Positions 1 through 64,000 of a stretch of 64,000 nucleotides of DNA are shown here, one piece after another. Position 1 is the stretch's first letter, and each line of letters begins with the position of its first letter. Source of the stretch: Bradyrhizobium ontarionense (GTDB lineage: Bacteria; Pseudomonadota; Alphaproteobacteria; Rhizobiales; Xanthobacteraceae); assembly GCF_021088345.1 (NCBI RefSeq), contig NZ_CP088156.1, positions 4,092,001 to 4,156,000 of the forward strand, written 5' to 3'. The notes beneath the pieces are model-generated. The model was not told where the DNA came from. It worked only from the letters and a program-made list of their open reading frames with translations, and did no database searches. The position numbers and the translations under genes were made by a program.

Positions 1-1
1 C

Positions 2-724
2 ATCATCGTTATCGACAAGCCGGCTGGCCTCGTCGTGCATCCCGCCGCCGGCCACGAAACCGGCACGCTGGTCAACGCGCTGATCGCCCATTGCGGCGCC
101 AGCCTGTCGGGCATCGGCGGGGTCAAGCGGCCCGGCATCGTGCATCGGCTGGACAAGGATACCACCGGGCTGATGGTGGTGGCCAAGAACGACCGGGCGC
201 ACGCCTCGCTCAGCGCACAGTTCGCCGATCACGGCCGCACCGGCGCGATGGAGCGCGGCTATCTGGCGTTTGCGTGGGGGCTGCCGCACCGGCCGCACGG
301 CACCATCAATGCCGCGATCGACCGCCATCCGCATGCGCGCGACAAGATGGCGGTGCGGCCGCGCGGCCGCGAGGCCATTACGCATTATGAGGTGCAGGAG
401 AGCTTTGCGGGACGCGACGGCAAGCCGGTCGCCTGCTTGATCGCCTGCCATCTCGAGACCGGCCGCACCCACCAGATCCGGGTGCACCTCGCCCATCTCG
501 GCCATCCGCTTCTTGGCGATCAGGTCTATGGCCCGCATTTCAAGACCAAGGCGAGCCAGCTGGCGACAGCAGCGCAAGCGGCACTGAGCGCGCTCGGCCG
601 GCAGGCCTTGCACGCCTATCTCCTGATAATCGAGCACCCGCGGACAGGAGAAGTTCTACGCTGGGAATCGGAGCTTCCGGAGGATCTTTTGCGCCTCAGG
701 GGCGCCCTGGAAGCGGCGCTATGA
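2..724 (+). CDS. rluD: RluA-family 23S rRNA pseudouridine synthase, 5' end outside window
   Basis: Isomerises uridine to pseudouridine in large-subunit rRNA in the cytoplasm. The reading frame is open from base 2, so the start and any N-terminal S4 domain lie outside the window. The catalytic signature HRLDKDTTGLMVVAK, with its catalytic Asp, is at about 153-200, and the motif ETGRTHQIRVHLAHLGHPLLGD of this family is intact. The gene ends with TGA about 220 bases before rpoH on the same strand, an arrangement common in alphaproteobacteria. Assignment to RluD rather than RluC or RluA is by context and motif and is not certain. Confidence 0.88.
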   Translation: MIVIDKPAGLVVHPAAGHETGTLVNALIAHCGASLSGIGGVKRPGIVHRLDKDTTGLMVVAKNDRAHASLSAQFADHGRTGAMERGYLAFAWGLPHRPHGTINAAIDRHPHARDKMAVRPRGREAITHYEVQESFAGRDGKPVACLIACHLETGRTHQIRVHLAHLGHPLLGDQVYGPHFKTKASQLATAAQAALSALGRQALHAYLLIIEHPRTGEVLRWESELPEDLLRLRGALEAAL

Positions 725-786
725 CGCAGGACGTTCAGAAAACCGCAAGCATGCCAATCGGTTATAGCAGCCACACGGGGACGTGA

Positions 787-818
787 CCCCCGGAATCCTT
801 CCACGGGGGCCCTGTTTT
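787..818 (+). terminator. Probable terminator after the pseudouridine synthase gene
   Basis: A CCCCCG/CGGGGG stem (787-792 and 804-809) is followed by a short T-rich stretch (gtttta). It lies between the end of the rluD-like gene and the rpoH promoter region. The loop is 11 bases and the T run is weak, so it may be leaky. Confidence 0.4.
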
Positions 819-834
819 AGTGTATGTTGCGTCT

Positions 835-852
835 GCGTCGAATGGTCGACGC
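835..852 (+). promoter_or_regulatory. Perfect hairpin in the rpoH upstream/leader region
   Basis: GCGTCGA (835-841), a four-base loop ATGG, then TCGACGC (846-852). The hairpin follows a possible -10 box TATGTT (823-828) by about one turn, so it would sit at the 5' end of an rpoH transcript about 90 bases before the start codon. Both the promoter and the role in rpoH control are inferences. Confidence 0.35.
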
Positions 853-942
853 ATGGAACGTCGCAAACCGGACGGCTTTAACCAAGCGACCGTTTGCCTG
901 GCCCGCCGCTATCGGGGGCCTGAACCAACTGGAGGGCGCTCG

Positions 943-1842
943 ATGGCCCGTACAGCTACACTGCCGGTTCTCAATGGAGAATCCGGACTTGCTCGCTACC
1001 TCTCCGAGATCCGCAAGTTCCCGATGCTGGAACCGCAGGAGGAGTACATGCTCGCCAAGCGTTGGCGCGAGCATGACGACAGCGACGCAGCGCATAAACT
1101 CGTAACCAGCCATCTCAGGCTCGTGGCCAAGATCGCCATGGGCTATCGCGGCTACGGCTTGCCGATATCCGAAGTCGTTTCGGAAGGCAATGTCGGCCTG
1201 ATGCAGGCTGTGAAGAGGTTCGAGCCCGAGAAGGGTTTTCGCCTCGCCACCTACGCCATGTGGTGGATCAAGGCGTCGATACAAGAGTACATCCTGCGAT
1301 CTTGGTCGCTGGTGAAGATGGGCACGACCGCGAACCAGAAGAAGCTGTTCTTCAACCTGCGCAAGGCGAAGAGCAAGATCTCGGCGCTGGATGAAGGCGA
1401 TCTGCATCCGGATCAGGTCCAGCTGATCGCCAAGCGCCTCGGCGTGACCGCTCAGGACGTGGTCGACATGAACCGCCGTCTCGGCGGCGACGCCTCGCTG
1501 AACGCGCCGATCCGCGACGACGGCGAAGCGGGCGAATGGCAGGACTGGCTGGTCGACAACTCGCCCAACCAGGAAGCCATCATGGCCGAGCACGAGGAGT
1601 ACGACCACCGCCGGCAGGCGCTGAACGGCGCGATCGGCGTGCTCAACGCCAGGGAGCGCCGCATCTTCGAGGCGCGGCGTCTGGCCGACGAGCCGATGAC
1701 GCTCGAGGATCTCGCCGCCGAGTTCGGCGTGTCGCGCGAGCGCGTGCGCCAGATCGAGGTGCGCGCCTTCGAGAAGGTGCAGTCGGCCGTCAAGGGCGCG
1801 ATTGCCCGGCAGGAGGCGGCCACGCTGGAGGCCGCGCACTAA
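943..1842 (+). CDS. rpoH: RNA polymerase heat-shock sigma factor RpoH
   Basis: Alternative sigma factor of the sigma-32 type (299 aa) that directs RNA polymerase to heat-shock promoters. Region 2 contains the RpoH-typical segments GYRGYGLPISEVVSEGNVGL and FRLATYAMWWIKASIQEYIL. The RpoH box region (WSLVKMGTTANQKKLFFNLR) and the C-terminal sigma region 4 helix-turn-helix (FGVSRERVRQIE) are intact. The ATG at 943 is preferred over upstream alternatives in the frame because GGAGG lies at 931-935 and MARTATLPV is a typical N-terminus. Rhizobia often carry several rpoH paralogues; which one this is cannot be told here. Confidence 0.96.
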   Translation: MARTATLPVLNGESGLARYLSEIRKFPMLEPQEEYMLAKRWREHDDSDAAHKLVTSHLRLVAKIAMGYRGYGLPISEVVSEGNVGLMQAVKRFEPEKGFRLATYAMWWIKASIQEYILRSWSLVKMGTTANQKKLFFNLRKAKSKISALDEGDLHPDQVQLIAKRLGVTAQDVVDMNRRLGGDASLNAPIRDDGEAGEWQDWLVDNSPNQEAIMAEHEEYDHRRQALNGAIGVLNARERRIFEARRLADEPMTLEDLAAEFGVSRERVRQIEVRAFEKVQSAVKGAIARQEAATLEAAH

Positions 1843-1887
1843 CGGCGCGGCTTTGCTTTGAAGGTGGTCTTTTTGGAAGCGACTGGA

Positions 1888-1912
1888 GCCGGCGGAAACG
1901 CCGGCTTCTTGT
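1888..1912 (+). terminator. Intrinsic terminator after rpoH
   Basis: Perfect seven-base stem GCCGGCG/CGCCGGC closed by a GAAA tetraloop and followed by TTCTTGTT. It lies 45 bases after the rpoH stop and before the convergent amidase gene. Confidence 0.75.
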
Positions 1913-1923
1913 TATGTGAATGA

Positions 1924-2553
1924 TCAGTCGGCGGCGGCGCGGGCGAGCTCGGCGAGCGCGCAGCCCTCGCAATAGCGGGCGTCCTTGTAATCGATCCAGT
2001 TGTGCGCATAGACCCGCTCGCGGGCAATGCCGTAGCGCAGCCGGAGCACCTTCGACAGCACCCGCCAGGCTGCGACCTGGGCCGCGGTGGCGGGCGTGGT
2101 GACGTCGGGATAGTTGCCGGCGAACTCCACGCCGATGGAATTGTCACGCACGACCTTGCGGTACGTCGGAGCGTTGTCGATATAGCGGTTGTCGTTGCGG
2201 TTGGCGCCGTCGCCATGCAAGGTCACCATGGTTTCCGGGACCGCCCAATACACCGTGCCGTCGGTTTCCACCCACAGGGTGACGCCGCGTCGTTTGGGGT
2301 TTTTGGCCTGCGCCAGCGCCCCTGCCCGCGCCGACCCCGCCGGCCCCTCGGTCTGGTGGACGATGATGTTGGTCCAGGGATGGGCTTTTGTGACGTCGCC
2401 CCAGGGCGCGAGCCAGACCATCCTCAGCCCGGGGATATCGGGCGTGCCGGATGCTCGGGCGAGCGCGGCGAGGTCCTCGGCCGAAACCGGCAGAGAGACA
2501 AGGAGAACGAGCAGCGCAAGCGCTGCGCGAACGGAGAGAGCGATCGGCTTCAT
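1924..2553 (-). CDS. Secreted N-acetylmuramoyl-L-alanine amidase-like protein
   Basis: A 209-residue protein with a clear Sec signal peptide (MKPIALSVRAALALLVLLVSLPVSAEDL). It is followed by an amidase_2/PGRP-type fold: IIVHQTEG near residues 61-68 carries the first zinc-type His, and VYAHNWIDYKDARYC near the C-terminus carries the other ligand candidates. Family members hydrolyse the amide bond between MurNAc and L-Ala in periplasmic peptidoglycan. The ATG at 2553 was chosen because it places the signal peptide at the N-terminus; longer forms add a non-signal extension. It follows the GGDEF gene by 20 bases on the same strand, so the two may be co-transcribed. Confidence 0.75.
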   Translation of the reverse strand: MKPIALSVRAALALLVLLVSLPVSAEDLAALARASGTPDIPGLRMVWLAPWGDVTKAHPWTNIIVHQTEGPAGSARAGALAQAKNPKRRGVTLWVETDGTVYWAVPETMVTLHGDGANRNDNRYIDNAPTYRKVVRDNSIGVEFAGNYPDVTTPATAAQVAAWRVLSKVLRLRYGIARERVYAHNWIDYKDARYCEGCALAELARAAAD

Positions 2554-2573
2554 GGCCGGGACGATAGCACCGC

Positions 2574-3809
2574 TCACTCGACAGCCGCACCCTGACGAGG
2601 TTCGGGTGCCAGCATCGCCTCGATCTGGTCGGGCGCCAGTGCAGGAGTCTCCTGCTCGCCCTGATAGACGGCATAGCCGTTCTTGCCGTCCTTCTTGGCC
2701 GCATACAGCGCCTGGTCCGCCCGCGCCATGAGGCGGTCCGGGAACGCGCCGACATCTTGGGTCCATTCGGCGACGCCGATCGACACCTCGATCGGAACGT
2801 CGGCACCGGCACAGGCCTCTGCATCGTCACGGCACACCTGCAGGATGCGCCGCGCGATCATCTCGCCCTCGCGCACGCCAGACGACGGCAGCACGATGCA
2901 GAACTCGTCGCCGCCGGTGCGCGCCAGCATGTCGCCGGGGCGCAGCCGGGTCTGCGCCATCAGGGTGAAATGCTGCAGGCAGGCATCGCCCGCCGCATGC
3001 CCATGATTGTCGTTGATGAGCTTGAAGCCATCGAGGTCGATCACGAGCAACGCGAACGGCCGGCCGGACCGCTCCGCACGCGCGCATTCCTCGGCGAGGC
3101 GCTGCATCAGATGGCGACGGTTGGCGACGCCGGTGAGATCGTCCAGCAGCGCAAGATCAGCGACCTCGTTGCGCAATCGATCCACCGCCATCAGCAGGAA
3201 GCCGAAATTGAGCGACATCGACAGGAAGATCAGCAGCAGCACCGCCGCGGCCTGGCCGATGCCGGAACGGCTGAAGTTGAAATCGACGCCGATGAAGCTC
3301 CCAGCCGCCCTTACGGCAAACACCGCGATGATCAGCACCGACAGCAGGCCGGCAAGCCGCGCGCCGGGATTGATCGGCCCCCGTCTGGAATCGAGCACCA
3401 GCCGCGCGATGACAGCCATCGGCACAGCCTGGCCGATCGAGTAGCACAGGATCCGCAGCGGGCTGTTGTCGTAGACGTAGAGAAAGAATGCGATCGAAAC
3501 ACAGGTCAGACCGACGACGGCGAAGCTCAGTCGCCACGACGCCTTTCGCCCGTAGAAGCGCTCCACGCCCATTGCCGCGAGGCAGATCGCGAAGGTCAAC
3601 AGCGCGGCGCCGGCCAGCAGCGGGAGCAGCGAACCAAAATAGAACCGCGCCAGCGCGAGCATCGCTGCCGGCGCACACACGAACGCAGACGCCGTCCAGA
3701 AGCGGGCCGAATCCAGATTGGGATAGCTGCGCATGACGTAGGCCCAGATCAGGCCCAGCGCGAGAAAGTTGATCGCGAAGGCGGTCCACAGCGTCGGAAC
3801 GTTCAGCAT
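2574..3809 (-). CDS. Membrane-anchored diguanylate cyclase (GGDEF)
   Basis: About 411 residues: an N-terminal membrane domain of six to seven predicted helices (residues ~1-190) followed by a GGDEF domain. The active-site motif RTGGDEFCIVLP is canonical. An RPGD sequence five residues upstream fits the inhibitory I-site RxxD, so product feedback by c-di-GMP is likely. GVANRRHLMQRL and DLDGFKLINDNHGHAAGD are also standard. It should make c-di-GMP from two GTP at the inner membrane. ATG at 3809 is preferred; an in-frame TTG at 3830 would add seven residues. Confidence 0.9.
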   Translation of the reverse strand: MLNVPTLWTAFAINFLALGLIWAYVMRSYPNLDSARFWTASAFVCAPAAMLALARFYFGSLLPLLAGAALLTFAICLAAMGVERFYGRKASWRLSFAVVGLTCVSIAFFLYVYDNSPLRILCYSIGQAVPMAVIARLVLDSRRGPINPGARLAGLLSVLIIAVFAVRAAGSFIGVDFNFSRSGIGQAAAVLLLIFLSMSLNFGFLLMAVDRLRNEVADLALLDDLTGVANRRHLMQRLAEECARAERSGRPFALLVIDLDGFKLINDNHGHAAGDACLQHFTLMAQTRLRPGDMLARTGGDEFCIVLPSSGVREGEMIARRILQVCRDDAEACAGADVPIEVSIGVAEWTQDVGAFPDRLMARADQALYAAKKDGKNGYAVYQGEQETPALAPDQIEAMLAPEPRQGAAVE

Positions 3810-3830
3810 CCCGATCGCCGGACTTCGCAA

Positions 3831-4182
3831 GTCCCGTCCCCGATGTTCAGCAACGCCGCTCTCATGACCTTCCCTGTGGTTCGCGGTAACATGGCCGCGG
3901 CGGGCTTAACGGCTCCTCAATCCCGCAACCAAGATTGCGCCTTGGTTTTGAATCAATGAAGACAGTATTTGCCCGCCGTTAACCCTGCCCGGCCGCATCT
4001 GCGAACCTCGCACCGCGCAATCGATGCATCAGCTGTGGATAAGGCGACGCGCCCTGGTGACAGCGTGAGGCAGAGCTTCGCGAATCTGCTGGGATCGTCT
4101 CCCGAGGCCTGAGCTCAGGTGGCCGTCCGCCGGCAAGGCCTCGAAGTCGCGTTGCAATCCATCAACTCCTGACGAGGATTCC
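3831..4182. other. Intergenic region between the GGDEF gene and the histone-like gene
   Basis: About 350 bases with no convincing gene. An imperfect dyad AACCAAG...CTTGGTT lies near 3926-3948. The region must hold divergent promoters for the GGDEF gene (minus) and the histone-like gene (plus), but no clear -35/-10 pair was recognised. Confidence 0.5.
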
Positions 4183-4263
4183 ATGGCGAAGAAAGCGAAG
4201 AAGGCCGCGAAGGCGACCAAGAAAGCGGCGAAGAAGACCAAGAAGGCTGCCAAGAAGAAGTAG
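4183..4263 (+). CDS. Histone-H1-like Lys/Ala peptide, 26 aa
   Basis: ATG at 4183 is preceded by CGAGGA at 4174-4179 and the frame ends TAG at 4261-4263. The 26-residue product contains only Met, Ala, Lys and Thr (MAKKAKKAAKATKKAAKKTK then AAKKK). This composition resembles the lysine-rich C-terminal tail of histone H1 and of bacterial H1-like DNA-binding proteins, usually found in longer proteins. A hairpin follows directly. A role in nucleic-acid compaction is inferred from charge only. Confidence 0.65.
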   Translation: MAKKAKKAAKATKKAAKKTKKAAKKK

Positions 4264-4271
4264 TTGCACTC

Positions 4272-4298
4272 CCGGGTGGGAGCGCGGCTTCCACCCGG
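4272..4298 (+). terminator. Hairpin after the histone-like gene
   Basis: CCGGGTGG (4272-4279) pairs with CCACCCGG (4291-4298). It is followed by TCTCTCC rather than a T run, so it is a possible terminator or mRNA-stabilising stem. Confidence 0.4.
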
Positions 4299-4403
4299 TC
4301 TCTCCTCGCGGCGCACTTTCAATTGCCCCGCCGCCGCCCCTTCCATTCGCATTTCCAGAAATGGGATGCCGCGCCGGTTCGTCAAGGGGATCCGAAGCGG
4401 ATC

Positions 4404-4811
4404 CTACGCCTCGCCGAACCTCCTCCGAAGCTCCGGCGTGCGCTCGAGCGTGATTTCGGCCTCACGCAGCACGTCGAGCGGCGCCCACGGCTTGGCCCAG
4501 AACTTGGCATTTCCCGGCAATGGCTGCGACAGCGGCCGTCCGGAGGTGACGACGATGTTGAGGTGCGGATGGCGCGCCCGCGCGATGTGCGCGAGTTCGA
4601 CGCCGCTCATGCGACCTGCGAGATTGACGTCGGTCATCAGCAGCACGACGCGGTGGCCAGGCTTGCTCAGCACCAGTTCAGCCGCCTCGGCGCTCTCGCA
4701 CGTGATCACGTCGTACTCGCTCTCCTCCAGCAGCAGAGCGATCATCTCGCACTGTGTCGGATCGTCTTCCACGATCAGCGCCGTTGCGCGAAAGGGCTGC
4801 GACTGTCCCAT
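4404..4811 (-). CDS. Stand-alone response regulator receiver protein
   Basis: A 135-residue single-domain CheY-like receiver: acidic pocket E15-D16-D17 (ALIVEDDPTQ), phospho-acceptor D61 (LLMTDVNLAG), switch residues TSGRP and the conserved Lys in FWAKPWAP. There is no output domain, so it probably passes phosphate or acts by protein contact. The start at 4811 has a strong GGAGG ribosome-binding site. The partner kinase is not adjacent. The gene converges on the histone-like gene. Confidence 0.88.
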   Translation of the reverse strand: MGQSQPFRATALIVEDDPTQCEMIALLLEESEYDVITCESAEAAELVLSKPGHRVVLLMTDVNLAGRMSGVELAHIARARHPHLNIVVTSGRPLSQPLPGNAKFWAKPWAPLDVLREAEITLERTPELRRRFGEA

Positions 4812-4963
4812 GCAAACACCTCCAAAGATTCCATCGTCGCGTAAGTGACGTAGGTTAAAAGCAAAGCCGCCGGATGGTTCGGTTCCAATGCGGAAAAGTG
4901 ACGCAAAGTGACCGGAAAATTTGGAACGGCTGATGGAACCGAGAACAAGGGCGAGATGCAGCG

Positions 4964-5803
4964 ATGACGGCAATCAACGGAGCGGCGGCGGCGGTCACGG
5001 GCGCCGCCAGCGGCATTGGCCGCGCGCTGGCAACGGAGCTGGCCGCACGCGGCTGCAATCTCGCGCTCGCCGATCGCGACGAGGCGGGCCTCGCCAGCCT
5101 GGCGCGCGAGCTCGCCGCGCAGGACCGCAAGGTGACCACGCACCGGCTCGACGTCAGCGATCCGGCGGCCATCGCGCAATTCGCCGAGGACGCGATCCGC
5201 GCCCATCCCGGCCTCAACATCGTCATCAACAATGCCGGCGTGGCGCTGTTCGGCGGCTTCCATGAGATCGACCAGGCCGAGATGGAGTGGCTGTTCAACA
5301 TCAATTTCTGGGGCGTCGTGCACGGCACGCGCGCCTTCCTGCCGCATCTCGCGCGCCAGGCCGAGGCGCATGTCGTCAACCTGTCCTCGATCTTCGGCAT
5401 CATCGCGCCGCCCGGCCAGTCGGCCTATGCCGCGGCCAAGTTCGCCGTGCGCGGATTTTCCGAGAGCCTGCGTCACGAGCTTGCCGCCGCCAACAGCCCG
5501 GTCAGGCTGTCGGTCGTGCATCCCGGCGGCGTCGCCACCGCAATCGCACGCAACGCCCGCGCGGGGATCGGCATGACCGACAATGCCCGCCGCGTCCAGT
5601 CGATCGAGCGCTTCGAGCGGATCGCCAAGACCAGCCCGCGCGACGCCGCGCTGCGCATCATCCAAGGCATCGAACGCAACGAGCCGCGCATCCTGATTGG
5701 CGGTGACGCGCGCTTCTTGGACCTGCTGCAGCGGTTCATGCCGGGCACGTATTGGAAAGTGATGGCGAAGCGGCTGGAGAAGGCGGCGGCGAGGGATCAG
5801 TGA
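4964..5803 (+). CDS. Short-chain dehydrogenase/reductase
   Basis: A 279-residue classical SDR: Rossmann motif TGAASGIG (12-19), NNAG (89-92), catalytic Ser 141/142, and YxxxK (Y155, K159). ADRDE after beta-2 suggests NAD(H) preference. The C-terminal half (MPGTYWKVMAKRLEK) resembles the SDRs found near flavin monooxygenase genes and annotated as acetoin-dehydrogenase-like. The gene stands alone on the plus strand; the substrate cannot be inferred. Confidence 0.85.
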   Translation: MTAINGAAAAVTGAASGIGRALATELAARGCNLALADRDEAGLASLARELAAQDRKVTTHRLDVSDPAAIAQFAEDAIRAHPGLNIVINNAGVALFGGFHEIDQAEMEWLFNINFWGVVHGTRAFLPHLARQAEAHVVNLSSIFGIIAPPGQSAYAAAKFAVRGFSESLRHELAAANSPVRLSVVHPGGVATAIARNARAGIGMTDNARRVQSIERFERIAKTSPRDAALRIIQGIERNEPRILIGGDARFLDLLQRFMPGTYWKVMAKRLEKAAARDQ

Positions 5804-6692
5804 GCTGAGACGCGTCAGGCGAGATCGTTCTCGCGGCGCGTGATGCGTCCGAGTCTTGCCAATCGCCGCCCTCATGAGATGGAGGGCGCAGGGAGAGCCA
5901 GGCCTCGGCTGAGGCCTGCGGCCCGCGTGCGAAAGAAAATGCACGCGGCGGTTACCACAGGTTCAGCCGGACAGACCCGGCCCTCCCTGCGCAATGGTTT
6001 GACGCCTTATACGTGGTCTCCCTGGTGCGCCGGGCTTGTTGGCCACCATCCCCACGCGAAGCGAAGCTTCGTCGTGAGTTGATACCAGCATCGGGGTATC
6101 GGGACGCCACGATTTCGGCGTGCGCATCGATCCGTTCGTCGGCGCGGACAAAGCCACGCTGCGGACCACTGCGCCCATCGCATCCCAAGCCCGCGCCTCG
6201 TGACGATCGCGAAACGCCCCTCCGGCGGGCTGGGACATCAGGAAATGTGCTTCTGATTTGCCCGACGGTGCAAGCGCTCATCATGCGACAAACTAACACG
6301 ACGGGCAGTTTGCGCATGGCGGATATGCGGCCCGCTCTATCTGGTCGTCATTCCGGGGCGCGCCGACGCGCAGGATCGCGAAGCGATCTTGCGTGGGCGG
6401 TGCGAGCCCGGAATCCATAGCCACGAATGTTGGCTTGGCGAGAGCTGGAGCGACAGCCGTGTCTCACCACGTCTGCCTGTGGTTATGGATTCCGGGCTCG
6501 CGCCCGTTGGCGCGCCCCGGAATGACGTGCCCTGATCGTCGTCCGCGGATAGCGGCGACCAAGCGGCCACTAGCAGCCGTGCTTGAACCGAGACGTCACG
6601 GCGTACTGGATGCCCCGCCGGAGCCTGTCCTCGGGTTCGCCGGAGGCGAGACCCGGGAGCGGGGCATGACAGCGTGTGCTAACAACAGCGCG
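5804..6692. other. Gene-free region of about 890 bases with repeat-like sequence
   Basis: No supported gene. The stretch from about 5935 to 6330 (including 'caggttcagccggacagac') looks to me like a dispersed Bradyrhizobium repeat, but no second copy is present here to prove it. A family B palindromic repeat occupies 6347-6526. The remainder up to 6692 contains short fragments resembling repeat ends. Confidence 0.5.
6347..6526. repeat. Family B palindromic repeat, copy 1
   Basis: Begins GTCATTCCGGGGCGCGCC and ends with GGCGCGCCCCGGAATGAC. Inner arms 'gagcccggaatccatag' and 'tatggattccgggctcgc' make a long imperfect hairpin. Related copies are at 9888-10105 and, diverged, 46153-46256. Confidence 0.8.
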
Positions 6693-7499
6693 CTACCGCC
6701 CCATCAGCTGATCGGCGAAATAGCCGATGGTCTTGCGGTAGATCACGGCCCTGTTCCACTCGCGCATGGCTTCGAAATTCGGTGAGCCCTCCTCGTAGGA
6801 CGCCCCCATCTTGAAGCCGTTGGTGTGCAGCAGGTTCGCGGTCGAGGCGAGCACGTCCGCGGTGGAGTGGCGCAGATCGACGCGGCCGTCGCCGTCGAAA
6901 TCGACGCCGTATTTGATGTAGGACGACGGCAGGAACTGGGTCTGCCCGATCTCGCCGGCAAAAGCTCCGATCAGGTCGCGCAGGGTGAGATCACCGCGCT
7001 CGACGATCTTGAGCGCCGCCATCAGCTCGGTCTGGAACAGCTCGGTGCGGCGGCAGTCATGCGCCAGGGTGGCCAGGGTGCGGATCACCGGCAGCTTGCC
7101 CATGTCGCCCTTGCCGAAATCGGTCTCCAGCCCCCAGATCGCAATCAAAATCTGGCGCGGCACGCCGTACTGCTGCTCGATGCGCGACAGCAGCGCCGCA
7201 TGCCGCTGCAGCATGGCGCGGCCGCCATTGATGCGGCCGGGACCGACGCGGGTCGAGACGTACTGCTCAAAACTCTTGTTGAAGGTGTAGCGCTGACGGC
7301 GGTCGAAGGAGAGCACGGCCGGATCGAGCGTCACGCCCGACAGCGACTGGCTGACCACGCCGCCGGAGACGCCGGCGCTCTGCGCTTCCGCGGAGAAGCT
7401 CGCGATGAAGGTGTTGAAGTCGCCGCCGCAGCGCGCGGCGAGAGCGGGCGAGGCAAACGCGAGGCTGGCAGCAACGATGAGCGAGCGGAAGATCAGCAT
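6693..7499 (-). CDS. Lytic murein transglycosylase, MltB/SLT-2 family
   Basis: A 268-residue periplasmic enzyme that cleaves the MurNAc-GlcNAc bond with formation of 1,6-anhydroMurNAc. A signal peptide (MLIFRSLIVAASLAFASPALA) is followed by the SLT_2 domain. The catalytic Glu lies in IAIWGLETDFGKG, and FAGEIGQTQFLPSSY and VDFDGDGRVDLRHSTADVL are hallmark motifs of the family. It is shorter than E. coli MltB and has no lipobox cysteine at the cleavage site, so it is probably soluble. The ATG at 7499 was chosen to put the signal peptide first. Confidence 0.9.
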   Translation of the reverse strand: MLIFRSLIVAASLAFASPALAARCGGDFNTFIASFSAEAQSAGVSGGVVSQSLSGVTLDPAVLSFDRRQRYTFNKSFEQYVSTRVGPGRINGGRAMLQRHAALLSRIEQQYGVPRQILIAIWGLETDFGKGDMGKLPVIRTLATLAHDCRRTELFQTELMAALKIVERGDLTLRDLIGAFAGEIGQTQFLPSSYIKYGVDFDGDGRVDLRHSTADVLASTANLLHTNGFKMGASYEEGSPNFEAMREWNRAVIYRKTIGYFADQLMGR

Positions 7500-7752
7500 G
7501 AGAAGAGAGATCCCTGCGTGAGAGCATGATGACGGCGGGCCGGCGCCGAGAGGCAAGCACAATGCCCGATTTGGCCGTGGCAGGCCAGTCGGCAGGGATC
7601 GTCAGCGATCCGCATCCTGCTTCGCCGCTTTGAACGCAACGCGGCCTCGCCGCCACTCATCCAAGACGTGGCCTCCGTCGAAAGCGCGTTCCTTCGGCGC
7701 GTGCCGATCGAGCTGCGCCCTTCTGTACGCACACACGTTGGTCCCCTTGCCT

Positions 7753-7982
7753 CAGGGCTATCGCATATGAAGATCTGAGTCGTTTCGCTACGCTGCCTCC
7801 ACGTCGTCATGCCCGGGCTCCGTCCCGCCTGCGCGGCCGAAGCCGCTTCGGCGCGGCGAAGGCCCGGGCATCCACGTCCTTCCCAGGATGCCGAACGACG
7901 TGGATGGCCGGGACGGAGCCCGGCCATGACGGTGTGGAGGGAGCCGGAACTCAAAGTTGGACCGTCATATGCGATAGCCCTG
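7753..7982. repeat. Family A repeat, complete copy with perfect 18-bp terminal inverted repeats
   Basis: CAGGGCTATCGCATATGA at 7753-7770 is exactly the reverse complement of 7965-7982. Between them are nested arms around 'catgcccgggctccgtccc' and 'gggacggagcccggccatg'. It lies immediately upstream of the OmpA-like gene. Related copies: 8961-9187 and, partial and inverted, 28831-28977. Confidence 0.85.
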
Positions 7983-8005
7983 CCCTTTTGACTGGAGAGG
8001 TCCCC

Positions 8006-8956
8006 ATGAGAATGACGTTTCGGCCCGGTGCATGGGCGCAAGCGGCCCTGGTCGCGGCTCTGCTCTGTCACACCTTAGCGCCCGCGACCGCCCAGCCCGG
8101 CGATGTGGCGGGAGCAAGGGACTTCCCCGGCATCGGCCGCTTCGCAGGCAGCGTGATCACCGGCTATGTCGCCAAGGATTTCGACGCGGTGCGGCTGCAG
8201 GCGGCTCCGTTCAAGGATGGCAAGGCGACCGACGAACGGCGCCTGGAAGGCCGCATCACCCGCATCGCGTATCGCACCGCGCCGGGTCCGTCGATCCTCG
8301 AAGTGTCGCGCAATTTCGAGAACCAGCTCGCCAAGGCCGGCTTCGAGACGCTGCTCGCCTGCGACACCGATCCCTGCGGCGCCATCCCCTTCACCGAGGC
8401 GATCGACCTCTTGCCAGTGCCGCAGATGTGGGTCGACGGCTTCGACTACCGCTATTTCGCCGGCCGCAAGGCCACTGATGGCCGCGAGATCTATGCCAGC
8501 GTGCTGGTCAGCCAGAACAATCAGCAGATCACCGCCCAGCTCACCATCGCCGAGCTGGGCGCGATGCAGAACAAGATGGTCAGCGCCGCCGAGATGGCGA
8601 AGGGCCTCGGCGACAAGGGCCACATCGCGCTGTACGGCCTCTATTTCGATACCGACAAGGCGACCATGCGGCCGGAAAGCCGGCCGACCCTGGAGCAGAT
8701 CGCGCAGCTGCTCGCCGGCCAGCCGCAGCTGAACGTCTTCATCGTCGGCCACACCGACAACCAGGGCAGCTATGACTACAATCTCGATTTGTCACGACGG
8801 CGGGCCGAGGCCGTTGCCGCGGAGCTGGCGAGGAGCTTCCGCATCGCGCCGGCGCGGCTGCGCACCGCGGGCGTGGGCCTGCTGGCTCCGGTCGGCAGCA
8901 ATGCGACCGATGCCGGCCGCGCCCTGAACCGCCGCGTCGAGCTGGTGGCGCCGTGA
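8006..8956 (+). CDS. OmpA-family outer-membrane protein with N-terminal DUF4892-like region
   Basis: A 316-residue exported protein: signal peptide up to about residue 30 (ending ATAQP), a middle region like DUF4892 proteins (RITRIAYRTAPGPSILEVSRNFE) and a C-terminal OmpA peptidoglycan-binding domain. The OmpA core reads LYFDTDKATMRPES...VFIVGHTDNQGSYDYNLDLSRRRAEAV...GLLAPV...NRRVELV, with the Asp and Arg that bind diaminopimelate. It probably links the outer membrane or periplasm to peptidoglycan. ATG 8006 has GGAGAGG at 7994-8000. It is flanked on both sides by family A repeats. Confidence 0.85.
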   Translation: MRMTFRPGAWAQAALVAALLCHTLAPATAQPGDVAGARDFPGIGRFAGSVITGYVAKDFDAVRLQAAPFKDGKATDERRLEGRITRIAYRTAPGPSILEVSRNFENQLAKAGFETLLACDTDPCGAIPFTEAIDLLPVPQMWVDGFDYRYFAGRKATDGREIYASVLVSQNNQQITAQLTIAELGAMQNKMVSAAEMAKGLGDKGHIALYGLYFDTDKATMRPESRPTLEQIAQLLAGQPQLNVFIVGHTDNQGSYDYNLDLSRRRAEAVAAELARSFRIAPARLRTAGVGLLAPVGSNATDAGRALNRRVELVAP

Positions 8957-8960
8957 AGCG

Positions 8961-9187
8961 CAGGGCGATCGCATATGAGGATTTAGGCTTGTGCCCAGAT
9001 CTCTCCACTCCGTCATGCCCGGGCTTGACCCGCCTGCGCGGCCGAAGCCGCTTCGGCGCGGCGAAGGCCCGGGCATCCACGCCTTTCTGTCCAGGACAAA
9101 CAGACGTGGATGGCCGGGTCAAGCCCGGCCATGACGACTTGGAAACAGACGGGCGCAAAACAAAGATCGCCATATGGGATCGCCCTG
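8961..9187. repeat. Family A repeat, second copy
   Basis: Starts CAGGGCGATCGCATATG five bases after the stop of the OmpA-like gene and ends CATATGGGATCGCCCTG at 9187. It has the same nested arms as the 7753-7982 copy. Two related copies thus bracket a single gene. Confidence 0.8.
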
Positions 9188-9289
9188 CCCTGAAGCGGGT
9201 GCCTGAGGCAAGGTGTCCGGGCGGTCGCTTGATCCGGATCAAGATCGCGCCATCGTCGCTTTCTAAGCTGAGGCAAAAGGAGATGACGC

Positions 9290-9802
9290 ATGATCGGGAT
9301 AACCCTCTCCGCCGACCAGATCCGCTCGGCGCCACCGGAGGTGCGGCGCTGGATCGAGCATCAGGTGCTGGCAGGTCTTGGCCTCGGCCCGGAGGCGCCG
9401 CCCGCGCCCGCGCTCCCCGTGCAGGGTGCGCATCTCGTCGCCTGCACGACTGACGATGCGGCGAAGATTCTGGCACAGATCCAGGGCCTGCTGCCGGCGG
9501 TGAACGTGTTCTTCGAGTTCGGCCGGCCCGGCATCGCGATGGGCCAGCCGCCGATCATGATGTTCCGCCTGATCGACATCCTGCATCACACGCGACTGCA
9601 GAACATCGGCCAGGTGATGGCCTCGCTGGAGATGATCAACAAGGCGCTGATCGAGGCGAGGCGCGATCCCTCGGCACGCTTCTGCGGCTTCGACAATGAG
9701 GGCCATTGCCTGATCGCACCGGAGACCCAGCGCGCCATCGCCAGCGTCTGGCAGACCGTGATCGCCAGGCAGCACGGCGTCGCCGAGGGCGAGGCGGCGT
9801 GA
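9290..9802 (+). CDS. Conserved hypothetical protein, 170 aa
   Basis: Not recognised. ATG 9290 has an excellent AAGGAG site. The protein has a Pro/Ala-rich linker at about residues 35-45 and then a mixed alpha/beta region with LPAVNVFFEFGRPGIAMGQPPIMMFRLIDILHHTRL. It lacks a signal peptide or membrane helix, so it is probably cytoplasmic. Codon use matches the neighbours and the frame is intact, so I treat it as a real gene of unknown role. Confidence 0.7.
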   Translation: MIGITLSADQIRSAPPEVRRWIEHQVLAGLGLGPEAPPAPALPVQGAHLVACTTDDAAKILAQIQGLLPAVNVFFEFGRPGIAMGQPPIMMFRLIDILHHTRLQNIGQVMASLEMINKALIEARRDPSARFCGFDNEGHCLIAPETQRAIASVWQTVIARQHGVAEGEAA

Positions 9803-9887
9803 GACAGGCAGCGGGTTGAGGTTTGGAGGCCGAGGCGCAGGTCTGGACGAGTTCATCATTCTGAGGCGCTCGCACTCTCCTCCTGCT

Positions 9888-10105
9888 CCGTCATTCCGGG
9901 GCGCTCGCGGAGTGGCACATCAGCGAAGCTGATGTGGTGCGGAGCGGGCGAGCCCGGAATCCATACTCGCAGGCCGGAGTTGGTCAGCTGAGCCATAGGC
10001 CACGGCGTCCGGTCGTGTCTGCCTGTGGTCATGGATTCCGGGCTCGCGCGATCGCGTCAAAATCGCTCCGCGATTTCGTCGCGCCCACGCGCCCCGGAAT
10101 GACGG
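9888..10105. repeat. Family B palindromic repeat, copy 2
   Basis: Begins CTCCGTCATTCCGGGGCG and ends CGCCCCGGAATGACGGAG, with inner arms 'gagcccggaatccatac' and 'catggattccgggctcgc' matching the 6347-6526 copy. It fills most of the gene-free stretch 9803-10346; nothing else was recognised there. Confidence 0.8.
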
Positions 10106-10346
10106 AGCAAGGGGAAAGCGCGTGCGCCTGTCATCCGGGCCCTTCGCAGACGACGCCGGTTGTTGGATCGCGGCCTGGGCGGACACGCGCCGCTGCCACA
10201 TCACCTCGTGCGTCCCTGCCCTGGCCCAAACCGACGTGACACCAGGACGACACAGCCATGTCGTTATCGGGCGGCTCCGGCCTTGAGCCTGCCGCCATCG
10301 ATGCTACCATTCCCATCGTCGTTCACGATCCCCTGGGAGATCGCCG

Positions 10347-10664
10347 ATGCAGCCCAACCAACAACGCCGACTGCTCCAGGTGCCCTTGTTTCGCCTGCTC
10401 GCGATCAACCTCGCGCTCGGCCTCGGCATGGCCGTGGTGTTGGTCGGCGGCCTGCTCGTGCTCGATCCCTGGGGCCTGCGCCATCTCATCTTCTCCGATC
10501 ACTCGCCCGGCGTCGCGATCGGCCTGCTGCTGGGCTCGTTCTTCGTCACCTTCGGCTCGACCGCGATGGGCACGGCCATCATGGCGCTCGGCAGCGGTGA
10601 CGATGACGACGATCATCGCGGCGGCACCCGGGCACACGCACGGGTGAAGGCGCGGCGGCGTTAG
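10347..10664 (+). CDS. Small two-helix membrane protein
   Basis: 105 residues with two hydrophobic segments (about 16-42 and 55-82) and a polar tail containing an acidic run GDDDDD followed by His/Arg-rich sequence. ATG 10347 is preceded by GGAGATCGCCG. Function unknown. The charged, possibly metal-binding tail is the only notable feature. Confidence 0.6.
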   Translation: MQPNQQRRLLQVPLFRLLAINLALGLGMAVVLVGGLLVLDPWGLRHLIFSDHSPGVAIGLLLGSFFVTFGSTAMGTAIMALGSGDDDDDHRGGTRAHARVKARRR

Positions 10665-10705
10665 AGTCGAGATATCACCCCTTCGAGATATCACCCCGAT
10701 GGCAG

Positions 10706-11003
10706 TGAGCTCCCCTCCCCCACGCCGCAATCGCGCAGCGATTGTCGGCAGCGGGGAGAGGTCGGGGGTGGGGGTCCGCAAGCGCTGAACGTCGTGAGTT
10801 GCGCCTTCGATTTTCCCAGGCCGCCAATGTTCGGGAAGGACGGAATACGGTCCGACAGCGCTTGACCCGCCGAGCGGCTCGGCTGCGGCGGCCGGATGCA
10901 AAGCGAGCACTGACGTCCTCAATTTCGAGCGCTCCTCACATAGGACACGACTCGTGGACCCCCACCCCCGACCCCTCCCCGCAAGAGGGGGAGGGGAGCT
11001 CAC
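10706..11003. repeat. Long inverted repeat of the 'ctcccctccccc' type
   Basis: GTGAGCTCCCCTCCCCC at 10706-10722 is the exact reverse complement of 10987-11003. Further matched arms (ggggagaggtcgggggtggg / cccacccccgacccctcccc) lie inside. The segment holds no gene and separates the small membrane protein from the DCC gene. Confidence 0.75.
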
Positions 11004-11045
11004 CGGTCTCGCTGCGACAGCGGCGGCCCAACCGGCATTCCCCCC

Positions 11046-11426
11046 TCACCAGTGCCCTTTCCGCTTGTTCCAGGCGAACAGCACATCCGCAAAGCGGTCG
11101 TAGCCGAACCGCGTCAGCGGCCGCACCAGGCGGTTGCCGAACAGCGTGGCGAGCCAGCCCTCACCGGGTGTCAGCGCCCAGAGCAGCAACGCGACATCGG
11201 CGCCGGTCGTCAGCTGCCCCTCCTCGTCGGTCGCATGAAGGCGGCGTCGGACGTCATCGACGCCGGCGCCGTAGGCGCTGAGCGCCTCCGGCTCGGCGTT
11301 GATGTCCTTGAACGCGACCCGCCCCGACTTCACCAGCGCCAGCAGCTTGTTGCGCTGCCAGTCGATACCGGCGTCGCACACCGGGCAGCGCGTGTTGTAC
11401 CAGACCGTGAGTTGGGGCATCGACAT
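11046..11426 (-). CDS. DCC-family (DUF393) thiol-disulfide oxidoreductase-like protein
   Basis: 126 residues with the DUF393 start pattern LTVWYNTRCPVCDAGIDWQR. The CPVC motif, near residues 15-18, corresponds to the CxxC of predicted thiol oxidoreductases. FKDINAEPEAL and the C-terminal VRPLTRFGYDRFADVLFAWNKRKGHW fit the family. The Asp-x-x-Cys of the usual 'YDGDCPFC' is changed to NTRC. Cytoplasmic; the partner is unknown. A second in-frame ATG at 11420 is possible. Confidence 0.75.
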   Translation of the reverse strand: MSMPQLTVWYNTRCPVCDAGIDWQRNKLLALVKSGRVAFKDINAEPEALSAYGAGVDDVRRRLHATDEEGQLTTGADVALLLWALTPGEGWLATLFGNRLVRPLTRFGYDRFADVLFAWNKRKGHW

Positions 11427-11638
11427 GGAGAGGCATCATCGCAGGTTCGGGGCCGCGATGAACGCACCTTCATCCGGCAAAATCGAGGAGTTTTCGAAAG
11501 CCGCCTGGCCTGCCCGCGATCCCACCGGGCGCCCGGCCGATTCCGCGAAAACCATATGACGAAAAAGTCAAATTCGGGCGGCGGATAAGCATTTTCTGGC
11601 ATTGACCGGGTGCGCCCTGCCGCCGTAAAGCGCCATCC

Positions 11639-11875
11639 ATGGCGAAAAAACCCGGCACCAATCCCAAAGGCGAATTCGCCTTCTTCAACGTCACCTACGA
11701 GGACGGCTCGCAGCGCTCCAACCGGCGCGTCCCGGCCGAGCTGCTCGGCGGCCTCGACGGCGACGAGCCGGCGCGCGGCTTCATCATGGAGCAGGACCGC
11801 GAGATCGCGGAAAAGTCCGGCCGCCCGCCGCTTCAGATCAAGTCCCTCGAGCGCGTCGGCGCGAAGAAGAAGTAG
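11639..11875 (+). CDS. Conserved small basic hypothetical protein, 78 aa
   Basis: A soluble 78-residue protein starting MAKKPGTNPKGEFAFFNVTYEDG and ending in a Lys-rich tail. The frame and codon use look genuine, and no domain was recognised. Immediately after the stop begins a family C repeat. Confidence 0.6.
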   Translation: MAKKPGTNPKGEFAFFNVTYEDGSQRSNRRVPAELLGGLDGDEPARGFIMEQDREIAEKSGRPPLQIKSLERVGAKKK

Positions 11876-11890
11876 GCCAGCCCACGGCTT

Positions 11891-12024
11891 CGTAAGGTGG
11901 GCAAAGCGACCGCCGTCAGGCGGCGCGTGCCCACCATCAGCTGCCTGCCGCGAAACTCGGTGGGCACGGCGCGCGACACCGACGCCAGCCGGAACACCGT
12001 GCACGCGCCTTTGCCCACCCTACG
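11891..12024. repeat. Family C palindromic repeat, copy 1
   Basis: Starts CGTAAGGTGGGCAAAGCG and ends GCCTTTGCCCACCCTACG, with internal arms 'gcgtgcccaccatcag' and 'cggtgggcacggcgc'. About 134 bp; a second copy is at 13150-13281. Confidence 0.8.
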
Positions 12025-12032
12025 GCAGCGCA

Positions 12033-12974
12033 CTACGCGGCTTGCTTCTGGCGCTCCGACAGGAGCGCGTTCTCCCTGACGTTCATCGCCCGCGGCCGGT
12101 TGATCAGGCTGACCAGCGTGTAGCTGATGATCAGCAGCAGAAACCATGAGCCGAGCTTGGCGGGCGACACCATGGCCCAGCCGTGCGCCTGCTGCGGATA
12201 GAGCCAGACCCGCGTGAAGGTGCCGATGTTCTCCGACAGCCAGATGAACAGCGACACCAGGAAAAGCCCCAGCAGCAGCGGCATTGAGCGGTGCACGCGC
12301 CAGACCTTGAAGTGCACCGTCGCCGGCGCGAACAGCAGCGCGGCCCAGCCGAACAGCACGAGCCTCATATCGAGCCCATAGTGGTCGGTGAAGAAGTTGA
12401 GGTAGACCGCAGCGCTTAAGGCCATCAACCAGCGCCGCGACGGATGGCCGGTGAAGCGAAAATCGAACAGCCGCCAGACGCGGCAGAGATAGCTGCCGAT
12501 GCAGGAATACATGAAGCCGGAGAACAGCGGCACGCCACTGATCCGGATGAGGCTCGGCTCGGGATAGATCCAGGAGCCGGTCGCGGTCTTGAACAGCTCC
12601 ATCACCGTCCCGACCAGGTGATAGATCAGGATGATCTTCGCCTCCTCCCAGGTCTCCAGCTTTGTGGCGAGCAGCGCGGCCTGAACGCCGAGCATGCAGA
12701 GGAAGAGGAAGTCGTAGCGCGCGAGCGGTGCGTTGGCCGGATAGAACCGCCACGTCAGCAGCATCAACGCCACCGCGATGCCGCCGAACAGACAGGCCCA
12801 GCCCTGCTTCACGCCGAAACGGAGGAATTCGTAGAGGGCTGCGATCCAGGGCGCCTTGGCTGCGCGCGCTGCAAGCCGCGCTTCGGCCGCGATGAAGGGG
12901 CGCAGGGGCGCCCAGATCGCGGCGGCGCTGGCGGAAGCGTGGGGAGCCGATGATAAGATTTCGTCGTGCTGCAT
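12033..12974 (-). CDS. DUF817-family integral membrane protein
   Basis: About 313 residues with roughly eight hydrophobic helices. Segments such as TWEEAKIILIYHLVGTVMELFK, GSWIYPEPSLIRISGVPLFSGFMY and WLSENIGTFTRVWLYP match my memory of the YoaT/DUF817 family, whose function is unknown. ATG 12974 is preferred; a GTG at 12998 would add eight residues. It lies between two family C repeats. Confidence 0.75.
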   Translation of the reverse strand: MQHDEILSSAPHASASAAAIWAPLRPFIAAEARLAARAAKAPWIAALYEFLRFGVKQGWACLFGGIAVALMLLTWRFYPANAPLARYDFLFLCMLGVQAALLATKLETWEEAKIILIYHLVGTVMELFKTATGSWIYPEPSLIRISGVPLFSGFMYSCIGSYLCRVWRLFDFRFTGHPSRRWLMALSAAVYLNFFTDHYGLDMRLVLFGWAALLFAPATVHFKVWRVHRSMPLLLGLFLVSLFIWLSENIGTFTRVWLYPQQAHGWAMVSPAKLGSWFLLLIISYTLVSLINRPRAMNVRENALLSERQKQAA

Positions 12975-13149
12975 GGAAGGCCGGATCGGTGAAGACACCG
13001 ATGACTAGCAGCCGCGTTTCATTCCGCGTCAGCGTAAAGTTCCGTCTCTTCCCGTCGCAGCGCGGACAGGTGCGGACGTGCGAAGGCTGACTTTTCTGCA
13101 CCAACGATCCAGCGCGACTCCCGAAGATGAAGTGGCTCAGCTCCGGCGC

Positions 13150-13281
13150 CGTAGGGTGGGCAAAGCGCCGCCCGTAGGCGGCGCGTGCCCACCATCAGGT
13201 GCAGCGCCCGTAATCGGTGGGCACGGCGCACTCAGCGAATGCGCACCGATACAGCACGCCATGCGCCTTTGCCCACCCTAC
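13150..13281. repeat. Family C palindromic repeat, copy 2
   Basis: Starts CGTAGGGTGGGCAAAGCG and ends GCCTTTGCCCACCCTAC. Same inner arms and length as the 11891-12024 copy. The rest of the gene-free stretch 12975-13437 shows nothing else. Confidence 0.8.
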
Positions 13282-13437
13282 CAATCGCTACGAAAATCTG
13301 GTCGCGCCGAATACGGACCAAATGAGTGAAGCGATTCAGAGTGACATGCGTGACTCTGGATTTGCTCCGCTGCGCTCGCAATGACAGAAACGTTCGAGTG
13401 ACGTCATCAACGACTACGATACGGGCTCCAGGAATAC

Positions 13438-13704
13438 TTAGCGGATGCTCGTACTCGCAGAGTTCTCACTGTGATCTGCCTGAGCCTGCAGGAAAAGCAT
13501 CAGCTCCTCGTAGCCACCTTCGACACTCTCGTTGCCGCGAAAGCGGCTAAATTCGAGATGGTCATCTTCGAACATATCGATCTCGAGCCGCTCACCGACC
13601 AACGTCACCGAAAGCCGGATCGTATCTGGTCGCGTTCGTTCGATGAAGAAGTGGAGACCAAGCGTGTCGAGCAGGCGCATGGTGGCAAAGAGAGCCGACG
13701 ACAT
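13438..13704 (-). CDS. Conserved hypothetical protein, 88 aa
   Basis: ATG 13704 has AAGGAG seven bases upstream, which settles this start over longer forms. The product (MSSALFATMRLLDTLGLHFF...) has an alternating strand pattern DTIRLSVTLVGERLEIDMFEDDHLEFSRFRG and an acidic C-terminal helix. That looks like a small alpha/beta fold, but I recognise no family. It is downstream of the rpoD terminator. Confidence 0.6.
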   Translation of the reverse strand: MSSALFATMRLLDTLGLHFFIERTRPDTIRLSVTLVGERLEIDMFEDDHLEFSRFRGNESVEGGYEELMLFLQAQADHSENSASTSIR

Positions 13705-13753
13705 CGAAAACTCCTTGTTCGATCGATCGCTAGCGACATTCCCAAAAGTCAAC

Positions 13754-13773
13754 GGCGGACCTTTCGGCCCGCC
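13754..13773 (-). terminator. Probable rpoD terminator
   Basis: On the minus strand, GGCGGGCC, a GAAA loop, then GGTCCGCC (one G-U pair), followed by GTTGACTTTTGG. It lies about 50 bases after the rpoD stop. A second perfect nine-base stem at 13789-13810 (ATGCCCGGG/CCCGGGCAT) is closer to rpoD and looks like a repeat remnant. Confidence 0.55.
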
Positions 13774-13821
13774 GCTTCAAATCGATGGATGCCCGGGTCT
13801 TCCCGGGCATGACGATCGGAA

Positions 13822-15933
<2,112 letters not shown>

Positions 15934-16345
15934 TCATTGCTCCCGAAACGCGCCCGCTTCCGCCTGTGGCAACTTCGCCCTTGGCATCGCGGCGCCCGCC
16001 TGCTCTACTCAAACTGTTGTCGACGCGGAAAGGGCGGCGCACCTAAGACGTCGCCACCCCTTGATCTCTGTCGCTGGTGTCGTCCTGTTTTCGGACCGGC
16101 GCGCGTTTCTTGCAAAACCGATACCGGTTTTGCAATCGAATCCGACGCCCGAAACATGGCGTAGTGTCCGACAGCGAAACCGACCCCTCACTCGCAGGAA
16201 AATGCTCCGGACGTCTTAAACTTCGATTAACCCTGTTTTTGCAGCCAAACCATGGGTTTGGCGAGTCCTTTTGCGCATCCCGGAACCGAGGCGGCCGGAA
16301 TGCGGCGAAATGTGCTCAGTCGCGGCAGGGCGCCGGGCGGCGGGT
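15934..16345. other. dnaG-rpoD intergenic region
   Basis: 412 bases without a gene. The region should contain the rpoD promoter on the minus strand, but no clear -35/-10 pair was identified. An 11-bp inverted repeat (16110-16135) is its most distinct element. Confidence 0.5.
16110..16135. promoter_or_regulatory. 11-bp inverted repeat upstream of rpoD
   Basis: TTGCAAAACCG (16110-16120), four-base spacer, CGGTTTTGCAA (16125-16135). It could be an operator for rpoD, a hairpin at the end of the dnaG message, or a degenerate REP; no T run follows on either strand. Confidence 0.35.
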
Positions 16346-18367
16346 CTACACACTACGATTGAAGCGACCGGACAATTCACCGAAGCCTTCGATGAGCGCT
16401 TCGGTCCCGTCCACCTCGGCCATCCTGGCCTTCAAGTCCCTCAACCAGCCCATGTTGGCCTCGCTCGGCTCCTCGCCCAGCGCCACCTCGGCATCCTTCA
16501 ATTCCCTAAGTAATGAGTGCCATTGCCGATGCAAGGCGACGAGTTGATGCCAGGTCGCAAGAACGTCATCGCGCGCCGCCCCCGACTTGGTCGCCCACAC
16601 CGCCGCGGTCGTGATCGCCCGTTCAACCCGTTGAAGAAGCTCGGTGAATCCGCCTTTCTCCAGATCGGCACGCATCTTCTCGGCCTGCTCGTCCGGATCC
16701 GGCGAATGATGATGGTCATGGGCGAAGGCGGCGATGACGGCAGCCCGCAGCTTGTGCGCCTCGGGGTGGGCCAGCTCGAGTGCTGCAACCTCCTCGAGAT
16801 GGTCGTGCAGCAGCCAGGGGTGGTTGATCAGGCACTGCAGGATCAGGGCCTCGCGGCGCGAGATCGCCGAGCGCTGGCCGCGCATGATCGGGCTCATGGC
16901 GAGCTGCGGGCTCGCGGCCTGGTAGGGTCCGCGGGCGAGGCCCGGCCCTGTGGATGGCGGACCGCCGCGGCGGCCGTTGCCGCCGCCCCCTGTGGATAAC
17001 CGCCCCGACGACTGTCCGGAACCGGGACTGCGGGCGCCGAAGCGGCGTCCTGATTCGGCACCATAGCCGCGGCCATAGCCTCGGCCGCCGCCCTCCGGCG
17101 CGAACGCCCGGTACAGCCGCTCGCTGAGGTCCTGCTTGTAATAGCGGCGCACCACCTCGTCGCCGATGCCGGTGGTGAGCTGGCCGATCCGGGCCTCCAG
17201 CGCGGCGCGGCGCTCCGGCGTGGTGAAGCCGCCGCCCTCGGTCTCGCGGGACCAGATCACCTCGGCGAGCGGCTTGGCCACACCGAGCACCTCCTCGACC
17301 GCGCCGCGGCCGCCGGAGCGGACGAGATCGTCAGGGTCCTGGCCTTCCGGCAGCAGCGCGAAGCGCAGGCTCTTGCCGGGCTTGAGATGCGGCAAAGCGA
17401 GATCCGCAGCACGATAAGCCGCCTTCTGGCCGGCGCGGTCGCCGTCGAAGCAGAGGATCGGCTCGTCGACCATCTTCCAGATCAGCGCAAGCTGGCTCTC
17501 GGTCAGCGCGGTGCCGAGCGGCGCCACGGCGCCGGCAAAGCCCGCCGCGACCAGCGCGATGACGTCGACATAACCCTCGACCACGATCAGCGGCGCGCCG
17601 TTATGCGTGGCCTGGCGGGCGCTGGGGAGGTTGTAGAGATTGTCGCCCTTGTGGAAGAGCGGCGTCTCGGGAGAGTTCAGGTATTTCGCCGGCACGTCCT
17701 TCTGCAGCGCGCGGCCGCCGAAGGCGATGACGCGGCCGCGCAGGTCGGTGATCGGGAACATCACGCGGTCGCGGAAGCGGTCGTACGGCACGGGAATGTC
17801 GTCGCCGGCGACCAGCAGCCCGGCCTCGACCATGTCGGGCACGGGCACGCCCTGGGCGCCGAGATATTCCTTCAGCGCGAAACGATCCGGCGATGCATAG
17901 CCGATGCGGAACTGCAGCTGCGTCTGCGGCAGGATCGCGCGGTCGGCGAGATAGCCGCGCGCCCGCGCGCCGTGGCGCGAGGCCAAGGTGTCGGCGAAGA
18001 ATTTCGCCGCCAGCTCCATCACGTCGTACAGCGTCTTGCGCTGCCGCTCCTGGCGCGCCGCATCCGGCGTCACCGCCGGCAGCGCCAGACCGGCGACCCC
18101 GGCCAGCCGCTCGACGGCCTCGGGGAAGCTGCAGCCCTCGGTCTCCATCACGAAGTCGAAGATGTTGCCGTGTTTGCCGGAGGAGAAGTCGTGATAGAAG
18201 CCCTTCTGGTCGTTGACGTAGAAGGACGGCGTCTTCTCCTGCTGGAACGGCGACAGGCCCTTCCACTCGCGCCCCGATTTCTTGAGCTTGACGCGCTTGC
18301 CGACGACATCCGAGACCGGAAGCCGGGCGCGCAGCTCATCGAGAAATTCCGGCGTGAAGCGGGCCAT
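16346..18367 (-). CDS. dnaG: DNA primase DnaG lacking canonical zinc ligands
   Basis: 673 residues. The N-terminal domain follows the primase zinc-finger pattern in alignment (GLSPFQQEKTPSFYVND, then FYHDFSSGKHG). The CHCC zinc-ligand positions are S39, Q42, D60 and S63, so zinc binding as in E. coli or Geobacillus is not expected. The catalytic TOPRIM core is intact (VVEGYVDVIAL; ILCFDGDRAGQKAA), as is the RNA-polymerase-like segment (YASPDRFALKEYLG; VMFPITDLRGRVIAFGGRAL). A Gly-rich linker precedes the C-terminal DnaB-interaction domain. It makes RNA primers at the replication fork. Confidence 0.95.
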   Translation of the reverse strand: MARFTPEFLDELRARLPVSDVVGKRVKLKKSGREWKGLSPFQQEKTPSFYVNDQKGFYHDFSSGKHGNIFDFVMETEGCSFPEAVERLAGVAGLALPAVTPDAARQERQRKTLYDVMELAAKFFADTLASRHGARARGYLADRAILPQTQLQFRIGYASPDRFALKEYLGAQGVPVPDMVEAGLLVAGDDIPVPYDRFRDRVMFPITDLRGRVIAFGGRALQKDVPAKYLNSPETPLFHKGDNLYNLPSARQATHNGAPLIVVEGYVDVIALVAAGFAGAVAPLGTALTESQLALIWKMVDEPILCFDGDRAGQKAAYRAADLALPHLKPGKSLRFALLPEGQDPDDLVRSGGRGAVEEVLGVAKPLAEVIWSRETEGGGFTTPERRAALEARIGQLTTGIGDEVVRRYYKQDLSERLYRAFAPEGGGRGYGRGYGAESGRRFGARSPGSGQSSGRLSTGGGGNGRRGGPPSTGPGLARGPYQAASPQLAMSPIMRGQRSAISRREALILQCLINHPWLLHDHLEEVAALELAHPEAHKLRAAVIAAFAHDHHHSPDPDEQAEKMRADLEKGGFTELLQRVERAITTAAVWATKSGAARDDVLATWHQLVALHRQWHSLLRELKDAEVALGEEPSEANMGWLRDLKARMAEVDGTEALIEGFGELSGRFNRSV

Positions 18368-18502
18368 GGGCGGGGCGGTGGTCCTGTGCCAATCGAGTAG
18401 GCATATATGGGCGGGCTTGATGAGTCCGGCAATCGCGGGGCTTATCCGACTTATCCCGTCTTTACACAGGTGCCGTCATTCCAGGGCGCGCGAAGCAATG
18501 GG

Positions 18503-18901
18503 CTACGGCGCCAGGAACCGCCCCGAGACGATCCGCGCCGCCTCATTGACCGGCCAGTTGTAGACATAGGTCCAGGCCTCACAGGCGCTGCCGCCGGCGA
18601 GCGTGACGGCAAGACGCCGGCGCAGATATTCGGTCGGCGCGGCAAAACCCTCGCCGCAGGCCTCGTACATGTCGAACTCGCGCAGCATCGGCTCCGGCTG
18701 GCGCAGCCGGAACACCTCGCCGTGGACCAGCTCGGCCGCGTCGTCCGACAGCACGAGGCCGGGGTAATGCTGGATGCGGTAGAGCCGGCCGCGACAGCTC
18801 GCCTCCGCGACGAAGTCGGCATTGGCCGACAGCAGCCGCGCCATCGGATGGTCGAAGCCGCGCATCAGGGTGCCGTAGACGAAGAGCAGGTCGGAGGTCA
18901 T
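18503..18901 (-). CDS. Gamma-glutamylcyclotransferase (AIG2/GGCT) family protein
   Basis: 132 residues with the fold's opening signature LFVYGTLMRGF (YGTL substrate loop), GRLYRIQHYPGLV, and the catalytic-type acidic residue in EFDMYEACGE followed by YLRRRLAVTL. Family members release 5-oxoproline from gamma-glutamyl amines; the exact substrate is not known. The ATG at 18901 starts the protein directly before the first beta strand. It is followed upstream on the same strand by the transglutaminase-like gene, a 55-base gap. Confidence 0.82.
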   Translation of the reverse strand: MTSDLLFVYGTLMRGFDHPMARLLSANADFVAEASCRGRLYRIQHYPGLVLSDDAAELVHGEVFRLRQPEPMLREFDMYEACGEGFAAPTEYLRRRLAVTLAGGSACEAWTYVYNWPVNEAARIVSGRFLAP

Positions 18902-18956
18902 GCCTCGTCTATAGCGGCGATCGCGCGCGAAGCGAAGCGGCCACAAGAGGGTCCGC

Positions 18957-19769
18957 TCAGGCGGCCACGATCTCGTCGCTGATGACGTGGAATTTGGTCA
19001 AGGTCATCAGGCCGAAGCTCGTGGACAGCGCGACGTCGGCGGCGTCCCGCCCGGTCGCCATCAGGACACGGCCGATGCGCGCGGCGTTGTGGCGGGCATC
19101 GAACGTGTACCACCGGCCCGAGAGATAGACCTCGAACCAGCCGGAGAAATCCATCGGCGCGGGATCCGGCGGCACGCCGATGTCGCCGAGATAGCCGGTG
19201 CAGTAGCGCGCCGGAATGCCCATGCAGCGGCAGAAGGTCAGCGCGAGATGGGCGAAGTCGCGGCACACGCCGGCGCGCTGCTGATAGACGTCGTGCGCCG
19301 ACTTCATGGCGTGGGCGTGCTCATAGCCGAACGTGACGTGGCGGTGCACGAAGTCGCAGATCGCCTGCACGCGCGCCCACCCCGCCGGCGCGCTGCCGAA
19401 CAACGACCAGGCGACCTCGGCCAGCTTGTCGGTCTCGCAATAGCGGCTCGGCATCAGATAGAGCAGCAGTTCGTCCGGCAGCTGCTCGATCGGCAGTTGC
19501 TGGGCACCGGGATTGCTCACATCCGGCTGCCCGCTGTCGCAGACGATGGCGCTGCCGTGGAAGGTGACGCCGCCGGCCGGCGCCACCAACCGTCCGCACA
19601 GATTGCCGAAGCTGTCGTTGTAGAATTTGATCGGCACTTTGGGCTCGGTCGTGATCGTCTCAGTGCCGACGATGTCCGCAAAGCGCGAGGGGTGGATCGA
19701 CAGCATGATCACCATCGGCGTTGCCGCCGGGGCCGCATAGGCGATCTCGAATCCAACCTTGATCAGCAT
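18957..19769 (-). CDS. Transglutaminase-like cysteine protein with altered catalytic His position
   Basis: 270 residues. An N-terminal beta-rich region precedes the transglutaminase core. The nucleophile C169 lies in QQRAGVCRDFAHLALTF, and GIPARYCTGYLGD and RWYTFDARHN are standard. The family usually has His before the Trp of the second motif (HAW); here the segment reads MDFSGWFEVYL, so the classic catalytic His appears replaced by Ser-Gly. H227 of DARHN remains. Start 19769 has GAGGGAG upstream. Activity should not be assumed. Confidence 0.8.
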   Translation of the reverse strand: MLIKVGFEIAYAAPAATPMVIMLSIHPSRFADIVGTETITTEPKVPIKFYNDSFGNLCGRLVAPAGGVTFHGSAIVCDSGQPDVSNPGAQQLPIEQLPDELLLYLMPSRYCETDKLAEVAWSLFGSAPAGWARVQAICDFVHRHVTFGYEHAHAMKSAHDVYQQRAGVCRDFAHLALTFCRCMGIPARYCTGYLGDIGVPPDPAPMDFSGWFEVYLSGRWYTFDARHNAARIGRVLMATGRDAADVALSTSFGLMTLTKFHVISDEIVAA

Positions 19770-19975
19770 GAAGTCTCCCTCGCCCCGTGCGGGCGGCACG
19801 TTGTGCCAGCCTCGTCATCACCGTGGACCGTAAGCCCATTGCGAACTTCTGTCTTGTGAATGATCGCCAGAATCAGCATCGTTCGGGCGACCAACATGAT
19901 GCCCGCCGGCCAAATCTTCATCCTTCTGCTCAATTCGAGATCGGTCTGCCGCTTCATGCAGCAACGAGAGACAGC

Positions 19976-20779
19976 ATGACCACGTCCGGCACAAGCAACA
20001 CTCATCGACTCCTTCAGCCGGACGAAGTTCCGCCCGTGCTGGAGCACAACGTCGGTGGAACGTCTGCGTTCCTGTTGACCAGTGATCACTATGGCCGCCT
20101 GCTGCCGCGGGCGCTCGGCGATCTCGGCCTTGATGAGAGCGAGCTGGAGCGGCACATCGCCTGGGACATCGGCATCGCAGGCGTGGCGGAAGCCGTGTCG
20201 CGCGCGCTCGATGCGCATCTTCTGGCGCAGCGCTATTCGCGGCTGGTAATCGACTGCAACCGCTCGCCGAAGGCGCCGAACTCGATTCCCATGATCAGCG
20301 AGCGCACGACGATCCCCGGCAATGAGGGCCTGACGCACGAGGACGTCGAGCTCCGGCGCCGCGATGTCTTCGATCCCTATCACGACCGCATCACCGCCGT
20401 GCTCGATGAACGCAAGGCCCTGGGACGGCCGACCGTGCTGGTGTCGCTGCACAGCTTCACGCCGGTCTATGCCGGCATCGCGAGGCCCTGGCACATCGGC
20501 ACGCTGTATCAGCACGACCGCATCCTGCCGCCGTTGCTGCTGACGGCGCTGCGAGCCGAGCCCGATCTCGTCGTGGGCGACAACCAGCCCTACGCGGTCG
20601 GCAATGGCACCGACTACACCATCCCGGTGCATGGCGAGGCCCGCGGCCTCATTACATCCGGCATCGAGATCCGGCAGGACGAGATCGCCGAGCCCGAGGG
20701 GCAGCAGCGCTGGGCCGAGCGCCTGATCCGCATCCTCGGCGAGATCGAGATCAAGCTGCGCAGCGAAGGCCTCGCTTAG
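19976..20779 (+). CDS. N-formylglutamate amidohydrolase family protein
   Basis: 267 residues matching PF05013: NVGGTSAFLLTSDHYGRLLPRAL, HIAWDIGIAGVAEAVSRAL, YSRLVIDCNRSP, LVSLHSFTPVYAG and VGDNQPYAVG. Family enzymes cleave N-formyl-L-glutamate to formate and glutamate with a metal centre (His and Glu ligands). The usual histidine-degradation neighbours (hutU, hutH, hutI) are absent, so a different N-acyl amino-acid substrate is possible. The ATG at 19976, after GAGAG, gives the usual family length. Divergent from the transglutaminase gene. Confidence 0.85.
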   Translation: MTTSGTSNTHRLLQPDEVPPVLEHNVGGTSAFLLTSDHYGRLLPRALGDLGLDESELERHIAWDIGIAGVAEAVSRALDAHLLAQRYSRLVIDCNRSPKAPNSIPMISERTTIPGNEGLTHEDVELRRRDVFDPYHDRITAVLDERKALGRPTVLVSLHSFTPVYAGIARPWHIGTLYQHDRILPPLLLTALRAEPDLVVGDNQPYAVGNGTDYTIPVHGEARGLITSGIEIRQDEIAEPEGQQRWAERLIRILGEIEIKLRSEGLA

Positions 20780-20877
20780 ATCATGATGCGATTCCGCGGA
20801 ATCGCATCATGATCTCATCTCTTTGTTTGAGCATGATCTTTTCGGAAAACCGGTTTCCACTTTTCCGGATCATGCTC
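20779..20877. repeat. Two REP-like palindromes between convergent genes
   Basis: A perfect 36-bp palindrome (20779-20814) begins at the last base of the preceding stop codon. A second element (20829-20877) has arms GAGCATGAT...ATCATGCTC around a CGGAAAA/TTTTCCG inner stem, a sequence I know as common in Bradyrhizobium and Rhodopseudomonas. Together they probably act as bidirectional terminators. Confidence 0.8.
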
Positions 20878-20884
20878 TAGCTCG

Positions 20885-22225
20885 CTACTCCGTCATATCG
20901 GAGGAGTCGTGATGCGCGAGCAGGCCGGCGAGCCGCCACAGTGCCGTCCTGAGATCATCGTGGCTCGGCAGGCCCAGCGCGAGCCGCACCGCGTTCGGTG
21001 AATGGCCGTGGGCCACGGCGAAGGCGCTCGCCGGGGTGATTGCGATGCCCGCGCGCGCGGCCGCAGCCGTCAAGGCTTCGGCGCGCCAGCCCTCCGGCAG
21101 ATACAGCCAGACATGGTAGGAGCGGGGATCGGCCTCGATGTGATGGCCGCCGAGACATTCGGCGACGATCGCCTGCCTGACCAGTGCATCGGCGCGCTTG
21201 CGCCGGGTGATCTCGGCCGCGGTGCCGTCGGCCAGCAGCCCCATGCCGGCGGCCAGCGCGAGCGACGTCACCGACCAGGCACCCGTGCGTACCGTGGCAG
21301 CGAATTTTTCGCGCATTGCTGACGGCACATAGAGGAAGCCCACCGCAATGCCGGGCGCGAGCCGCTTGGCGAGGCTGTCGACGATGACGACGCGCTCCTC
21401 GGCCTGCGTCGCCAGCGAGACCTGGTCGCTGAGAAAGCCGTAGACCAGATCCTCGATGATCATCAGCTCGTGCTTACGCACGAGCCGAACGATGTCTTCG
21501 CGCCTCGCCTCGCTCATCGTCAGACCGAGCGGATTCTGCATCACCGGCTGGATGTAGATCGCGTTGAGCGCACTGCTGCGATGCGCCTTGGTCAGCGCAT
21601 CCGGGCGGATGCCCTCGCCGTCCATCGCGAGCGGCACCAGGGTGACGCCGAGCCGCGCTGCGATGCCCTTGATCATCGGATAGGTGACGGCCTCGACACC
21701 GAGCCGGCCGCCGACCGGCACCAGCGCCGAGATCGCCGCAGCCAGCGACTGCCGCCCGCTACCGGCGAAGACGAAGTTTTCCGCGCGCGGGCGCCACCGG
21801 TCGCTTGCGAAAAACGCCGCAGCGGTGCGACCGGCTTCGGCGAGCCGGCGCTGCGTGATCGGCGCGAGCACCGGCGCGAGCTTCTCCGGCCGCTGCCAGA
21901 CCGCCATCGATTTCGCGATCATTGCCGCCTGATCGGGCAGTGTCGGAAAATTGAACTCGAGATCGATGCGGCCGTCGAACGGCTCCAGCCGCAACGACGG
22001 TGGCACCGGCGCCGCCTGCCCCGCGACGAAGGTGCCGCGTCCGACCTCGCCCACCACGAGGCCTCTGCGCAATAATTCGGCATAGACGCGGGCTGCCGTG
22101 GATGCGGCAATTCCCCGCTCATAGGCGAACTGGCGCTGCGGCGGCAGCCGGTCGCCGGCCTTCAGGCGGCCGCTGGCGATGTCTTCGGAAATGTCGTCAA
22201 CCAGGGCCGTATACGACACATTCAT
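20885..22225 (-). CDS. MocR-type regulator: GntR winged helix fused to PLP aminotransferase fold
   Basis: 446 residues. The N-terminal GntR DNA-binding domain (LVDDISEDIASGRLKAGDRLPPQRQFAYERGIAASTAARVYAEL) is linked to a fold-type-I aminotransferase-like domain (FVFAGSGRQSLAAAIS, IYIQPVMQNPLGLTMS, the PLP-lysine candidate in VDSLAKRLAPGIAVGFL). Such proteins sense PLP or amino compounds and regulate neighbouring genes. The ATG at 22225 gives the usual family length; longer forms extend into the divergent regulatory region. It is divergent from DUF1127 and phzF genes, its likely targets. Confidence 0.9.
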   Translation of the reverse strand: MNVSYTALVDDISEDIASGRLKAGDRLPPQRQFAYERGIAASTAARVYAELLRRGLVVGEVGRGTFVAGQAAPVPPSLRLEPFDGRIDLEFNFPTLPDQAAMIAKSMAVWQRPEKLAPVLAPITQRRLAEAGRTAAAFFASDRWRPRAENFVFAGSGRQSLAAAISALVPVGGRLGVEAVTYPMIKGIAARLGVTLVPLAMDGEGIRPDALTKAHRSSALNAIYIQPVMQNPLGLTMSEARREDIVRLVRKHELMIIEDLVYGFLSDQVSLATQAEERVVIVDSLAKRLAPGIAVGFLYVPSAMREKFAATVRTGAWSVTSLALAAGMGLLADGTAAEITRRKRADALVRQAIVAECLGGHHIEADPRSYHVWLYLPEGWRAEALTAAAARAGIAITPASAFAVAHGHSPNAVRLALGLPSHDDLRTALWRLAGLLAHHDSSDMTE

Positions 22226-22230
22226 GCTAT

Positions 22231-22311
22231 ATTGCACCGAGAGCAATGTTTCGATTGCACCGAGATATGTACTGCGTAATTGCTCTTCGAACAACGCAAT
22301 TGAAGAGCAAT
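22231..22311. promoter_or_regulatory. Candidate MocR operator region (direct plus inverted repeats)
   Basis: ATTGCACCGAGA occurs twice in direct orientation (22231-22242 and 22254-22265, 23-bp period). A 10-bp inverted repeat ATTGCTCTTC / GAAGAGCAAT spans 22279-22311, just before the DUF1127 start. MocR regulators are known to bind direct repeats, so binding here by the divergent MocR product is a reasonable inference. Confidence 0.6.
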
Positions 22312-22320
22312 AGGTGACAC

Positions 22321-22524
22321 ATGGCATATTCCCTGGCGCAGCGTTGGGCAACTCCGCAAGTTGCCCACGGAAAGAGCAATTTGCTCCAGGCTCCGCAACT
22401 CTGGCTGCAGCGCCTGTTCTGGCGCTCCGAGCTCGCGATGCTCGACGCCGAGCAGATGCGCGACTGCGGACTCGATCCGATGGTTGTTCAGCAAGAGGCC
22501 AACAAGCCGTTCTGGCGCGACTGA
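22321..22524 (+). CDS. DUF1127 small protein
   Basis: 67 residues ending in the DUF1127-like segment LWLQRLFWRSELAMLDAEQMRDCGLDPMVVQQEANKPFWRD; DUF1127 proteins are small, Arg-rich and often stress- or RNA-linked in rhizobia. The first 25 codons contain two hairpins at DNA level (GGGCAACT/AGTTGCCC at 22346-22366 and GAGCAA/TTGCTC at 22375-22386). It precedes phzF by 25 bases and is probably in its operon. Confidence 0.75.
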   Translation: MAYSLAQRWATPQVAHGKSNLLQAPQLWLQRLFWRSELAMLDAEQMRDCGLDPMVVQQEANKPFWRD

Positions 22525-22549
22525 GAACGACCTCGAGGAGGACACAGCA

Positions 22550-23386
22550 ATGCCGACGCTTCCATTCCATCAAGTCGACGTGTTCTCCGCGGTGCCGTTC
22601 AAGGGCAACCCGCTTGCCGTGATCGCCGAGGCCGACGGCCTCGACGATGCGGCGATGCGGGCGATCGCCAACTGGACCAACCTGTCCGAGACGACCTTCC
22701 TGTCACGTGCTCAGGATCCGAGCGCTGATTACCGCGTGCGCATCTTCACGCCGCAGCGCGAGCTGCCTTTTGCAGGCCATCCGACGCTCGGCTCGGCCTA
22801 CGTCTGGCTTGCGCTCGGCGGCCGCCCGAAGGGAGAGCACGTGGTGCAGGAATGCGGCGCGGGTCTCGTGCGCATCAAGCGCGACGGTGACCGACTCGCC
22901 TTCGCGGCGCCGCCGCTGCGCCGCTCAGGCGCCGTCGATGCCGAGCTCACGGCGAAAATCGCCGCCGCGCTCGGCGTGAAGCCGGAGGCGATGCGCGCCG
23001 TACAGTGGGCCGACAACGGTCCCGGCTGGATCGGCGTGCTGATGGACTCGCGCCAGGATGTGCTGAACATCAGGTTCAACGTTCAGGCCCTGTCGCAACA
23101 GCCGGTCGGCGTCGTCGCGCCGTGGGACCCCGCAAGGGATGGACGTGACGCCAACTACGAGGTTCGCGCCTTCACCTGGAGCGGCGCGGAGGACCCCGTC
23201 ACAGGCAGCCTCAATGCAAGTCTGGCGCAATGGCTGGTCGGCGCCGGAATTGCTCCGAAGCACTATGTCGCGTCCCAGGGCACCGCCCTCGGCCGCGCCG
23301 GCCGCGTCCATGTCGCGCAGGACGGCGACACAATCTGGATCGGCGGCGCCGTCGCGCCGGTGGTGAAGGGTACGATCGGCCTGTAA
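22550..23386 (+). CDS. PhzF-family isomerase/epimerase
   Basis: 278 residues with the PhzF hallmarks: FHQVDVFSAVPFKGNPLAV, the catalytic-type Glu in NLSETTFL, FTPQRELPFAGHPTLGSAY and the second-half GSLNASLAQWLV with ASQGTALGRAGRVHV. Members of this fold (related to diaminopimelate epimerase) catalyse cofactor-free isomerisations; the substrate of this paralogue is unknown. GAGGAG at 22535-22540 sets the start. The operon is divergent from the MocR regulator. Confidence 0.9.
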   Translation: MPTLPFHQVDVFSAVPFKGNPLAVIAEADGLDDAAMRAIANWTNLSETTFLSRAQDPSADYRVRIFTPQRELPFAGHPTLGSAYVWLALGGRPKGEHVVQECGAGLVRIKRDGDRLAFAAPPLRRSGAVDAELTAKIAAALGVKPEAMRAVQWADNGPGWIGVLMDSRQDVLNIRFNVQALSQQPVGVVAPWDPARDGRDANYEVRAFTWSGAEDPVTGSLNASLAQWLVGAGIAPKHYVASQGTALGRAGRVHVAQDGDTIWIGGAVAPVVKGTIGL

Positions 23387-23491
23387 CGGCCGGTCGGCGC
23401 GGCGGGATCGGCAGGCGGCGATGCTGCCCCTGAGCCATGCTTCCGCTGACCGACTGCATCGCCTATAATTGGGCGAAACAGGCATTCCTGC

Positions 23492-24076
23492 ATGAACATC
23501 AAGGTCGATCCGGCGTCGGTCACGCCCGAGCAGTTCTTCTCCTGGGTGACGGCACAGGACGCACGTTACGAGCTCGTCGATGGCGAGGTCGTCATGATGG
23601 CCGGCGCCGGGCGCCGACACGATGCGATCGTGGTGAACCTGACGGCGGCGCTGCACGCGCAAACCCGAAATGGTCCGTGCCAAACCTTCACCGGCGATAC
23701 TTATGTCGTCACCACCCCGTCGACCCGTCGCATGCCGGATCTGGGGGTCGATTGCGGCAAGCCCGATGAGGATTCGCTGGTCGCAGACCGACCGGCGTTG
23801 CTAGTCGAGGTGCTGTCACCCACGACCGGCGGATTCGACGTGACCGTCAAGCTCGCCGAATATCAGGCGCTGCCGTGCCTCGACGACATCCTGTTCATCG
23901 ACACCGACAGTCCCAACGCGCACCTATATTCACGCGATGCAGGCGGCGCGTGGACGGACGTCGTGCTGAAGGGACTCGATGCCGTCATTCACTTGGACAA
24001 GCTAAACGTCATACTCGAGCTGCGTGACGTTTATGCGGGCCTGGAATTCCGCCCGCGACCACGCCTCGTCGAATAG
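23492..24076 (+). CDS. Uma2/DUF820-family putative endonuclease
   Basis: 194 residues of the PD-(D/E)XK-like Uma2 family: YELVDGEVVMMAGAGRRHDAIV, MPDLGVDCG with the first catalytic-type Asp, LLVEVLSPTT with the Glu, and DVTVKLAEYQALP with the Lys, forming the D...ExL...K arrangement. These proteins are abundant in cyanobacteria and alphaproteobacteria but their substrate is unclear. No restriction or toxin-antitoxin partner is adjacent. Confidence 0.85.
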   Translation: MNIKVDPASVTPEQFFSWVTAQDARYELVDGEVVMMAGAGRRHDAIVVNLTAALHAQTRNGPCQTFTGDTYVVTTPSTRRMPDLGVDCGKPDEDSLVADRPALLVEVLSPTTGGFDVTVKLAEYQALPCLDDILFIDTDSPNAHLYSRDAGGAWTDVVLKGLDAVIHLDKLNVILELRDVYAGLEFRPRPRLVE

Positions 24077-24125
24077 ACGTCCGAGGCGCCCATAACCGAA
24101 CATGAGCCGAGGGCTGAAGGCGGGC

Positions 24126-24746
24126 TCACCGTGCCCGCGTCAGCGCCAGCCACAGACCGCCGCCGATCATGAAGCCGCCGGAGAGGCGCGACACCAGCCG
24201 CGTGCGCTCTGCCGAGAACAGCTTGCGCGCGCGGCCGGCGAGCAGCGCATAAACCGCGTCGGTGAGGCCCCCGATCACCATGAATGTGACGCCGAGCAGT
24301 CCGACCTGCGGCACGTGATCCCGGCTCATGTCCATGAACTGCGGCAGGAACGCGCCGAAGAACACCATCACCTTGGGGTTCGACAGCAGCACCAGCAGAC
24401 CCTGCAGGAAGAAGCCGCCGCGCGGCGGCAGGGGCGGCGCCTCGCCCGCGGCGATGCCCTCGACCGGTGAGCGGATGAGCTGGACGCCGAGCCACACCAG
24501 ATAGGCGGCGCCGATCAACCGCACCCATTCGAACCAGTAGCCCATGGTGGCCATCAGCGACGTCAGGCCGACGGCAACGACGCCGATCGCGATCGCAAGC
24601 CCAGTCTGCACGCCGGCGATGTTGATCAGCGCGGCGCGGGTTCCATGGCGCAGGCCATTGCCGATCAACAGCGTGACCACGGGACCGGGCAGCAGCGCCA
24701 GCGCGATGCAGGCGGCGACGAAAGCGAGATAGACTTGCAGGGACAT
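24126..24746 (-). CDS. LysE/RhtB-family amino-acid exporter
   Basis: 206 residues with about six transmembrane helices and the family's opening pattern (YLAFVAACIALALLPGPVVTLLIGNGLRHGTRAALINIAGVQTG). LLVLLSNPKVMVFFGAFLPQF carries the conserved NPK motif. It probably exports an amino acid or derivative across the inner membrane. The start at 24746 (MSLQVYLAF) removes an unlikely hydrophilic extension. It converges on the Uma2 gene and is divergent from the ArsR operon. Confidence 0.88.
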   Translation of the reverse strand: MSLQVYLAFVAACIALALLPGPVVTLLIGNGLRHGTRAALINIAGVQTGLAIAIGVVAVGLTSLMATMGYWFEWVRLIGAAYLVWLGVQLIRSPVEGIAAGEAPPLPPRGGFFLQGLLVLLSNPKVMVFFGAFLPQFMDMSRDHVPQVGLLGVTFMVIGGLTDAVYALLAGRARKLFSAERTRLVSRLSGGFMIGGGLWLALTRAR

Positions 24747-24841
24747 GAGGCGCCTCGGTGCGAATGAGGCCCTTACTAATGCACGACATGTCGACCGATG
24801 GAAGTCTCGCCCCAGCACCAGCGAAGCCGAATACTGCTGAC

Positions 24842-24871
24842 TTGACACGCAACCGATTGGTTGCCTATTCT
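24842..24871 (+). promoter_or_regulatory. Promoter with embedded ArsR operator, apparently leaderless
   Basis: TTGACA (24842-24847) and TATTCT (24866-24871) are 18 bp apart. The spacer carries the perfect dyad GCAACC-GATT-GGTTGC (24849-24864). Transcription from the normal distance would begin at about 24878, next to the ATG at 24879; no ribosome-binding site is visible. Confidence 0.7.
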
Positions 24872-24878
24872 CGAGATC

Positions 24879-25193
24879 ATGGACGATGTCTTCAAGGCGC
24901 TTGCGGACGGCTCACGACGCGCCCTGCTCGACAGGCTCCACGCGCGGAACGGGCAAACCCTGACCGAACTCTGCGACGGCCTCGCGATGACGCGACAGGC
25001 CGTGACCAAGCACCTTGCCATTCTGGAAGCGGCCAATCTGGTCGCGACGATCCGGCATGGCCGCGAGAAGCTGCACTATCTCAATCCGGTGCCGATCCAT
25101 CACATCGGGGAGCGCTGGATCAAGAAATTCGAGCGCGGCAAACTCGCCGCGCTCAGCGCGTTGAAGCGGCAATTGGAGGAGCGCGATGAGTAA
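24879..25193 (+). CDS. ArsR-family autoregulator of a SRPBCC operon
   Basis: 104 residues. The winged helix ArsR domain includes VFKALADGSRRALLDRLHARNGQTLTELCDGLAMTRQAVTKHLAILEAANLV and the wing RHGREKLHYLNP. There is no obvious metal-site cysteine pair; this subgroup (paired with AHSA1/SRPBCC proteins) typically represses its own operon. The operator overlaps its promoter. The stop codon region overlaps the next gene by eight bases, indicating translational coupling. Confidence 0.88.
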   Translation: MDDVFKALADGSRRALLDRLHARNGQTLTELCDGLAMTRQAVTKHLAILEAANLVATIRHGREKLHYLNPVPIHHIGERWIKKFERGKLAALSALKRQLEERDE

Positions 25194-25647
25194 GCCCGAA
25201 TTCGTCTACGTCACGTATATCGCGACGACGCCCGAGAAGTTGTGGGAAGCGCTGACATCAAACGAATTCGCGAAGCGCTACTGGTTCGGCACCGAACTGC
25301 ATTCCGACTGGCGCGTCGGCTCGCCGTTCGCGCTGGTGACCGATGGGATGACGACGGATGTCGGCCAGATTCTGGAGTTCGATCCGCCACGCCGGCTCTC
25401 CTACACCTTCCAGCACATCCTGAAAGACGAGTTTCGCAACGAGCAGCCGACCAAGGTCGTGTTCGCGATCGAACCGCACGGCAACTCCGTCAAGCTGACC
25501 CTGACACATGAAGGCTTCGAAGGGGCGGGGAGATTGCTCGATGCGGTTTCCAACGGCTGGCCCGCGATCATGTCCGGCCTAAAAAGTCTGCTGGAGACCG
25601 GAACGGCGCTGGCGATCCCGATGTCAGCGCTCGGCAAGGGAGTCTGA
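25186..25647 (+). CDS. SRPBCC/AHSA1-domain protein 1
   Basis: 153 residues of the START-like Activator-of-Hsp90 family: FVYVTYIATTPEKLWEALTSNEFAKRYWFG, GQILEFDPPRRLSYTFQH and NGWPAIMSGLKSLLETG. The fold forms a hydrophobic cavity; the ligand is unknown. It overlaps the arsR-like gene and is followed after three bases by a paralogue, all in one operon. Confidence 0.87.
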   Translation: MSKPEFVYVTYIATTPEKLWEALTSNEFAKRYWFGTELHSDWRVGSPFALVTDGMTTDVGQILEFDPPRRLSYTFQHILKDEFRNEQPTKVVFAIEPHGNSVKLTLTHEGFEGAGRLLDAVSNGWPAIMSGLKSLLETGTALAIPMSALGKGV

Positions 25648-25650
25648 GCG

Positions 25651-26163
25651 ATGGATCTTGCAAAGTTCAGGCCCGCCACCGTCTACACGATCTACATCGC
25701 CGCCAGCCCTGAGAAGGTGTGGCAGGCGCTGACCTCGGCCGAGTTCAGCCGGCAATACTTCTTCGGCTTCGCCGTCGAAGCCGAACTGAGGGCGGGCGGC
25801 GCCTTCGTCGTGCGCGCGCCCGATGGCTCCGAGCATATCAGCGGCGAGGTGATCGTCTGCGAGCCGCCGCAGCGGCTGACCGTGACGTGGGACGTCAACT
25901 GGCCGGGGCTCGTCGACGCGCTCGGGCGGACCCTCGTCACTTATGAGATCGAGCCGGCCGGCGACACCGTGCGGCTCACGATGACCGAATCGCATGAGCG
26001 GCCACTCTCCGACGACATCCTGTCCGGCGGACGCCAGGGCTGGCCAGCGATCCTGTCGAGCCTGAAGAGCGTGCTCGAAACCGGCAAGCCGCTTGCGATC
26101 AAGATGGCGCCGCCGACGCGCATGCTCGCGGCGTTGAAGGCGATGGGGATCGAGGTGCCGTGA
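25651..26163 (+). CDS. SRPBCC/AHSA1-domain protein 2
   Basis: 170 residues, paralogous to the gene just upstream (TVYTIYIAASPEKVWQALTSAEFSRQYFFG; GWPAILSSLKSVLETGKPLAI). The pair probably arose by tandem duplication. It may form a heterodimer or have a related ligand; the sequence gives no more. It is the last gene of the ArsR-controlled operon. Confidence 0.87.
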   Translation: MDLAKFRPATVYTIYIAASPEKVWQALTSAEFSRQYFFGFAVEAELRAGGAFVVRAPDGSEHISGEVIVCEPPQRLTVTWDVNWPGLVDALGRTLVTYEIEPAGDTVRLTMTESHERPLSDDILSGGRQGWPAILSSLKSVLETGKPLAIKMAPPTRMLAALKAMGIEVP

Positions 26164-26253
26164 TGGCGGCCGCCGAGATCGATCTTGTCAATGCCCTGAG
26201 CAGCGTGGGATCGTGACGACACGAAAAGTCTTCCTGCCTCCCGTCGGGGCCTG

Positions 26254-27129
26254 ATGCCAGACGTTCAATCTCAACATCGTGCCGGCATTGCGCTCGTGGC
26301 TGCAGCTGCGATCGCCTGGAGCACCGCACCGTTCTTCACTCGGCTGCTGCACTTCGATTCCTGGACCATCCTGTTCTGGCGCGGCCTGTTCGGCGGCGGC
26401 TTCATCGCGTTGTTTCTGGTGCTTGCTCAAGGCTGGCATGGAGCGAGGAGCCTCATCCGATTGGGTGCAGGCGGCGCGCTGGTTGCCTGCCTCTCGGCCC
26501 TCGCGATGCTGGCATTCATCCCGGCTCTGCAACTGACGAGCACGGCCAATGTCGCGATCGTCATCGCCGCCCAGCCCTTCACAACGACGGCGATCGCCTG
26601 GTTGTGGCTACGCGAGGCGCCCTCCATTGCGACGATGCTGGCGAGCCTCGTCGCGTTCAGCGGCATCGCGGTCACGGTGAGCGGCGCCGTCACAGCAGCT
26701 GATTATCGTGCGGTCGGGCTGGCCGTCGTGATGATGCTGGCTTTTGCCGCCATGACAGTGGCGATGCGCAGGCACAAGGATACGCCGATGGTGGCGGCAG
26801 CGGCCGTGTCCAACGTGCTCGGTGCGACGATCAGCGTTCCATTCGCGCATGACCTGTTTGCCGTCTCGGCGCTCGACATCGGCACGCTGGCGATGTTCGG
26901 ATTATTTCAGGTCGCGCTCGGACTCACGTTCTTCTCGCTTGGCGTCAGGCTGCTGCCGTCAGGCCGAGCATCGCTGATCGCCACTCTGGAGACGCCGCTG
27001 ATGCCGTTCTGGGTCTGGCTCGCCTTTGCAGAGCTCCCGAGCGGGCGCGCGCTCGCCGGCGGCGCGCTGGTGATGACGGCTGTGATCGCCGACATTGTCG
27101 GCAACGACCGCAAGCCCAAGCTGGGCTGA
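26254..27129 (+). CDS. EamA/DMT-superfamily transporter
   Basis: 291 residues with ten predicted transmembrane helices in two EamA halves (AIAWSTAPFFTRLLHFDSWTILFWRGLFGGGFI and GLFQVALGLTFFSLGVRLLPSGRASLIATLETPLMPFWVWLAFAELPS). An inner-membrane drug/metabolite transporter, probably an exporter of unknown substrate. It ends 36 bases before a convergent gene. Confidence 0.88.
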   Translation: MPDVQSQHRAGIALVAAAAIAWSTAPFFTRLLHFDSWTILFWRGLFGGGFIALFLVLAQGWHGARSLIRLGAGGALVACLSALAMLAFIPALQLTSTANVAIVIAAQPFTTTAIAWLWLREAPSIATMLASLVAFSGIAVTVSGAVTAADYRAVGLAVVMMLAFAAMTVAMRRHKDTPMVAAAAVSNVLGATISVPFAHDLFAVSALDIGTLAMFGLFQVALGLTFFSLGVRLLPSGRASLIATLETPLMPFWVWLAFAELPSGRALAGGALVMTAVIADIVGNDRKPKLG

Positions 27130-27165
27130 AGCTCCGAGATCGAGGCGCCCGAGAGATAGCAGCGT

Positions 27166-27588
27166 CTAAGATACCGCGGCGATCTGGGGAATGTACGCCA
27201 GCACGGCACCGACCTGGACCGCATTGCTCAGCATGCCGCCCCAATGCAGCCAGCGCAGCCGGCGAACGGCTGTCACGTCGCCGGAATCCCGGTCGCGGAT
27301 GCGCGCGTCCATCTGCTCCAGAAACCAGCGGCGCGACAGCAGCGCAAAGGCGGCGATCAGAGCGATCCCGAGCGCCAGGATCGGACGGCCGTCCGCCAGG
27401 ACCGCGAGCATGCCGATCCCGCCCGCGATCGCCAAGGCCACAAAGTAGGAGTCGAACATGCCACGTAGGAGCCGCGTCACCGGCACGATGTCGAGCCTCA
27501 CCAGCAGGAAGGCCGGCGCAGCCAGCAGCATATAGAACATCGGCAGCAGCAGGATGATGGTGGCAAACAGCGCGATGTTGTCCGGCAT
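27166..27588 (-). CDS. Hypothetical four-helix membrane protein
   Basis: 140 residues with about four hydrophobic helices (IALFATIILLLPMFYMLLAAPAFLL, YFVALAIAGGIGMLAVLAD, ILALGIALIAAFALLS, and one near the C-terminus). A GGGGGAAGG site precedes ATG 27588. Conserved hypothetical in my judgement; no known domain. Confidence 0.65.
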   Translation of the reverse strand: MPDNIALFATIILLLPMFYMLLAAPAFLLVRLDIVPVTRLLRGMFDSYFVALAIAGGIGMLAVLADGRPILALGIALIAAFALLSRRWFLEQMDARIRDRDSGDVTAVRRLRWLHWGGMLSNAVQVGAVLAYIPQIAAVS

Positions 27589-27747
27589 CGTCCTTCCCCC
27601 GATATTGCGCGGGCCGGACAGCCGCCGAGCCGCATTTTGCGTGCATCCTAGGCGGCGCCGCCCGTGCCCGCCATGGGACCTTAGTCGGTCGCCATCAACC
27701 CGGCCGCCGGGCTGAACATGCAATCAAGTCGTGCCCGCGCTTTCGCG

Positions 27748-28524
27748 TCAGGCGGGCGCAACGATACGGCGATAGAGATGCCATGTCGCATGGCCCAGCA
27801 CCGGCACGGTGACGAGCAGGCCGAGAAAATATGGCAGCGCCGAAACAATCAAGAGCACGGTGATGACAGCGGCCCAGCCGATCATCGGCCCCGGACTGGT
27901 CACGACCGCGCGCACGCTGGTGATCATCGCAGTCACGAAATCGACGTCGCGCTCCAGCAGCAGCGGAAACGACACCACGGTCAGCGAGAACAGGATCAGC
28001 GACAGCGCGGCGCCATCGAGATTTCCGATCACGAGGAACAGCAGGCCCTCGTTGGTCGTCAGCACCACCGTCATGAATTCCTTGAAGCTGGAGAACGAGG
28101 CGTTGAGCCCGAGCAGAAGTGCGATCAGGAGCCGGATCTGGTACATCCAGATCACGAAGAAGAACACGGTGACGAACGCCATCCAGGCGATCTCGCTGCG
28201 CGAGGTGATCGTGCGCCAGATCCCGCCATAGGAGATGGGCTGGCCGAGCTCGCGGCGGCGGCTGACCTCATACAGCCCGATCGCAACGAACGGGCCGATC
28301 AATGCAAAACCCGCCGCCAGCGGATAAGCGAGATAGACCATGCCGAAGGCGGTGACGCACAGCACGATGCTGATACCGCCAAGCACGTAGATCAGCCCGA
28401 AAGCGAGGCCGAACAGCGGCCGAGCCTGAAAATCGCGCAGGCCTTGCGTCAAGGCCTCGGCAATGTCGGCCGTGGTGATGCGGCGCACCACGGGATCGGT
28501 TCGTCCCGAGACGGATGCGGTCAT
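27748..28524 (-). CDS. DUF2189-family integral membrane protein
   Basis: 258 residues with about six transmembrane helices. ITTADIAEALTQGLRDFQARPLFGLAFGLIYVLGG and PLAAGFALIGPFVAIGLYEVSRRRELG are the characteristic N-terminal half of DUF2189; RDVDFVTAMITSVRAVVTSPGPMIGWA is its second conserved part. Function unknown; members often occur near cytochrome oxidase genes, which are not seen here. Confidence 0.82.
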   Translation of the reverse strand: MTASVSGRTDPVVRRITTADIAEALTQGLRDFQARPLFGLAFGLIYVLGGISIVLCVTAFGMVYLAYPLAAGFALIGPFVAIGLYEVSRRRELGQPISYGGIWRTITSRSEIAWMAFVTVFFFVIWMYQIRLLIALLLGLNASFSSFKEFMTVVLTTNEGLLFLVIGNLDGAALSLILFSLTVVSFPLLLERDVDFVTAMITSVRAVVTSPGPMIGWAAVITVLLIVSALPYFLGLLVTVPVLGHATWHLYRRIVAPA

Positions 28525-28720
28525 CGGCGTACCCTCCTGACTGTTATTCCTTGCGCCGATGCTAACAGCGGGAGGGCCGCGATTTCAATTTCAACTTGTG
28601 GGCAGGAGGACGATGGTATGGCCTCCAAATGCCTCAATGAGAGATACGATCTGCCGCGGCACAGGCAGTCCGCTCCCTCTCCCGGTTCTTCACGGGGTCG
28701 CGACGAGCTTCGCTCGCGCT

Positions 28721-28819
28721 GAGAGGGTTGGGGTGAGGGGCAGCCACAGCCTGTGATCCGTGTTGTCAGACCTGTACCCCCCTCACCCGGATTGCATCTT
28801 CGATGCAATCCGGCCTCTC
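28721..28819. repeat. Inverted-repeat copy left of the acyl-CoA synthetase gene
   Basis: About 99 bp, from 'gagagggttggggtgagggg' to the perfect hairpin GGATTGCATC-TTC-GATGCAATCC (28789-28811) and 'cctctc'. It is nearly the reverse complement of 30722-30818 on the other side of the gene. It belongs to the gene-free stretch 28525-29005. Confidence 0.8.
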
Positions 28820-28830
28820 CCCGCAAGCGG

Positions 28831-28977
28831 CAGGGCGATCGCATATGACGGTCCAACTTTGAGTTCGGCTCCCTCCACACCGTCATGGCCGGGCTCCGTC
28901 CCGGCCATCCACGTCGTTCGGCATCCTGGGAAGGACGTGGATGCCCGGGACGGAGCCCGGGCATGACGACGTGGAGG
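28831..28977. repeat. Family A repeat, truncated and inverted copy
   Basis: Begins CAGGGCGATCGCATATGA and continues with the reverse complement of the right half of the 7753-7982 copy, through the arms around 'gggctccgtcccggccatcc' and 'gggacggagcccgggcatg'. The distal terminal repeat is missing. It ends about 28 bases before the stop of the acyl-CoA synthetase gene. Confidence 0.75.
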
Positions 28978-29005
28978 CTCCATCGCGTTCAAACGAACGA
29001 GAATC

Positions 29006-30613
29006 CTACCCCCGCGCCCGCAGCTCACGCCTGAGCACCTTGCCGGTCGCCGTCATCGGCAGGCTGTCGGTAAATTCGACATGGCGCGGATATTCATGCG
29101 CGGCGAGCTTCACCTTGACGAAGTCCTGGATCTCTCGCGACAGCGTGTCACTTGCAACGAAGCCCGGCCGCAGCACGATCCAGGCCTTGACCGCTTCGGT
29201 GCGCACCGGGTCGGGAATGCCGACCACGGCGGCGAGCGCCACCGCGGGGTGCTTGAGCAGCGTGTCCTCGATCTCGGCCGGGCCGATGCGATAGCCGGCC
29301 GAGGTGATGACGTCGTCCTCGCGGCTCGCGTACCAGAAATAGCCGTCTTCATCCTGGGTGCCGAGATCACCGGTGAGGAGCACGTCACCGGCGAACTTTG
29401 TCCGCGTCGCCTCCGGATTGCGCCAATATTCGATCATGGTGCAGGGATTAGGCTGGCGCACGCCGATGATGCCTCTGACACCGCGCGGCAACGCCTCGCC
29501 CTTCTCGTTCACGATCAGGACCTCGAAGCCGGGGGTAGCCTTGCCCATCGAGCCCGGCCGGATCGGAAACAGCTTTGCATTGTTACCGACCACGAGATTG
29601 CATTCGGTCTGGCCGTAGATCTCGTGCGCATCGATGCCGAAGGTCGCGCGCACCCAGCCGAGCAGCTCGGCGCCGAGCGACTCGCCGCCGGTCAGGATGC
29701 TGCGCAGCTTGACGCCCTCGTGCCTGACGTTGGCCTGCCGCATCAGCTTGAGCGCGGTCGGTGGCAGAAACACGTTGCGCACGGCGTAGTCGGCCATCAG
29801 CTGCATGGCAGCCTGAGGCACGAACTTCCTGGCGCGATAGCCGATCACGGGGACTGCATGATACCAGGCCGGAAACAGCGCATCGAACAGCCCGCCGATC
29901 CAGGCCCAGTCGGCCGGCGTCCACATCACGTCGCCGGGCTTCGGCAGGAAGCCGTGCACCATCTCGACATTGGGCAGATGGCCGAGCAGCACGCGATGGG
30001 CGTGTAGCGCGCCTTTTGGATTTCCGGTCGTGCCGGAGGTGTAGATGATGATGGCGGGATCGTCACTCGACGTGGCGACAGTCGGGAATTGATCGGACGC
30101 GCACTCCAGCGTCGGCCAGAATGGCTTGGCGCCGTTGCCGCCGCCGTCCGTGACGTAGATCGTCTTCAACTCCGGCAACTGGTCGCGAATGCGCGCGAGC
30201 TTCGCCAGACCCACGGCGTCGGTGACGAGCGCCTTGGCGCCGGAGTTCTGCAGGCGGAACTGCAGCGCGTCCTCGCCGAACAGCGTGAACAGCGGCACCG
30301 AGACGAGACCGGCGCGGAACGCCGCGAGATGGACGACCGGCAGCTCCAGCGACTGCGACAGGAACACGGCGACGCGGTCGCCCTGCGCGAGACCATCCGC
30401 CTTCAGAACATTGGCGAAGCGGCAGGAGTGCGCGCGCAGCTCGTCGAACGACACGCGCCGGGCCTCGCCGTCCTCCTCGACGACGATCAGCGCAAGGCGC
30501 TCGGAGCCGTCGGCGTGGCGGTCGCAGGTCGCAACCGCAATGTTGAACTGCGCCGGGATGTCCCAGCGGAAGTCGCTATAGAGCCGGTCGTAGTCGGACG
30601 TTTCCTTGAGCAT
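29006..30613 (-). CDS. AMP-forming acyl-CoA synthetase
   Basis: 535 residues of the ANL superfamily. The P-loop-like motif is IIYTSGTTGNPKGALHAH, with HEIYGQTECNLVVGNNAKLFP (adenine-binding loop), LTGDLGTQDEDGYFWYASREDDVITSAGYRIGP (hinge region) and the catalytic Lys in TATGKVLRREL. The form resembles medium-chain or acetyl/propionyl-CoA-type synthetases (ATP + acid + CoA to acyl-CoA + AMP + PPi). Chain length cannot be deduced. It stands alone and is bracketed by inverted repeats. Confidence 0.93.
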   Translation of the reverse strand: MLKETSDYDRLYSDFRWDIPAQFNIAVATCDRHADGSERLALIVVEEDGEARRVSFDELRAHSCRFANVLKADGLAQGDRVAVFLSQSLELPVVHLAAFRAGLVSVPLFTLFGEDALQFRLQNSGAKALVTDAVGLAKLARIRDQLPELKTIYVTDGGGNGAKPFWPTLECASDQFPTVATSSDDPAIIIYTSGTTGNPKGALHAHRVLLGHLPNVEMVHGFLPKPGDVMWTPADWAWIGGLFDALFPAWYHAVPVIGYRARKFVPQAAMQLMADYAVRNVFLPPTALKLMRQANVRHEGVKLRSILTGGESLGAELLGWVRATFGIDAHEIYGQTECNLVVGNNAKLFPIRPGSMGKATPGFEVLIVNEKGEALPRGVRGIIGVRQPNPCTMIEYWRNPEATRTKFAGDVLLTGDLGTQDEDGYFWYASREDDVITSAGYRIGPAEIEDTLLKHPAVALAAVVGIPDPVRTEAVKAWIVLRPGFVASDTLSREIQDFVKVKLAAHEYPRHVEFTDSLPMTATGKVLRRELRARG

Positions 30614-30721
30614 GGCGGAGGCGTTTCCCTCTCGGTTGTTTGTTCACCTCTCCCCGCTCGTGTCCGCCGTAGCTCGCAGAGCGAAGGCGGATGCGGGGGC
30701 GCGACGAGCGTCGCTCGCGCT

Positions 30722-30818
30722 GAGAGGTCGGATTGCATCGAAGATGCAATCCGGGTGAGGTGATACAGGTCTAACGACATGCATCACTGGCGTGGCTGCC
30801 CCTCACCCCAGCCCTCTC
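30722..30818. repeat. Inverted-repeat copy right of the acyl-CoA synthetase gene
   Basis: About 97 bp, near-complement of 28721-28819, including the hairpin GGATTGCATC-GAA-GATGCAATCC (30730-30752). It sits just upstream of the synthetase start (minus strand) and after the YqeY gene. Confidence 0.8.
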
Positions 30819-30886
30819 CCCGTAAGAACGGGGAGAGGAAGCACACCGCTCACGCGGCCAGTTCGTCGCGCATCAATCGGCGACCG

Positions 30887-31342
30887 TCAGCCGGACAGCG
30901 CCGCCTTCACCAGCGCGCTCGCCTTGGCAAAGTCCATCTGACCCGTGTACTTGGCCTTCAGCGCGGCGATGACCTTGCCCATGTCCTTCATCCCGGCAGC
31001 GCCGGTCTCGGCGACGGCGGTGGAGATGGCCGCCTTGACCTCGTCGTCGCTCATCTGCTTCGGCAGATAAGCCGAGATGACCGCGATCTCCGCGCGCTCG
31101 GCGGCGGCGAGCTCGGCGCGGCCGCCTTTCTCGTAGAGCTCGACCGATTCCTGGCGCTGCTTGATCATCTTCTGCAGCACGGCGAGGATGTCGGCGTCTT
31201 CGAGCGGCGGCTTGCCGTCTCCGCGCGCGGCGATGTCGGCATTCTTCAGGGTCGAATTGACCATGCGAAGGGTGGACAGCTTGCGCTCGTCCTTGGCCTT
31301 CATGGCCTCCTTGACCGCATTATTGATGTCGTCGCGCAGCAT
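30887..31342 (-). CDS. GatB/YqeY-domain protein
   Basis: 151 residues of the YqeY family (MLRDDINNAVKEAMKAKDERKLSTLRMVNSTLKNADI; YLPKQMSDDEVKAAI; GAAGMKDMGKVIAALKAKYTGQMDFAKASALVKAAL). The fold matches the C-terminal tRNA-binding part of GatB, so a tRNA-related role is presumed. The ATG at 31342, after GAGAGGACGAG, gives the exact family N-terminus. It is divergent from carA, as in many alphaproteobacteria. Confidence 0.92.
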   Translation of the reverse strand: MLRDDINNAVKEAMKAKDERKLSTLRMVNSTLKNADIAARGDGKPPLEDADILAVLQKMIKQRQESVELYEKGGRAELAAAERAEIAVISAYLPKQMSDDEVKAAISTAVAETGAAGMKDMGKVIAALKAKYTGQMDFAKASALVKAALSG

Positions 31343-31493
31343 GGTCTCGTCCTCTCGAAAGATCGTTGGCGGTTGATCTAGGCCGTTCCCGATCGCGAAA
31401 CAACCCGTTCTACATCCGTTCCAACCGCGGACGGTGTGGGCCATGTCAGCCGAAAACAAGCCGATCTCGCATGTGAATCCACCGGTTCCTGCT

Positions 31494-31522
31494 TTGACGC
31501 CGGCCGCCGGGGTCACTATGTA
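31494..31522 (+). promoter_or_regulatory. Probable carA promoter
   Basis: TTGACG (31494-31499), 17 bp, TATGTA (31517-31522). The predicted start of transcription is within a few bases of the carA ATG (31531), giving a very short or absent leader. Confidence 0.5.
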
Positions 31523-31530
31523 GGGGCCTC

Positions 31531-32727
31531 ATGACACACATCGATACTGACACCGCCTGGCCGGACCATAAACCGACCGCGCTCCTCGTGCTCGCCGATG
31601 GAACGGTGCTGGAAGGCTACGGCCTCGGCGCCGAAGGCCACGCCGTGGGCGAGGTCTGCTTCAACACCGCAATGACCGGCTATGAGGAGATCCTGACCGA
31701 TCCCTCCTATGCCGGCCAGCTCATCACCTTCACCTTCCCGCATATCGGCAATGTCGGCACCAACGACGAGGATATCGAGACGGTGAACATGGCGGCGACG
31801 CCGGGCGCGCGCGGCGTGATCCTGCGCACCGCGATCACCGAACCGTCGAACTACCGCGCCACCCGCCATCTCGACCAGTGGCTGCGCGCCCGCGGCATCA
31901 TCGGCCTGTCGGGCATCGACACGCGGGCGCTGACCGCGCTGATCCGCTCCAAGGGCATGCCGAATGCCGTGATCGCCCATGCCAAGGACGGGCAGTTCGA
32001 TCTCGACGCGTTGAAGAAGGAAGCGCGGGAGTGGCCGGGCCTCGAAGGCATGGACCTCGTGCCGATGGTCACCTCGGCCCAGCGCTTCACCTGGGACGAG
32101 ACGCCCTGGGTCTGGAATGAAGGTTTCGGCCGGCAGACCAAGCCGGAATTCAACGTCGTCGCGATCGACTACGGCATCAAGCGCAACATCCTGCGCCTGC
32201 TCGCCGGTGTCGGCTGCAAGATCACGGTGGTGCCGGCGACGACCTCGGCCGAGGACATCATGGCCCTGAAGCCGGATGGGGTATTCCTGTCCAACGGCCC
32301 CGGCGATCCCGCGGCGACCGGCAAATATGCCGTGCCGGTCATTCAACAGGTGATCTCGTCGGGCACGCCGACCTTCGGCATCTGCCTCGGCCACCAGATG
32401 CTGGGGCTCGCCGTCGGCGCGAAGACGAAGAAGATGCACCAGGGTCATCACGGCGCCAATCATCCGGTGAAGGACGAGACCACGGGCAAGGTCGAGATCA
32501 CCTCGATGAACCATGGCTTCGCGGTCGACCAGGACACGCTGCCGTCGGGCGCGACGCAGACCCACATCTCGCTGTTCGACGGCTCGAACTGCGGCATCGC
32601 GCTCGAGGGCAAGCCGGTGTTCTCGGTGCAGTACCACCCGGAAGCCTCGCCCGGCCCGCGCGACTCGCACTATCTGTTCCAGCGCTTTGCCGAGCTGATG
32701 CGCGAGAAGAAGCGCAGCGCGGCGTGA
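31531..32727 (+). CDS. carA: Carbamoyl-phosphate synthase small (glutaminase) subunit
   Basis: 398 residues. It hydrolyses glutamine and channels ammonia to CarB for carbamoyl phosphate (arginine and pyrimidine synthesis). The N-terminal CPSase_sm domain ([38 protein letters not shown]) and the class-I glutamine amidotransferase domain are complete: FLSNGPGDP, nucleophile Cys in [13 protein letters not shown], and the His/Glu pair in [12 protein letters not shown]. carB is not adjacent but about 8.6 kb downstream. Confidence 0.98.
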
Positions 32728-32751
32728 GCCCGGTCGGCTGATCGAGATCGA

Positions 32752-32781
32752 ATGCCCGGGCCTCGTCCCGGGCATTTTTTT
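32752..32781 (+). terminator. Intrinsic terminator of carA
   Basis: Perfect nine-base stem ATGCCCGGG (32752-32760) / CCCGGGCAT (32767-32775) followed by TTTTTTT. 25 bases after the carA stop. Confidence 0.92.
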
Positions 32782-32861
32782 GGTCAGGCAGATCCGTCTC
32801 CGGGCTCGCCAGACGGCCGACGTCTGTATATGATGGTCATCATTCATTGGAGAACGCAGGC

Positions 32862-33356
32862 ATGAACGACACGACCACGAGCGGAAGCGAATTCGGCGTG
32901 GTGCCGCTCTCAGTGCTGGCCTCGATGCCCGGTCTCGATTTCGTGCGCGGTGTTTTTGCCGGCACCCTGCCGCAGCCGCCGATCATGCAGACGGTCCAAC
33001 CGTTCGACTGCACGGCGGAGGCCGGCCAGGTGGTCATGCACAGCGTGCCCGGCCTGCGCCACTACAACCCGATCGGCTCGGTGCATGGCGGCTACGCCGC
33101 GATCCTGCTCGACTCCGCCATGGGTCTCGCGGTGCAGACGATGTGCCCACAGGGCAGCGGCTACACCACGCTGGAGTTCAAGATCTCCTTCATCAAGGCC
33201 ATGACCGAGACCACCGGCGCGGTGCGGACCGAGGGCAAGACGCTGTCGTTCGGACGCCGCGCCGCCACGGCGGAAGCGCGCATCACCGATACGCAGGGCC
33301 GCCTGCTGGCCCACGCGACGACGACCTGCCTGGTGTTCGAGCTGCCGAAGGCTTAG
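32862..33356 (+). CDS. PaaI-type hotdog thioesterase
   Basis: 164 residues with the hotdog-fold thioesterase signature NPIGSVHGGYAAILLDSAMGLAVQT (HGG motif, catalytic Asp) and YTTLEFKISFIKAMTETTGAVRTEGKTLSFGRRAATAEARITD. It probably hydrolyses an acyl-CoA in the cytoplasm. ATG 32862 is preferred over TTG 32847; GGAGA is at 32849-32853. Convergent with the solute-binding protein gene, 16 bases apart. Confidence 0.88.
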   Translation: MNDTTTSGSEFGVVPLSVLASMPGLDFVRGVFAGTLPQPPIMQTVQPFDCTAEAGQVVMHSVPGLRHYNPIGSVHGGYAAILLDSAMGLAVQTMCPQGSGYTTLEFKISFIKAMTETTGAVRTEGKTLSFGRRAATAEARITDTQGRLLAHATTTCLVFELPKA

Positions 33357-33372
33357 CTCGCTCGTTGTTGGC

Positions 33373-34989
33373 TCACTTGCGGGCCACGTTCCAGTAGACG
33401 GGAGCCGGCGGATTGAGAATCCCGGTCAGATCGGCGCGCGCTGCACGAGACTGGTAGGCCACTGCGATCGGGATATAGGGCACCGTCTGCGCAGCACGCA
33501 GCTGGATCCGCTCGGCCAGCGCCTTGCGCTCGGAGATGTCGGAGGAGTCGCCGAACGCGCCGCGCAGCTTTTCGATCTCTGCGTCGCACGGCCAGCCGAA
33601 CCAGGCCTTGTCGCAATTCGATCGCAGCCCGAGATGGCTGATCGGCAGCATCATGTCGAGACCGCCGGGGCCGGAGATGAACACCGACCAGCCGCCCTGC
33701 GTCACCGGCTCCTTCTTGGTGCGACGGCTGACCACCGTCGCCCAGTCCATCGCCTGGACGTCGACCTTGAACCCGGCTGCCTTGAGCTGCTGCTCGGCGA
33801 CCAGGCTCGCGGGGTGGATCTGCGCGTTCTCGGAGGCGTCGAGAATCGCCACCGGGGTGCCGTCATACCCGCCCTCGCGCAACAGCGTCCTGGCTTTCTC
33901 GAGATCGAACGACGGGAAGCCCGCTTCCGTATAGTAGGGCGATGAGCAGATGTAGAACGACTTGCACGCCGTGATGAGGCCGCCGTCACCGCCGCCCCAG
34001 GCATCGATAAAGTCCTGCGGATTGATGGCGAGGAGAGCGGCCTTGCGGATCGCGGGATTGTCGAACGGCGGCTGGATCGAGTTCAGGCGGATCTGCTGCG
34101 CCACGCCGATCTCGTCCTGATTGGACACGACGACGTTCCTGGCAGCCTTCGCGACCGGAACGAGATCGGTCGGAATGTCCTCGTCGATATCAAGCTCGCC
34201 CTTCTTCAGCGCATCGAGCGCCGTCTGCTGGTCCGGAATGATCAGCCATTCGACGCGATCGAACTTGACGACCTTGCCGCCCGCCAGTCCCGCCGGCGGC
34301 TCGGCCCGCGGCACGTAGTGCGGATTCTTGAGGAACACCAGCTTGGAGCCCGGCACCCATTCATCCTTCTTGAAGATGAAGGGGCCGGAGCCCGTCTGAT
34401 CCGCGAGCGGCTGGCCCGCAGGAGTGCTGGCGATGAGCTTAGCCGGAACGATGAAGGGCACCGGCGCGCCCGGCTTGGCGAGCGCGTCGAGCACGAAGCC
34501 CCATGGCTCCGTCAGCGTCAGGCTGAAGGTCCTGGCGTCCACGACCTCCCACGACGCGCCATGGGCATTCAACATCTGCCCCATCGCATCGCTCTGGCTC
34601 CAGCGCTTGATCGAGGCGACGACGTCGTCGGACGTTACGCTCTGCCCGTCGCCGAACTTCAGCCCGTCACGCAGCTTGAAGGTCCACAGCTTGCGGTCTG
34701 CGGACGTGGTCCAGGTGTCGACCATCTGCGGCTTGACCTGGAGCTTGTCGTCGACCGTGAACAGCGTGTCGTAGATCATGTAACCGAAATTACGCGCGAC
34801 CGAATCGGCGGCAATGGTCGGGTCGAGAACCTTGAGGTCTCCCGACGGCTTCACCTTCAGGACGGTTTCGGCGCTCGCGAGCGTGGCGGGCAAGGCGGCC
34901 GTCAGACAGAGCAGACAGCCTGCCAGGGCTTGGATGACCAGGGCTTTGATTATCAGGACTTTGATTATCAGGGCTTGGCTTAGTTTCAT
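33373..34989 (-). CDS. Orphan ABC-type solute-binding protein, family 5 (peptide/nickel type)
   Basis: 538 residues of SBP_bac_5: VLKVKPSGDLKVLDPTIAADSVARNFGYMIYDTLFTVDDKLQVKPQMVDTW, GQSVTSDDVVASIKRW, GDGGLITACKSFY. The N-terminus is odd: a long hydrophobic signal made of repeated (A/V)L(I/V)I(K/Q) pentapeptides encoded by a 15-bp tandem repeat, then ALAGCLLCLTAALPATLASAE. A strong GGGAGGGAG site precedes the ATG. No permease or ATPase genes are adjacent, so it must share a transporter encoded elsewhere. The ROK regulator is 45 bases upstream on the same strand. Confidence 0.88.
   Translation of the reverse strand: MKLSQALIIKVLIIKALVIQALAGCLLCLTAALPATLASAETVLKVKPSGDLKVLDPTIAADSVARNFGYMIYDTLFTVDDKLQVKPQMVDTWTTSADRKLWTFKLRDGLKFGDGQSVTSDDVVASIKRWSQSDAMGQMLNAHGASWEVVDARTFSLTLTEPWGFVLDALAKPGAPVPFIVPAKLIASTPAGQPLADQTGSGPFIFKKDEWVPGSKLVFLKNPHYVPRAEPPAGLAGGKVVKFDRVEWLIIPDQQTALDALKKGELDIDEDIPTDLVPVAKAARNVVVSNQDEIGVAQQIRLNSIQPPFDNPAIRKAALLAINPQDFIDAWGGGDGGLITACKSFYICSSPYYTEAGFPSFDLEKARTLLREGGYDGTPVAILDASENAQIHPASLVAEQQLKAAGFKVDVQAMDWATVVSRRTKKEPVTQGGWSVFISGPGGLDMMLPISHLGLRSNCDKAWFGWPCDAEIEKLRGAFGDSSDISERKALAERIQLRAAQTVPYIPIAVAYQSRAARADLTGILNPPAPVYWNVARK
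34925..34978. repeat. 15-bp tandem repeat in the signal-peptide coding region
   Basis: Units AGGGCTTTGATTATC (34940-34954) and AGGACTTTGATTATC (34955-34969) are flanked by degenerate units at 34925-34939 and 34970 onward. In the minus-strand gene they encode consecutive pentapeptides ALIIK, VLIIK, ALVIQ. Confidence 0.85.
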
Positions 34990-35034
34990 GTTCTCCCTCC
35001 CATATTGTCGGACGTGAAGAGCTGCCGACTTGTG

Positions 35035-36222
35035 TCAGTTCGAGATCGTCTCCCGTCCCGAAGCGCGACGTTCGCCGCTGCGCCGGATGAACGAGAAGGC
35101 GGCCAGCGCCAATCCTGAGACCGGTTCGCGCCCCAGGCTCGCATTGGAGAAGGTGAGCGCGATTCCATGCAGACCCCCCAGGCGCGACTGACCGATGGCG
35201 TCCATGATCAGCGCCCGATCCTCGGCTGGCAGAGCCGCCGGCCATCCCGCAATGACGACGTTGCGTTGGCGGTTCAGGTTGAGCGCGTTGCCGATCGCCA
35301 GACCCAGCCGGCCCAGGCGCGACCTGATCTCCGCCCGAGCCTTTGCGGAGATGCGATATTCGTGAGGCCAGCGATCTCCGTGGCCAATCAGGTCGCTTTC
35401 CTGCACCTCGAGAATGCCCGCGAGCGCAACGGTCGACACATAGGTTTCGAGGCAACCCACGTGCCCGCAGCGGCAGACGCCGCCGCGACGGTCGATCACG
35501 ACGTGACCGATTTCGCAGGTTTCGACGTCACCGCTTTCCGCGAGCTCATCGACGATGGCCGCGCCGACGCCATGACCCACGAACACGAAGAAATACGAGC
35601 CGCCGATAAAGCCCGTGCCCATCCGCAGCCGATGCCCCACGGCGCGCGCGACCATCGAGTTGGTCAAGCACACCGGCGTGTCCGGCAGCTTGCGCTGCAG
35701 GACATCGGACAGCCTGGCGGCATCGAGCGCAATGATGGGACTGGCGCGCAGGTCGGGATCGTAGCCGGGAATCGAGACGGCCAATTGCTCCAGGGTGATG
35801 CCGCGCTGCGCGGCCCAGGCCGCGAGGTCGCAGATCGCGCGTGTCGCCGTCGCCTCGACCTCAGCAGCCCCGAGACCGTCCGGCAGGTCGTACCGCACCG
35901 AATAGAGCGTTTCACCCGCCAGCGTGCCGACGGCGGAATACAGGCAATTGTTGGAAATCTCGATCGCGGCAACGGAGAGATCGTTGCTCAGCGCGATGAA
36001 GAGGCTGGGACCGCCGCGGTATGGCGCCGCCCGCCGCGTCTCCTGGATGACGCCCTCGGCTTTCAGATCACCAATGATGCGTGAGATGCTGGCTTCGGTG
36101 AGTGCAACCCCCTGCGCCAGTTCGGGCCTGAAGGACCCGCCGGAGCACCAGAGATAGCCGAGGATCGCAGATCTCGTATCGCGCCGACTACGAATGAGCC
36201 GCACACCCTCCTCCCGCGTCAT
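35035..36222 (-). CDS. ROK-family transcriptional regulator
   Basis: 395 residues: an N-terminal winged helix (LAQGVALTEASISRIIGDLKAEGVIQETRRA) and a ROK sugar-kinase-like domain (FFVFVGHGVGAAIVDE; the zinc motif CRCGHVGCLETYVS). NagC/Mlc/XylR-like proteins of this type respond to a sugar. It is read into the solute-binding protein gene, suggesting it controls uptake of that ligand. Directly before its start codon is a TTAC-TTATT-GTAA dyad (36225-36237), a possible self-binding site. Confidence 0.88.
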   Translation of the reverse strand: MTREEGVRLIRSRRDTRSAILGYLWCSGGSFRPELAQGVALTEASISRIIGDLKAEGVIQETRRAAPYRGGPSLFIALSNDLSVAAIEISNNCLYSAVGTLAGETLYSVRYDLPDGLGAAEVEATATRAICDLAAWAAQRGITLEQLAVSIPGYDPDLRASPIIALDAARLSDVLQRKLPDTPVCLTNSMVARAVGHRLRMGTGFIGGSYFFVFVGHGVGAAIVDELAESGDVETCEIGHVVIDRRGGVCRCGHVGCLETYVSTVALAGILEVQESDLIGHGDRWPHEYRISAKARAEIRSRLGRLGLAIGNALNLNRQRNVVIAGWPAALPAEDRALIMDAIGQSRLGGLHGIALTFSNASLGREPVSGLALAAFSFIRRSGERRASGRETISN

Positions 36223-36392
36223 TCTTACTTATTGTAACGATGCTAGCCAGCGACGACGCGGGTGTCAACCGGTCGGCTTTCCGTGCGGCGAAGATGAGAG
36301 GCTTGTCGCGGCAAAGGCGCCGCCGCGCCATTGCGACGCTGGGAAGGATATTCTCGTGGTCTCGCGGACCGGAGCCGCCTGCCGCCCTCTGA

Positions 36393-36719
36393 TCAGGCGC
36401 AGTACAGCCGATACAGCGTCTGCAGGATTTCGCGGACTTCGTGGCTCGCCAGTCGATAGTAGATGGTCTGGCCCTCGCGCCGCGTCGCGACCAGGTCGAG
36501 CGCCCGCATCATGGCGAGATGTTGCGACAACGCCGCCTGTCGCAGGCCGACCTGCTCGGCCAGCTCGCCCACGGCGCGTTCGCCTTCGATCAGGTTGCAG
36601 AGCACCATGAGCCGCTTCGGGTTGGCCATGGCCGTGAGCAGGCGCGCGGCCTCTTCCGCTTTGTCTTCGAGGCCTGCCACCGAGGCGGCTTTGGCGTTGC
36701 GCGCGACCCGAGCTGTCAT
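36393..36719 (-). CDS. bigR: BigR/SqrR-type ArsR repressor with two redox cysteines
   Basis: 108 residues. The winged helix (LLTAMANPKRLMVLCNLIEGERAVGELAEQVGLRQAALSQHLAMMRALDLVATRREGQTIYYRL) has cysteines C41 and C107. These match the pair that forms a disulfide or tetrasulfide in BigR/SqrR persulfide sensors. It is divergent from two YeeE/YedE genes, the usual BigR targets. The gene symbol is by family resemblance. The AT-rich interval 36720-36770 is the likely operator. Confidence 0.82.
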   Translation of the reverse strand: MTARVARNAKAASVAGLEDKAEEAARLLTAMANPKRLMVLCNLIEGERAVGELAEQVGLRQAALSQHLAMMRALDLVATRREGQTIYYRLASHEVREILQTLYRLYCA

Positions 36720-36807
36720 GATTGTTACTTTATGAAGTTCGCATATAAGAAATAATGCATACGCTACTTGATTGCAACCGGCTGAATTTTCAAGGAATCA
36801 GCGCGAG

Positions 36808-37230
36808 ATGATCACAGAGTCTACAGCCCTTACCGCGCTCGCTGGCGGCGCTCTCATTGGTGTCGCAGCGGTCATGCTGATGGGCCTGACCGGGCGGATC
36901 GCCGGCGTGAGTGGAATTGCCGCGCAGATGCTGCCGCCCTGGGACGGTGCGGTCGCCGGCCGGTTCGCTTTCGTGGCCGGGCTGGTCGTCGCGACACTGG
37001 TGGTTCGCGTCACGACGGGAAGCCTGCCGCCGCTCACGCTCGAGGCCGGCCCGATCGCCCTCGTTGCAGCCGGGCTACTGGTCGGCTTCGGCGCGGTCTG
37101 GGGCAACGGCTGCACCTCCGGTCATGGCGTCTGCGGCATCGCCAGCCTGTCACCGCGATCGATTGTCGCCACGCTGGTGTTCATGGCCACCGCGGTCGCG
37201 ACGACCTTCCTCGTCCGGCATGTGATGTGA
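36808..37230 (+). CDS. YeeE/YedE (DUF395) sulfur transport protein, first half
   Basis: 140 residues with about four membrane helices and the conserved motif VWGNGCTSGHGVCGIASLSPRSIVATLVFMATAV. The Cys residues are those used by YeeE-type thiosulfate/sulfur-compound carriers. The ATG at 36808 is preferred to an upstream TTG. The second half is encoded by the next gene, eight bases downstream; together they form the usual two-gene PmpA/PmpB arrangement under BigR-type control. Confidence 0.87.
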   Translation: MITESTALTALAGGALIGVAAVMLMGLTGRIAGVSGIAAQMLPPWDGAVAGRFAFVAGLVVATLVVRVTTGSLPPLTLEAGPIALVAAGLLVGFGAVWGNGCTSGHGVCGIASLSPRSIVATLVFMATAVATTFLVRHVM

Positions 37231-37237
37231 GGCGGCC

Positions 37238-37690
37238 ATGACCGTTTTGATCCAGTTCATTGTCGGCATCGTGTTCGGGCTCGGGCTATTGCTGTCCGGC
37301 ATGTCAAACCCCGAGAAGGTGTTGAACTTCCTCGATCTCGCCGCGATCCGCACCGGCGGCTGGGACCCCAGCCTCATTCTCGTGATGGCCGGGGCCGTGG
37401 GTGTCACCCTCGCGGGCTTCCGGCTCGTCTTCCGGCGCCAGCGTCCTCTTCTCGGCGACCGCTTCCACCTGCCGCCCCCGCCGACCCTGGATTGGCGGAT
37501 CGCAACGGGTCCTGCCGTCTTCGGTATCGGCTGGGGTTTGGCGGGCATCTGCCCAGGCCCGGCCTTCGTGGCGCTCGGCTATGGCTCGCCCGCGATCGTC
37601 CTATTCGTAGTTGCCATGATGATTGGAATCGCCGCAGCCCGCATGCTCGCGAGCCGCCAGCCGTCGCTCACCGCGGCCCTCCCGGAATGA
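37238..37690 (+). CDS. YeeE/YedE (DUF395) sulfur transport protein, second half
   Basis: 150 residues with four helices: QFIVGIVFGLGLLLSGMSNPEKVLNFLDL, WDPSLILVMAGAVGVTLAGF and IGWGLAGICPGPAFVALGYGS with the conserved Cys. It partners the preceding gene in an inner-membrane sulfur-compound channel. No beta-lactamase-like sulfur dioxygenase (Blh) gene, often present in bigR operons, is seen. Confidence 0.87.
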   Translation: MTVLIQFIVGIVFGLGLLLSGMSNPEKVLNFLDLAAIRTGGWDPSLILVMAGAVGVTLAGFRLVFRRQRPLLGDRFHLPPPPTLDWRIATGPAVFGIGWGLAGICPGPAFVALGYGSPAIVLFVVAMMIGIAAARMLASRQPSLTAALPE

Positions 37691-37990
37691 TGACGATGAG
37701 CGATCCGACGGAGGTCCAAATATCCGACAACCGGTCGACCTGTCGTTGAAGCTCGACGTCAGGTCTCGATCCGGCCGCCAACACCGTCAGCGATGATGCC
37801 GAGCTCGCGCCCGGCTCGTTGTTTGGCTCGGGAGGCGGATGCACGTTGGACCTCATCGGCGGCGGCCGACATCACCTCCCGCCGATGTATGGCGAAGAGC
37901 CGGCCCGTCCGGGCGGACCGGCTCTTCGAATAGCAGCGCGCAGAGGCGCCGTCGATCGTGGCGCGTCAGCGTTGACGCCCGACCGCGCAA
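37691..37990. other. Intergenic region between the YedE pair and dps
   Basis: 300 bases with no supported gene. The main element is the strong hairpin at 37893-37928, described separately. Confidence 0.5.
37893..37928. terminator. Bidirectional hairpin between convergent genes
   Basis: CGAAGAGCCGG (37893-37903) is the exact complement of CCGGCTCTTCG (37918-37928), with a smaller GC stem inside. There is no long T run, but the position between the YedE pair and dps fits a shared terminator. Confidence 0.6.
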
Positions 37991-38518
37991 TTACGCCGCG
38001 TTGCTGCCTTCCTGGCGGCTAGCCTCGAACAGGAACCAAGTGCGGCGTTCGGTCTCATCGATGAAGGTTTCGAGCAGACCGGCGGTCGCGGGATCATCAT
38101 TGTCGTCGCAGAGCCCGTGGGCTTTGCGCATCGCCGCCGCGATGTGCTTGTTGTCCTCCATCAACTCCCGCAGCATCTCACGCGGCGGGACATACTCCTC
38201 GTTGTTGTCCTTGATGGTCTGCAGCTTGCTGATCTGACTGATCGATTTCAACGTGGTGCCACCGAGCTTGCGCACCCGCTCGGCGAGCTGGTCCGTGGTG
38301 GCGAAGATCGCGTCCGATTGCTCGTCCAGCATCTCGTGGTAGTCGTGAAAATGCCGGCCGCTGACGTGCCAATGGAAATTCTTGGTCTTGAGATAGAGCG
38401 CAAAGGCATCGGCCAGCAACGTGTTCAGCGCTGCCGAAATCTTGTTCACGGCGTCCGGCGACAGATCGGTCGGGGTATCGAGCTCGGGTGCGGTCTTGTC
38501 GGTCTTTGCTTTACTCAC
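37991..38518 (-). CDS. dps: Dps-family DNA-binding ferritin-like protein
   Basis: 175 residues. The dinuclear iron site between subunits is visible: NFHWHVSGRHFHDYHEMLDEQSD supplies the His and Asp/Glu ligands. DDDDNDDPATAGLLETFIDETERRTWFLFEA-like C-terminal sequence is typical, although the exact acidic run is LCDDNDDPAT. The Lys-rich N-terminus may bind DNA. Dps oxidises iron with H2O2 and protects DNA. Not linked to other stress genes here. Confidence 0.92.
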   Translation of the reverse strand: MSKAKTDKTAPELDTPTDLSPDAVNKISAALNTLLADAFALYLKTKNFHWHVSGRHFHDYHEMLDEQSDAIFATTDQLAERVRKLGGTTLKSISQISKLQTIKDNNEEYVPPREMLRELMEDNKHIAAAMRKAHGLCDDNDDPATAGLLETFIDETERRTWFLFEASRQEGSNAA

Positions 38519-38628
38519 GGCTTAACCTTCCTGTTAGAAGCAGCAATGGACACGGGTGATCGGACCCGTTAACGCTCGCTCACCTCTCCAGTTCCATTCA
38601 AGGAACTGTGTTCGCCGGAACCTGCGCC

Positions 38629-39333
38629 ATGGACGACTGGATCGACTATTACGATTCAACGCACACGATCTATGCGAGCAAGTTGCATCGCGACCTGCAC
38701 TTCCAGGTGATTGCGCGCGACATCGTCAGCTATATTCCGTCGCCGGATGCGGTCGTGCTCGACTATTCCTGCGGCGAGGCGCTATCCGCAGCCAAGGTTG
38801 CCGAATCCTGCATGACGCTGATCCTGGCCGAGCCGGCACCGGGCGTGCGCGGCCGGCTGATCGCGCGCTTTGCCCCCAGCACCAAGATCCGCGTGCGCGC
38901 GCTCGACGAATTGCGCAGCATGCAGGAGGGGTCGATCGACCTCGTCATCATGAACTCGGTCGCGCAATACATGACGGAAACCGAGTTCGATGCGGCGCTC
39001 GCCGTAATCCGGCGACTGCTGAAGCCCTCGGGAAAATTCGTTCTCGGCGACATCCTGCGCCCTGAGGTCGGCATGGCCAGGGACGTGCTCGCATTGCTGA
39101 TCTTCGCTGGGCGCAACGGCTTCCTCAAGGACGCGCTGGTCGGGCTGGTGGCGACCGCCCTGTCCGATTACCGGCAATTGCGGACCAAGGTGGGCCTCCA
39201 GCGCTACAGCGAGGCCGACATCATGGCCAAGCTTGGGAAGACCGGCTTCAGCGCCGTCCGGGCGCCGAAAAATATCGGCTACAATCCCTGGCGCATGACC
39301 TTCGTGGCGAGACCCGTCGTCAGCGGAGCTTGA
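38629..39333 (+). CDS. SAM-dependent methyltransferase, type 11
   Basis: 234 residues. The Rossmann core has motif I as VVLDYSCGEALSAAKVAE (GxG partly changed to SCGEA), motif II LILAEPAPGVRGRL and the post-core DLVIMNSVAQYMTETEFDAALAVIRRLLKPSGKFVLGDI. The substrate is unknown. The ATG at 38629 is preferred; a GTG at 38608 has AGGAA upstream and is an alternative. The gene ends about 90 bases before the tRNA-like sequence. Confidence 0.8.
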   Translation: MDDWIDYYDSTHTIYASKLHRDLHFQVIARDIVSYIPSPDAVVLDYSCGEALSAAKVAESCMTLILAEPAPGVRGRLIARFAPSTKIRVRALDELRSMQEGSIDLVIMNSVAQYMTETEFDAALAVIRRLLKPSGKFVLGDILRPEVGMARDVLALLIFAGRNGFLKDALVGLVATALSDYRQLRTKVGLQRYSEADIMAKLGKTGFSAVRAPKNIGYNPWRMTFVARPVVSGA

Positions 39334-39420
39334 AGCAGAAGACCGGCATATCCGGCAATACAATTAGGGTTAACTGCAACACGCGCTGGCTCACACGACC
39401 GTGAGAGGTAAGATCGCCTC

Positions 39421-39497
39421 GGCCCGGTGGCGGAAGCTACGACGCGAAGAGCGGTGCAACGCTCTTGAACCTGGTTCAAGTCCAGGCCGGGCCTCCA
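39421..39497 (+). tRNA. Non-canonical tRNA-Cys-like gene
   Basis: Perfect seven-base acceptor stem GGCCCGG/CCGGGCC (39421-39427, 39487-39493), U8, discriminator U73 and encoded CCA (39495-39497). The T arm is perfect, CCTGG-TTCAAGT-CCAGG (39470-39486). The D stem has only three pairs and its loop lacks the usual GG. The anticodon arm folds as AAGAGCG/CGCTCTT with a six-base loop GTGCAA instead of a five-base stem and seven-base loop. GCA (Cys) lies in that loop, and U73 agrees with Cys identity. It could be a variant tRNA-Cys or a decaying copy. Confidence 0.5.
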
Positions 39498-39539
39498 ATC
39501 TCCGCAGCGCCCCGTCGCGTGCCTGCCTGAATCCAGAAC

Positions 39540-39908
39540 TCATCCCTCCGTCACGATCTCGCAATCCGGCAGTTGTAGCCGCTCGGCATCCCGCGCCGCG
39601 GCCGACATGATGGCGTCCAACAGGCCTGGAAAACGCGCCTCCAGATCATCCCGCCGCAGCTGCATGAAGCGCGTCGTCCCGGCGATGCGGGTCCGGATCA
39701 GTCCCGCCTCGCGCAACCTGGCAAAGTGATAGGCGAGATTCGACTTGCCACTCAGCGCGTTGAAGTCGCCACAGCGCATTTCGGCCGCGGCCTGGTCCTG
39801 CTTGGCCAGACTATAGACGATCGAGAGCCGGATCGGATCACTCAGACAATCCAGCAGCAGGGGCAGTTCGATCTGGTCACGGGTCGGATGGTGCGGAGCT
39901 CTGCTCAT
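39540..39908 (-). CDS. ArsR-family regulator of an MFS exporter
   Basis: 122 residues with a winged helix (LLLDCLSDPIRLSIVYSLAKQ...MRCGDFNALSGKSNLAYHFARLREAGLIRTRIAGTTRFMQLRRDDLEARFPGLLDAI). This is the layout of regulators paired with drug-exporting MFS proteins. ATG 39908 is preferred to a TTG further upstream. Divergent from the MFS gene, with two TTCAA-type operators between. Confidence 0.83.
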   Translation of the reverse strand: MSRAPHHPTRDQIELPLLLDCLSDPIRLSIVYSLAKQDQAAAEMRCGDFNALSGKSNLAYHFARLREAGLIRTRIAGTTRFMQLRRDDLEARFPGLLDAIMSAAARDAERLQLPDCEIVTEG

Positions 39909-39945
39909 GGCAAGATCATAGGGTGTGGCCCGCTCAGCCACAATG

Positions 39946-40010
39946 TTCAATATTTATTGAACCAATTGACAAGCAGCTACCGTCGATCAATAGTTCAACG
40001 AATATTGAAC
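39946..40010. promoter_or_regulatory. Twin ArsR operators around the MFS promoter
   Basis: Perfect palindrome TTCAATATTTATTGAA (39946-39961) and GTTCAA-CGAATA-TTGAAC (39993-40010). A TTGACA (-35) lies between them at 39966-39971, with AATAGT (39989-39994) as a weak -10. Two similar dyads flanking a promoter suggest repression by the divergent ArsR protein. Confidence 0.7.
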
Positions 40011-40025
40011 TTTGTGAGGATCGCG

Positions 40026-41186
40026 ATGCGGGTGTTCTGGCTTGCCTTGGCGACTTTTGCGATCGGGACCGAGGCCTTCGTGATCGCAGGTCTGCTGCCG
40101 GCGATCTCGGCCGATCTCGGCATCTCCGCCGCAGCCGCCGGACAATTGGTGACCGCCTATTCGCTGGCCTATGCGATCGGCTCGCCGGTGTTGGCGGTGC
40201 TGCTCAACAATGTCGACCGCAAGACGGCGCTGGTCCTGGCCCTGTCGGTGTTCATCGTCAGCAACCTGTTCGCCGTCATCGCCCCAAGCTTTCCGCTGCT
40301 GATGGTCTCACGCGTGCTGATGGCACTGGGGGCGGGGCTCTGTACGCCGACAGCGATCGGGGTTGCGGTTGCGATTTCTGCGCCGGAGCGGCGCGGCCGC
40401 GCGGTCGCGCTCGTCACGTCCGGACTGACGGTGGCCACCGTCATCGGCGTGCCGCTCGGGACCATTGTGGGCAATCAAGTCTCGTGGCGGGCGACCTTCG
40501 TGCTCGTCGCAGCGCTTGGCGCCCTGGCTTTGGCGGGCGTGCTGCTGCGCCTGCCCCGCAACCTGCCGACGGCAACCGCGAGCTTTGCGGACCGCCTCGC
40601 CGTCGCTCGCCACGAATCCGTCGTCTACGCGGTCGTGACGACGACGTTCTGGGCAATCGGCGGCCTCACCGTGTTCACCTATCTCACGGTTCCCCTGCAG
40701 CGCATCGGCTTCAGTGCGAGCGAGATCAGCATGGCGCTCCTGGTATTCGGCTCCGCCGCCGCGGTCGGAAACATGCTCGGCGGTCACCTCGCCGACCGGC
40801 TCGGGCCGGTTCCGACGATGGCGATGGCCCTTGCCGGCATGGCGACGGCACTGGTGCTGCTGTCGGCGACGCTGAAGACGGTCGGCCCCGATCAGAGCCG
40901 CTATCTCGTGCTGTTCCCGATCTTCGCTTGGGGGATCTGTGGCTGGAGCTTCTTTCCGGCCCAGGCGGCGAGCCTGATCCGGATCGAGCCCCAGGCCGCA
41001 ACGGTCGCGCTGTCGCTCAATTCCTCCTTCATGTATCTCGGCTTCGCGATCGGCGGCGCGCTCGGTGGGATCGTGCTCTCAAGCTCCGCCCCCGCCGATC
41101 TCGGCTGGGTCGGTGGCCTCAGTGTCGCGGCCGGCCTTGCGGTGCTCGGCCTGCGCCGCCGGCGGGAGCGGCTCAAACTGGCGTAA
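40026..41186 (+). CDS. MFS transporter, DHA1-type exporter
   Basis: 386 residues, twelve predicted helices. AIGTEAFVIAGLLPAISADLGISAAAAGQLVTAYSLAYAIGSPVLAVLLNNVDRKTALV is the AraJ/YdhP-like N-terminus; motif A-like NNVDRKTALV and the GGHLADRLGP repeat are present. It probably exports a drug or metabolite. GAGGA at 40016-40020 fits ATG 40026. Under the divergent ArsR regulator. Confidence 0.9.
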   Translation: MRVFWLALATFAIGTEAFVIAGLLPAISADLGISAAAAGQLVTAYSLAYAIGSPVLAVLLNNVDRKTALVLALSVFIVSNLFAVIAPSFPLLMVSRVLMALGAGLCTPTAIGVAVAISAPERRGRAVALVTSGLTVATVIGVPLGTIVGNQVSWRATFVLVAALGALALAGVLLRLPRNLPTATASFADRLAVARHESVVYAVVTTTFWAIGGLTVFTYLTVPLQRIGFSASEISMALLVFGSAAAVGNMLGGHLADRLGPVPTMAMALAGMATALVLLSATLKTVGPDQSRYLVLFPIFAWGICGWSFFPAQAASLIRIEPQAATVALSLNSSFMYLGFAIGGALGGIVLSSSAPADLGWVGGLSVAAGLAVLGLRRRRERLKLA

Positions 41187-41207
41187 AATTGCCCGTTGAT
41201 GGAGGTG

Positions 41208-41311
41208 TAAGGCCCTTTTCGCTCAGCGGAAACTGGTCTAAGAACCGGCCGCGCGCGAGGACTGATCGCGCCTTGGCCTTAGGGGACGCGCGATACGCGC
41301 GCCCTTTTTTT
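41208..41311 (+). ncRNA. Candidate structured RNA with terminator directly upstream of carB
   Basis: A closing helix TAAGGCC (41208-41214) / GGCCTTA (41275-41281) encloses three hairpins in a row: TTTTCGC-tca-GCGGAAA (41216-41232), CTGGT-ctaaga-ACCGG (41233-41248) and GCGCGA-ggactga-TCGCGC (41253-41271). It is followed by a terminator stem CGCGCG-ATA-CGCGCG extended by GGG/CCC (41282-41304) and seven T. The terminator ends 28 bases before the carB ATG. It could be a cis-acting attenuator of carB, a small RNA, or the 3' end of the MFS transcript. Confidence 0.6.
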
Positions 41312-41338
41312 GTGCCCAATTCCAGCCCGTGAGCTTGA

Positions 41339-44300
41339 ATGCCGAAACGAACCGACATCTCGACCATCCTGATCATTGGCGCCGGTCCGATCGTGATCGG
41401 CCAGGCCTGCGAATTCGACTATTCCGGTACGCAGGCCGTGAAGGCGCTGAAGGAGGAGGGCTATCGCGTCGTCCTCGTCAATTCCAATCCGGCCACGATC
41501 ATGACGGACCCGGAATTGGCCGACGCGACCTACATCGAGCCCATCACCCCGGAGATCGTCGCCAGGATCATCGAGAAGGAACGCCACGTCATCCCCGGCG
41601 GCTTTGCGCTGCTGCCGACCATGGGCGGGCAGACCGCGCTGAACTGCGCGCTGTCGCTGCGCCGGCAAGGCACGCTGGAGAAGTTCGACGTCGAGATGAT
41701 CGGCGCCACGGCGGATGCGATCGACAAGGCCGAAGACCGTCAGCTGTTCCGCAACGCGATGGAGAAGATCGGGCTGCAGACGCCGAAGTCGCGGCTCGCC
41801 AACGCCTCGGCGCTGAAGAAGCAGTACCGCGACAAATATCACGCCGAGCGCGACAAGCTCGCCGGTGCCGAGCGCGACGAGCTCGACCGGCAATGGACCC
41901 TCGGCGAAAACGAGCGGCGCAAGCGTTACCAGGAGCATGCGCTCGGCCAGGCGTTGATGGCGCTGTCCGAGATCGGCCTTCCGGCGATCATCCGCCCGTC
42001 CTTCACCATGGGCGGCACCGGCGGCGGTATCGCCTACAACAAGGAAGAATATCTCGACATCATCGAACGTGGTCTCGACGCCTCCCCCACCAACGAAGTG
42101 CTGATCGAGGAATCAGTGCTCGGATGGAAGGAGTACGAGATGGAGGTGGTCCGCGACAAAAAGGACAACTGCATCATCGTCTGCTCGATCGAGAACCTCG
42201 ATCCGATGGGCGTGCATACCGGCGATTCGATCACCGTCGCGCCGGCGCTGACGCTGACGGACAAGGAATACCAGATCATGCGCGACGCCTCGCTGGCGGT
42301 GCTGCGCGAGATCGGGGTGGAGACCGGCGGCTCCAACGTACAGTTCGGCGTCAACCCGGCCGACGGCCGCATGGTCGTGATCGAGATGAATCCGCGCGTG
42401 TCGCGCTCCTCGGCGCTGGCCTCCAAGGCGACCGGCTTCCCGATCGCCAAGGTCGCGGCCAAGCTCGCGATCGGCTACACGCTGGACGAGATCGCCAACG
42501 ACATCACCGGCGGCGCCACCCCGGCGTCTTTCGAGCCGACCATCGATTACGTGGTCACCAAGATCCCGCGCTTTGCGTTTGAGAAATTCCCGGGCGCGTC
42601 GACCACGCTGACGACGTCGATGAAATCGGTCGGCGAGGTCATGGCGATCGGCCGGACCTTCCAGGAGAGTCTGCAGAAGGCGCTGCGCGGTTTGGAGACC
42701 GGCCTGACCGGTCTCGACGAGATCGAGATCGATGGCCTCGGCCGCGGCGACGACAAGAACGCAATCCGCGCAGCACTGGGCACACCGACGCCGAACCGCC
42801 TCCTGCAGGTAGCGCAGGCGATGCGACTCGGCTGGTCGGACGAAGAGATCTTCAATTCCTGCAAGATCGACCGCTGGTTCCTTTCGCAGATGCGCAGCAT
42901 CGTCGAGATGGAAGACAAGGTGCGCCGGTATGGCCTGCCGCCGAACGCCACCGGAATGCGCACGCTGAAGGCGATGGGCTTCTCCGATGCGCGGCTCGCG
43001 GTGCTTGCCAACACCACCGAGGCCGAAATTGCCGCCCAACGGCATGCGCTCGGCGTGCGCCCGGCGTTCAAGCGTATCGACACCTGCGCCGCCGAATTCG
43101 CCTCTCCCACGGCCTATATGTATTCGAGCTACGAGACGCCGTTCGCAGGCAACCTCGCCGATGAAAGCGCGCCGTCGGACAAGAAGAAGGTGATCATCCT
43201 GGGCGGCGGGCCGAACCGGATCGGCCAGGGCATCGAGTTCGACTATTGCTGCTGCCATGCCTGTTTCGCGCTGGCCGACGCCGGCTACGAGACCATCATG
43301 ATCAACTGCAATCCGGAGACGGTGTCGACCGACTACGACACCGCGGACCGGCTGTATTTCGAGCCGTTGACGGCCGAGGACGTGCTGGAGATCATTGCCA
43401 CCGAGCGCAAGAACGGGACCGTGCACGGCGTGATCGTGCAGTTCGGAGGCCAGACGCCGCTGAAGCTCGCCCGCGCGCTGGAGGCAGCCGACGTGCCGAT
43501 CCTCGGCACGTCGCCGGAAGCCATCGACCTCGCCGAGGACCGCGACCGCTTCAAGCGCATCCTTGACAAGCTGCGCCTGAAGCAGCCGAAGAACGGCATC
43601 GCCTATTCGGTCGAGCAGGCCCGGCTGGTCGCGGCCGATCTCGGCCTCCCGCTCGTCGTGCGTCCGTCCTACGTGCTCGGCGGCCGTGCCATGCAGATCA
43701 TCCGCGAGGACAATCAGCTTGGCGACTATCTGCTCGGCACGCTGCCGGAACTCGTGCCGGCCGACGTCAAGGCGCGCTATCCGAACGACAAGACCGGGCA
43801 GATCAACACGGTGCTCGGCAAGAACCCGCTGCTGTTCGACCGCTATCTGTCCGACGCCACCGAGATCGACGTCGACTGCCTCTCCGACGGCAAGGACACC
43901 TTCATCGTCGGCATCATGGAGCATATCGAGGAGGCCGGCATCCACTCCGGCGACTCCGCCTGCTCACTGCCGCCGCATTCGCTCGACGAGGCCACCATCG
44001 CCGAGCTGGAGCGACAGACCCGCGAGCTCGCGCTCGGCCTCGACGTGGTCGGGCTGATGAACGTGCAATATGCGATCAAGGATGGCACGATCTATGTGCT
44101 CGAGGTCAATCCGCGCGCCTCGCGCACGGTGCCCTTCGTCGCCAAGGTGGTCGGCACGCCGGTCGCCAAGATCGCGGCGCGAATCATGGCCGGCGAGAAG
44201 CTCGCGGATTTCGGCCTCAAGAAGCGCAACCTCAAGCATGTCGGCGTCAAGGAATCCGTCTTCCCCTTCGCCCGCTTCCCCGGCGTCGACACCGTGCTCG

Positions 44301-44803
44301 GCCCGGAGATGCGCTCCACCGGCGAGGTGATGGGCATCGACCGTTCGTTTGCGGTGGCCTTTGCCAAGAGCCAGCTCGGCGGCGGAACACGGGTGCCGCG
44401 CAAGGGCACGGTGTTCGTGTCGGTGCGCGAGAGCGACAAAGCCCGCATCACCGAGGTGGTGCGGATGCTGCACGCACTCGGCTTCAAGGTGGTCGCGACC
44501 TCCGGTACCCAGCGCTTTCTGACCGATCAGGGCGTGCCGACCGAGAAGATCAACAAGGTGCTGGAAGGGCGGCCCCACATCGTGGACGCCATCACCAACG
44601 GCGACATCCAGCTGGTCTTCAACACGACCGAAGGTCCCCAGGCCCTGGCGGACAGCCGCTCGCTGCGGCGCGCTGCCCTCTTGCATAAAGTGCCGTATTA
44701 CACCACTCTTTCGGGTGCCGTTGCGGCCGCACAAGGTATCCGCGCCTATCTCGGCGGGGACCTTGAGGTTCGCACCCTGCAGAGTTACTTTTCCGAAAAC
44801 TAA
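41339..44803 (+). CDS. carB: Carbamoyl-phosphate synthase large subunit
   Basis: 1154 residues, full length. Two ATP-grasp halves (each with the [19 protein letters not shown] / [19 protein letters not shown] start and the [13 protein letters not shown] / [13 protein letters not shown] nucleotide loops). The central oligomerisation domain lies between about residues 420 and 560, and the C-terminal MGS-like allosteric domain ([20 protein letters not shown]) is present. It makes carbamoyl phosphate from bicarbonate, ATP and CarA-derived ammonia. A short insert near residues 160-200 ([21 protein letters not shown]) is longer than in E. coli. Separated from carA. Confidence 0.98.
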
Positions 44804-45011
44804 TCGCGACCAGCGGGCGAACGCACGCTAAGCGATTGGCAACAATCGGCAATAAAGCCTCTCGGCAGGAACTCGCCGCGCCGTTCGATGTTGTACCGGC
44901 CTTCGACGGGCCGGCGATCTGCCTTTCAGACTTTGCTTTGAGCGGCAAAGACCTATTGTGAACATGCTGATCGTGCGCGCCGTTGCCCGCGCGACTGAAG
45001 GACGAGAAGAG

Positions 45012-45488
45012 ATGGTGGAAAAGGTTCCCATGACTTCGATGGGCTACGCCGCGCTGGAGATCGAACTGAAGCAGCGTCAGTCGGTGGACCGTCCGCGCAT
45101 CATCGAACACATTGCCGAAGCGCGCGCGCATGGCGACCTGTCTGAGAACGCCGAGTATCACGCCGCCAAGGAAGAGCAGTCGCACAATGAGGGCCGCATC
45201 GCCGAGATCGAGGACAAGCTCGCGCGCGCCGACGTGATCGACGTCACCAAGCTGTCGGGCGATACGATCAAGTTCGGCGCGACCGTGACCCTGATCGACG
45301 AGGACACTGAGAAGAAGGCGGTCTGGCAGATTGTCGGCGAGGTCGAAGCGGACGCCAAGAAGGGCAAGATCTCGATCACCTCCCCCCTCGGGCGCGCCCT
45401 GATCGGCAAGAAGAAGGGCACGTCTGTCGAGGTCATGGCCCCGGGCGGTGCGAAGTCCTACGAGATTGCCAAGGTCGAGTGGCGCTGA
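45012..45488 (+). CDS. greA: Transcription elongation factor GreA
   Basis: 158 residues. The N-terminal coiled coil ([63 protein letters not shown]) carries the acidic tip residues (DLSENAEY) that stimulate transcript cleavage by backtracked RNA polymerase. The C-terminal domain ends [39 protein letters not shown] 45012 gives the standard length; upstream in-frame starts add an atypical extension. Confidence 0.97.
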
Positions 45489-45513
45489 GCGCGCGCGCTG
45501 CCGATCTCTGCCG

Positions 45514-45544
45514 AAAGGCCGCGCCTCCTGCGCGGCCTTTTTTA
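45514..45544 (+). terminator. Intrinsic terminator of greA
   Basis: Perfect 11-base stem AAAGGCCGCGC (45514-45524) / GCGCGGCCTTT (45530-45540), five-base loop, then more T. 25 bases after the stop. Confidence 0.95.
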
Positions 45545-45731
45545 TTGTCGCGTTCATCGTCACGGCGCGCTTGCGCGGCGCAACTAGCGATTGCCAGCAG
45601 CCACATATGGCTGCAATGCGGCGAGAACACGCGTAATTCATCTGTTGCGGCACCGCCTTCCGGTGACGCAGTTCCGCTATTGCGCTAGCAATTGCGATAC
45701 TGTCTCAAGTTTGAACATGGGGGATGACTAC

Positions 45732-46136
45732 ATGGAGCATATGCTTTCCAGATATCAGCCGCTGGCGCTGAGCCTGTTCCGCTTCATCACGGGCCTGCTG
45801 CTGTTTCAGTACGGCGTGGCGAAGATCTTCAAATTTCCGGCGATCCCGTACTTCGCCAACGTGCCGCCATTGATCTATACCGCGGGCCTGATCGAGCTCG
45901 TGCTCGGCGCCCTGCTGCTGGCTGGCCTGTTTACCCGTCCCGTCGCTTTCATCCTCGCCGGCGAAATGGCCTCGGCCTATTTCCTCGGCCACATGTTCAA
46001 GACGGGCGAGCCGGTGTGGCTGCCGCTCCTGAACAATGGCACCGCTGCGATCGCGTTCTGCTTCTCCTGCCTGTACCTCGCGACGGCGGGCGGCGGCCCG
46101 ATCAGCCTCGACGCGATGCTGCGGAAGAAGATGTGA
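45732..46136 (+). CDS. DoxX-family membrane protein
   Basis: 134 residues with four helices and the DoxX pattern LSLFRFITGLLLFQYGVAKIF...YTAGLIELVLGALLLAGLFTRPVAFILAGEMASAYFLGHM. Members are linked to redox and quinone-related membrane functions, poorly defined. ATG 45732 has GGGGGA seven bases upstream; an ATG at 45717 is an alternative. Confidence 0.87.
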   Translation: MEHMLSRYQPLALSLFRFITGLLLFQYGVAKIFKFPAIPYFANVPPLIYTAGLIELVLGALLLAGLFTRPVAFILAGEMASAYFLGHMFKTGEPVWLPLLNNGTAAIAFCFSCLYLATAGGGPISLDAMLRKKM

Positions 46137-46152
46137 TTCGCGCTTTTTCCAT

Positions 46153-46256
46153 TGCCGTTCCGGGGTGAAGCGACCGCACCGCCCCCGGAATCTAGAACTT
46201 GCTCTACGATCTCGAGATTCCGGGTTCAGCACCTTGCGGGGCTGCCCCGGAATAGC
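46153..46256. repeat. Diverged family B-like repeat
   Basis: 'gccgttccggggtgaagc', 'cccggaatctagaactt', 'gagattccgggttc' and 'gccccggaatagc' follow the order of family B arms. It sits between the convergent doxX-like and lrp-like genes and may serve as their terminator. Confidence 0.6.
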
Positions 46257-46263
46257 GGCCAGA

Positions 46264-46743
46264 TCAGCTCCGCGCTTTCACGTCGAGCGGCACTGCGGCC
46301 TCGTATTTCGAATTGTGCAGCACCAGCGAGGTGCGGACATTGCGCACGTGCGGCGCCGCGGTGAGGTGCGTCACGAACTCCTGGAACGTCGCCATGTCCG
46401 GCGCCACGCATCTCAAGATGAAGTCGACCTCGCCGGACAGCATCCAGCATTCCCGCACCAGGGGCTCGGCCCGAACGAACTCCTCGAACGCCTTGAGATC
46501 GGCATCGGCCTGGCTCGACAGGTGGACCGACGCGAAAACAGTCACATCGAAACCGAGCTTGCGTGGATCGAGCAGACCCCGGTAGCCGGTGATGTAGCCC
46601 TCCTCCTCCAGCGTCCGCACCCGCCGCAGGCAAGGCGGCGGCGAAATGCCGACCCGCTTGGCGAGTTCGACATTGGTTATCCTGCCATCGGCTTGGATCT
46701 CGCTCAGGATTTTGAGATCGATCTCATCAAGATTCTTGGACAC
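46264..46743 (-). CDS. Lrp/AsnC-family regulator
   Basis: 159 residues starting at GTG. The winged helix (LDEIDLKILSEIQADGRITNVELAKRVGISPPPCLRRVRTLEEEGYITGYRGLLDPRKLGFDV) is followed by the RAM ligand-binding domain (LVRECWMLSGEVDFILRCVAPDMATFQEFV). It is divergent from trxB, a placement shared by many rhizobia. It may respond to an amino acid. AT-rich sequence at 46820-46860 is a plausible binding region. Confidence 0.9.
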   Translation of the reverse strand: MSKNLDEIDLKILSEIQADGRITNVELAKRVGISPPPCLRRVRTLEEEGYITGYRGLLDPRKLGFDVTVFASVHLSSQADADLKAFEEFVRAEPLVRECWMLSGEVDFILRCVAPDMATFQEFVTHLTAAPHVRNVRTSLVLHNSKYEAAVPLDVKARS

Positions 46744-46940
46744 TGGAATTGCGGGGGCTGGCGGGAACGGGCGGAGGCGCGGCCCCCGGAGCGGATGGCA
46801 ACTCTCTTAGCGCAGGCCGGTTGGTTTGCGCAATTTTATTACTTTAGATTTCCCCTGTTGACCTCGTCGTGAAGGGAAAATTCGCCGAGATGCGTTGCAA
46901 TTCTTGCATGGCTGGCCAGATGGCTTAGACTTCGATTTGA

Positions 46941-47993
<1,053 letters not shown>

Positions 47994-48030
47994 ACTCACG
48001 ATGCCACGATCACGGGATGGATTTACGGAT

Positions 48031-48924
48031 ATGGATTGGGACAAGCTGAAGGTGTTTCACGCAGCGGCGGAAGCGGGCAGCTTCACGCATGCCGGGGAGC
48101 AGCTCGGGCTGTCGCAATCGGCGGTGTCGCGACAGGTCAGCGCCCTCGAACAGGAGCTCGCCGTCTCGCTGTTCCATCGCCATGCGCGCGGCCTGATCCT
48201 GACCGAGCAAGGCGACCTCTTGTTCCGGACCGCGCATGACGTCTTCATGCAGCTGCAGGCGGCGCGCGCCAAACTGACCGACAGCCGCGAACGGCCGAGC
48301 GGTGACCTGAAGGTGACGACCACGCCGGGCGTCGGCATCAACTGGCTGATCCCCAGACTCGGCGAGTTCACCTCGCTCTATCCGGAGATCAGGATCACAC
48401 TGATCGTCACCGACGAGGAGCTCGACCTCTCGATGCGCGAGGCCGACGTTGCGATCCGCACCCGCAAGCCGACCCAACCCGACCTGATCCAGCGCAAGCT
48501 GTTCGCGATGGGCTTCCATGCCTACTGCTCGCCCGAATACATCAAGCGGTTCGGTACGCCACGGACCCTCGACGAGCTCGACGATCACCGCATCATCACG
48601 CTGGCCGACGGCCAGGTGGCCCCGCATCTGCAGAACCGCAACTGGCTGGTCGAAGCCGGCCGCAACGGCTCCGGTCCGCGCGAAGCCTATTTCAGGGTCA
48701 ACAACATCTTGGGCCTCGTGCGGGCCTGTCAGCAGGGTCTCGGCATCGCCGCGCTGCCCGATTACCTCGTCGAGGAAAATAGCCGTCTGGTGCAGCTGTT
48801 CGGCGAATCGGACTCCATTCAGCTCGACACCTACTTCGTCTATCCCGAGGAATTGAAGACGGTCGCGCGCGTTCAGGTGTTCCGTGACTTTGTCGTGAGC
48901 AAAGCCCAGCGCTGGCCGGCCTGA
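48031..48924 (+). CDS. lsrB: LysR-type regulator of the LsrB/VtlR type
   Basis: 297 residues. The N-terminal HTH (DWDKLKVFHAAAEAGSFTHAGEQLGLSQSAVSRQVSALEQELAVSLFHRHARGLILTEQGDLL) closely follows VtlR (Brucella) and LsrB (Sinorhizobium/Agrobacterium). The effector domain includes GDLKVTTTPGVGINWLIPRLGEF. In those genera the gene sits after trxB, as here, and VtlR activates an AbcR small RNA. An in-frame ATG at 48001 is an alternative start. Tandem sRNA candidates follow immediately. Confidence 0.88.
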   Translation: MDWDKLKVFHAAAEAGSFTHAGEQLGLSQSAVSRQVSALEQELAVSLFHRHARGLILTEQGDLLFRTAHDVFMQLQAARAKLTDSRERPSGDLKVTTTPGVGINWLIPRLGEFTSLYPEIRITLIVTDEELDLSMREADVAIRTRKPTQPDLIQRKLFAMGFHAYCSPEYIKRFGTPRTLDELDDHRIITLADGQVAPHLQNRNWLVEAGRNGSGPREAYFRVNNILGLVRACQQGLGIAALPDYLVEENSRLVQLFGESDSIQLDTYFVYPEELKTVARVQVFRDFVVSKAQRWPA

Positions 48925-48957
48925 CCTTGTCATCTCACCAGTGTGATCTGACATTGT

Positions 48958-48972
48958 GCATGTCTGACATGC
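48958..48972. promoter_or_regulatory. Perfect 15-bp palindrome upstream of the first sRNA
   Basis: GCATGTC-T-GACATGC, 34 bases after the lsrB stop and about 60 bases before the predicted sRNA 1 start. Its position fits an activator site, possibly for LsrB/VtlR; it contains the LysR T-N11-A pattern. A TTGCCG/CATACT pair (48984-48989, 49008-49013) may be the promoter. Confidence 0.5.
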
Positions 48973-49019
48973 GGCTTGCATGGTTGCCGCAATGCTGCTC
49001 CGAAGCTCATACTGCAGCC

Positions 49020-49170
49020 GTGCTGAGCGTTGGCGTTGCGCATTGTCCCCCTCCTCCAGTGGCGCAAGCGCTCAGAAATCCCTCTTGAAGGTGATCCCTC
49101 TTGAAGGTGATTGTGTCGGCCGCGTTGGCCAGTACCTCCAGCCGGGCTCTTTGGGCCCGGCTATTTTTTT
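49020..49170 (+). ncRNA. Candidate AbcR-like (alpha-r15) sRNA 1
   Basis: A hairpin with stems TGAGCG/CGCTCA (49024-49029, 49069-49074) and TTGCGC/GCGCAA (49036-49041, 49062-49067) displays a C-rich loop TCCCCCTCCTC, complementary to Shine-Dalgarno sequences. Then come two tandem copies of ATCCCTCTTGAAGGTG (49078-49109), a small GGCC stem, and a strong terminator AGCCGGG/CCCGGCT (49140-49162) with seven T. The site after lsrB, the anti-SD loop and the tandem partner match AbcR sRNAs, trans-acting Hfq-dependent regulators of ABC transporter mRNAs. Boundaries are estimates. Confidence 0.65.
49078..49109. repeat. Exact 16-bp tandem duplication inside sRNA 1
   Basis: ATCCCTCTTGAAGGTG occurs at 49078-49093 and again at 49094-49109 without a mismatch. 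Each copy carries a CCCTC core that could pair with ribosome-binding sites. Confidence 0.95.
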
Positions 49171-49239
49171 GTCCAACTATTTCTTGCGCCGGCGCGGCGC
49201 GGCGTTGACAGCCCGCCTCACACCGCGCATGTAGGATCA

Positions 49240-49371
49240 TGTCCACATCGTCGCACGCCAAGCTGTCGTCGAAAAAAGCTCCCCTCCCGGGGACATGTGG
49301 ACGCGCGCGCTAGAATCTTCGGAATTCACCGCCGCATCACCAAGCCCCGCCGCAAGGACGGGGCTTTTTTT
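49240..49371 (+). ncRNA. Candidate AbcR-like (alpha-r15) sRNA 2
   Basis: TTGACA (49205-49210) with a -10-like CATGTA 17 bp downstream predicts a start near 49240. GTCCACAT (49241-49248) pairs with ATGTGGAC (49295-49302), enclosing a C-rich segment GCTCCCCTCCCGGGG that contains an anti-Shine-Dalgarno run. The terminator is AGCCCCG (49343-49349) / CGGGGCT (49359-49365) with seven T. Same design as the preceding sRNA candidate, in tandem. Confidence 0.62.
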
Positions 49372-49410
49372 GCGTCTCGTCTCCGGCAATCACACCCAAG
49401 GAGATGGACC

Positions 49411-50334
49411 ATGACCGACCCTCGCGCACAACTGCACGGCCTCTGGCTGCCGCTGATCACCCCCTTTTCAGATGGCGCGCTCGACGAACCATCCTTGCGC
49501 AAGCTGGTCCGGCACTACGCGGCTCAGCCGATCGACGGATTCGTGCTGGGCGCAACGTCGGGTGAAGGACTGGCATTGTCGTGGGACGAACGCCTGCGGC
49601 TGGTCAGTGCGGTGCGCACCGAGCTCGAGGCGGTCGGGCGGCCGCTGCCGATCTGCCTCGGCCTCGCCGGGGCTGCAACCTCCGATCTCATCGATGCGCT
49701 CGAGCGGACCGCATCATGGCCGATCGACCTCTATCTGATCTCGAGCCCGCCTTACGTCCGTCCATCACAACGCGGCCTGCTCGCTCATTTCCTGGCGCTG
49801 GCCGACCGCGCCGCTCATCCGATCGTGCTCTACAACATCCCCTATCGCTCGGCCGTCGGGCTCGACAACGAGACCCTGCTGCAGCTCGCCGAACATCCGG
49901 CGATCGTCGGGCTCAAGGATTGCTGCGCCAACCGCATGCAGACGCGGGATCTCATCACACGCCGTCCACCCGGCTTTCGCATCCTGACCGGCGAAGACGC
50001 CCAGAGCTTCGACGCCCTGCAGGCCGGTGCCGACGGCGCCATCCTGCTCTCGGCTCATGTGGAGACCGAAACGTTCGCTTCGATTCTCCAGCACGTAAAG
50101 GCAGGCCGACACGACGCTGCGGCAGCGTGCTGGGCACAGGTCGAAGATCTCACGCGGCTGTTGTTTACCGAGCCGAGCCCGGCGCCGGCCAAGTACTGGC
50201 TGGCTCGGACCGGCGTGATCGCAAGCGCGCAGGTGCGGCTGCCAATGGTGGAGGTCAGCACCGAGCTCGCTGCCCGGCTGGATCAGGAGATCGAACGCCG
50301 TGTGCAGCGGGAGGTGCAGCCTCGCGTCGCCTGA
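49411..50334 (+). CDS. DapA-family aldolase/lyase (dihydrodipicolinate synthase family)
   Basis: 307 residues, TIM barrel. Schiff-base lysine K169 (IVGLKDCC), Y141 and R146 in YNIPYRS, and the ATSGEG loop (48-53) correspond to E. coli DapA K161, Y133, R138 and T44-T45. It could be 4-hydroxy-tetrahydrodipicolinate synthase for lysine/DAP synthesis, or a related pyruvate-dependent aldolase; the substitution Ser for the second Thr leaves this open. AAGGAG precedes the ATG at 49411. Preceded by the sRNA pair. Confidence 0.85.
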   Translation: MTDPRAQLHGLWLPLITPFSDGALDEPSLRKLVRHYAAQPIDGFVLGATSGEGLALSWDERLRLVSAVRTELEAVGRPLPICLGLAGAATSDLIDALERTASWPIDLYLISSPPYVRPSQRGLLAHFLALADRAAHPIVLYNIPYRSAVGLDNETLLQLAEHPAIVGLKDCCANRMQTRDLITRRPPGFRILTGEDAQSFDALQAGADGAILLSAHVETETFASILQHVKAGRHDAAAACWAQVEDLTRLLFTEPSPAPAKYWLARTGVIASAQVRLPMVEVSTELAARLDQEIERRVQREVQPRVA

Positions 50335-50544
50335 TCCGAACGCGATCGTCGGCTCCATCTCGCCCCTTGACCCGATCGGGAGCGGCGAAGGCAGAGCCGG
50401 CGGCGCTGGCTGCGCAGGCGAGGACCGAAACCCCCGTGGTTAATCCGGGCTAACGGACGCAACCAAAATGCACCGCAGTCCGCAGCCAGCTTCTTAAAGA
50501 CATTCCGCTATCGATGTTGAAAACGTTGAGAACGCGGGGACGTC

Positions 50545-50679
50545 GTGGCTTTGCAGGATCATCCATACCCTGACCAGCAGGGATTCAGCGTCGAGGACAT
50601 CGTCTGGGCGGTCGGGATCTGGTCCGTGATCCTGACCCTGACGCCGGCAATCGCCATCTATCTTCTGATGATCGCCTGA
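50545..50679 (+). CDS. Putative 44-aa single-pass membrane peptide
   Basis: GTG start at 50545 preceded by CGGGGA, stop TGA at 50677-50679. A polar N-terminus (ALQDHPYPDQQGFSVED) is followed by one hydrophobic helix (IWSVILTLTPAIAIYLLMIA). No homologue is known to me; the frame is short and could be chance, but the clean amphipathic-to-membrane layout argues for a real gene. Confidence 0.4.
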   Translation: MALQDHPYPDQQGFSVEDIVWAVGIWSVILTLTPAIAIYLLMIA

Positions 50680-50794
50680 CCCCGCCGCGCGATCTGGAAG
50701 GCCTAATCATGCTCCAATTCGACCGGTTGACGGACCGGCCGAACACGACGAACGCGCGGAACCCCGCGCGTGCATGCTGATCCCCGTGCTGAGA

Positions 50795-51472
50795 TCAGGC
50801 TGCCTGCTTGTGCATGGCGCCATTGGCCGACACCGTGCCGCGAATCGCCCTTACCGAACGCTCGATCGCAGCCCACAGCCGGGCGATCTCGGCAGCCGCA
50901 CGGCCTTCCGCATAATATTCGCGCACGCCTTCGCCCTGTCCCAGCGCCATCAGAAGATCCGCACGATTGGTGATCTGTCCGCCCCACACCGGTGCCTTGA
51001 ATTTCGCCAGCGCCTCGCGAGCGATGGTGACGATCGGGCTCTCGGCATCGTCGCGGCGCGCCGGCGCGCCATTGAGCACGACCGCGTAGGGCTTGCGCGC
51101 GGCACGGCAGGTCTGGATGGTTTCCTGAACCGCGTTGACGTCGAACACACCGGGACGGGCCGGAATGATGACCATGGTCGCGTTCTTGATCGCATCCTCG
51201 ACGACGGCCGAAATGGTCGGCGGCGTATCGATCAGCACCCACTCAACGCCGTCGCGGCGCGCGGCGGACACGATTGCGCTCACCGAGTTCACGGCCGTCT
51301 TGATCGGCGGCTCGTTGGTGCCGCGCAGCTTGTGCCACAGCGTCAGCGACCCCTGAGGGTCGGCATCGATCAGCAGACAGGACTTGCTCGACTTGATCTG
51401 CGCGGCGAGATGGGCGGCCAGGGTGCTCTTGCCTGATCCGCCCTTACGCGAAGCGAAAACAATAACGTTCAT
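50795..51472 (-). CDS. Orphan ParA/MinD-like P-loop ATPase
   Basis: 225 residues. A deviant Walker A at the N-terminus (SRKGGSGKST with the signature Lys), LLIDADPQGSLTLW, and Walker B/switch WVLIDTPPTIS. Such proteins position or segregate DNA or large complexes. There is no ParB-like gene next to it, and the chromosomal parAB locus is normally elsewhere, so a role in cargo positioning or plasmid-derived partition is possible. Confidence 0.88.
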   Translation of the reverse strand: MNVIVFASRKGGSGKSTLAAHLAAQIKSSKSCLLIDADPQGSLTLWHKLRGTNEPPIKTAVNSVSAIVSAARRDGVEWVLIDTPPTISAVVEDAIKNATMVIIPARPGVFDVNAVQETIQTCRAARKPYAVVLNGAPARRDDAESPIVTIAREALAKFKAPVWGGQITNRADLLMALGQGEGVREYYAEGRAAAEIARLWAAIERSVRAIRGTVSANGAMHKQAA

Positions 51473-51751
51473 ACCTTGGCCTCCAGATTGACCCCGGCAG
51501 CGAAAATGAATCAGCGCGCTGATTCGCGGAAGATAAATTTAGCGATCATTAAGGCGTAACCCCTGATTGCTGAAACGCATTGGTTTTTGAGTCACACCGA
51601 GACGAGGAAAACGGCGGATCAGGCCGCATTGTTCGACAACATCCGGTCATGCCCGATCGCGTTTGCATGTTGAGGCTGCGCAAACGACGCGCGAACCGAA
51701 CTGGTCCGCTCATCGAGCTCTTTCGAGTGCTGCCTGATGCGGCAAGATGAA

Positions 51752-52111
51752 TCACTCGGTCGCGTCCGGGCGGCCTGCTCTCCTGGTCTCACCCGCACGC
51801 GTGGTCGCCGACTTCTTTGCGACAGCGGGACGGATGCTCATCGGCCTGTCCACGCGCCCGGAACTCGCGGCTTCGCGCGGCTGTGGTCCGAACTGGGCGC
51901 GACACGGCGGTGACAGCTCCGCCTTGCGACGAACCATGCAGGCAGTCACGCGATCGACATCTGGAATGTCGGAACTACAAAGCCGGAAGGCATCGCCCGT
52001 GCACGCCTGCTCCTGCTCGGCGGTATAGGCGGATGCTACTCCGGGCACTAACAGCGCAGCTGTCGCGACCAGCACAGCGGCGACGCCTGAACCGAAGCCT
52101 ACCCCCCTCAT
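51752..52111 (-). CDS. Small secreted cysteine-containing hypothetical protein
   Basis: 119 residues with a strong GGGGAGG site, a signal peptide ending ASAY, and four cysteines in EQACTGDAFRLCSSDIPDVDRVTACMVRRKAELSPPC that probably form two disulfides in the periplasm. The C-terminal third is basic, Ser/Arg-rich and low in complexity. No function is known to me. The 279 bases upstream of the parA-like gene start (51473-51751) show nothing. Confidence 0.7.
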   Translation of the reverse strand: MRGVGFGSGVAAVLVATAALLVPGVASAYTAEQEQACTGDAFRLCSSDIPDVDRVTACMVRRKAELSPPCRAQFGPQPREAASSGRVDRPMSIRPAVAKKSATTRAGETRRAGRPDATE

Positions 52112-52451
52112 GGTTTCCTCCCCTCGCTACCGCAAATGTGATTGAAGGAGGCGGGATTCGCAAGCTGGCGCTCAACGTCGGAAGTTCTATCAAGCCGCGC
52201 CGCGTTCGCTCGCGAATTTGAAGCCGAAGACAATGCCGGCGATATATCCGTTGAAATACGGGGGGCATGATTGCGCCCGCGCGATGCAATCAGCGTCGTG
52301 CACACGACGTCGAACGATCAGACGTGCCGCATGCCGCGGCTCCAGGGCCAACTCGCGATGCCCACATGCAGCTCGAGCTCGCGATCAGGATGGAAATGCA
52401 GCTGTCGAGAACGAGGGCGGCAACCACTTCAAGGTTCGTGAGGAATGCTTG
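52112..52451. other. Intergenic region upstream of the island regulator
   Basis: About 340 bases with no supported gene, between the divergent secreted-protein gene and the dyad in front of the MEDS-SARP gene. Confidence 0.5.
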
Positions 52452-52493
52452 CGAAACAAGGCCTTGCATGTTTCGGACGGCCGCTCTTAGACT
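52452..52493 (+). promoter_or_regulatory. Dyad and -10 box before the MEDS-SARP regulator gene
   Basis: CGAAACA (52452-52458) and TGTTTCG (52469-52475) form a perfect seven-base inverted repeat with a 10-base spacer, in the position of a -35 region. TAGACT (52488-52493) resembles the -10 boxes of the island promoters. The 11-bp-spaced heptamers of those promoters are not present here, so a different regulator may act. Confidence 0.5.
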
Positions 52494-52536
52494 ACCGCTC
52501 GTCTGCCGCCTCCAATGATGAGGTTGGAGCGGGTGA

Positions 52537-54042
52537 GTGCTCATGGCCGAGAACAGTAGTGTCAACCTCGCGCTATTCGCGACGCAGCAAAAACTGCTCT
52601 TTGCGGACTTCTTCAAGCTTTACCAGACCGTTGCACGACCCCGCCGGATCTTCGTGATCGCGGCAGACGCAAACGCGGTCGCGCGCGTCGAGAAGCTCGG
52701 ACGACGCATCAACAAGACCGGATTCGTGGAGGGCAAGAGCTTCGTCGAGATGGCACTGCTGCGGGTGCCGATCTCGTTTCGCGACGTCGCAAGCCGAATC
52801 GAGAAGTGGGTGTCGCCAACCCGCGATGAAGGACCGGCCCTGCTCGTCGTGGACATGAGCTGGGGCCTGGAGACCAACTCGGCGACAGCGAATTTTGAGG
52901 GCTGGCCCGCACTTGCGGAAGCGCTCGCCCAGCAGTCAGAGCTCTCGATCGCCTCGCTCTATAACCGTCGGGTGCTGATCGACGAGCAGCTGCTCGTCGC
53001 GCTGCGCGGCCATCCGCAAATTCTCACCAGCAGCGGACTGGTCAGCAACCCGCATTGGCTCCCGTCGCGACTGCAGACGCGCGGCGCGCTGCGCGAGCAG
53101 GTGGATTTCTGGCTCGGCGCGATCGCGCCGGAGCTGCGGATCGGCACATCGGCGGCGGCCCTGCACGCGGCCGAAGGCGCCGACCCGATGTGGCTGCTGC
53201 GCCGATCGGCGGAGGAGCCCGGCACTGTTTATCTCGACAGCCGCGACCGCTGGAAGATCCGCTGTTTCGGACGCTTGCGGATCTATCGCAACGACGGCAG
53301 CCAAGTGAACTGGGACCCGCCGGGCGGCGCGACCCGCAAGACCAAGACGCTGTTCGCCTATCTGCTGCAAAAGGGCGGCCACGGCGCCGGTACCGATGAA
53401 CTCGCCGATCTGCTCTGGCCCAACGCCGACGACATCGAGGCTGCGCGTAACCGCCTCTATCACACCGTGCGCTATCTTCGGCTGGCGCTCGGCCAGTCCG
53501 ACCGACGCGACGGCGGCCGCAACTACGTCCGGCGCGAGGGCTCGCGCTACGTGCTGGTGCCGCCGGAGCGCAGCTGGCTCGACATCTCGACCTTCGAGCA
53601 GCTGTGCCGCCAGTCCCAGGGACACATCAAGGCCGGCGCCAGCGACGAGGCGCTGATCTGCCTGCAGGCGGCGGATCGTCTCTACACCGGAGACCTGTTC
53701 GAAGACATTCCGGTCGAGTACGCCGATGATGGCGAGCGCGACTGGTGCTGGAGCAAGCGCTACTGGCTGCGCGATATGTTCTTCAAGGTACAGCGCGACG
53801 CGGCGCGCATCTATCTCGAACGCAGCGACTACTCGGCCGCGCTCGCGCATTGCCAGAAGGCGCTCGCGATTGATCCCTTGTGCGAGATGGCGCATGCCGA
53901 GGCGATGCAGGTGTTCAAGGCGCAAGGACGGCGCGAGGCGATCGACCGCCAGTTCAAGCTCTATCTCGACTCGCTCAAGCATTTCGACAACCGGCCGAAG
54001 AGCGCCTCGCTTCAGGAGCTGCATCGCAAGCTGACGGCTTGA
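52537..54042 (+). CDS. MEDS-like sensory domain fused to SARP (wHTH-BTAD) regulator
   Basis: 501 residues. The N-terminal 200 residues (RRIFVIAADANAVARVEKL..., ALLVVDMSWGLETNS, ELSIASLYNRRVLIDEQLLVALRGHPQIL) follow the pattern of the MEDS domain of methylotroph/DcmR sensors. Residues ~245-350 form an OmpR/SARP winged helix (IRCFGRLRIYRNDG, TRKTKTLFAYLLQKGGHGAGTDELADLLWPN, ARNRLYHTVRYLRLAL). Residues ~355-500 are a BTAD all-helical domain (LDISTFEQLCRQSQGHIKAG...LYTGDLFEDIP...AALAHCQKALAIDPLCEMAHAEAMQ). It is probably the activator of the following gene units. GTG 52537 is best spaced from GGAG; ATG 52543 is an alternative. Confidence 0.82.
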   Translation: MLMAENSSVNLALFATQQKLLFADFFKLYQTVARPRRIFVIAADANAVARVEKLGRRINKTGFVEGKSFVEMALLRVPISFRDVASRIEKWVSPTRDEGPALLVVDMSWGLETNSATANFEGWPALAEALAQQSELSIASLYNRRVLIDEQLLVALRGHPQILTSSGLVSNPHWLPSRLQTRGALREQVDFWLGAIAPELRIGTSAAALHAAEGADPMWLLRRSAEEPGTVYLDSRDRWKIRCFGRLRIYRNDGSQVNWDPPGGATRKTKTLFAYLLQKGGHGAGTDELADLLWPNADDIEAARNRLYHTVRYLRLALGQSDRRDGGRNYVRREGSRYVLVPPERSWLDISTFEQLCRQSQGHIKAGASDEALICLQAADRLYTGDLFEDIPVEYADDGERDWCWSKRYWLRDMFFKVQRDAARIYLERSDYSAALAHCQKALAIDPLCEMAHAEAMQVFKAQGRREAIDRQFKLYLDSLKHFDNRPKSASLQELHRKLTA

Positions 54043-54162
54043 GAACGCTCGTTCGCCACGAGCCAAAGCTGGTCGGTGCACGACCTGCCCGGCGAACACG
54101 GCGCAACGGCACAACCCTCGGCAAATTCTACATTTTCTTCAAAATTATCATAGAGTTACAAG

Positions 54163-54194
54163 CTAAAGAAAACCCAAAGGCCGCCGCTTAGAGT
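54163..54194 (+). promoter_or_regulatory. SARP-type operator-promoter of the P450 operon
   Basis: CTAAAGA (54163-54169), four bases, CCAAAGG (54174-54180), eight bases, then the -10 box TAGAGT (54189-54194). The 11-bp repeat period and the 8-bp distance to the -10 box match known SARP binding sites and the parallel site at 62618-62649. Transcription should begin near 54201, 40 bases before the P450 ATG. Confidence 0.8.
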
Positions 54195-54241
54195 GAGCCC
54201 ATAACAATGTCGCCGTCGAGAGCGGCGAATGGGAGGACGAC

Positions 54242-55498
54242 ATGCCAGGTTCGGCAGCTCAGCTGGCGCGGTGTCCCTATGGCGACGCCGCAAAAGACTT
54301 CGATCCCTTCGAGATGCGCGATCCGTTCCCGTTCTACGAATGGGCGCGCGCTGAGGCACCGGTCTTCTTCTCCAACGAGCTGAAATATTACGTCGTCGCG
54401 CGCCACGCCGACATCAAGGCGGTGTTCGAAGACTGGCGCACGTTCTCATCGGAGAATGCACAGGCGCCGCTTCGCCCGATGTGCGACGAAGGCAAGCGCA
54501 TCATGCGCGAGGGCGGCTTCACCGCCTATTCCGGCCTGTCGGCCCGCGTGCCGCCAGATCACACCCGCATCCGCAAGCTCGTCCAGGGCTGCTTCGGACC
54601 GCGCCGGTTCAGGGCGATCGAGCCGGAGATCAAGGCGATCGTCAACCAGGCGATCGATGCCTTTGCCGATCGCGGACATGCCGACTTCTTCCGCGAATTC
54701 GCCTATGACGTCCCGGCGCTGGTGCTGTTCAAGCTGGTCGGCATCCCCAACATGGACGTGCCGCGCGTGAAGTCATGGGCGGTGAGCCGCGCGCTGCTGA
54801 CCTGGGGCGACCTCAGCGACGACGAGCAGGTCGAGCATGCGCGCAACATGGTCGAATACTGGAACTACTGCCGCGAGCTCGTTCGCCTGCGCCACGACGA
54901 TCCGACCGACGATCTTCCGGGTGATCTGGTCCGGCTGCAGAAGGAGGGCGCCGAGATCAGCGACGAGGAAATCGCCGGCGTTCTCTACAGCGCGCTGTTC
55001 GCCGGCCATGAGACCACGACGACGCTGATGGCCAACGGCATGCGCGAGCTGCTGCAGCGGCGCGAGAACTGGGAAGCCATCATCGCGGAGCCCCAGCTCA
55101 TTCCGAATGCGGTCGAGGAATCGCTGCGCTTCAGCCCATCCATCGTGGCCTGGCGCCGGCGTGCCCTGAAGGACGCCCAGATCGGCGGTGTGCCGGTGCC
55201 GAAGGACTCCAACATCCTCCTGCTGATCGGCTCCGCCAATCGCGACGAGTCCGTGTTCTCCGAGCCGACCCGCTTCGACGTCCGGCGCACCGACGCAAGA
55301 AGCCATCTGGCCTTCGGCTACGGCATCCACACCTGCGTCGGACAACAACTCGCCCGCATTGAGTTCGCGATCGCGCTCGGCGAGCTGACACGCAGGCTTC
55401 CGGGCCTCCGGCTGGCTGCGGATCAGACCATCGACTTCGTTCACAACATCTCGTTTCGCGTGCCGACCACGCTTCGGATCGAATGGGACGTCACCTGA
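54242..55498 (+). CDS. Cytochrome P450, CYP116-like
   Basis: 418 residues, soluble bacterial class. I-helix AGHETT (254-259), ExxR (ESLR, about 293-296), and the haem loop FGYGIHTCVG with Cys365 as the thiolate ligand. Regions RIRKLVQGCFGPRRF, RALLTWGDLSDDEQVEHARNMVEYWNYCRELV and DDLPGDLVRLQ resemble the haem domain of CYP116/ThcB-type enzymes, without a fused reductase. It needs a ferredoxin, probably the one at 62023. GGGAGGACGAC precedes the ATG. First gene of the island operon. Confidence 0.92.
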   Translation: MPGSAAQLARCPYGDAAKDFDPFEMRDPFPFYEWARAEAPVFFSNELKYYVVARHADIKAVFEDWRTFSSENAQAPLRPMCDEGKRIMREGGFTAYSGLSARVPPDHTRIRKLVQGCFGPRRFRAIEPEIKAIVNQAIDAFADRGHADFFREFAYDVPALVLFKLVGIPNMDVPRVKSWAVSRALLTWGDLSDDEQVEHARNMVEYWNYCRELVRLRHDDPTDDLPGDLVRLQKEGAEISDEEIAGVLYSALFAGHETTTTLMANGMRELLQRRENWEAIIAEPQLIPNAVEESLRFSPSIVAWRRRALKDAQIGGVPVPKDSNILLLIGSANRDESVFSEPTRFDVRRTDARSHLAFGYGIHTCVGQQLARIEFAIALGELTRRLPGLRLAADQTIDFVHNISFRVPTTLRIEWDVT

Positions 55499-55582
55499 CG
55501 CGACACGTTCGTCAGCAGGACGCGTTTCACAAGCAACAACAAGTCCGGAATCGATCCGGACCACAAGGTGGGGAACAGACGC

Positions 55583-56662
55583 ATGGGCGCCAACGCAGCC
55601 GCATCTTTCATCGTGCCGTTCGAAGCCGCACGCGAAGACGACTTCCCGAGGATCGGCGGAAAATGCGCAAGCCTGGCGCGCATGATCGCACAAGGCGTGC
55701 GCGTGCCGGCGGGATTTGCGGTCGCGACCGACGCCTACGCCTTGCATCTTCGAAGCAACGGGCTCGAGGCGACGATCAGTGAGCGCCTGTCGCGGATCGT
55801 GCTCGACGATGTCGACGACGAAGAGAAGCTTTCGCACGAGATCCGCGACGCAATCATCGCGCAGCCGATGCCGGGCTCGGTCGAGCAGTCGATCCGCGAG
55901 GCCTATCGCCGGATGTCGCCCGACGGCCAATTGCCGGTCGCGGTGCGCTCGTCGGCAACAGCGGAAGACCTGCCCGATGCCAGCTTTGCCGGCCAGCAGG
56001 ACACCTATCTCTGGGTGGTCGGCGAGGACATCGTGGTCGAGAAGGTCAAGGCGTGCTGGGCCAGCCTGTTCAATGCCCGCGCGATCTCCTATCGCGCCGA
56101 GAACGGGCTCGGCCAGATCGACGTGCTGATGTCGGTCGGCGTCCAGAAGATGGTCAATGCCACCGCCGCGGGCGTGGCGATGACGCTGGATCCCATCAAT
56201 GGCGACCGCACCAAGATCGTGATCGATTCCGCCTTCGGGCTCGGCGAGCCCGTGGTCTCCGGCGAAATTACGCCGGATAATTTTGTCGTCGAGAAGGTGC
56301 TTCTCCAGGTGATCAAACAACGGATCGCCGAGAAGGATTTCGAGCTCGTCGCTGATCGCGCCGAGCGCCGCACGGTCGAGCGCGTGATCGCGCCGGAACG
56401 TCGCACCCTGCCCTCCCTGACCAACGCGCAGGTCCTCGCCGTCGCCAGGCTCGCCAAGTCGCTCGAGCGCAGCATGGGCTGCCCACAGGACGTCGAATGG
56501 GCGATCGATGCCGATCTCCCCGAGGACGAGAATCTCGTCGCGCTGCAGAGCCGGCCGGAAACCGTCTGGAGCCGGAAGAAGAAGCAAACGAGCGCGATCT
56601 ATGAAACCGGGATCGCGGGCGTGCTGGGAACGCTGCTGGCCCCGGTTCAGGCCAAGCGGTGA
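55583..56662 (+). CDS. PEP-synthase-like ATP-binding subunit (PPDK_N domain)
   Basis: 359 residues carrying only the ATP-grasp part of PEP synthase/pyruvate phosphate dikinase. GGKCASLARMIAQGVRVPAGFAVATDAYALHL, LPVAVRSSATAEDLPDASFAGQQDTYL, QKMVNATAAGVAMTLDPINGDRTKIVIDSAFGLGEPVVSGEITPDNFVV and DVEWAIDADLPEDENLVALQSRPETVWS are the domain hallmarks. The phosphohistidine domain is in the next gene, 42 bases downstream. This split resembles the phenylphosphate synthase subunits of anaerobic phenol degraders. The ATG at 55583 is preferred to GTG 55568. Confidence 0.87.
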   Translation: MGANAAASFIVPFEAAREDDFPRIGGKCASLARMIAQGVRVPAGFAVATDAYALHLRSNGLEATISERLSRIVLDDVDDEEKLSHEIRDAIIAQPMPGSVEQSIREAYRRMSPDGQLPVAVRSSATAEDLPDASFAGQQDTYLWVVGEDIVVEKVKACWASLFNARAISYRAENGLGQIDVLMSVGVQKMVNATAAGVAMTLDPINGDRTKIVIDSAFGLGEPVVSGEITPDNFVVEKVLLQVIKQRIAEKDFELVADRAERRTVERVIAPERRTLPSLTNAQVLAVARLAKSLERSMGCPQDVEWAIDADLPEDENLVALQSRPETVWSRKKKQTSAIYETGIAGVLGTLLAPVQAKR

Positions 56663-56704
56663 GCATCACCTAATGAACAACAGAGAAAACGAGGGGAAAC
56701 GACG

Positions 56705-58513
56705 ATGACAGCGCATGCGAAATTCCCAAGTCCCTATGACCTGAAGACTCCTGTCGGCGCCGAGGGCTGGGAAAAGCTTTATCCCTACTATCTGCAGTTC
56801 CAGAACAGCCTGCGCGACAAGGAGGACGGCAAGTTCTGGTTCTGCGACTCGCAGCACTGGCCAAGCCCGTTCAAGCCGTTCGACGCCGTCACCGTCGAGT
56901 TCGCGGTCAAGTGCCTCGGCCAGTACAACACGCGGCACTATCTGATCCCGCCGGCCAACGGCGTCGAATACCGCATTCACAACGGCTATTGCTACATGAG
57001 CCCGGTCGCCGTCGCGCCCGAGCTGATCGGCGGCCGCGTGCCGCATTTCATGGAGCGCGCCGGCTACTACTTCCAGAACTGGGACCGCCTGCTGGCGAAC
57101 TGGGACAAGAAGGTTCGCGCCAACATCGCCGATCTCGAAGCGCTCAACTTCGAGCCGCTGCCCGAAGCCGTGCCGCTGGAGTGGATCACGGGGGGCGTCG
57201 GCCTCGACAACACCTACGCGCTGATGGAGACCTATGATCGGGCGATCCAGCTGCTCTACAAGACCTGGCAGTATCACTTCGAGTTCCTGAATCTCGGCTA
57301 CGCCGCCTATCTCGACTTCTTCAGCTTCATGAAGGGGCAGTTCCCCACCATTCCCGACCAGGCCATCGCCAAGATGGTGCAGGGCGTGGAGGTGGACCTG
57401 TTCCGTCCCGACGACGAGTTGAAGAAGCTCGCCAAGCTCGCCGTGAAGCTCGGTGTCGCCGATGCCCTGAAGAGCGGATCGGTCGACGAGGCACTTGCTG
57501 CAGTCGGCCGTGCGCCGAACGGCGCCGAATGGCTGAAGGCCTGGAAGGAGGCCCAGGATCCCTGGTTCAACTTCACCTCCGGTAACGGCTTCTACTCGAC
57601 CGACAAGTACTGGATCGAGCATCTCGATATCCCGCTCGGCTACATCAGGGACTACGTCGTCCGCGTGCAGCGGGGCGAGGACATCGACCGGCCGACGGAG
57701 GCCATCGCGAGAGAGCGCGACCGGATCACGTCCGAATATGCCGAGTTGCTCGATGCCGACGCCCGCGCCGCCTTCGAGGGCAAGCTCGGGCTCGCCCGCA
57801 CCGTCTTCCCCTATGTCGAGAACCACAATTTCTACATCGAGCATTGGTCGATGAGCGTGTTCTGGCGCAAGATGCGCGAGCTCGGCGCCATCTTCCGTGA
57901 CGCCGGCTTCTGGAAGGACGCCGACGACCTGTTCTATCTCAACCGTCAGGAAGTCCGCGACGCGTTGTTCGACTACGGCAATGGCTGGGCGGTCGGCGCA
58001 CCCGCGATCGGTCCGACCTACTGGCCGCCGGAGATCGAGCGTCGCAAGACAATCCTGGCCGCCCTCGCGACGACGCCGCCGCAGCCCGCGCTCAACAATC
58101 CGCCGGATGTGATCACGGAGCCGTTCACGATCATGCTCTGGGGCATCACCACCGAGAGCATTGGCCGCTGGCTCGATGGCGCTGCGAACACGACCAAGCT
58201 GTCCGGCATGGCGGCCTCGCCCGGCATCGTCGAGGGCCGCGCCCGCGTGGTGCGCTCGGCCGATGAGCTCGGCCAGATCGAGCAGGGCGAGATCCTGGTC
58301 GCGCCGGTCACCGCGCCGAGCTGGGCGCCGATCTTCGGCAAGATCAACGCGATCGTCACCGACATCGGCGGCATGATGTCCCACGCCGCGATCGTGTGCC
58401 GCGAATACGGCCTGCCGGCCGTCACCGGCACCGGGCGCGCAAGCTCCTCGATCAAGAACGGGCAGATGCTGCGCGTCAACGGCTCGACCGGCGAAGTGAC
58501 CATTCTGTCTTGA
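56705..58513 (+). CDS. PEP-utilising enzyme partner with C-terminal phosphohistidine domain
   Basis: 602 residues. The C-terminal domain has the swivelling phosphohistidine motif TDIGGMMSHAAIVCREYGLPAVTGTG with H560. The first ~480 residues (FWFCDSQHWPSPFKPFDAVTVEF, YYFQNWDRLLANWDKKVRANI, FPYVENHNFYIEHWSMSVFWRKMRELG) resemble the substrate-binding middle part of PEP-synthase-like phosphotransferases such as rifampin phosphotransferase, not the TIM barrel of PEP synthase. With the upstream subunit it should transfer the beta-phosphate of ATP through His560 to an acceptor, probably an alcohol. The acceptor is unknown. Confidence 0.85.
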   Translation: MTAHAKFPSPYDLKTPVGAEGWEKLYPYYLQFQNSLRDKEDGKFWFCDSQHWPSPFKPFDAVTVEFAVKCLGQYNTRHYLIPPANGVEYRIHNGYCYMSPVAVAPELIGGRVPHFMERAGYYFQNWDRLLANWDKKVRANIADLEALNFEPLPEAVPLEWITGGVGLDNTYALMETYDRAIQLLYKTWQYHFEFLNLGYAAYLDFFSFMKGQFPTIPDQAIAKMVQGVEVDLFRPDDELKKLAKLAVKLGVADALKSGSVDEALAAVGRAPNGAEWLKAWKEAQDPWFNFTSGNGFYSTDKYWIEHLDIPLGYIRDYVVRVQRGEDIDRPTEAIARERDRITSEYAELLDADARAAFEGKLGLARTVFPYVENHNFYIEHWSMSVFWRKMRELGAIFRDAGFWKDADDLFYLNRQEVRDALFDYGNGWAVGAPAIGPTYWPPEIERRKTILAALATTPPQPALNNPPDVITEPFTIMLWGITTESIGRWLDGAANTTKLSGMAASPGIVEGRARVVRSADELGQIEQGEILVAPVTAPSWAPIFGKINAIVTDIGGMMSHAAIVCREYGLPAVTGTGRASSSIKNGQMLRVNGSTGEVTILS

Positions 58514-58520
58514 ACCAACC

Positions 58521-58549
58521 AGCAGAGGCCGGCAGGGCCGGCCTCTGCT
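58521..58549 (+). promoter_or_regulatory. Strong intercistronic hairpin inside the island operon
   Basis: AGCAGAGGCCGGC (58521-58533), three-base loop, GCCGGCCTCTGCT (58537-58549): a perfect 13-base stem seven bases after the stop of the PEP-utilising gene. No T run follows, so it more likely stabilises the upstream message or partly terminates transcription. Confidence 0.6.
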
Positions 58550-58569
58550 GCCGCATATGGAATACTGCA

Positions 58570-59172
58570 ATGCTCGATAAGTCCGACGTCGGCAATCGCT
58601 ATGACGAGGTATGGCGCATCAGCGAGCCGTACATGCGCGCGCGCAAGAACGACGTCCACATTCCGCTGTCCTATGCCTACGCCCGCAAGCTGCTGTCGCA
58701 CTATCCGGATGCAGACGAGGACATCGTCTCCCTCGCAATCATCCTGCACGATATCGGCTGGTACTCGATCGACATGAAGGACATCATCGAGAAGGGATTC
58801 GGCGCCAACATGATGAAGTCCGACGTGCGCTTTCTGCACGAAAGCGAAGGCGTTCGCATGTCGCGCGAGGTCCTGGAGCAGGCCGACTGGCCGGAGCCGG
58901 TGATCGTCGCGGTCGGCGAGATCATCGATGGCCACGATACCCGCCCCTACCCGCGCTCGCTGAACGACCGGGTCGTGCGCGACGCGGACAAGCTGTGGCG
59001 CTACACGACCACGGGCGTCGCGGTTGCCTGCGACTGGTTCAAGATGACGCCGCGCCAATATGCGTCGCGCCTGACAACCCAGCTTGCCGTGCTCGAGACC
59101 GAAGCCGGACGGCTGATGGCCGAGGAGGCGCTGAACAAGACCCGGGCAGCGCTGATGCTCGACCTGATCTGA
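58570..59172 (+). CDS. HD-domain protein 1 of the island
   Basis: 200 residues. Candidate metal ligands are H30, H60-D61 (ILHDIGW), H90 (FLHESEG), H122 (IIDGHDTR) and D138 or D140 (RDADKLWR), a six-ligand set that can hold two metals. HD proteins are usually phosphohydrolases, but a subset (PhnZ, TmpB-like) are diiron oxygenases with the same ligand pattern. The paralogue two genes downstream shares GHDTR and DADKLWR. Here, next to a phosphotransferase, hydrolysis or oxidative cleavage of a phosphorylated intermediate is conceivable. Confidence 0.82.
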   Translation: MLDKSDVGNRYDEVWRISEPYMRARKNDVHIPLSYAYARKLLSHYPDADEDIVSLAIILHDIGWYSIDMKDIIEKGFGANMMKSDVRFLHESEGVRMSREVLEQADWPEPVIVAVGEIIDGHDTRPYPRSLNDRVVRDADKLWRYTTTGVAVACDWFKMTPRQYASRLTTQLAVLETEAGRLMAEEALNKTRAALMLDLI

Positions 59173-59188
59173 ACAACGGACGGCGGAC

Positions 59189-60634
59189 ATGGACATGTTC
59201 ATCGACGGCCGCCGGGTTGCAGCCCAAGGCGGAGCGACCTTCGACGTTCTCGATCCGGCGACCGGCGAGACGATCGACAGCGTTCCGGATGCGGGCCGTG
59301 CGGATGTCGATGCCGCGATCCGGTCGGCCGAGACGGCGCTCCAGGCCTGGAAGGCGACACCCGTCGCCGAACGCGCGCGCCTGCAAAAGGCTGCGGCGCA
59401 GCTGATGCGCGCGAACGCCGAGGAGCTCGGCCGTCTGCTGACCAGGGAGCTCGGCCGTCCGCTGGCGGGCGCGATCGGCGAAATCCAGCGCTCGGCCGAA
59501 TTGCTCGACGTCTATGCCGAAGAAGGCCTGCGCCTGCACGCCGAGATGCCGCTGACGGGCGTGGCCGGCGAGAAGATCATCATCACGCGCGAGCCGGTCG
59601 GCGTCGTGGTCGCGATCACGCCGTTCAACTATCCGGTGACCTTGCTCTGCTTCAAGCTCGGCGCCGCGCTGATGGCCGGCTGCACCGTCGTCGCCAAGCC
59701 TGCCGAGGACACGCCGCTGTCGACCTTGCGGCTCGCCGAACTGTTCCGAACGGCGGGCTATCCAAACGGCTGCTTCAACGTCGTGACCGGCCGCGGCCCC
59801 GACCTCGGCATGCAGATGATCGAGCATCCGACGCCGCGCAAGATCGCCTTCACCGGCGGCACCAGGGCCGGCAAGGCGATTGCCGCCGCGGCAGCAGGAA
59901 CGATGAAGCGCGTCACGCTCGAGCTCGGCGGCCAATGTCCGGCCATCGTCTGCGCCGACGCCGACATCGGCGCAGCCGCTGCGGCGATCGCCCGTCACGC
60001 CTTCGCCAATTCCGGTCAGTTCTGCTACCGAGTCAATCGCGTCTATGTCGAGCGCCCCGCCTATGCGGCGTTCCTCGACGCGCTCGCCGGCAAGGTCGCG
60101 CAGCTCGAAATCGGCAACGGCCTGACCTCGAATTGCGCGCTCGGGCCTTTGGTCAACGAGAAGATCTACCGCAACAGCGAGCGACAGATTGCGGACGCCC
60201 GCGCCCTCGGCGCGACCGTGCTGACCGGCGGAGCCCGGTTGACTGGCGGCCTCTACGACAAGGGCTGGTTCCTGCCGCCGACGGTAATTGCCGATGCCAA
60301 TCCTTCCGCTCTCGTCATGACCGAGGAAACGTTCGGGCCGGTGCTCGGCGTTGCCGCATTCGACGACCGCACTGAAGCGCTGCGGCTCGCCAATGCGACG
60401 GTCTATGGCCTGGCGGCCTTCGTGTTCTCGCGCAACCTCGCGGTAGGGCTGACATTGGCCGAGCGCCTCGAAGCCGGCTCGGTCTGGGTCAACGACATCC
60501 AGCGATCGAACCAGCGCGCGCCGTTCGGCGGCATGAAGCAGAGCGGGATCGGCCGCGAAAAGGGCCGCTACGGCATCGAGGACTATCTCGAATACAAGAC
60601 GATCTATCTCAGCTACGACGCGGAGCTGCGATGA
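59189..60634 (+). CDS. NAD(P)-dependent aldehyde dehydrogenase
   Basis: 481 residues, complete ALDH fold. N147 in TPFNYP, K170 in VVAKPAEDTP, general base E245 (LELGGQCP), nucleophile C279 (NSGQFCYR), and EETFGPVLGVAAF. It oxidises an aldehyde to the carboxylate, presumably the product of the SDR or P450 steps. The gene overlaps the following HD gene by four bases (ATGA), so they are translationally coupled. Confidence 0.95.
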   Translation: MDMFIDGRRVAAQGGATFDVLDPATGETIDSVPDAGRADVDAAIRSAETALQAWKATPVAERARLQKAAAQLMRANAEELGRLLTRELGRPLAGAIGEIQRSAELLDVYAEEGLRLHAEMPLTGVAGEKIIITREPVGVVVAITPFNYPVTLLCFKLGAALMAGCTVVAKPAEDTPLSTLRLAELFRTAGYPNGCFNVVTGRGPDLGMQMIEHPTPRKIAFTGGTRAGKAIAAAAAGTMKRVTLELGGQCPAIVCADADIGAAAAAIARHAFANSGQFCYRVNRVYVERPAYAAFLDALAGKVAQLEIGNGLTSNCALGPLVNEKIYRNSERQIADARALGATVLTGGARLTGGLYDKGWFLPPTVIADANPSALVMTEETFGPVLGVAAFDDRTEALRLANATVYGLAAFVFSRNLAVGLTLAERLEAGSVWVNDIQRSNQRAPFGGMKQSGIGREKGRYGIEDYLEYKTIYLSYDAELR

Positions 60635-61248
60635 CGCATTTTCTGCGCGAACAGGATCTGCCGATCTGGCTTGCTGCGCGGCCGTGGCTGGACGTGCGCT
60701 CGAACGACGAACATACGCTGATCTCCTATCGTCTCGGCCAGGCGCTGCTGCGGATCCATCCCGACGCGGACGCCTCCGTGGTGCTGCCCGCGATCCTCAT
60801 GCACGACGTCGGCTGGAAGAAATTCCCGCCCGAGCAGCTCGCCGCCGCCGTCGGCCCCAATCCCAGATATCCCGAGCTGCAGCGCGCCCACGAGATCGAG
60901 GGTGTGAAGATCGCGGCCGAAACGTTCGCACGGCTGGCGATCCCTGGGCTGCAGGTCGAGACCATCCTGGCGATCATCGACGGCCACGACACCCGCAAGA
61001 AGGCGATCTCGCGCGAGGATGCGCTGATGAAGGATGCCGACAAGCTGTGGCGCTTCACCGGCCATGGGGTCGCGACGATCGGCGGCTGGTTCGATACGCC
61101 GCCAAAGGAGACGCTCGCGATGCTGGAGAGCTTCGTGCTGCCATCGATGCTGACCGAGGCCGGTACGACCATGGCCCAGGCGCTGATCGCGGAGGGCGTC
61201 GCATCCGCGTTCATGACGGATCTGCTGCACATCGAGGTTCCCGCATGA
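60631..61248 (+). CDS. HD-domain protein 2 of the island
   Basis: 205 residues. Metal ligand candidates H28, H58-D59 (MHDVGW), H87 (AHEIEG), H119 (IIDGHDTRKK) and D135 or D137 (KDADKLWR), in the same order and spacing as the first HD protein. Overlaps both neighbours by four bases (ATGA junctions with the aldehyde dehydrogenase and SDR genes). Two diverged HD copies in one operon suggest distinct steps or a heterodimer. Confidence 0.82.
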   Translation: MTHFLREQDLPIWLAARPWLDVRSNDEHTLISYRLGQALLRIHPDADASVVLPAILMHDVGWKKFPPEQLAAAVGPNPRYPELQRAHEIEGVKIAAETFARLAIPGLQVETILAIIDGHDTRKKAISREDALMKDADKLWRFTGHGVATIGGWFDTPPKETLAMLESFVLPSMLTEAGTTMAQALIAEGVASAFMTDLLHIEVPA

Positions 61249-62006
61249 GTCCGATCCAACTGCAAGGGAAGCGCGTCATCGTCACCGGCGCCGCCGGCGG
61301 GCTCGGCCGCGGATTTGCGCTCGCCTTCGCTGCGGCCGGTGCCGAGGTCGTCGCCGCCGACATCCGTCTTGGCGGCGCCGAGGACACCGCGCGACTGGTC
61401 CGCGACCGCGGCGGCAAGGCGCACGCGGCCGAGGTCGACGTCGCCGACGAGGCGTCCACTACGGCGCTAGCACAATTCGCGCTTGCGCGCATGGGTGGCC
61501 TCGACGTGCTGGTCAACAATGCCGCTATCTATGCCGGACTCGCGCGCCGTAGCTTCGAGGCGATCCCCGAAGCCGAGTGGGATCGCGTGATGCGCGTCAA
61601 CGTCAAGGGCGTGTGGATGATGAGCAAGGCGGCCGCGCCGCTGATGCGGCGCGCCGGCGGCGGCGCGATCGTCAACGTCTCGTCCGCCACGGTCATGAGC
61701 GGCTCACCGATGTGGCTTCACTACGTGTCGTCGAAAGGCGCCGTCATCGCGATGACCCGCGCTCTGGCGCGCGAGCTCGGCGACGACAAGATCACCGTCA
61801 ATGTCATCGCGCCCGGCTTCACGCTCACCGAGGCCAGCCTCGGCCTGATGGAGAACGCCGCCGAATATGGCGTTTCCCGCGGCGCATTGAAGCGCGCGGC
61901 CGACGTCGACGACATGGTCGGCGGCGCACTGTTCTTCGCTTCGTCAGCCGCGGCCTTCATCACCGGCCAGACCCTGATCGTCGATGGCGGCCGGCAGTTC
62001 ATCTAG
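61245..62006 (+). CDS. Short-chain dehydrogenase/reductase of the island
   Basis: 253 residues. TGAAGGLG (14-21), ADIR after beta-2 (NAD preference), NNAA (91-94), catalytic S146/S147, Y160 and K164, and the C-terminal GQTLIVDGGRQF. Likely interconverts an alcohol and a carbonyl group in the pathway. ATG 61245 overlaps the upstream stop by four bases; longer open sequence upstream is the HD gene in another frame. Confidence 0.93.
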   Translation: MSPIQLQGKRVIVTGAAGGLGRGFALAFAAAGAEVVAADIRLGGAEDTARLVRDRGGKAHAAEVDVADEASTTALAQFALARMGGLDVLVNNAAIYAGLARRSFEAIPEAEWDRVMRVNVKGVWMMSKAAAPLMRRAGGGAIVNVSSATVMSGSPMWLHYVSSKGAVIAMTRALARELGDDKITVNVIAPGFTLTEASLGLMENAAEYGVSRGALKRAADVDDMVGGALFFASSAAAFITGQTLIVDGGRQFI

Positions 62007-62022
62007 GGATACGCAACGACCC

Positions 62023-62346
62023 ATGCCCAGGATCATCTTCATCGAGCCCGACGGCACCGAACGTCTCGTCGATGCCGAGCCCGACGAGAGCGCCATGCAG
62101 GCGGCGAAGCGCAACGGCGTCGACGGCATCATCGGCGAATGCGGCGGTTCCTGCATCTGCGCCACCTGCCATTGCCACGTCGACAAGGCCTGGCTCGATC
62201 GCGTCGGCCCGGCTGGTGACATCGAGGCCGACCTGCTCGAGTTCGAGGCCGCGGACGTCCGCGCCGAAAGCCGCCTGGCCTGCCAGATCCCGATCACCGA
62301 GGCGCTGGACGGCCTCCTGCTGCACGTCGTCGGCCGCAGCCGCTGA
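62023..62346 (+). CDS. [2Fe-2S] ferredoxin, adrenodoxin/putidaredoxin type
   Basis: 107 residues. C40-X5-C46-X2-C49 and C87 provide the cluster ligands (GECGGSCICATCHCHVDKAW; RLACQIP). Extra cysteines C44 and C51 are beside the cluster loop. It should carry electrons to the P450 at the head of the operon; the matching ferredoxin reductase gene is not in the window. Last gene of the unit before the 460-base gap. Confidence 0.93.
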   Translation: MPRIIFIEPDGTERLVDAEPDESAMQAAKRNGVDGIIGECGGSCICATCHCHVDKAWLDRVGPAGDIEADLLEFEAADVRAESRLACQIPITEALDGLLLHVVGRSR

Positions 62347-62617
62347 TCAGCGGCAAGCCTGCGCTGGCCTCGCGTCCACTCCGTCGTTTGTCGGCGGCGC
62401 GGCAGGCTAAAGCGTACCTCGCGGCGCTTTCATAGCTTCGGTCATGAGGCGCATCGAGCTTCTCGCTTGAAGCACGACACCGAAGCGTTGACGTCCGACA
62501 TAGTCGATCCTCCTTCCGCACCGCATCGATCATCTGCGCGCTTGCGTGGCCGTACGCACGGGTCCGCACTCGATCGCAAGTCCGTTGTTGCGTGGCGATT
62601 TGCGCGCGCGATCGCGA
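62347..62617. other. Intergenic region after the ferredoxin gene
   Basis: About 270 bases before the SARP-type site of the diiron hydroxylase promoter. No clear terminator or gene was recognised. The interval 62650-62805 after that site is a leader of about 150 bases without obvious structure. Confidence 0.5.
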
Positions 62618-62649
62618 CCAAAGAAAAACCAAAGAACGTCCCCTAGACT
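62618..62649 (+). promoter_or_regulatory. SARP-type operator-promoter of the diiron monooxygenase unit
   Basis: CCAAAGA (62618-62624), four bases, CCAAAGA (62629-62635), eight bases, TAGACT -10 box (62644-62649). The spacing is identical to the P450 site at 54163-54194. The two heptamers are exact copies of each other. Transcription should start near 62656, leaving a leader of about 150 bases. Confidence 0.82.
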
Positions 62650-62805
62650 GGCCCTCAATGCATCGAGCAACGATCTCTCCGCCTCTGTTGCTGAAGATCG
62701 TACGTCATCGACACGAGCCGCGCAAAGTCCGTCCATCCAAGAGCGGCGGCGCGGAACGCAACCAAGAAGAACGAACGCGATCACATAGCTCGGGAGGAGC
62801 AACGC

Positions 62806-64000
62806 ATGCCGAAGCTGCAGCGGCGGGACTATTACGACACAGCCCGCGACATGAACTGGGCTTTCTCCTATGTCAGCGAGGACGAGGTCTTTCCCGAGGA
62901 GCTCTCGAAGAGCTTCGGCATCCATGGCGAGCAGTGGTGGGGCTGGGACGAGCCGTATAAGCTGACCTACCGCGAATACGTTCACAACCAGGCCGGCAAG
63001 GACGACGGCATCTACTCGATCCGCTCGACCATCGCGCGCTCCAATCTGTACGACAATCTCGACGCCGGCTGGAAGTCGGCGATCAAGGCGCATTACGGCG
63101 CCATTCCGGTTCCGGAATACTTCGCCTCGATCGGCGAGGCGCGCATGGCCCGGTTCGGCCGCGCCGCCGCCTGGCGCAACATGGCTACGTTCGGCACGCT
63201 CGACGAATGCCGCCACGGCCAGGCGCAGATCTACTTCCCTTATTGCCTGCTGGCTAAGGACCCGCAATTCGACTGGGCCCATAAGGCAATGCACACCAAC
63301 GAGTGGGGCGTCATCGCGGCGCGCAGCCTGTTCGACGACATGTTCACCGCCAATGATGCGGTGTCGACGGCGATCCAGCTGACCTTCACCTTCGAGACCG
63401 GATTCACCAACCTGCAGTTCCTCGGCATGGCCTCCGATGCGCTGCATGTCGGCGACATCGAGTTCGGCGCGCTGATCTCCTCGATCCAGACCGACGAGGC
63501 GCGGCATTCGCAGCAGGGCGAGCCGACGCTGAAGATCATGATCAACAACGGCAAGAAGGCCGAAGCGCAGAAGATGGTCGACCAGATGTTCTGGCGATCG
63601 TGGAAGCTGTTCGCGCTGCTGACCGGTATCTCCATGGACTACTACACGCCGCTGGAAAGCCGGACGATGTCGTTCAAGGAGTTCATGCAGGACTGGATCT
63701 GTCGCCAGTTCATGGACCAGTTCAAGGATCTCGGCATGAACGTGCCGTGGTACTGGGAAGAGCATTTCCTGCCCGAGCTCGACTGGGTCCATCACGCCTA
63801 TCACATGGGCGTCTGGTTCTGGCGACCGACGGTATGGTGGAATCCGGACGCGGGCGTGTCCACCGCCGAGCGCGACTGGCTCGAGCAGAAATATCCCGGC
63901 TGGAACGACCGGTTCGGCAAGCTGTGGGACGTGATCGACGACAATGTCCGCGCAGGCCAGATCGAGAAGACCTATCCGGCGACGCTGCCGATCGTCTGCA
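62806..64000 (+). CDS. Diiron monooxygenase hydroxylase alpha subunit, TmoA/alkene-MO type (3' end outside window)
   Basis: 398 codons seen, open to the window end. Sequence and numbering align directly with toluene-4-monooxygenase TmoA. The iron ligands are E104 (VPEY), E134 and H137 (TLDECRHGQ), E197 (FTFETGF), E231 and H234 (QTDEARHSQ); active-site T201, Q141, F176 and F205 are kept. Positions 103 (Gly in TmoA) and 180 (Ile) are Pro and Phe, so pocket shape probably differs. It hydroxylates or epoxidises an aromatic or alkene/alkane with O2. GGGAGGAG precedes ATG 62806. Partner subunits should lie beyond the window. Confidence 0.93.
   Translation, partial: MPKLQRRDYYDTARDMNWAFSYVSEDEVFPEELSKSFGIHGEQWWGWDEPYKLTYREYVHNQAGKDDGIYSIRSTIARSNLYDNLDAGWKSAIKAHYGAIPVPEYFASIGEARMARFGRAAAWRNMATFGTLDECRHGQAQIYFPYCLLAKDPQFDWAHKAMHTNEWGVIAARSLFDDMFTANDAVSTAIQLTFTFETGFTNLQFLGMASDALHVGDIEFGALISSIQTDEARHSQQGEPTLKIMINNGKKAEAQKMVDQMFWRSWKLFALLTGISMDYYTPLESRTMSFKEFMQDWICRQFMDQFKDLGMNVPWYWEEHFLPELDWVHHAYHMGVWFWRPTVWWNPDAGVSTAERDWLEQKYPGWNDRFGKLWDVIDDNVRAGQIEKTYPATLPIVC

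Follow-up and report, generated by a model that had tools for sequence, protein, structure and literature searches.

Two promoters in the window, the whole 64,000-nucleotide stretch of Bradyrhizobium ontarionense DNA analysed here, carry paired heptamers ahead of a -10-like hexamer, one before a cytochrome P450 operon and the other before a diiron monooxygenase gene; the question is whether the SARP-type protein encoded just upstream reads both sites and turns on both operons. We consider it very probable that it does, acting as a one-component SARP-type activator that binds both 18-bp blocks and co-activates both operons. Searches of open-licence papers turned up no earlier example of a SARP-type operator governing catabolism in alphaproteobacteria. 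The features concerned are:

52543..54042, plus strand: regulator gene, with a MEDS-like N-terminal domain, an OmpR-type winged helix and BTAD (SARP-type activator; domain matches and Foldseek)
54163..54180, plus strand: putative operator 1 (CTAAAGA-AAAC-CCAAAGG), a heptamer pair of 11-bp period, kept in 27/27 P450 promoters
54189..54194, plus strand: putative -10 box TAGAGT, 8 bp past heptamer 2 of operator 1
54242..55498, plus strand: CreJ-like cytochrome P450 (Pfam p450; best PDB match 5xjn/5gwe, which we take to be CreJ, E about 6e-140)
55568..56662, plus strand: PEP-synthase-like dikinase, ATP-binding subunit (CreI/PpsB-like; PPDK_N, E 4e-109)
56705..58513, plus strand: phosphotransfer subunit (CreH/PpsA-like, PRK08296; domain match)
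58567..59172, plus strand: HD-domain protein 1, candidate phosphohydrolase (longer frame 58396-59172; weak HDIG match)
59189..60634, plus strand: aldehyde dehydrogenase (domain match)
60631..61248, plus strand: HD-domain protein 2, candidate phosphohydrolase (domain match)
61245..62006, plus strand: short-chain dehydrogenase, SDR (protein match)
61984..62346, plus strand: 2Fe-2S ferredoxin (domain match)
62618..62635, plus strand: putative operator 2 (CCAAAGA-AAAA-CCAAAGA), a heptamer pair of 11-bp period, kept in 12/12 monooxygenase promoters
62644..62649, plus strand: putative -10 box TAGACT, 8 bp past heptamer 2 of operator 2
62806..64000, continuing past the window end, plus strand: diiron monooxygenase alpha subunit, ToMO/T4MO-like (protein match)

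The earlier note had read two heptamers, a 4-bp spacer, an 8-bp gap and a hexamer at both sites, and the window sequence is exactly so: CTAAAGA, AAAC, CCAAAGG, CCGCCGCT and TAGAGT at 54163-54194, and CCAAAGA, AAAA, CCAAAGA, ACGTCCCC and TAGACT at 62618-62649. It also placed a SARP-type gene directly upstream, and this gene indeed ends at 54042, 120 bp short of the first site; a pattern scan found no second site upstream of the window's regulator gene. With up to two mismatches allowed, the full pattern matched twice in the window and never in 100 shuffles, and the genome scan that the note had called for likewise gave two matches in 8,435,845 bp, both of them these sites (reversed-pattern control, 0). 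Loosening the -10 to TANNNT added a single genome match, with two mismatches, at 1253358, and the reversed control also gave one. At the window promoters, the best -35 candidate has only 3/6 identity to TTGACA (spacers of 16-18 tried).

The block CYAAAGRNAAMCCAAAGR, or one near it, precedes the P450 gene in 27/27 loci and that of the diiron monooxygenase in 12/12, counts that include both sites of the window itself and two stretches selected by DNA; the orthologous islands thus keep the pattern, as had been expected of them. It also precedes a GMC-oxidoreductase gene in 5/6 promoters, and it is kept at P450, monooxygenase and GMC promoters even where gene order varies. Eight of the 27 loci came from a protein-only search, with regulators 37-45% identical, and the P450 site was present in 8/8; together they gave 17 matches, three of them stray with one mismatch, against a shuffle expectation of 1.4 (0.18 per locus). 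In L100, a GMC gene is present with no site ahead of it. The plus-strand site of G1121 is the GMC-side site, and L099, in which GMC was not found, has a weak minus-strand match, ACAAAGA, lacking a -10.

The repeat layout of the earlier note stands, but its two heptamers are not free: the 4 bp between them are likewise conserved, as NAAM, and the conserved unit is for this reason the 18-bp block. Over 19 of 30 sites, hand-chosen to thin near-identical strains and with the G289 row left out, the 18 block columns carry 1.2-2.3 bits; outside the block, the highest values in these 19 sites were T32 (1.7 bits), T27 (1.1), an A/T-rich column about 16 bp upstream (0.9) and A28 (0.8). The pattern is also rare at unrelated genes, where frequent occurrence would have counted against it: the strict 18-mer gave six island matches and two elsewhere in 296 family genomes. 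The six lie in the 3/296 genomes having a regulator at least 60% identical, all at the island, and the two lie in the remaining 293 (G023 and G128), with no TANNNT at gap 8-9, no regulator match found in either genome, and no island gene within the 13.0- and 7.6-kb stretches around them. With the NAAM spacer, 30/30 matches were at the island, once or twice per genome, and 20/21 regulator-bearing genomes were matched. G312 gave 12 further matches at two mismatches (reversed control, 6), which seem random, the genome being low in GC.

A TANNNT hexamer begins 8-9 bp past the block in 38/44 sites (gap 8, 31; gap 9, 7), near-identical strains being included among the 44, whereas 2000 shuffles gave a mean of 0.96 and a maximum of 5 at gap 8 or 9. 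The claimed 8-bp gap to the -10 holds at both window sites but is 9 bp in 7/44 sites of other genomes. The 44 omit the G289 monooxygenase site, which has TACACT at gap 8, and three variant sites from G039; adding these four gives 39/48. No TANNNT at gap 8-9 was seen in five P450 promoters of one Rhodobacteraceae group or at the weak L099 site.

The SARP identity ascribed to the C-terminal half of the regulator is borne out by BTAD, by Trans_reg_C, by a profile match to AfsR and by Foldseek. BTAD in the window protein has E 9e-15 (Pfam), and the OmpR-type winged helix lies directly before it; at E<=0.1, BTAD was found in 10/10 alignment members and Trans_reg_C in 10/10, the latter with E 0.036 in the window protein, under the curated cut-off. 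The sole transcription regulator matched in the profile search of the PDB was AfsR (E 2.6e-4), and in Foldseek, AfsR and EmbR fill the top six rows for the SARP half, over 252-260 columns. Over the whole chain, Foldseek gives ~16 A rmsd against AfsR, a value that probably reflects a different placement of the two domains in the model. In the SARP-only structure run, several TPR proteins equal or exceed AfsR/EmbR in Z, and we therefore base the fold argument on the Foldseek ranking and column coverage; in the full-length model, the winged helix is poorly modelled, and all 50 matches listed by VIA-align lie in the TPR-like part. The MEDS assignment of the window protein, at 20.5 bits, is below the Pfam cut-off of 29.8, and 8/10 alignment members have MEDS at E<=0.1, with 6.8e-6 as the best value. 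In an alignment of 20 regulators, the window's own counted, identity to the window regulator averages 63% for the winged helix, 70% for the recognition helix, 62% for BTAD and 40% for the MEDS part. The SARP half lies at about 236-499, behind the MEDS-like part and not at the N-terminus, and we therefore write SARP-type rather than SARP. In large SARPs, as described in PMC10936776, extra domains sit C-terminally; we treat the C-terminal placement here as a variant architecture and not as a defining failure.

SARP promoters are described as having direct repeats that recur every 11 bp, with 8 bp between the 3' one and the -10 (PMC10936776). The sites have, judged by their sequence, direct repeats of 11-bp period, each a heptamer plus 4 bp, and about 8 bp between the 3' repeat and the -10, with the box over the -35 position, although the G039 variants do not share the latter placement. 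The resemblance to AfsR and other Streptomyces SARPs extends to a winged helix followed by BTAD, an 11-bp period, 8 bp to the -10, a box over the -35 and a centre near -29.5 (PMC10936776). In contrast, the heptamer here is CYAAAGR, as against the described PimR consensus CGGCAAG and AfsR repeat CGTT(T/C)ATCG; the sensor is N-terminal and MEDS-like rather than a C-terminal NOD/TPR; and the host belongs to the Pseudomonadota, with catabolic genes as neighbours. EmbR of Mycobacterium tuberculosis matched the SARP-type half over 252 columns (Foldseek) but has a C-terminal FHA domain (PMC10936776) and other targets. EtnR2 and DcmR share the MEDS-type sensing part and lie near diiron monooxygenase or C1-compound genes (PMC8784404, PMC11507031), and in mycobacteria, a diiron alkene monooxygenase is found together with a MEDS regulator (PMC8784404); as described there, however, their MEDS part is not joined to a SARP half, and EtnR2 is described with a separate DNA-binding partner, EtnR1.

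The class-wide regulator-profile search found the window's own genome alone among 385, that of the family of G312 found G312 alone among 249, and plasmids gave no match at E<=1e-10. As a control, we looked for a P450-bearing island lacking the regulator and found none among 296 family and 149 Rhodobacteraceae genomes. In the former, a further P450 at E<=1e-90 occurred in G071 only (41%), where the surrounding 19.9 kb matched no island gene save a 32% SDR; in the latter, the four strong P450 matches (E<=1e-150) were all in regulator-bearing genomes, and the other three were 37-40%. The regulator thus accompanies every CreJ-like P450 found, the 37-41% ones excepted, so G039 is the sole case that parts the site from the P450. 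This relative has no CreJ-like P450 and a different cluster, and its regulator is 37-39% identical; its three variant sites, found with a pattern loosened to fit, were all that the 3.1 Mb yielded, lie at most 13 kb upstream of the regulator gene, and lack TANNNT at gaps 7-10. A Maribacter-labelled MAG encodes a 34% regulator and has the same operator joined to a candidate Bacteroidota-type -7 element, TATGTTTG, at 9 bp.

That every CreJ-like P450 found had the regulator also means that co-occurrence alone cannot name the reader protein. The block might be read by another, unlinked DNA-binding protein, with the SARP-type gene regulating something else or merely sensing, but this is unlikely: the site occurs once or twice per genome and at the island only (30/30), unlike that of a global regulator; scans of the island proteins reported no further DNA-binding domain; the layout and the -10 spacing match SARP promoters; and G039 keeps related sites by a related regulator without the P450. 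Less likely again is a regulator that binds the block yet represses, to be released by an inducer. Proteins bound over the -35 position often repress, and the block overlaps that position; against this, neither window promoter has a usable -35, so the basal promoter should be weak, and SARPs are described as activators (PMC10936776, PMC10972967).

The fixed distance to the -10-like hexamer would also suit an alternative sigma factor that recognises the block as an extended -35 element. This we regard as very improbable and reject on spacing, since 8 bp separate the -10 from the nearer heptamer and 19 bp from the farther one; moreover, the usual -35 position is at best 3/6 to TTGACA, the -10 is a plain TANNNT, the halves form a direct repeat of 11-bp period, and no sigma-factor domain was reported in the scanned island proteins. 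A chance resemblance, or one inherited when a promoter was recently copied, is hardly credible even though the 44 sites include several from close relatives and hence are not all independent, as the flanks (from block to -10, and upstream) are near background in the 19 chosen divergent sites, all eight loci with 37-45% regulators, found without DNA, carry the block, shuffles yield 0.18 matches per locus, and chance is rejected by the shuffles, the whole-genome scan, the family-genome counts and the TANNNT spacing statistics.

Returning to activation by the linked regulator, we propose that the MEDS-like N-terminal domain would sense a pathway substrate (an alkylbenzene or alkylphenol) as inducer, and that the C-terminal SARP half would bind the 18-bp block as two protomers lying side by side, head to tail, each on one heptamer. 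Since the block ends 8-9 bp ahead of the -10, in the -35 position and with its centre near -29.5, the regulator pair could supply the landing place for sigma-70 region 4, replacing the -35 element much as AfsR does, and would turn on both operons jointly.

We predict the pathway from the gene content. The window's alpha subunit is closest to ToMO (E 2e-189) and T4MO (1e-184), as against 3e-43 to phenol hydroxylase, and beyond the window (L055, position 1 of which is window position 61000) the operon continues with Rieske, MmoB, beta-subunit, reductase, luciferase-domain and ferredoxin genes; the Rieske, effector, beta and reductase genes together with this alpha subunit place the enzyme in the toluene/o-xylene monooxygenase family. 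An 81-aa frame at L055:3388-3633 is, by eye, a candidate gamma subunit. The cre-type domain types are present as domain matches: P450, two-part dikinase, HD proteins, and alcohol and aldehyde dehydrogenases. The cre cluster of Corynebacterium glutamicum, which handles 4-cresol via phosphorylation and the P450 CreJ (gene functions in PMC7764795 and PMC12167813), has the same gene types, by domain only, namely P450, two-part dikinase, phosphohydrolase candidates, aldehyde dehydrogenase, SDR and ferredoxin, but here the island adjoins a ToMO/T4MO-like monooxygenase operon and a SARP-type regulator. The toluene-monooxygenase-like diiron enzyme would yield the phenol, which the cre-type operon would phosphorylate; the P450 would then oxidise the side chain, the phosphate would be removed, presumably by the HD proteins as phosphohydrolases, and the product would be oxidised to the acid.

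SARPs are switches of antibiotic clusters in Streptomyces. What appears to be new here is a SARP promoter architecture serving catabolism in the Pseudomonadota, and perhaps in the Bacteroidota too. We suggest, tentatively and with rather less than even confidence, that SARP activation may be a portable module and not an actinobacterial speciality, joined here to a hydrocarbon-sensing MEDS domain and working through one operator across Alphaproteobacteria and two housekeeping promoter types, including that of Bacteroidota. If true, a SARP-type system in Pseudomonadota would imply a greater age or mobility of the sigma-adaptation mechanism than has been assumed. The block would offer a sensor fusion an exact 18-bp target along with a predicted regulon, with possible use as an alkylphenol/alkylbenzene biosensor, and the combination of a constant operator with a varying second operon would make regulator-operator co-evolution open to direct testing.

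The same layout (a heptamer, 4 bp, a second heptamer, 8 bp and a -10 box) had been claimed upstream of both the P450 gene and the diiron monooxygenase gene, with a SARP-domain gene immediately upstream, and all three were found as first read:

52543-54042 (+ strand), regulator gene with a Pfam BTAD domain, ending 120 bp ahead of the first site
54163-54194, site 1, before the P450 gene (54242-55498): CTAAAGA-AAAC-CCAAAGG-N8-TAGAGT
62618-62649, site 2, before the monooxygenase alpha gene (62806-64000): CCAAAGA-AAAA-CCAAAGA-N8-TAGACT

With up to two mismatches, the full pattern matched twice in the window and never in 100 shuffles, and across the genome (8,435,845 bp) its two matches were the two named sites. 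The pattern was derived from these sites, and the genuine test is therefore in other genomes. The predicted leader of the monooxygenase promoter (window 62650-62805) is ~150 bases to the start codon, versus ~40 for the P450 gene. CATAAC lies shortly downstream of the -10 in Bradyrhizobium P450 promoters (window 54195-54206) and in the monooxygenase promoters of two further islands (L007 and L008).

Searching the genome collection by protein yielded 18 loci, and a family search yielded four of 296 genomes; in this set the island genes were mapped and the stretches scanned for sites. Orthologous islands keep the site: it precedes the P450 gene in all 19 distinct P450-bearing loci, counting the window and one locus (L025, from a Maribacter-labelled MAG) reached via the site pattern in a genome itself picked by protein. 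It also precedes the alpha gene in 11/11 loci covering that stretch, window included; a twelfth (G289) has it too, in a stretch fetched after the site was already known. In three islands (L018, L020 and L023), the regulator gene has the monooxygenase operon on its other side, and the site travels with the operon. Among 19 of 30 sites, picked to thin near-identical strains, each of the 18 block columns holds 1.2-2.3 bits; columns outside the block are mostly below 0.6 (upstream maximum 0.9, within an A/T-rich stretch), and the -10 columns T27 and T32 go back up to 1.1 and 1.7 bits.

A regulator profile search of 295 Rhodobacteraceae genomes, with the DNA site not used in selection, found the regulator in 10, eight of them new (37-45% identical). 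The P450 site was present in all eight new loci, with an exact core in seven and one change in the other, and a second site preceded a divergent GMC oxidoreductase gene in five of the six having that gene. At no more than one mismatch, these eight loci gave 17 matches, three of them stray, where dinucleotide shuffles expect 1.4 (0.18 per locus). Thus, the P450 operon does not vary and the site is retained, whereas the second operon changes: it encodes a diiron monooxygenase or a GMC oxidoreductase plus transporter, or is not seen in the stretch examined. In L097, L098 and L100-L103, divergent GMC-type oxidoreductase and transporter genes, named by eye from sequence, replace the monooxygenase.

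Across 44 sites, TANNNT starts 8 bp after the second heptamer in 31 and 9 bp after it in seven; every other gap within 0 to 39 contributes five altogether, and shuffling the downstream 60 bases placed a mean of 0.96 (maximum 5) at gaps 8-9. Of the six sites that depart from this, five are P450 promoters belonging to a single Rhodobacteraceae group and read CANNNT at gap 9; the sixth is a weak site in L099. A -35 element sought at the two window promoters was absent (best 3/6). If the -10 box is taken to occupy -12 to -7, the 18-mer falls at -38 to -21 with its centre at -29.5, which is also the centre of the afs box of AfsR (-40 to -19; PMC10936776). The same source describes SARP promoters as carrying 11- or 22-bp direct repeats, with 8 bp between the 3' repeat and the -10. 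GATTC, which may act as a conserved discriminator or start region, immediately follows the final T of the -10 in nine of the 44 sites (L097-L099, L101, L018 and L020), all in Rhodobacteraceae-type loci.

Occurrence of the pattern at many unrelated genes, which the earlier note named as refuting the idea, was not seen. The strict 18-mer, scanned across 296 family genomes, matched six times in the three with a regulator of at least 60% identity and twice in the other 293, these two being without a -10 at the right gap, a regulator match or a nearby island gene. In 21 genomes (that of the window, three family genomes with the regulator and the 17 behind the loci), CYAAAGRNNNNCCAAAGR matched 40 times: 30 at islands, all with an NAAM spacer, and 10 outside them, none with it. 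Genome G039 encodes a 37-39% identical regulator in a cluster without a P450; the strict form is absent there, and three variant sites (MYAAAGANNNNCYAAAGR) lie ahead of a transporter operon, the dikinase genes and a gene whose product has no Pfam match. They are the sole matches of a widened pattern in 3.1 Mb, but that pattern was widened to fit them, and they are therefore suggestive rather than independent evidence. None of the three, which lie outside the 44, has TANNNT at gaps 7-10, and our confidence in the overall reading, still high, was lowered by a hair because of this. In the G039 cluster (L056), the dikinase subunits (32% and 28%) are accompanied by an AMP-binding (CoA-ligase-type) enzyme and a member of the inositol-monophosphatase family, a content that suggests another phenol-phosphate pathway.

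The regulator matches Pfam BTAD (E 9e-15) and, weakly, MEDS (20.5 bits; cut-off 29.8); in a 10-member alignment at E<=0.1, BTAD and Trans_reg_C were found in 10/10 and MEDS in 8/10. A profile search with the SARP half matched three AfsR entries (E 2.6e-4 to 5.4e-4), the remaining 43 of 46 matches being TPR or designed repeat proteins; the winged-helix part alone gave only three matches up to E 1, all AfsR (E 0.02-0.04). For the structure model of the SARP half (mean pLDDT 79.6), the top six Foldseek rows were AfsR and EmbR (E 7e-6 to 8e-5, 252-260 columns) at an rmsd near 16 A, probably reflecting differing domain placement; by VIA Z, AfsR and EmbR were level with TPR proteins.

In the Maribacter-labelled MAG (G312; contig GC about 0.41), residues 1-442 of a 34% identical regulator end one short contig, and a second contig opens with residues 448-497, followed by the site and, in the window's gene order, a P450 (54%), dikinase subunits (52% and 65%), an HD protein (55%) and an aldehyde dehydrogenase (58%). 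Bacteroidota promoters have the -7 consensus TAnnTTTG, and TATGTTTG, 9 bp downstream of the operator (L025/L070 344-375), fits this element. If the MAG label holds for these contigs, the island may extend to a second phylum.

Searches of open-licence papers, several with mostly unrelated results, listed no SARP operator outside actinobacteria. The mechanism would be that already known for SARPs; what sets this case apart is its sensor fusion, its host group, the sequence of the operator and the genes targeted.

The closest structures to the window P450 are 5xjn and 5gwe, which we take to be CreJ, and ToMO and T4MO are closest to the monooxygenase. Between the genes for the alpha subunit and the Rieske protein, positions 3388-3633 of L055 (the stretch starting at window 61000) contain an 81-aa frame that, judged by eye, is a gamma-subunit candidate. 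Past the window end, one product of the monooxygenase operon carries the Pfam domain 'Luciferase' (PF17648; L055:6246-6944, window about 67245-67943); its gene overlaps the reductase gene, and the protein is 47-66% conserved in other islands. The dikinase pair, HD proteins, aldehyde dehydrogenase, SDR and ferredoxin agree with the cre gene parts list of C. glutamicum (PMC7764795, PMC12167813). MEDS regulators are linked to small-hydrocarbon sensing and, in mycobacteria, to a diiron alkene monooxygenase (PMC8784404, PMC11507031). The natural reading of this gene content is a pathway across both operons: the monooxygenase would turn an alkylbenzene into an alkylphenol, which would be phosphorylated, oxidised at its side chain by the P450, dephosphorylated and then oxidised to a hydroxybenzoate. 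Service in one such pathway would explain why the two operons are under one common switch.
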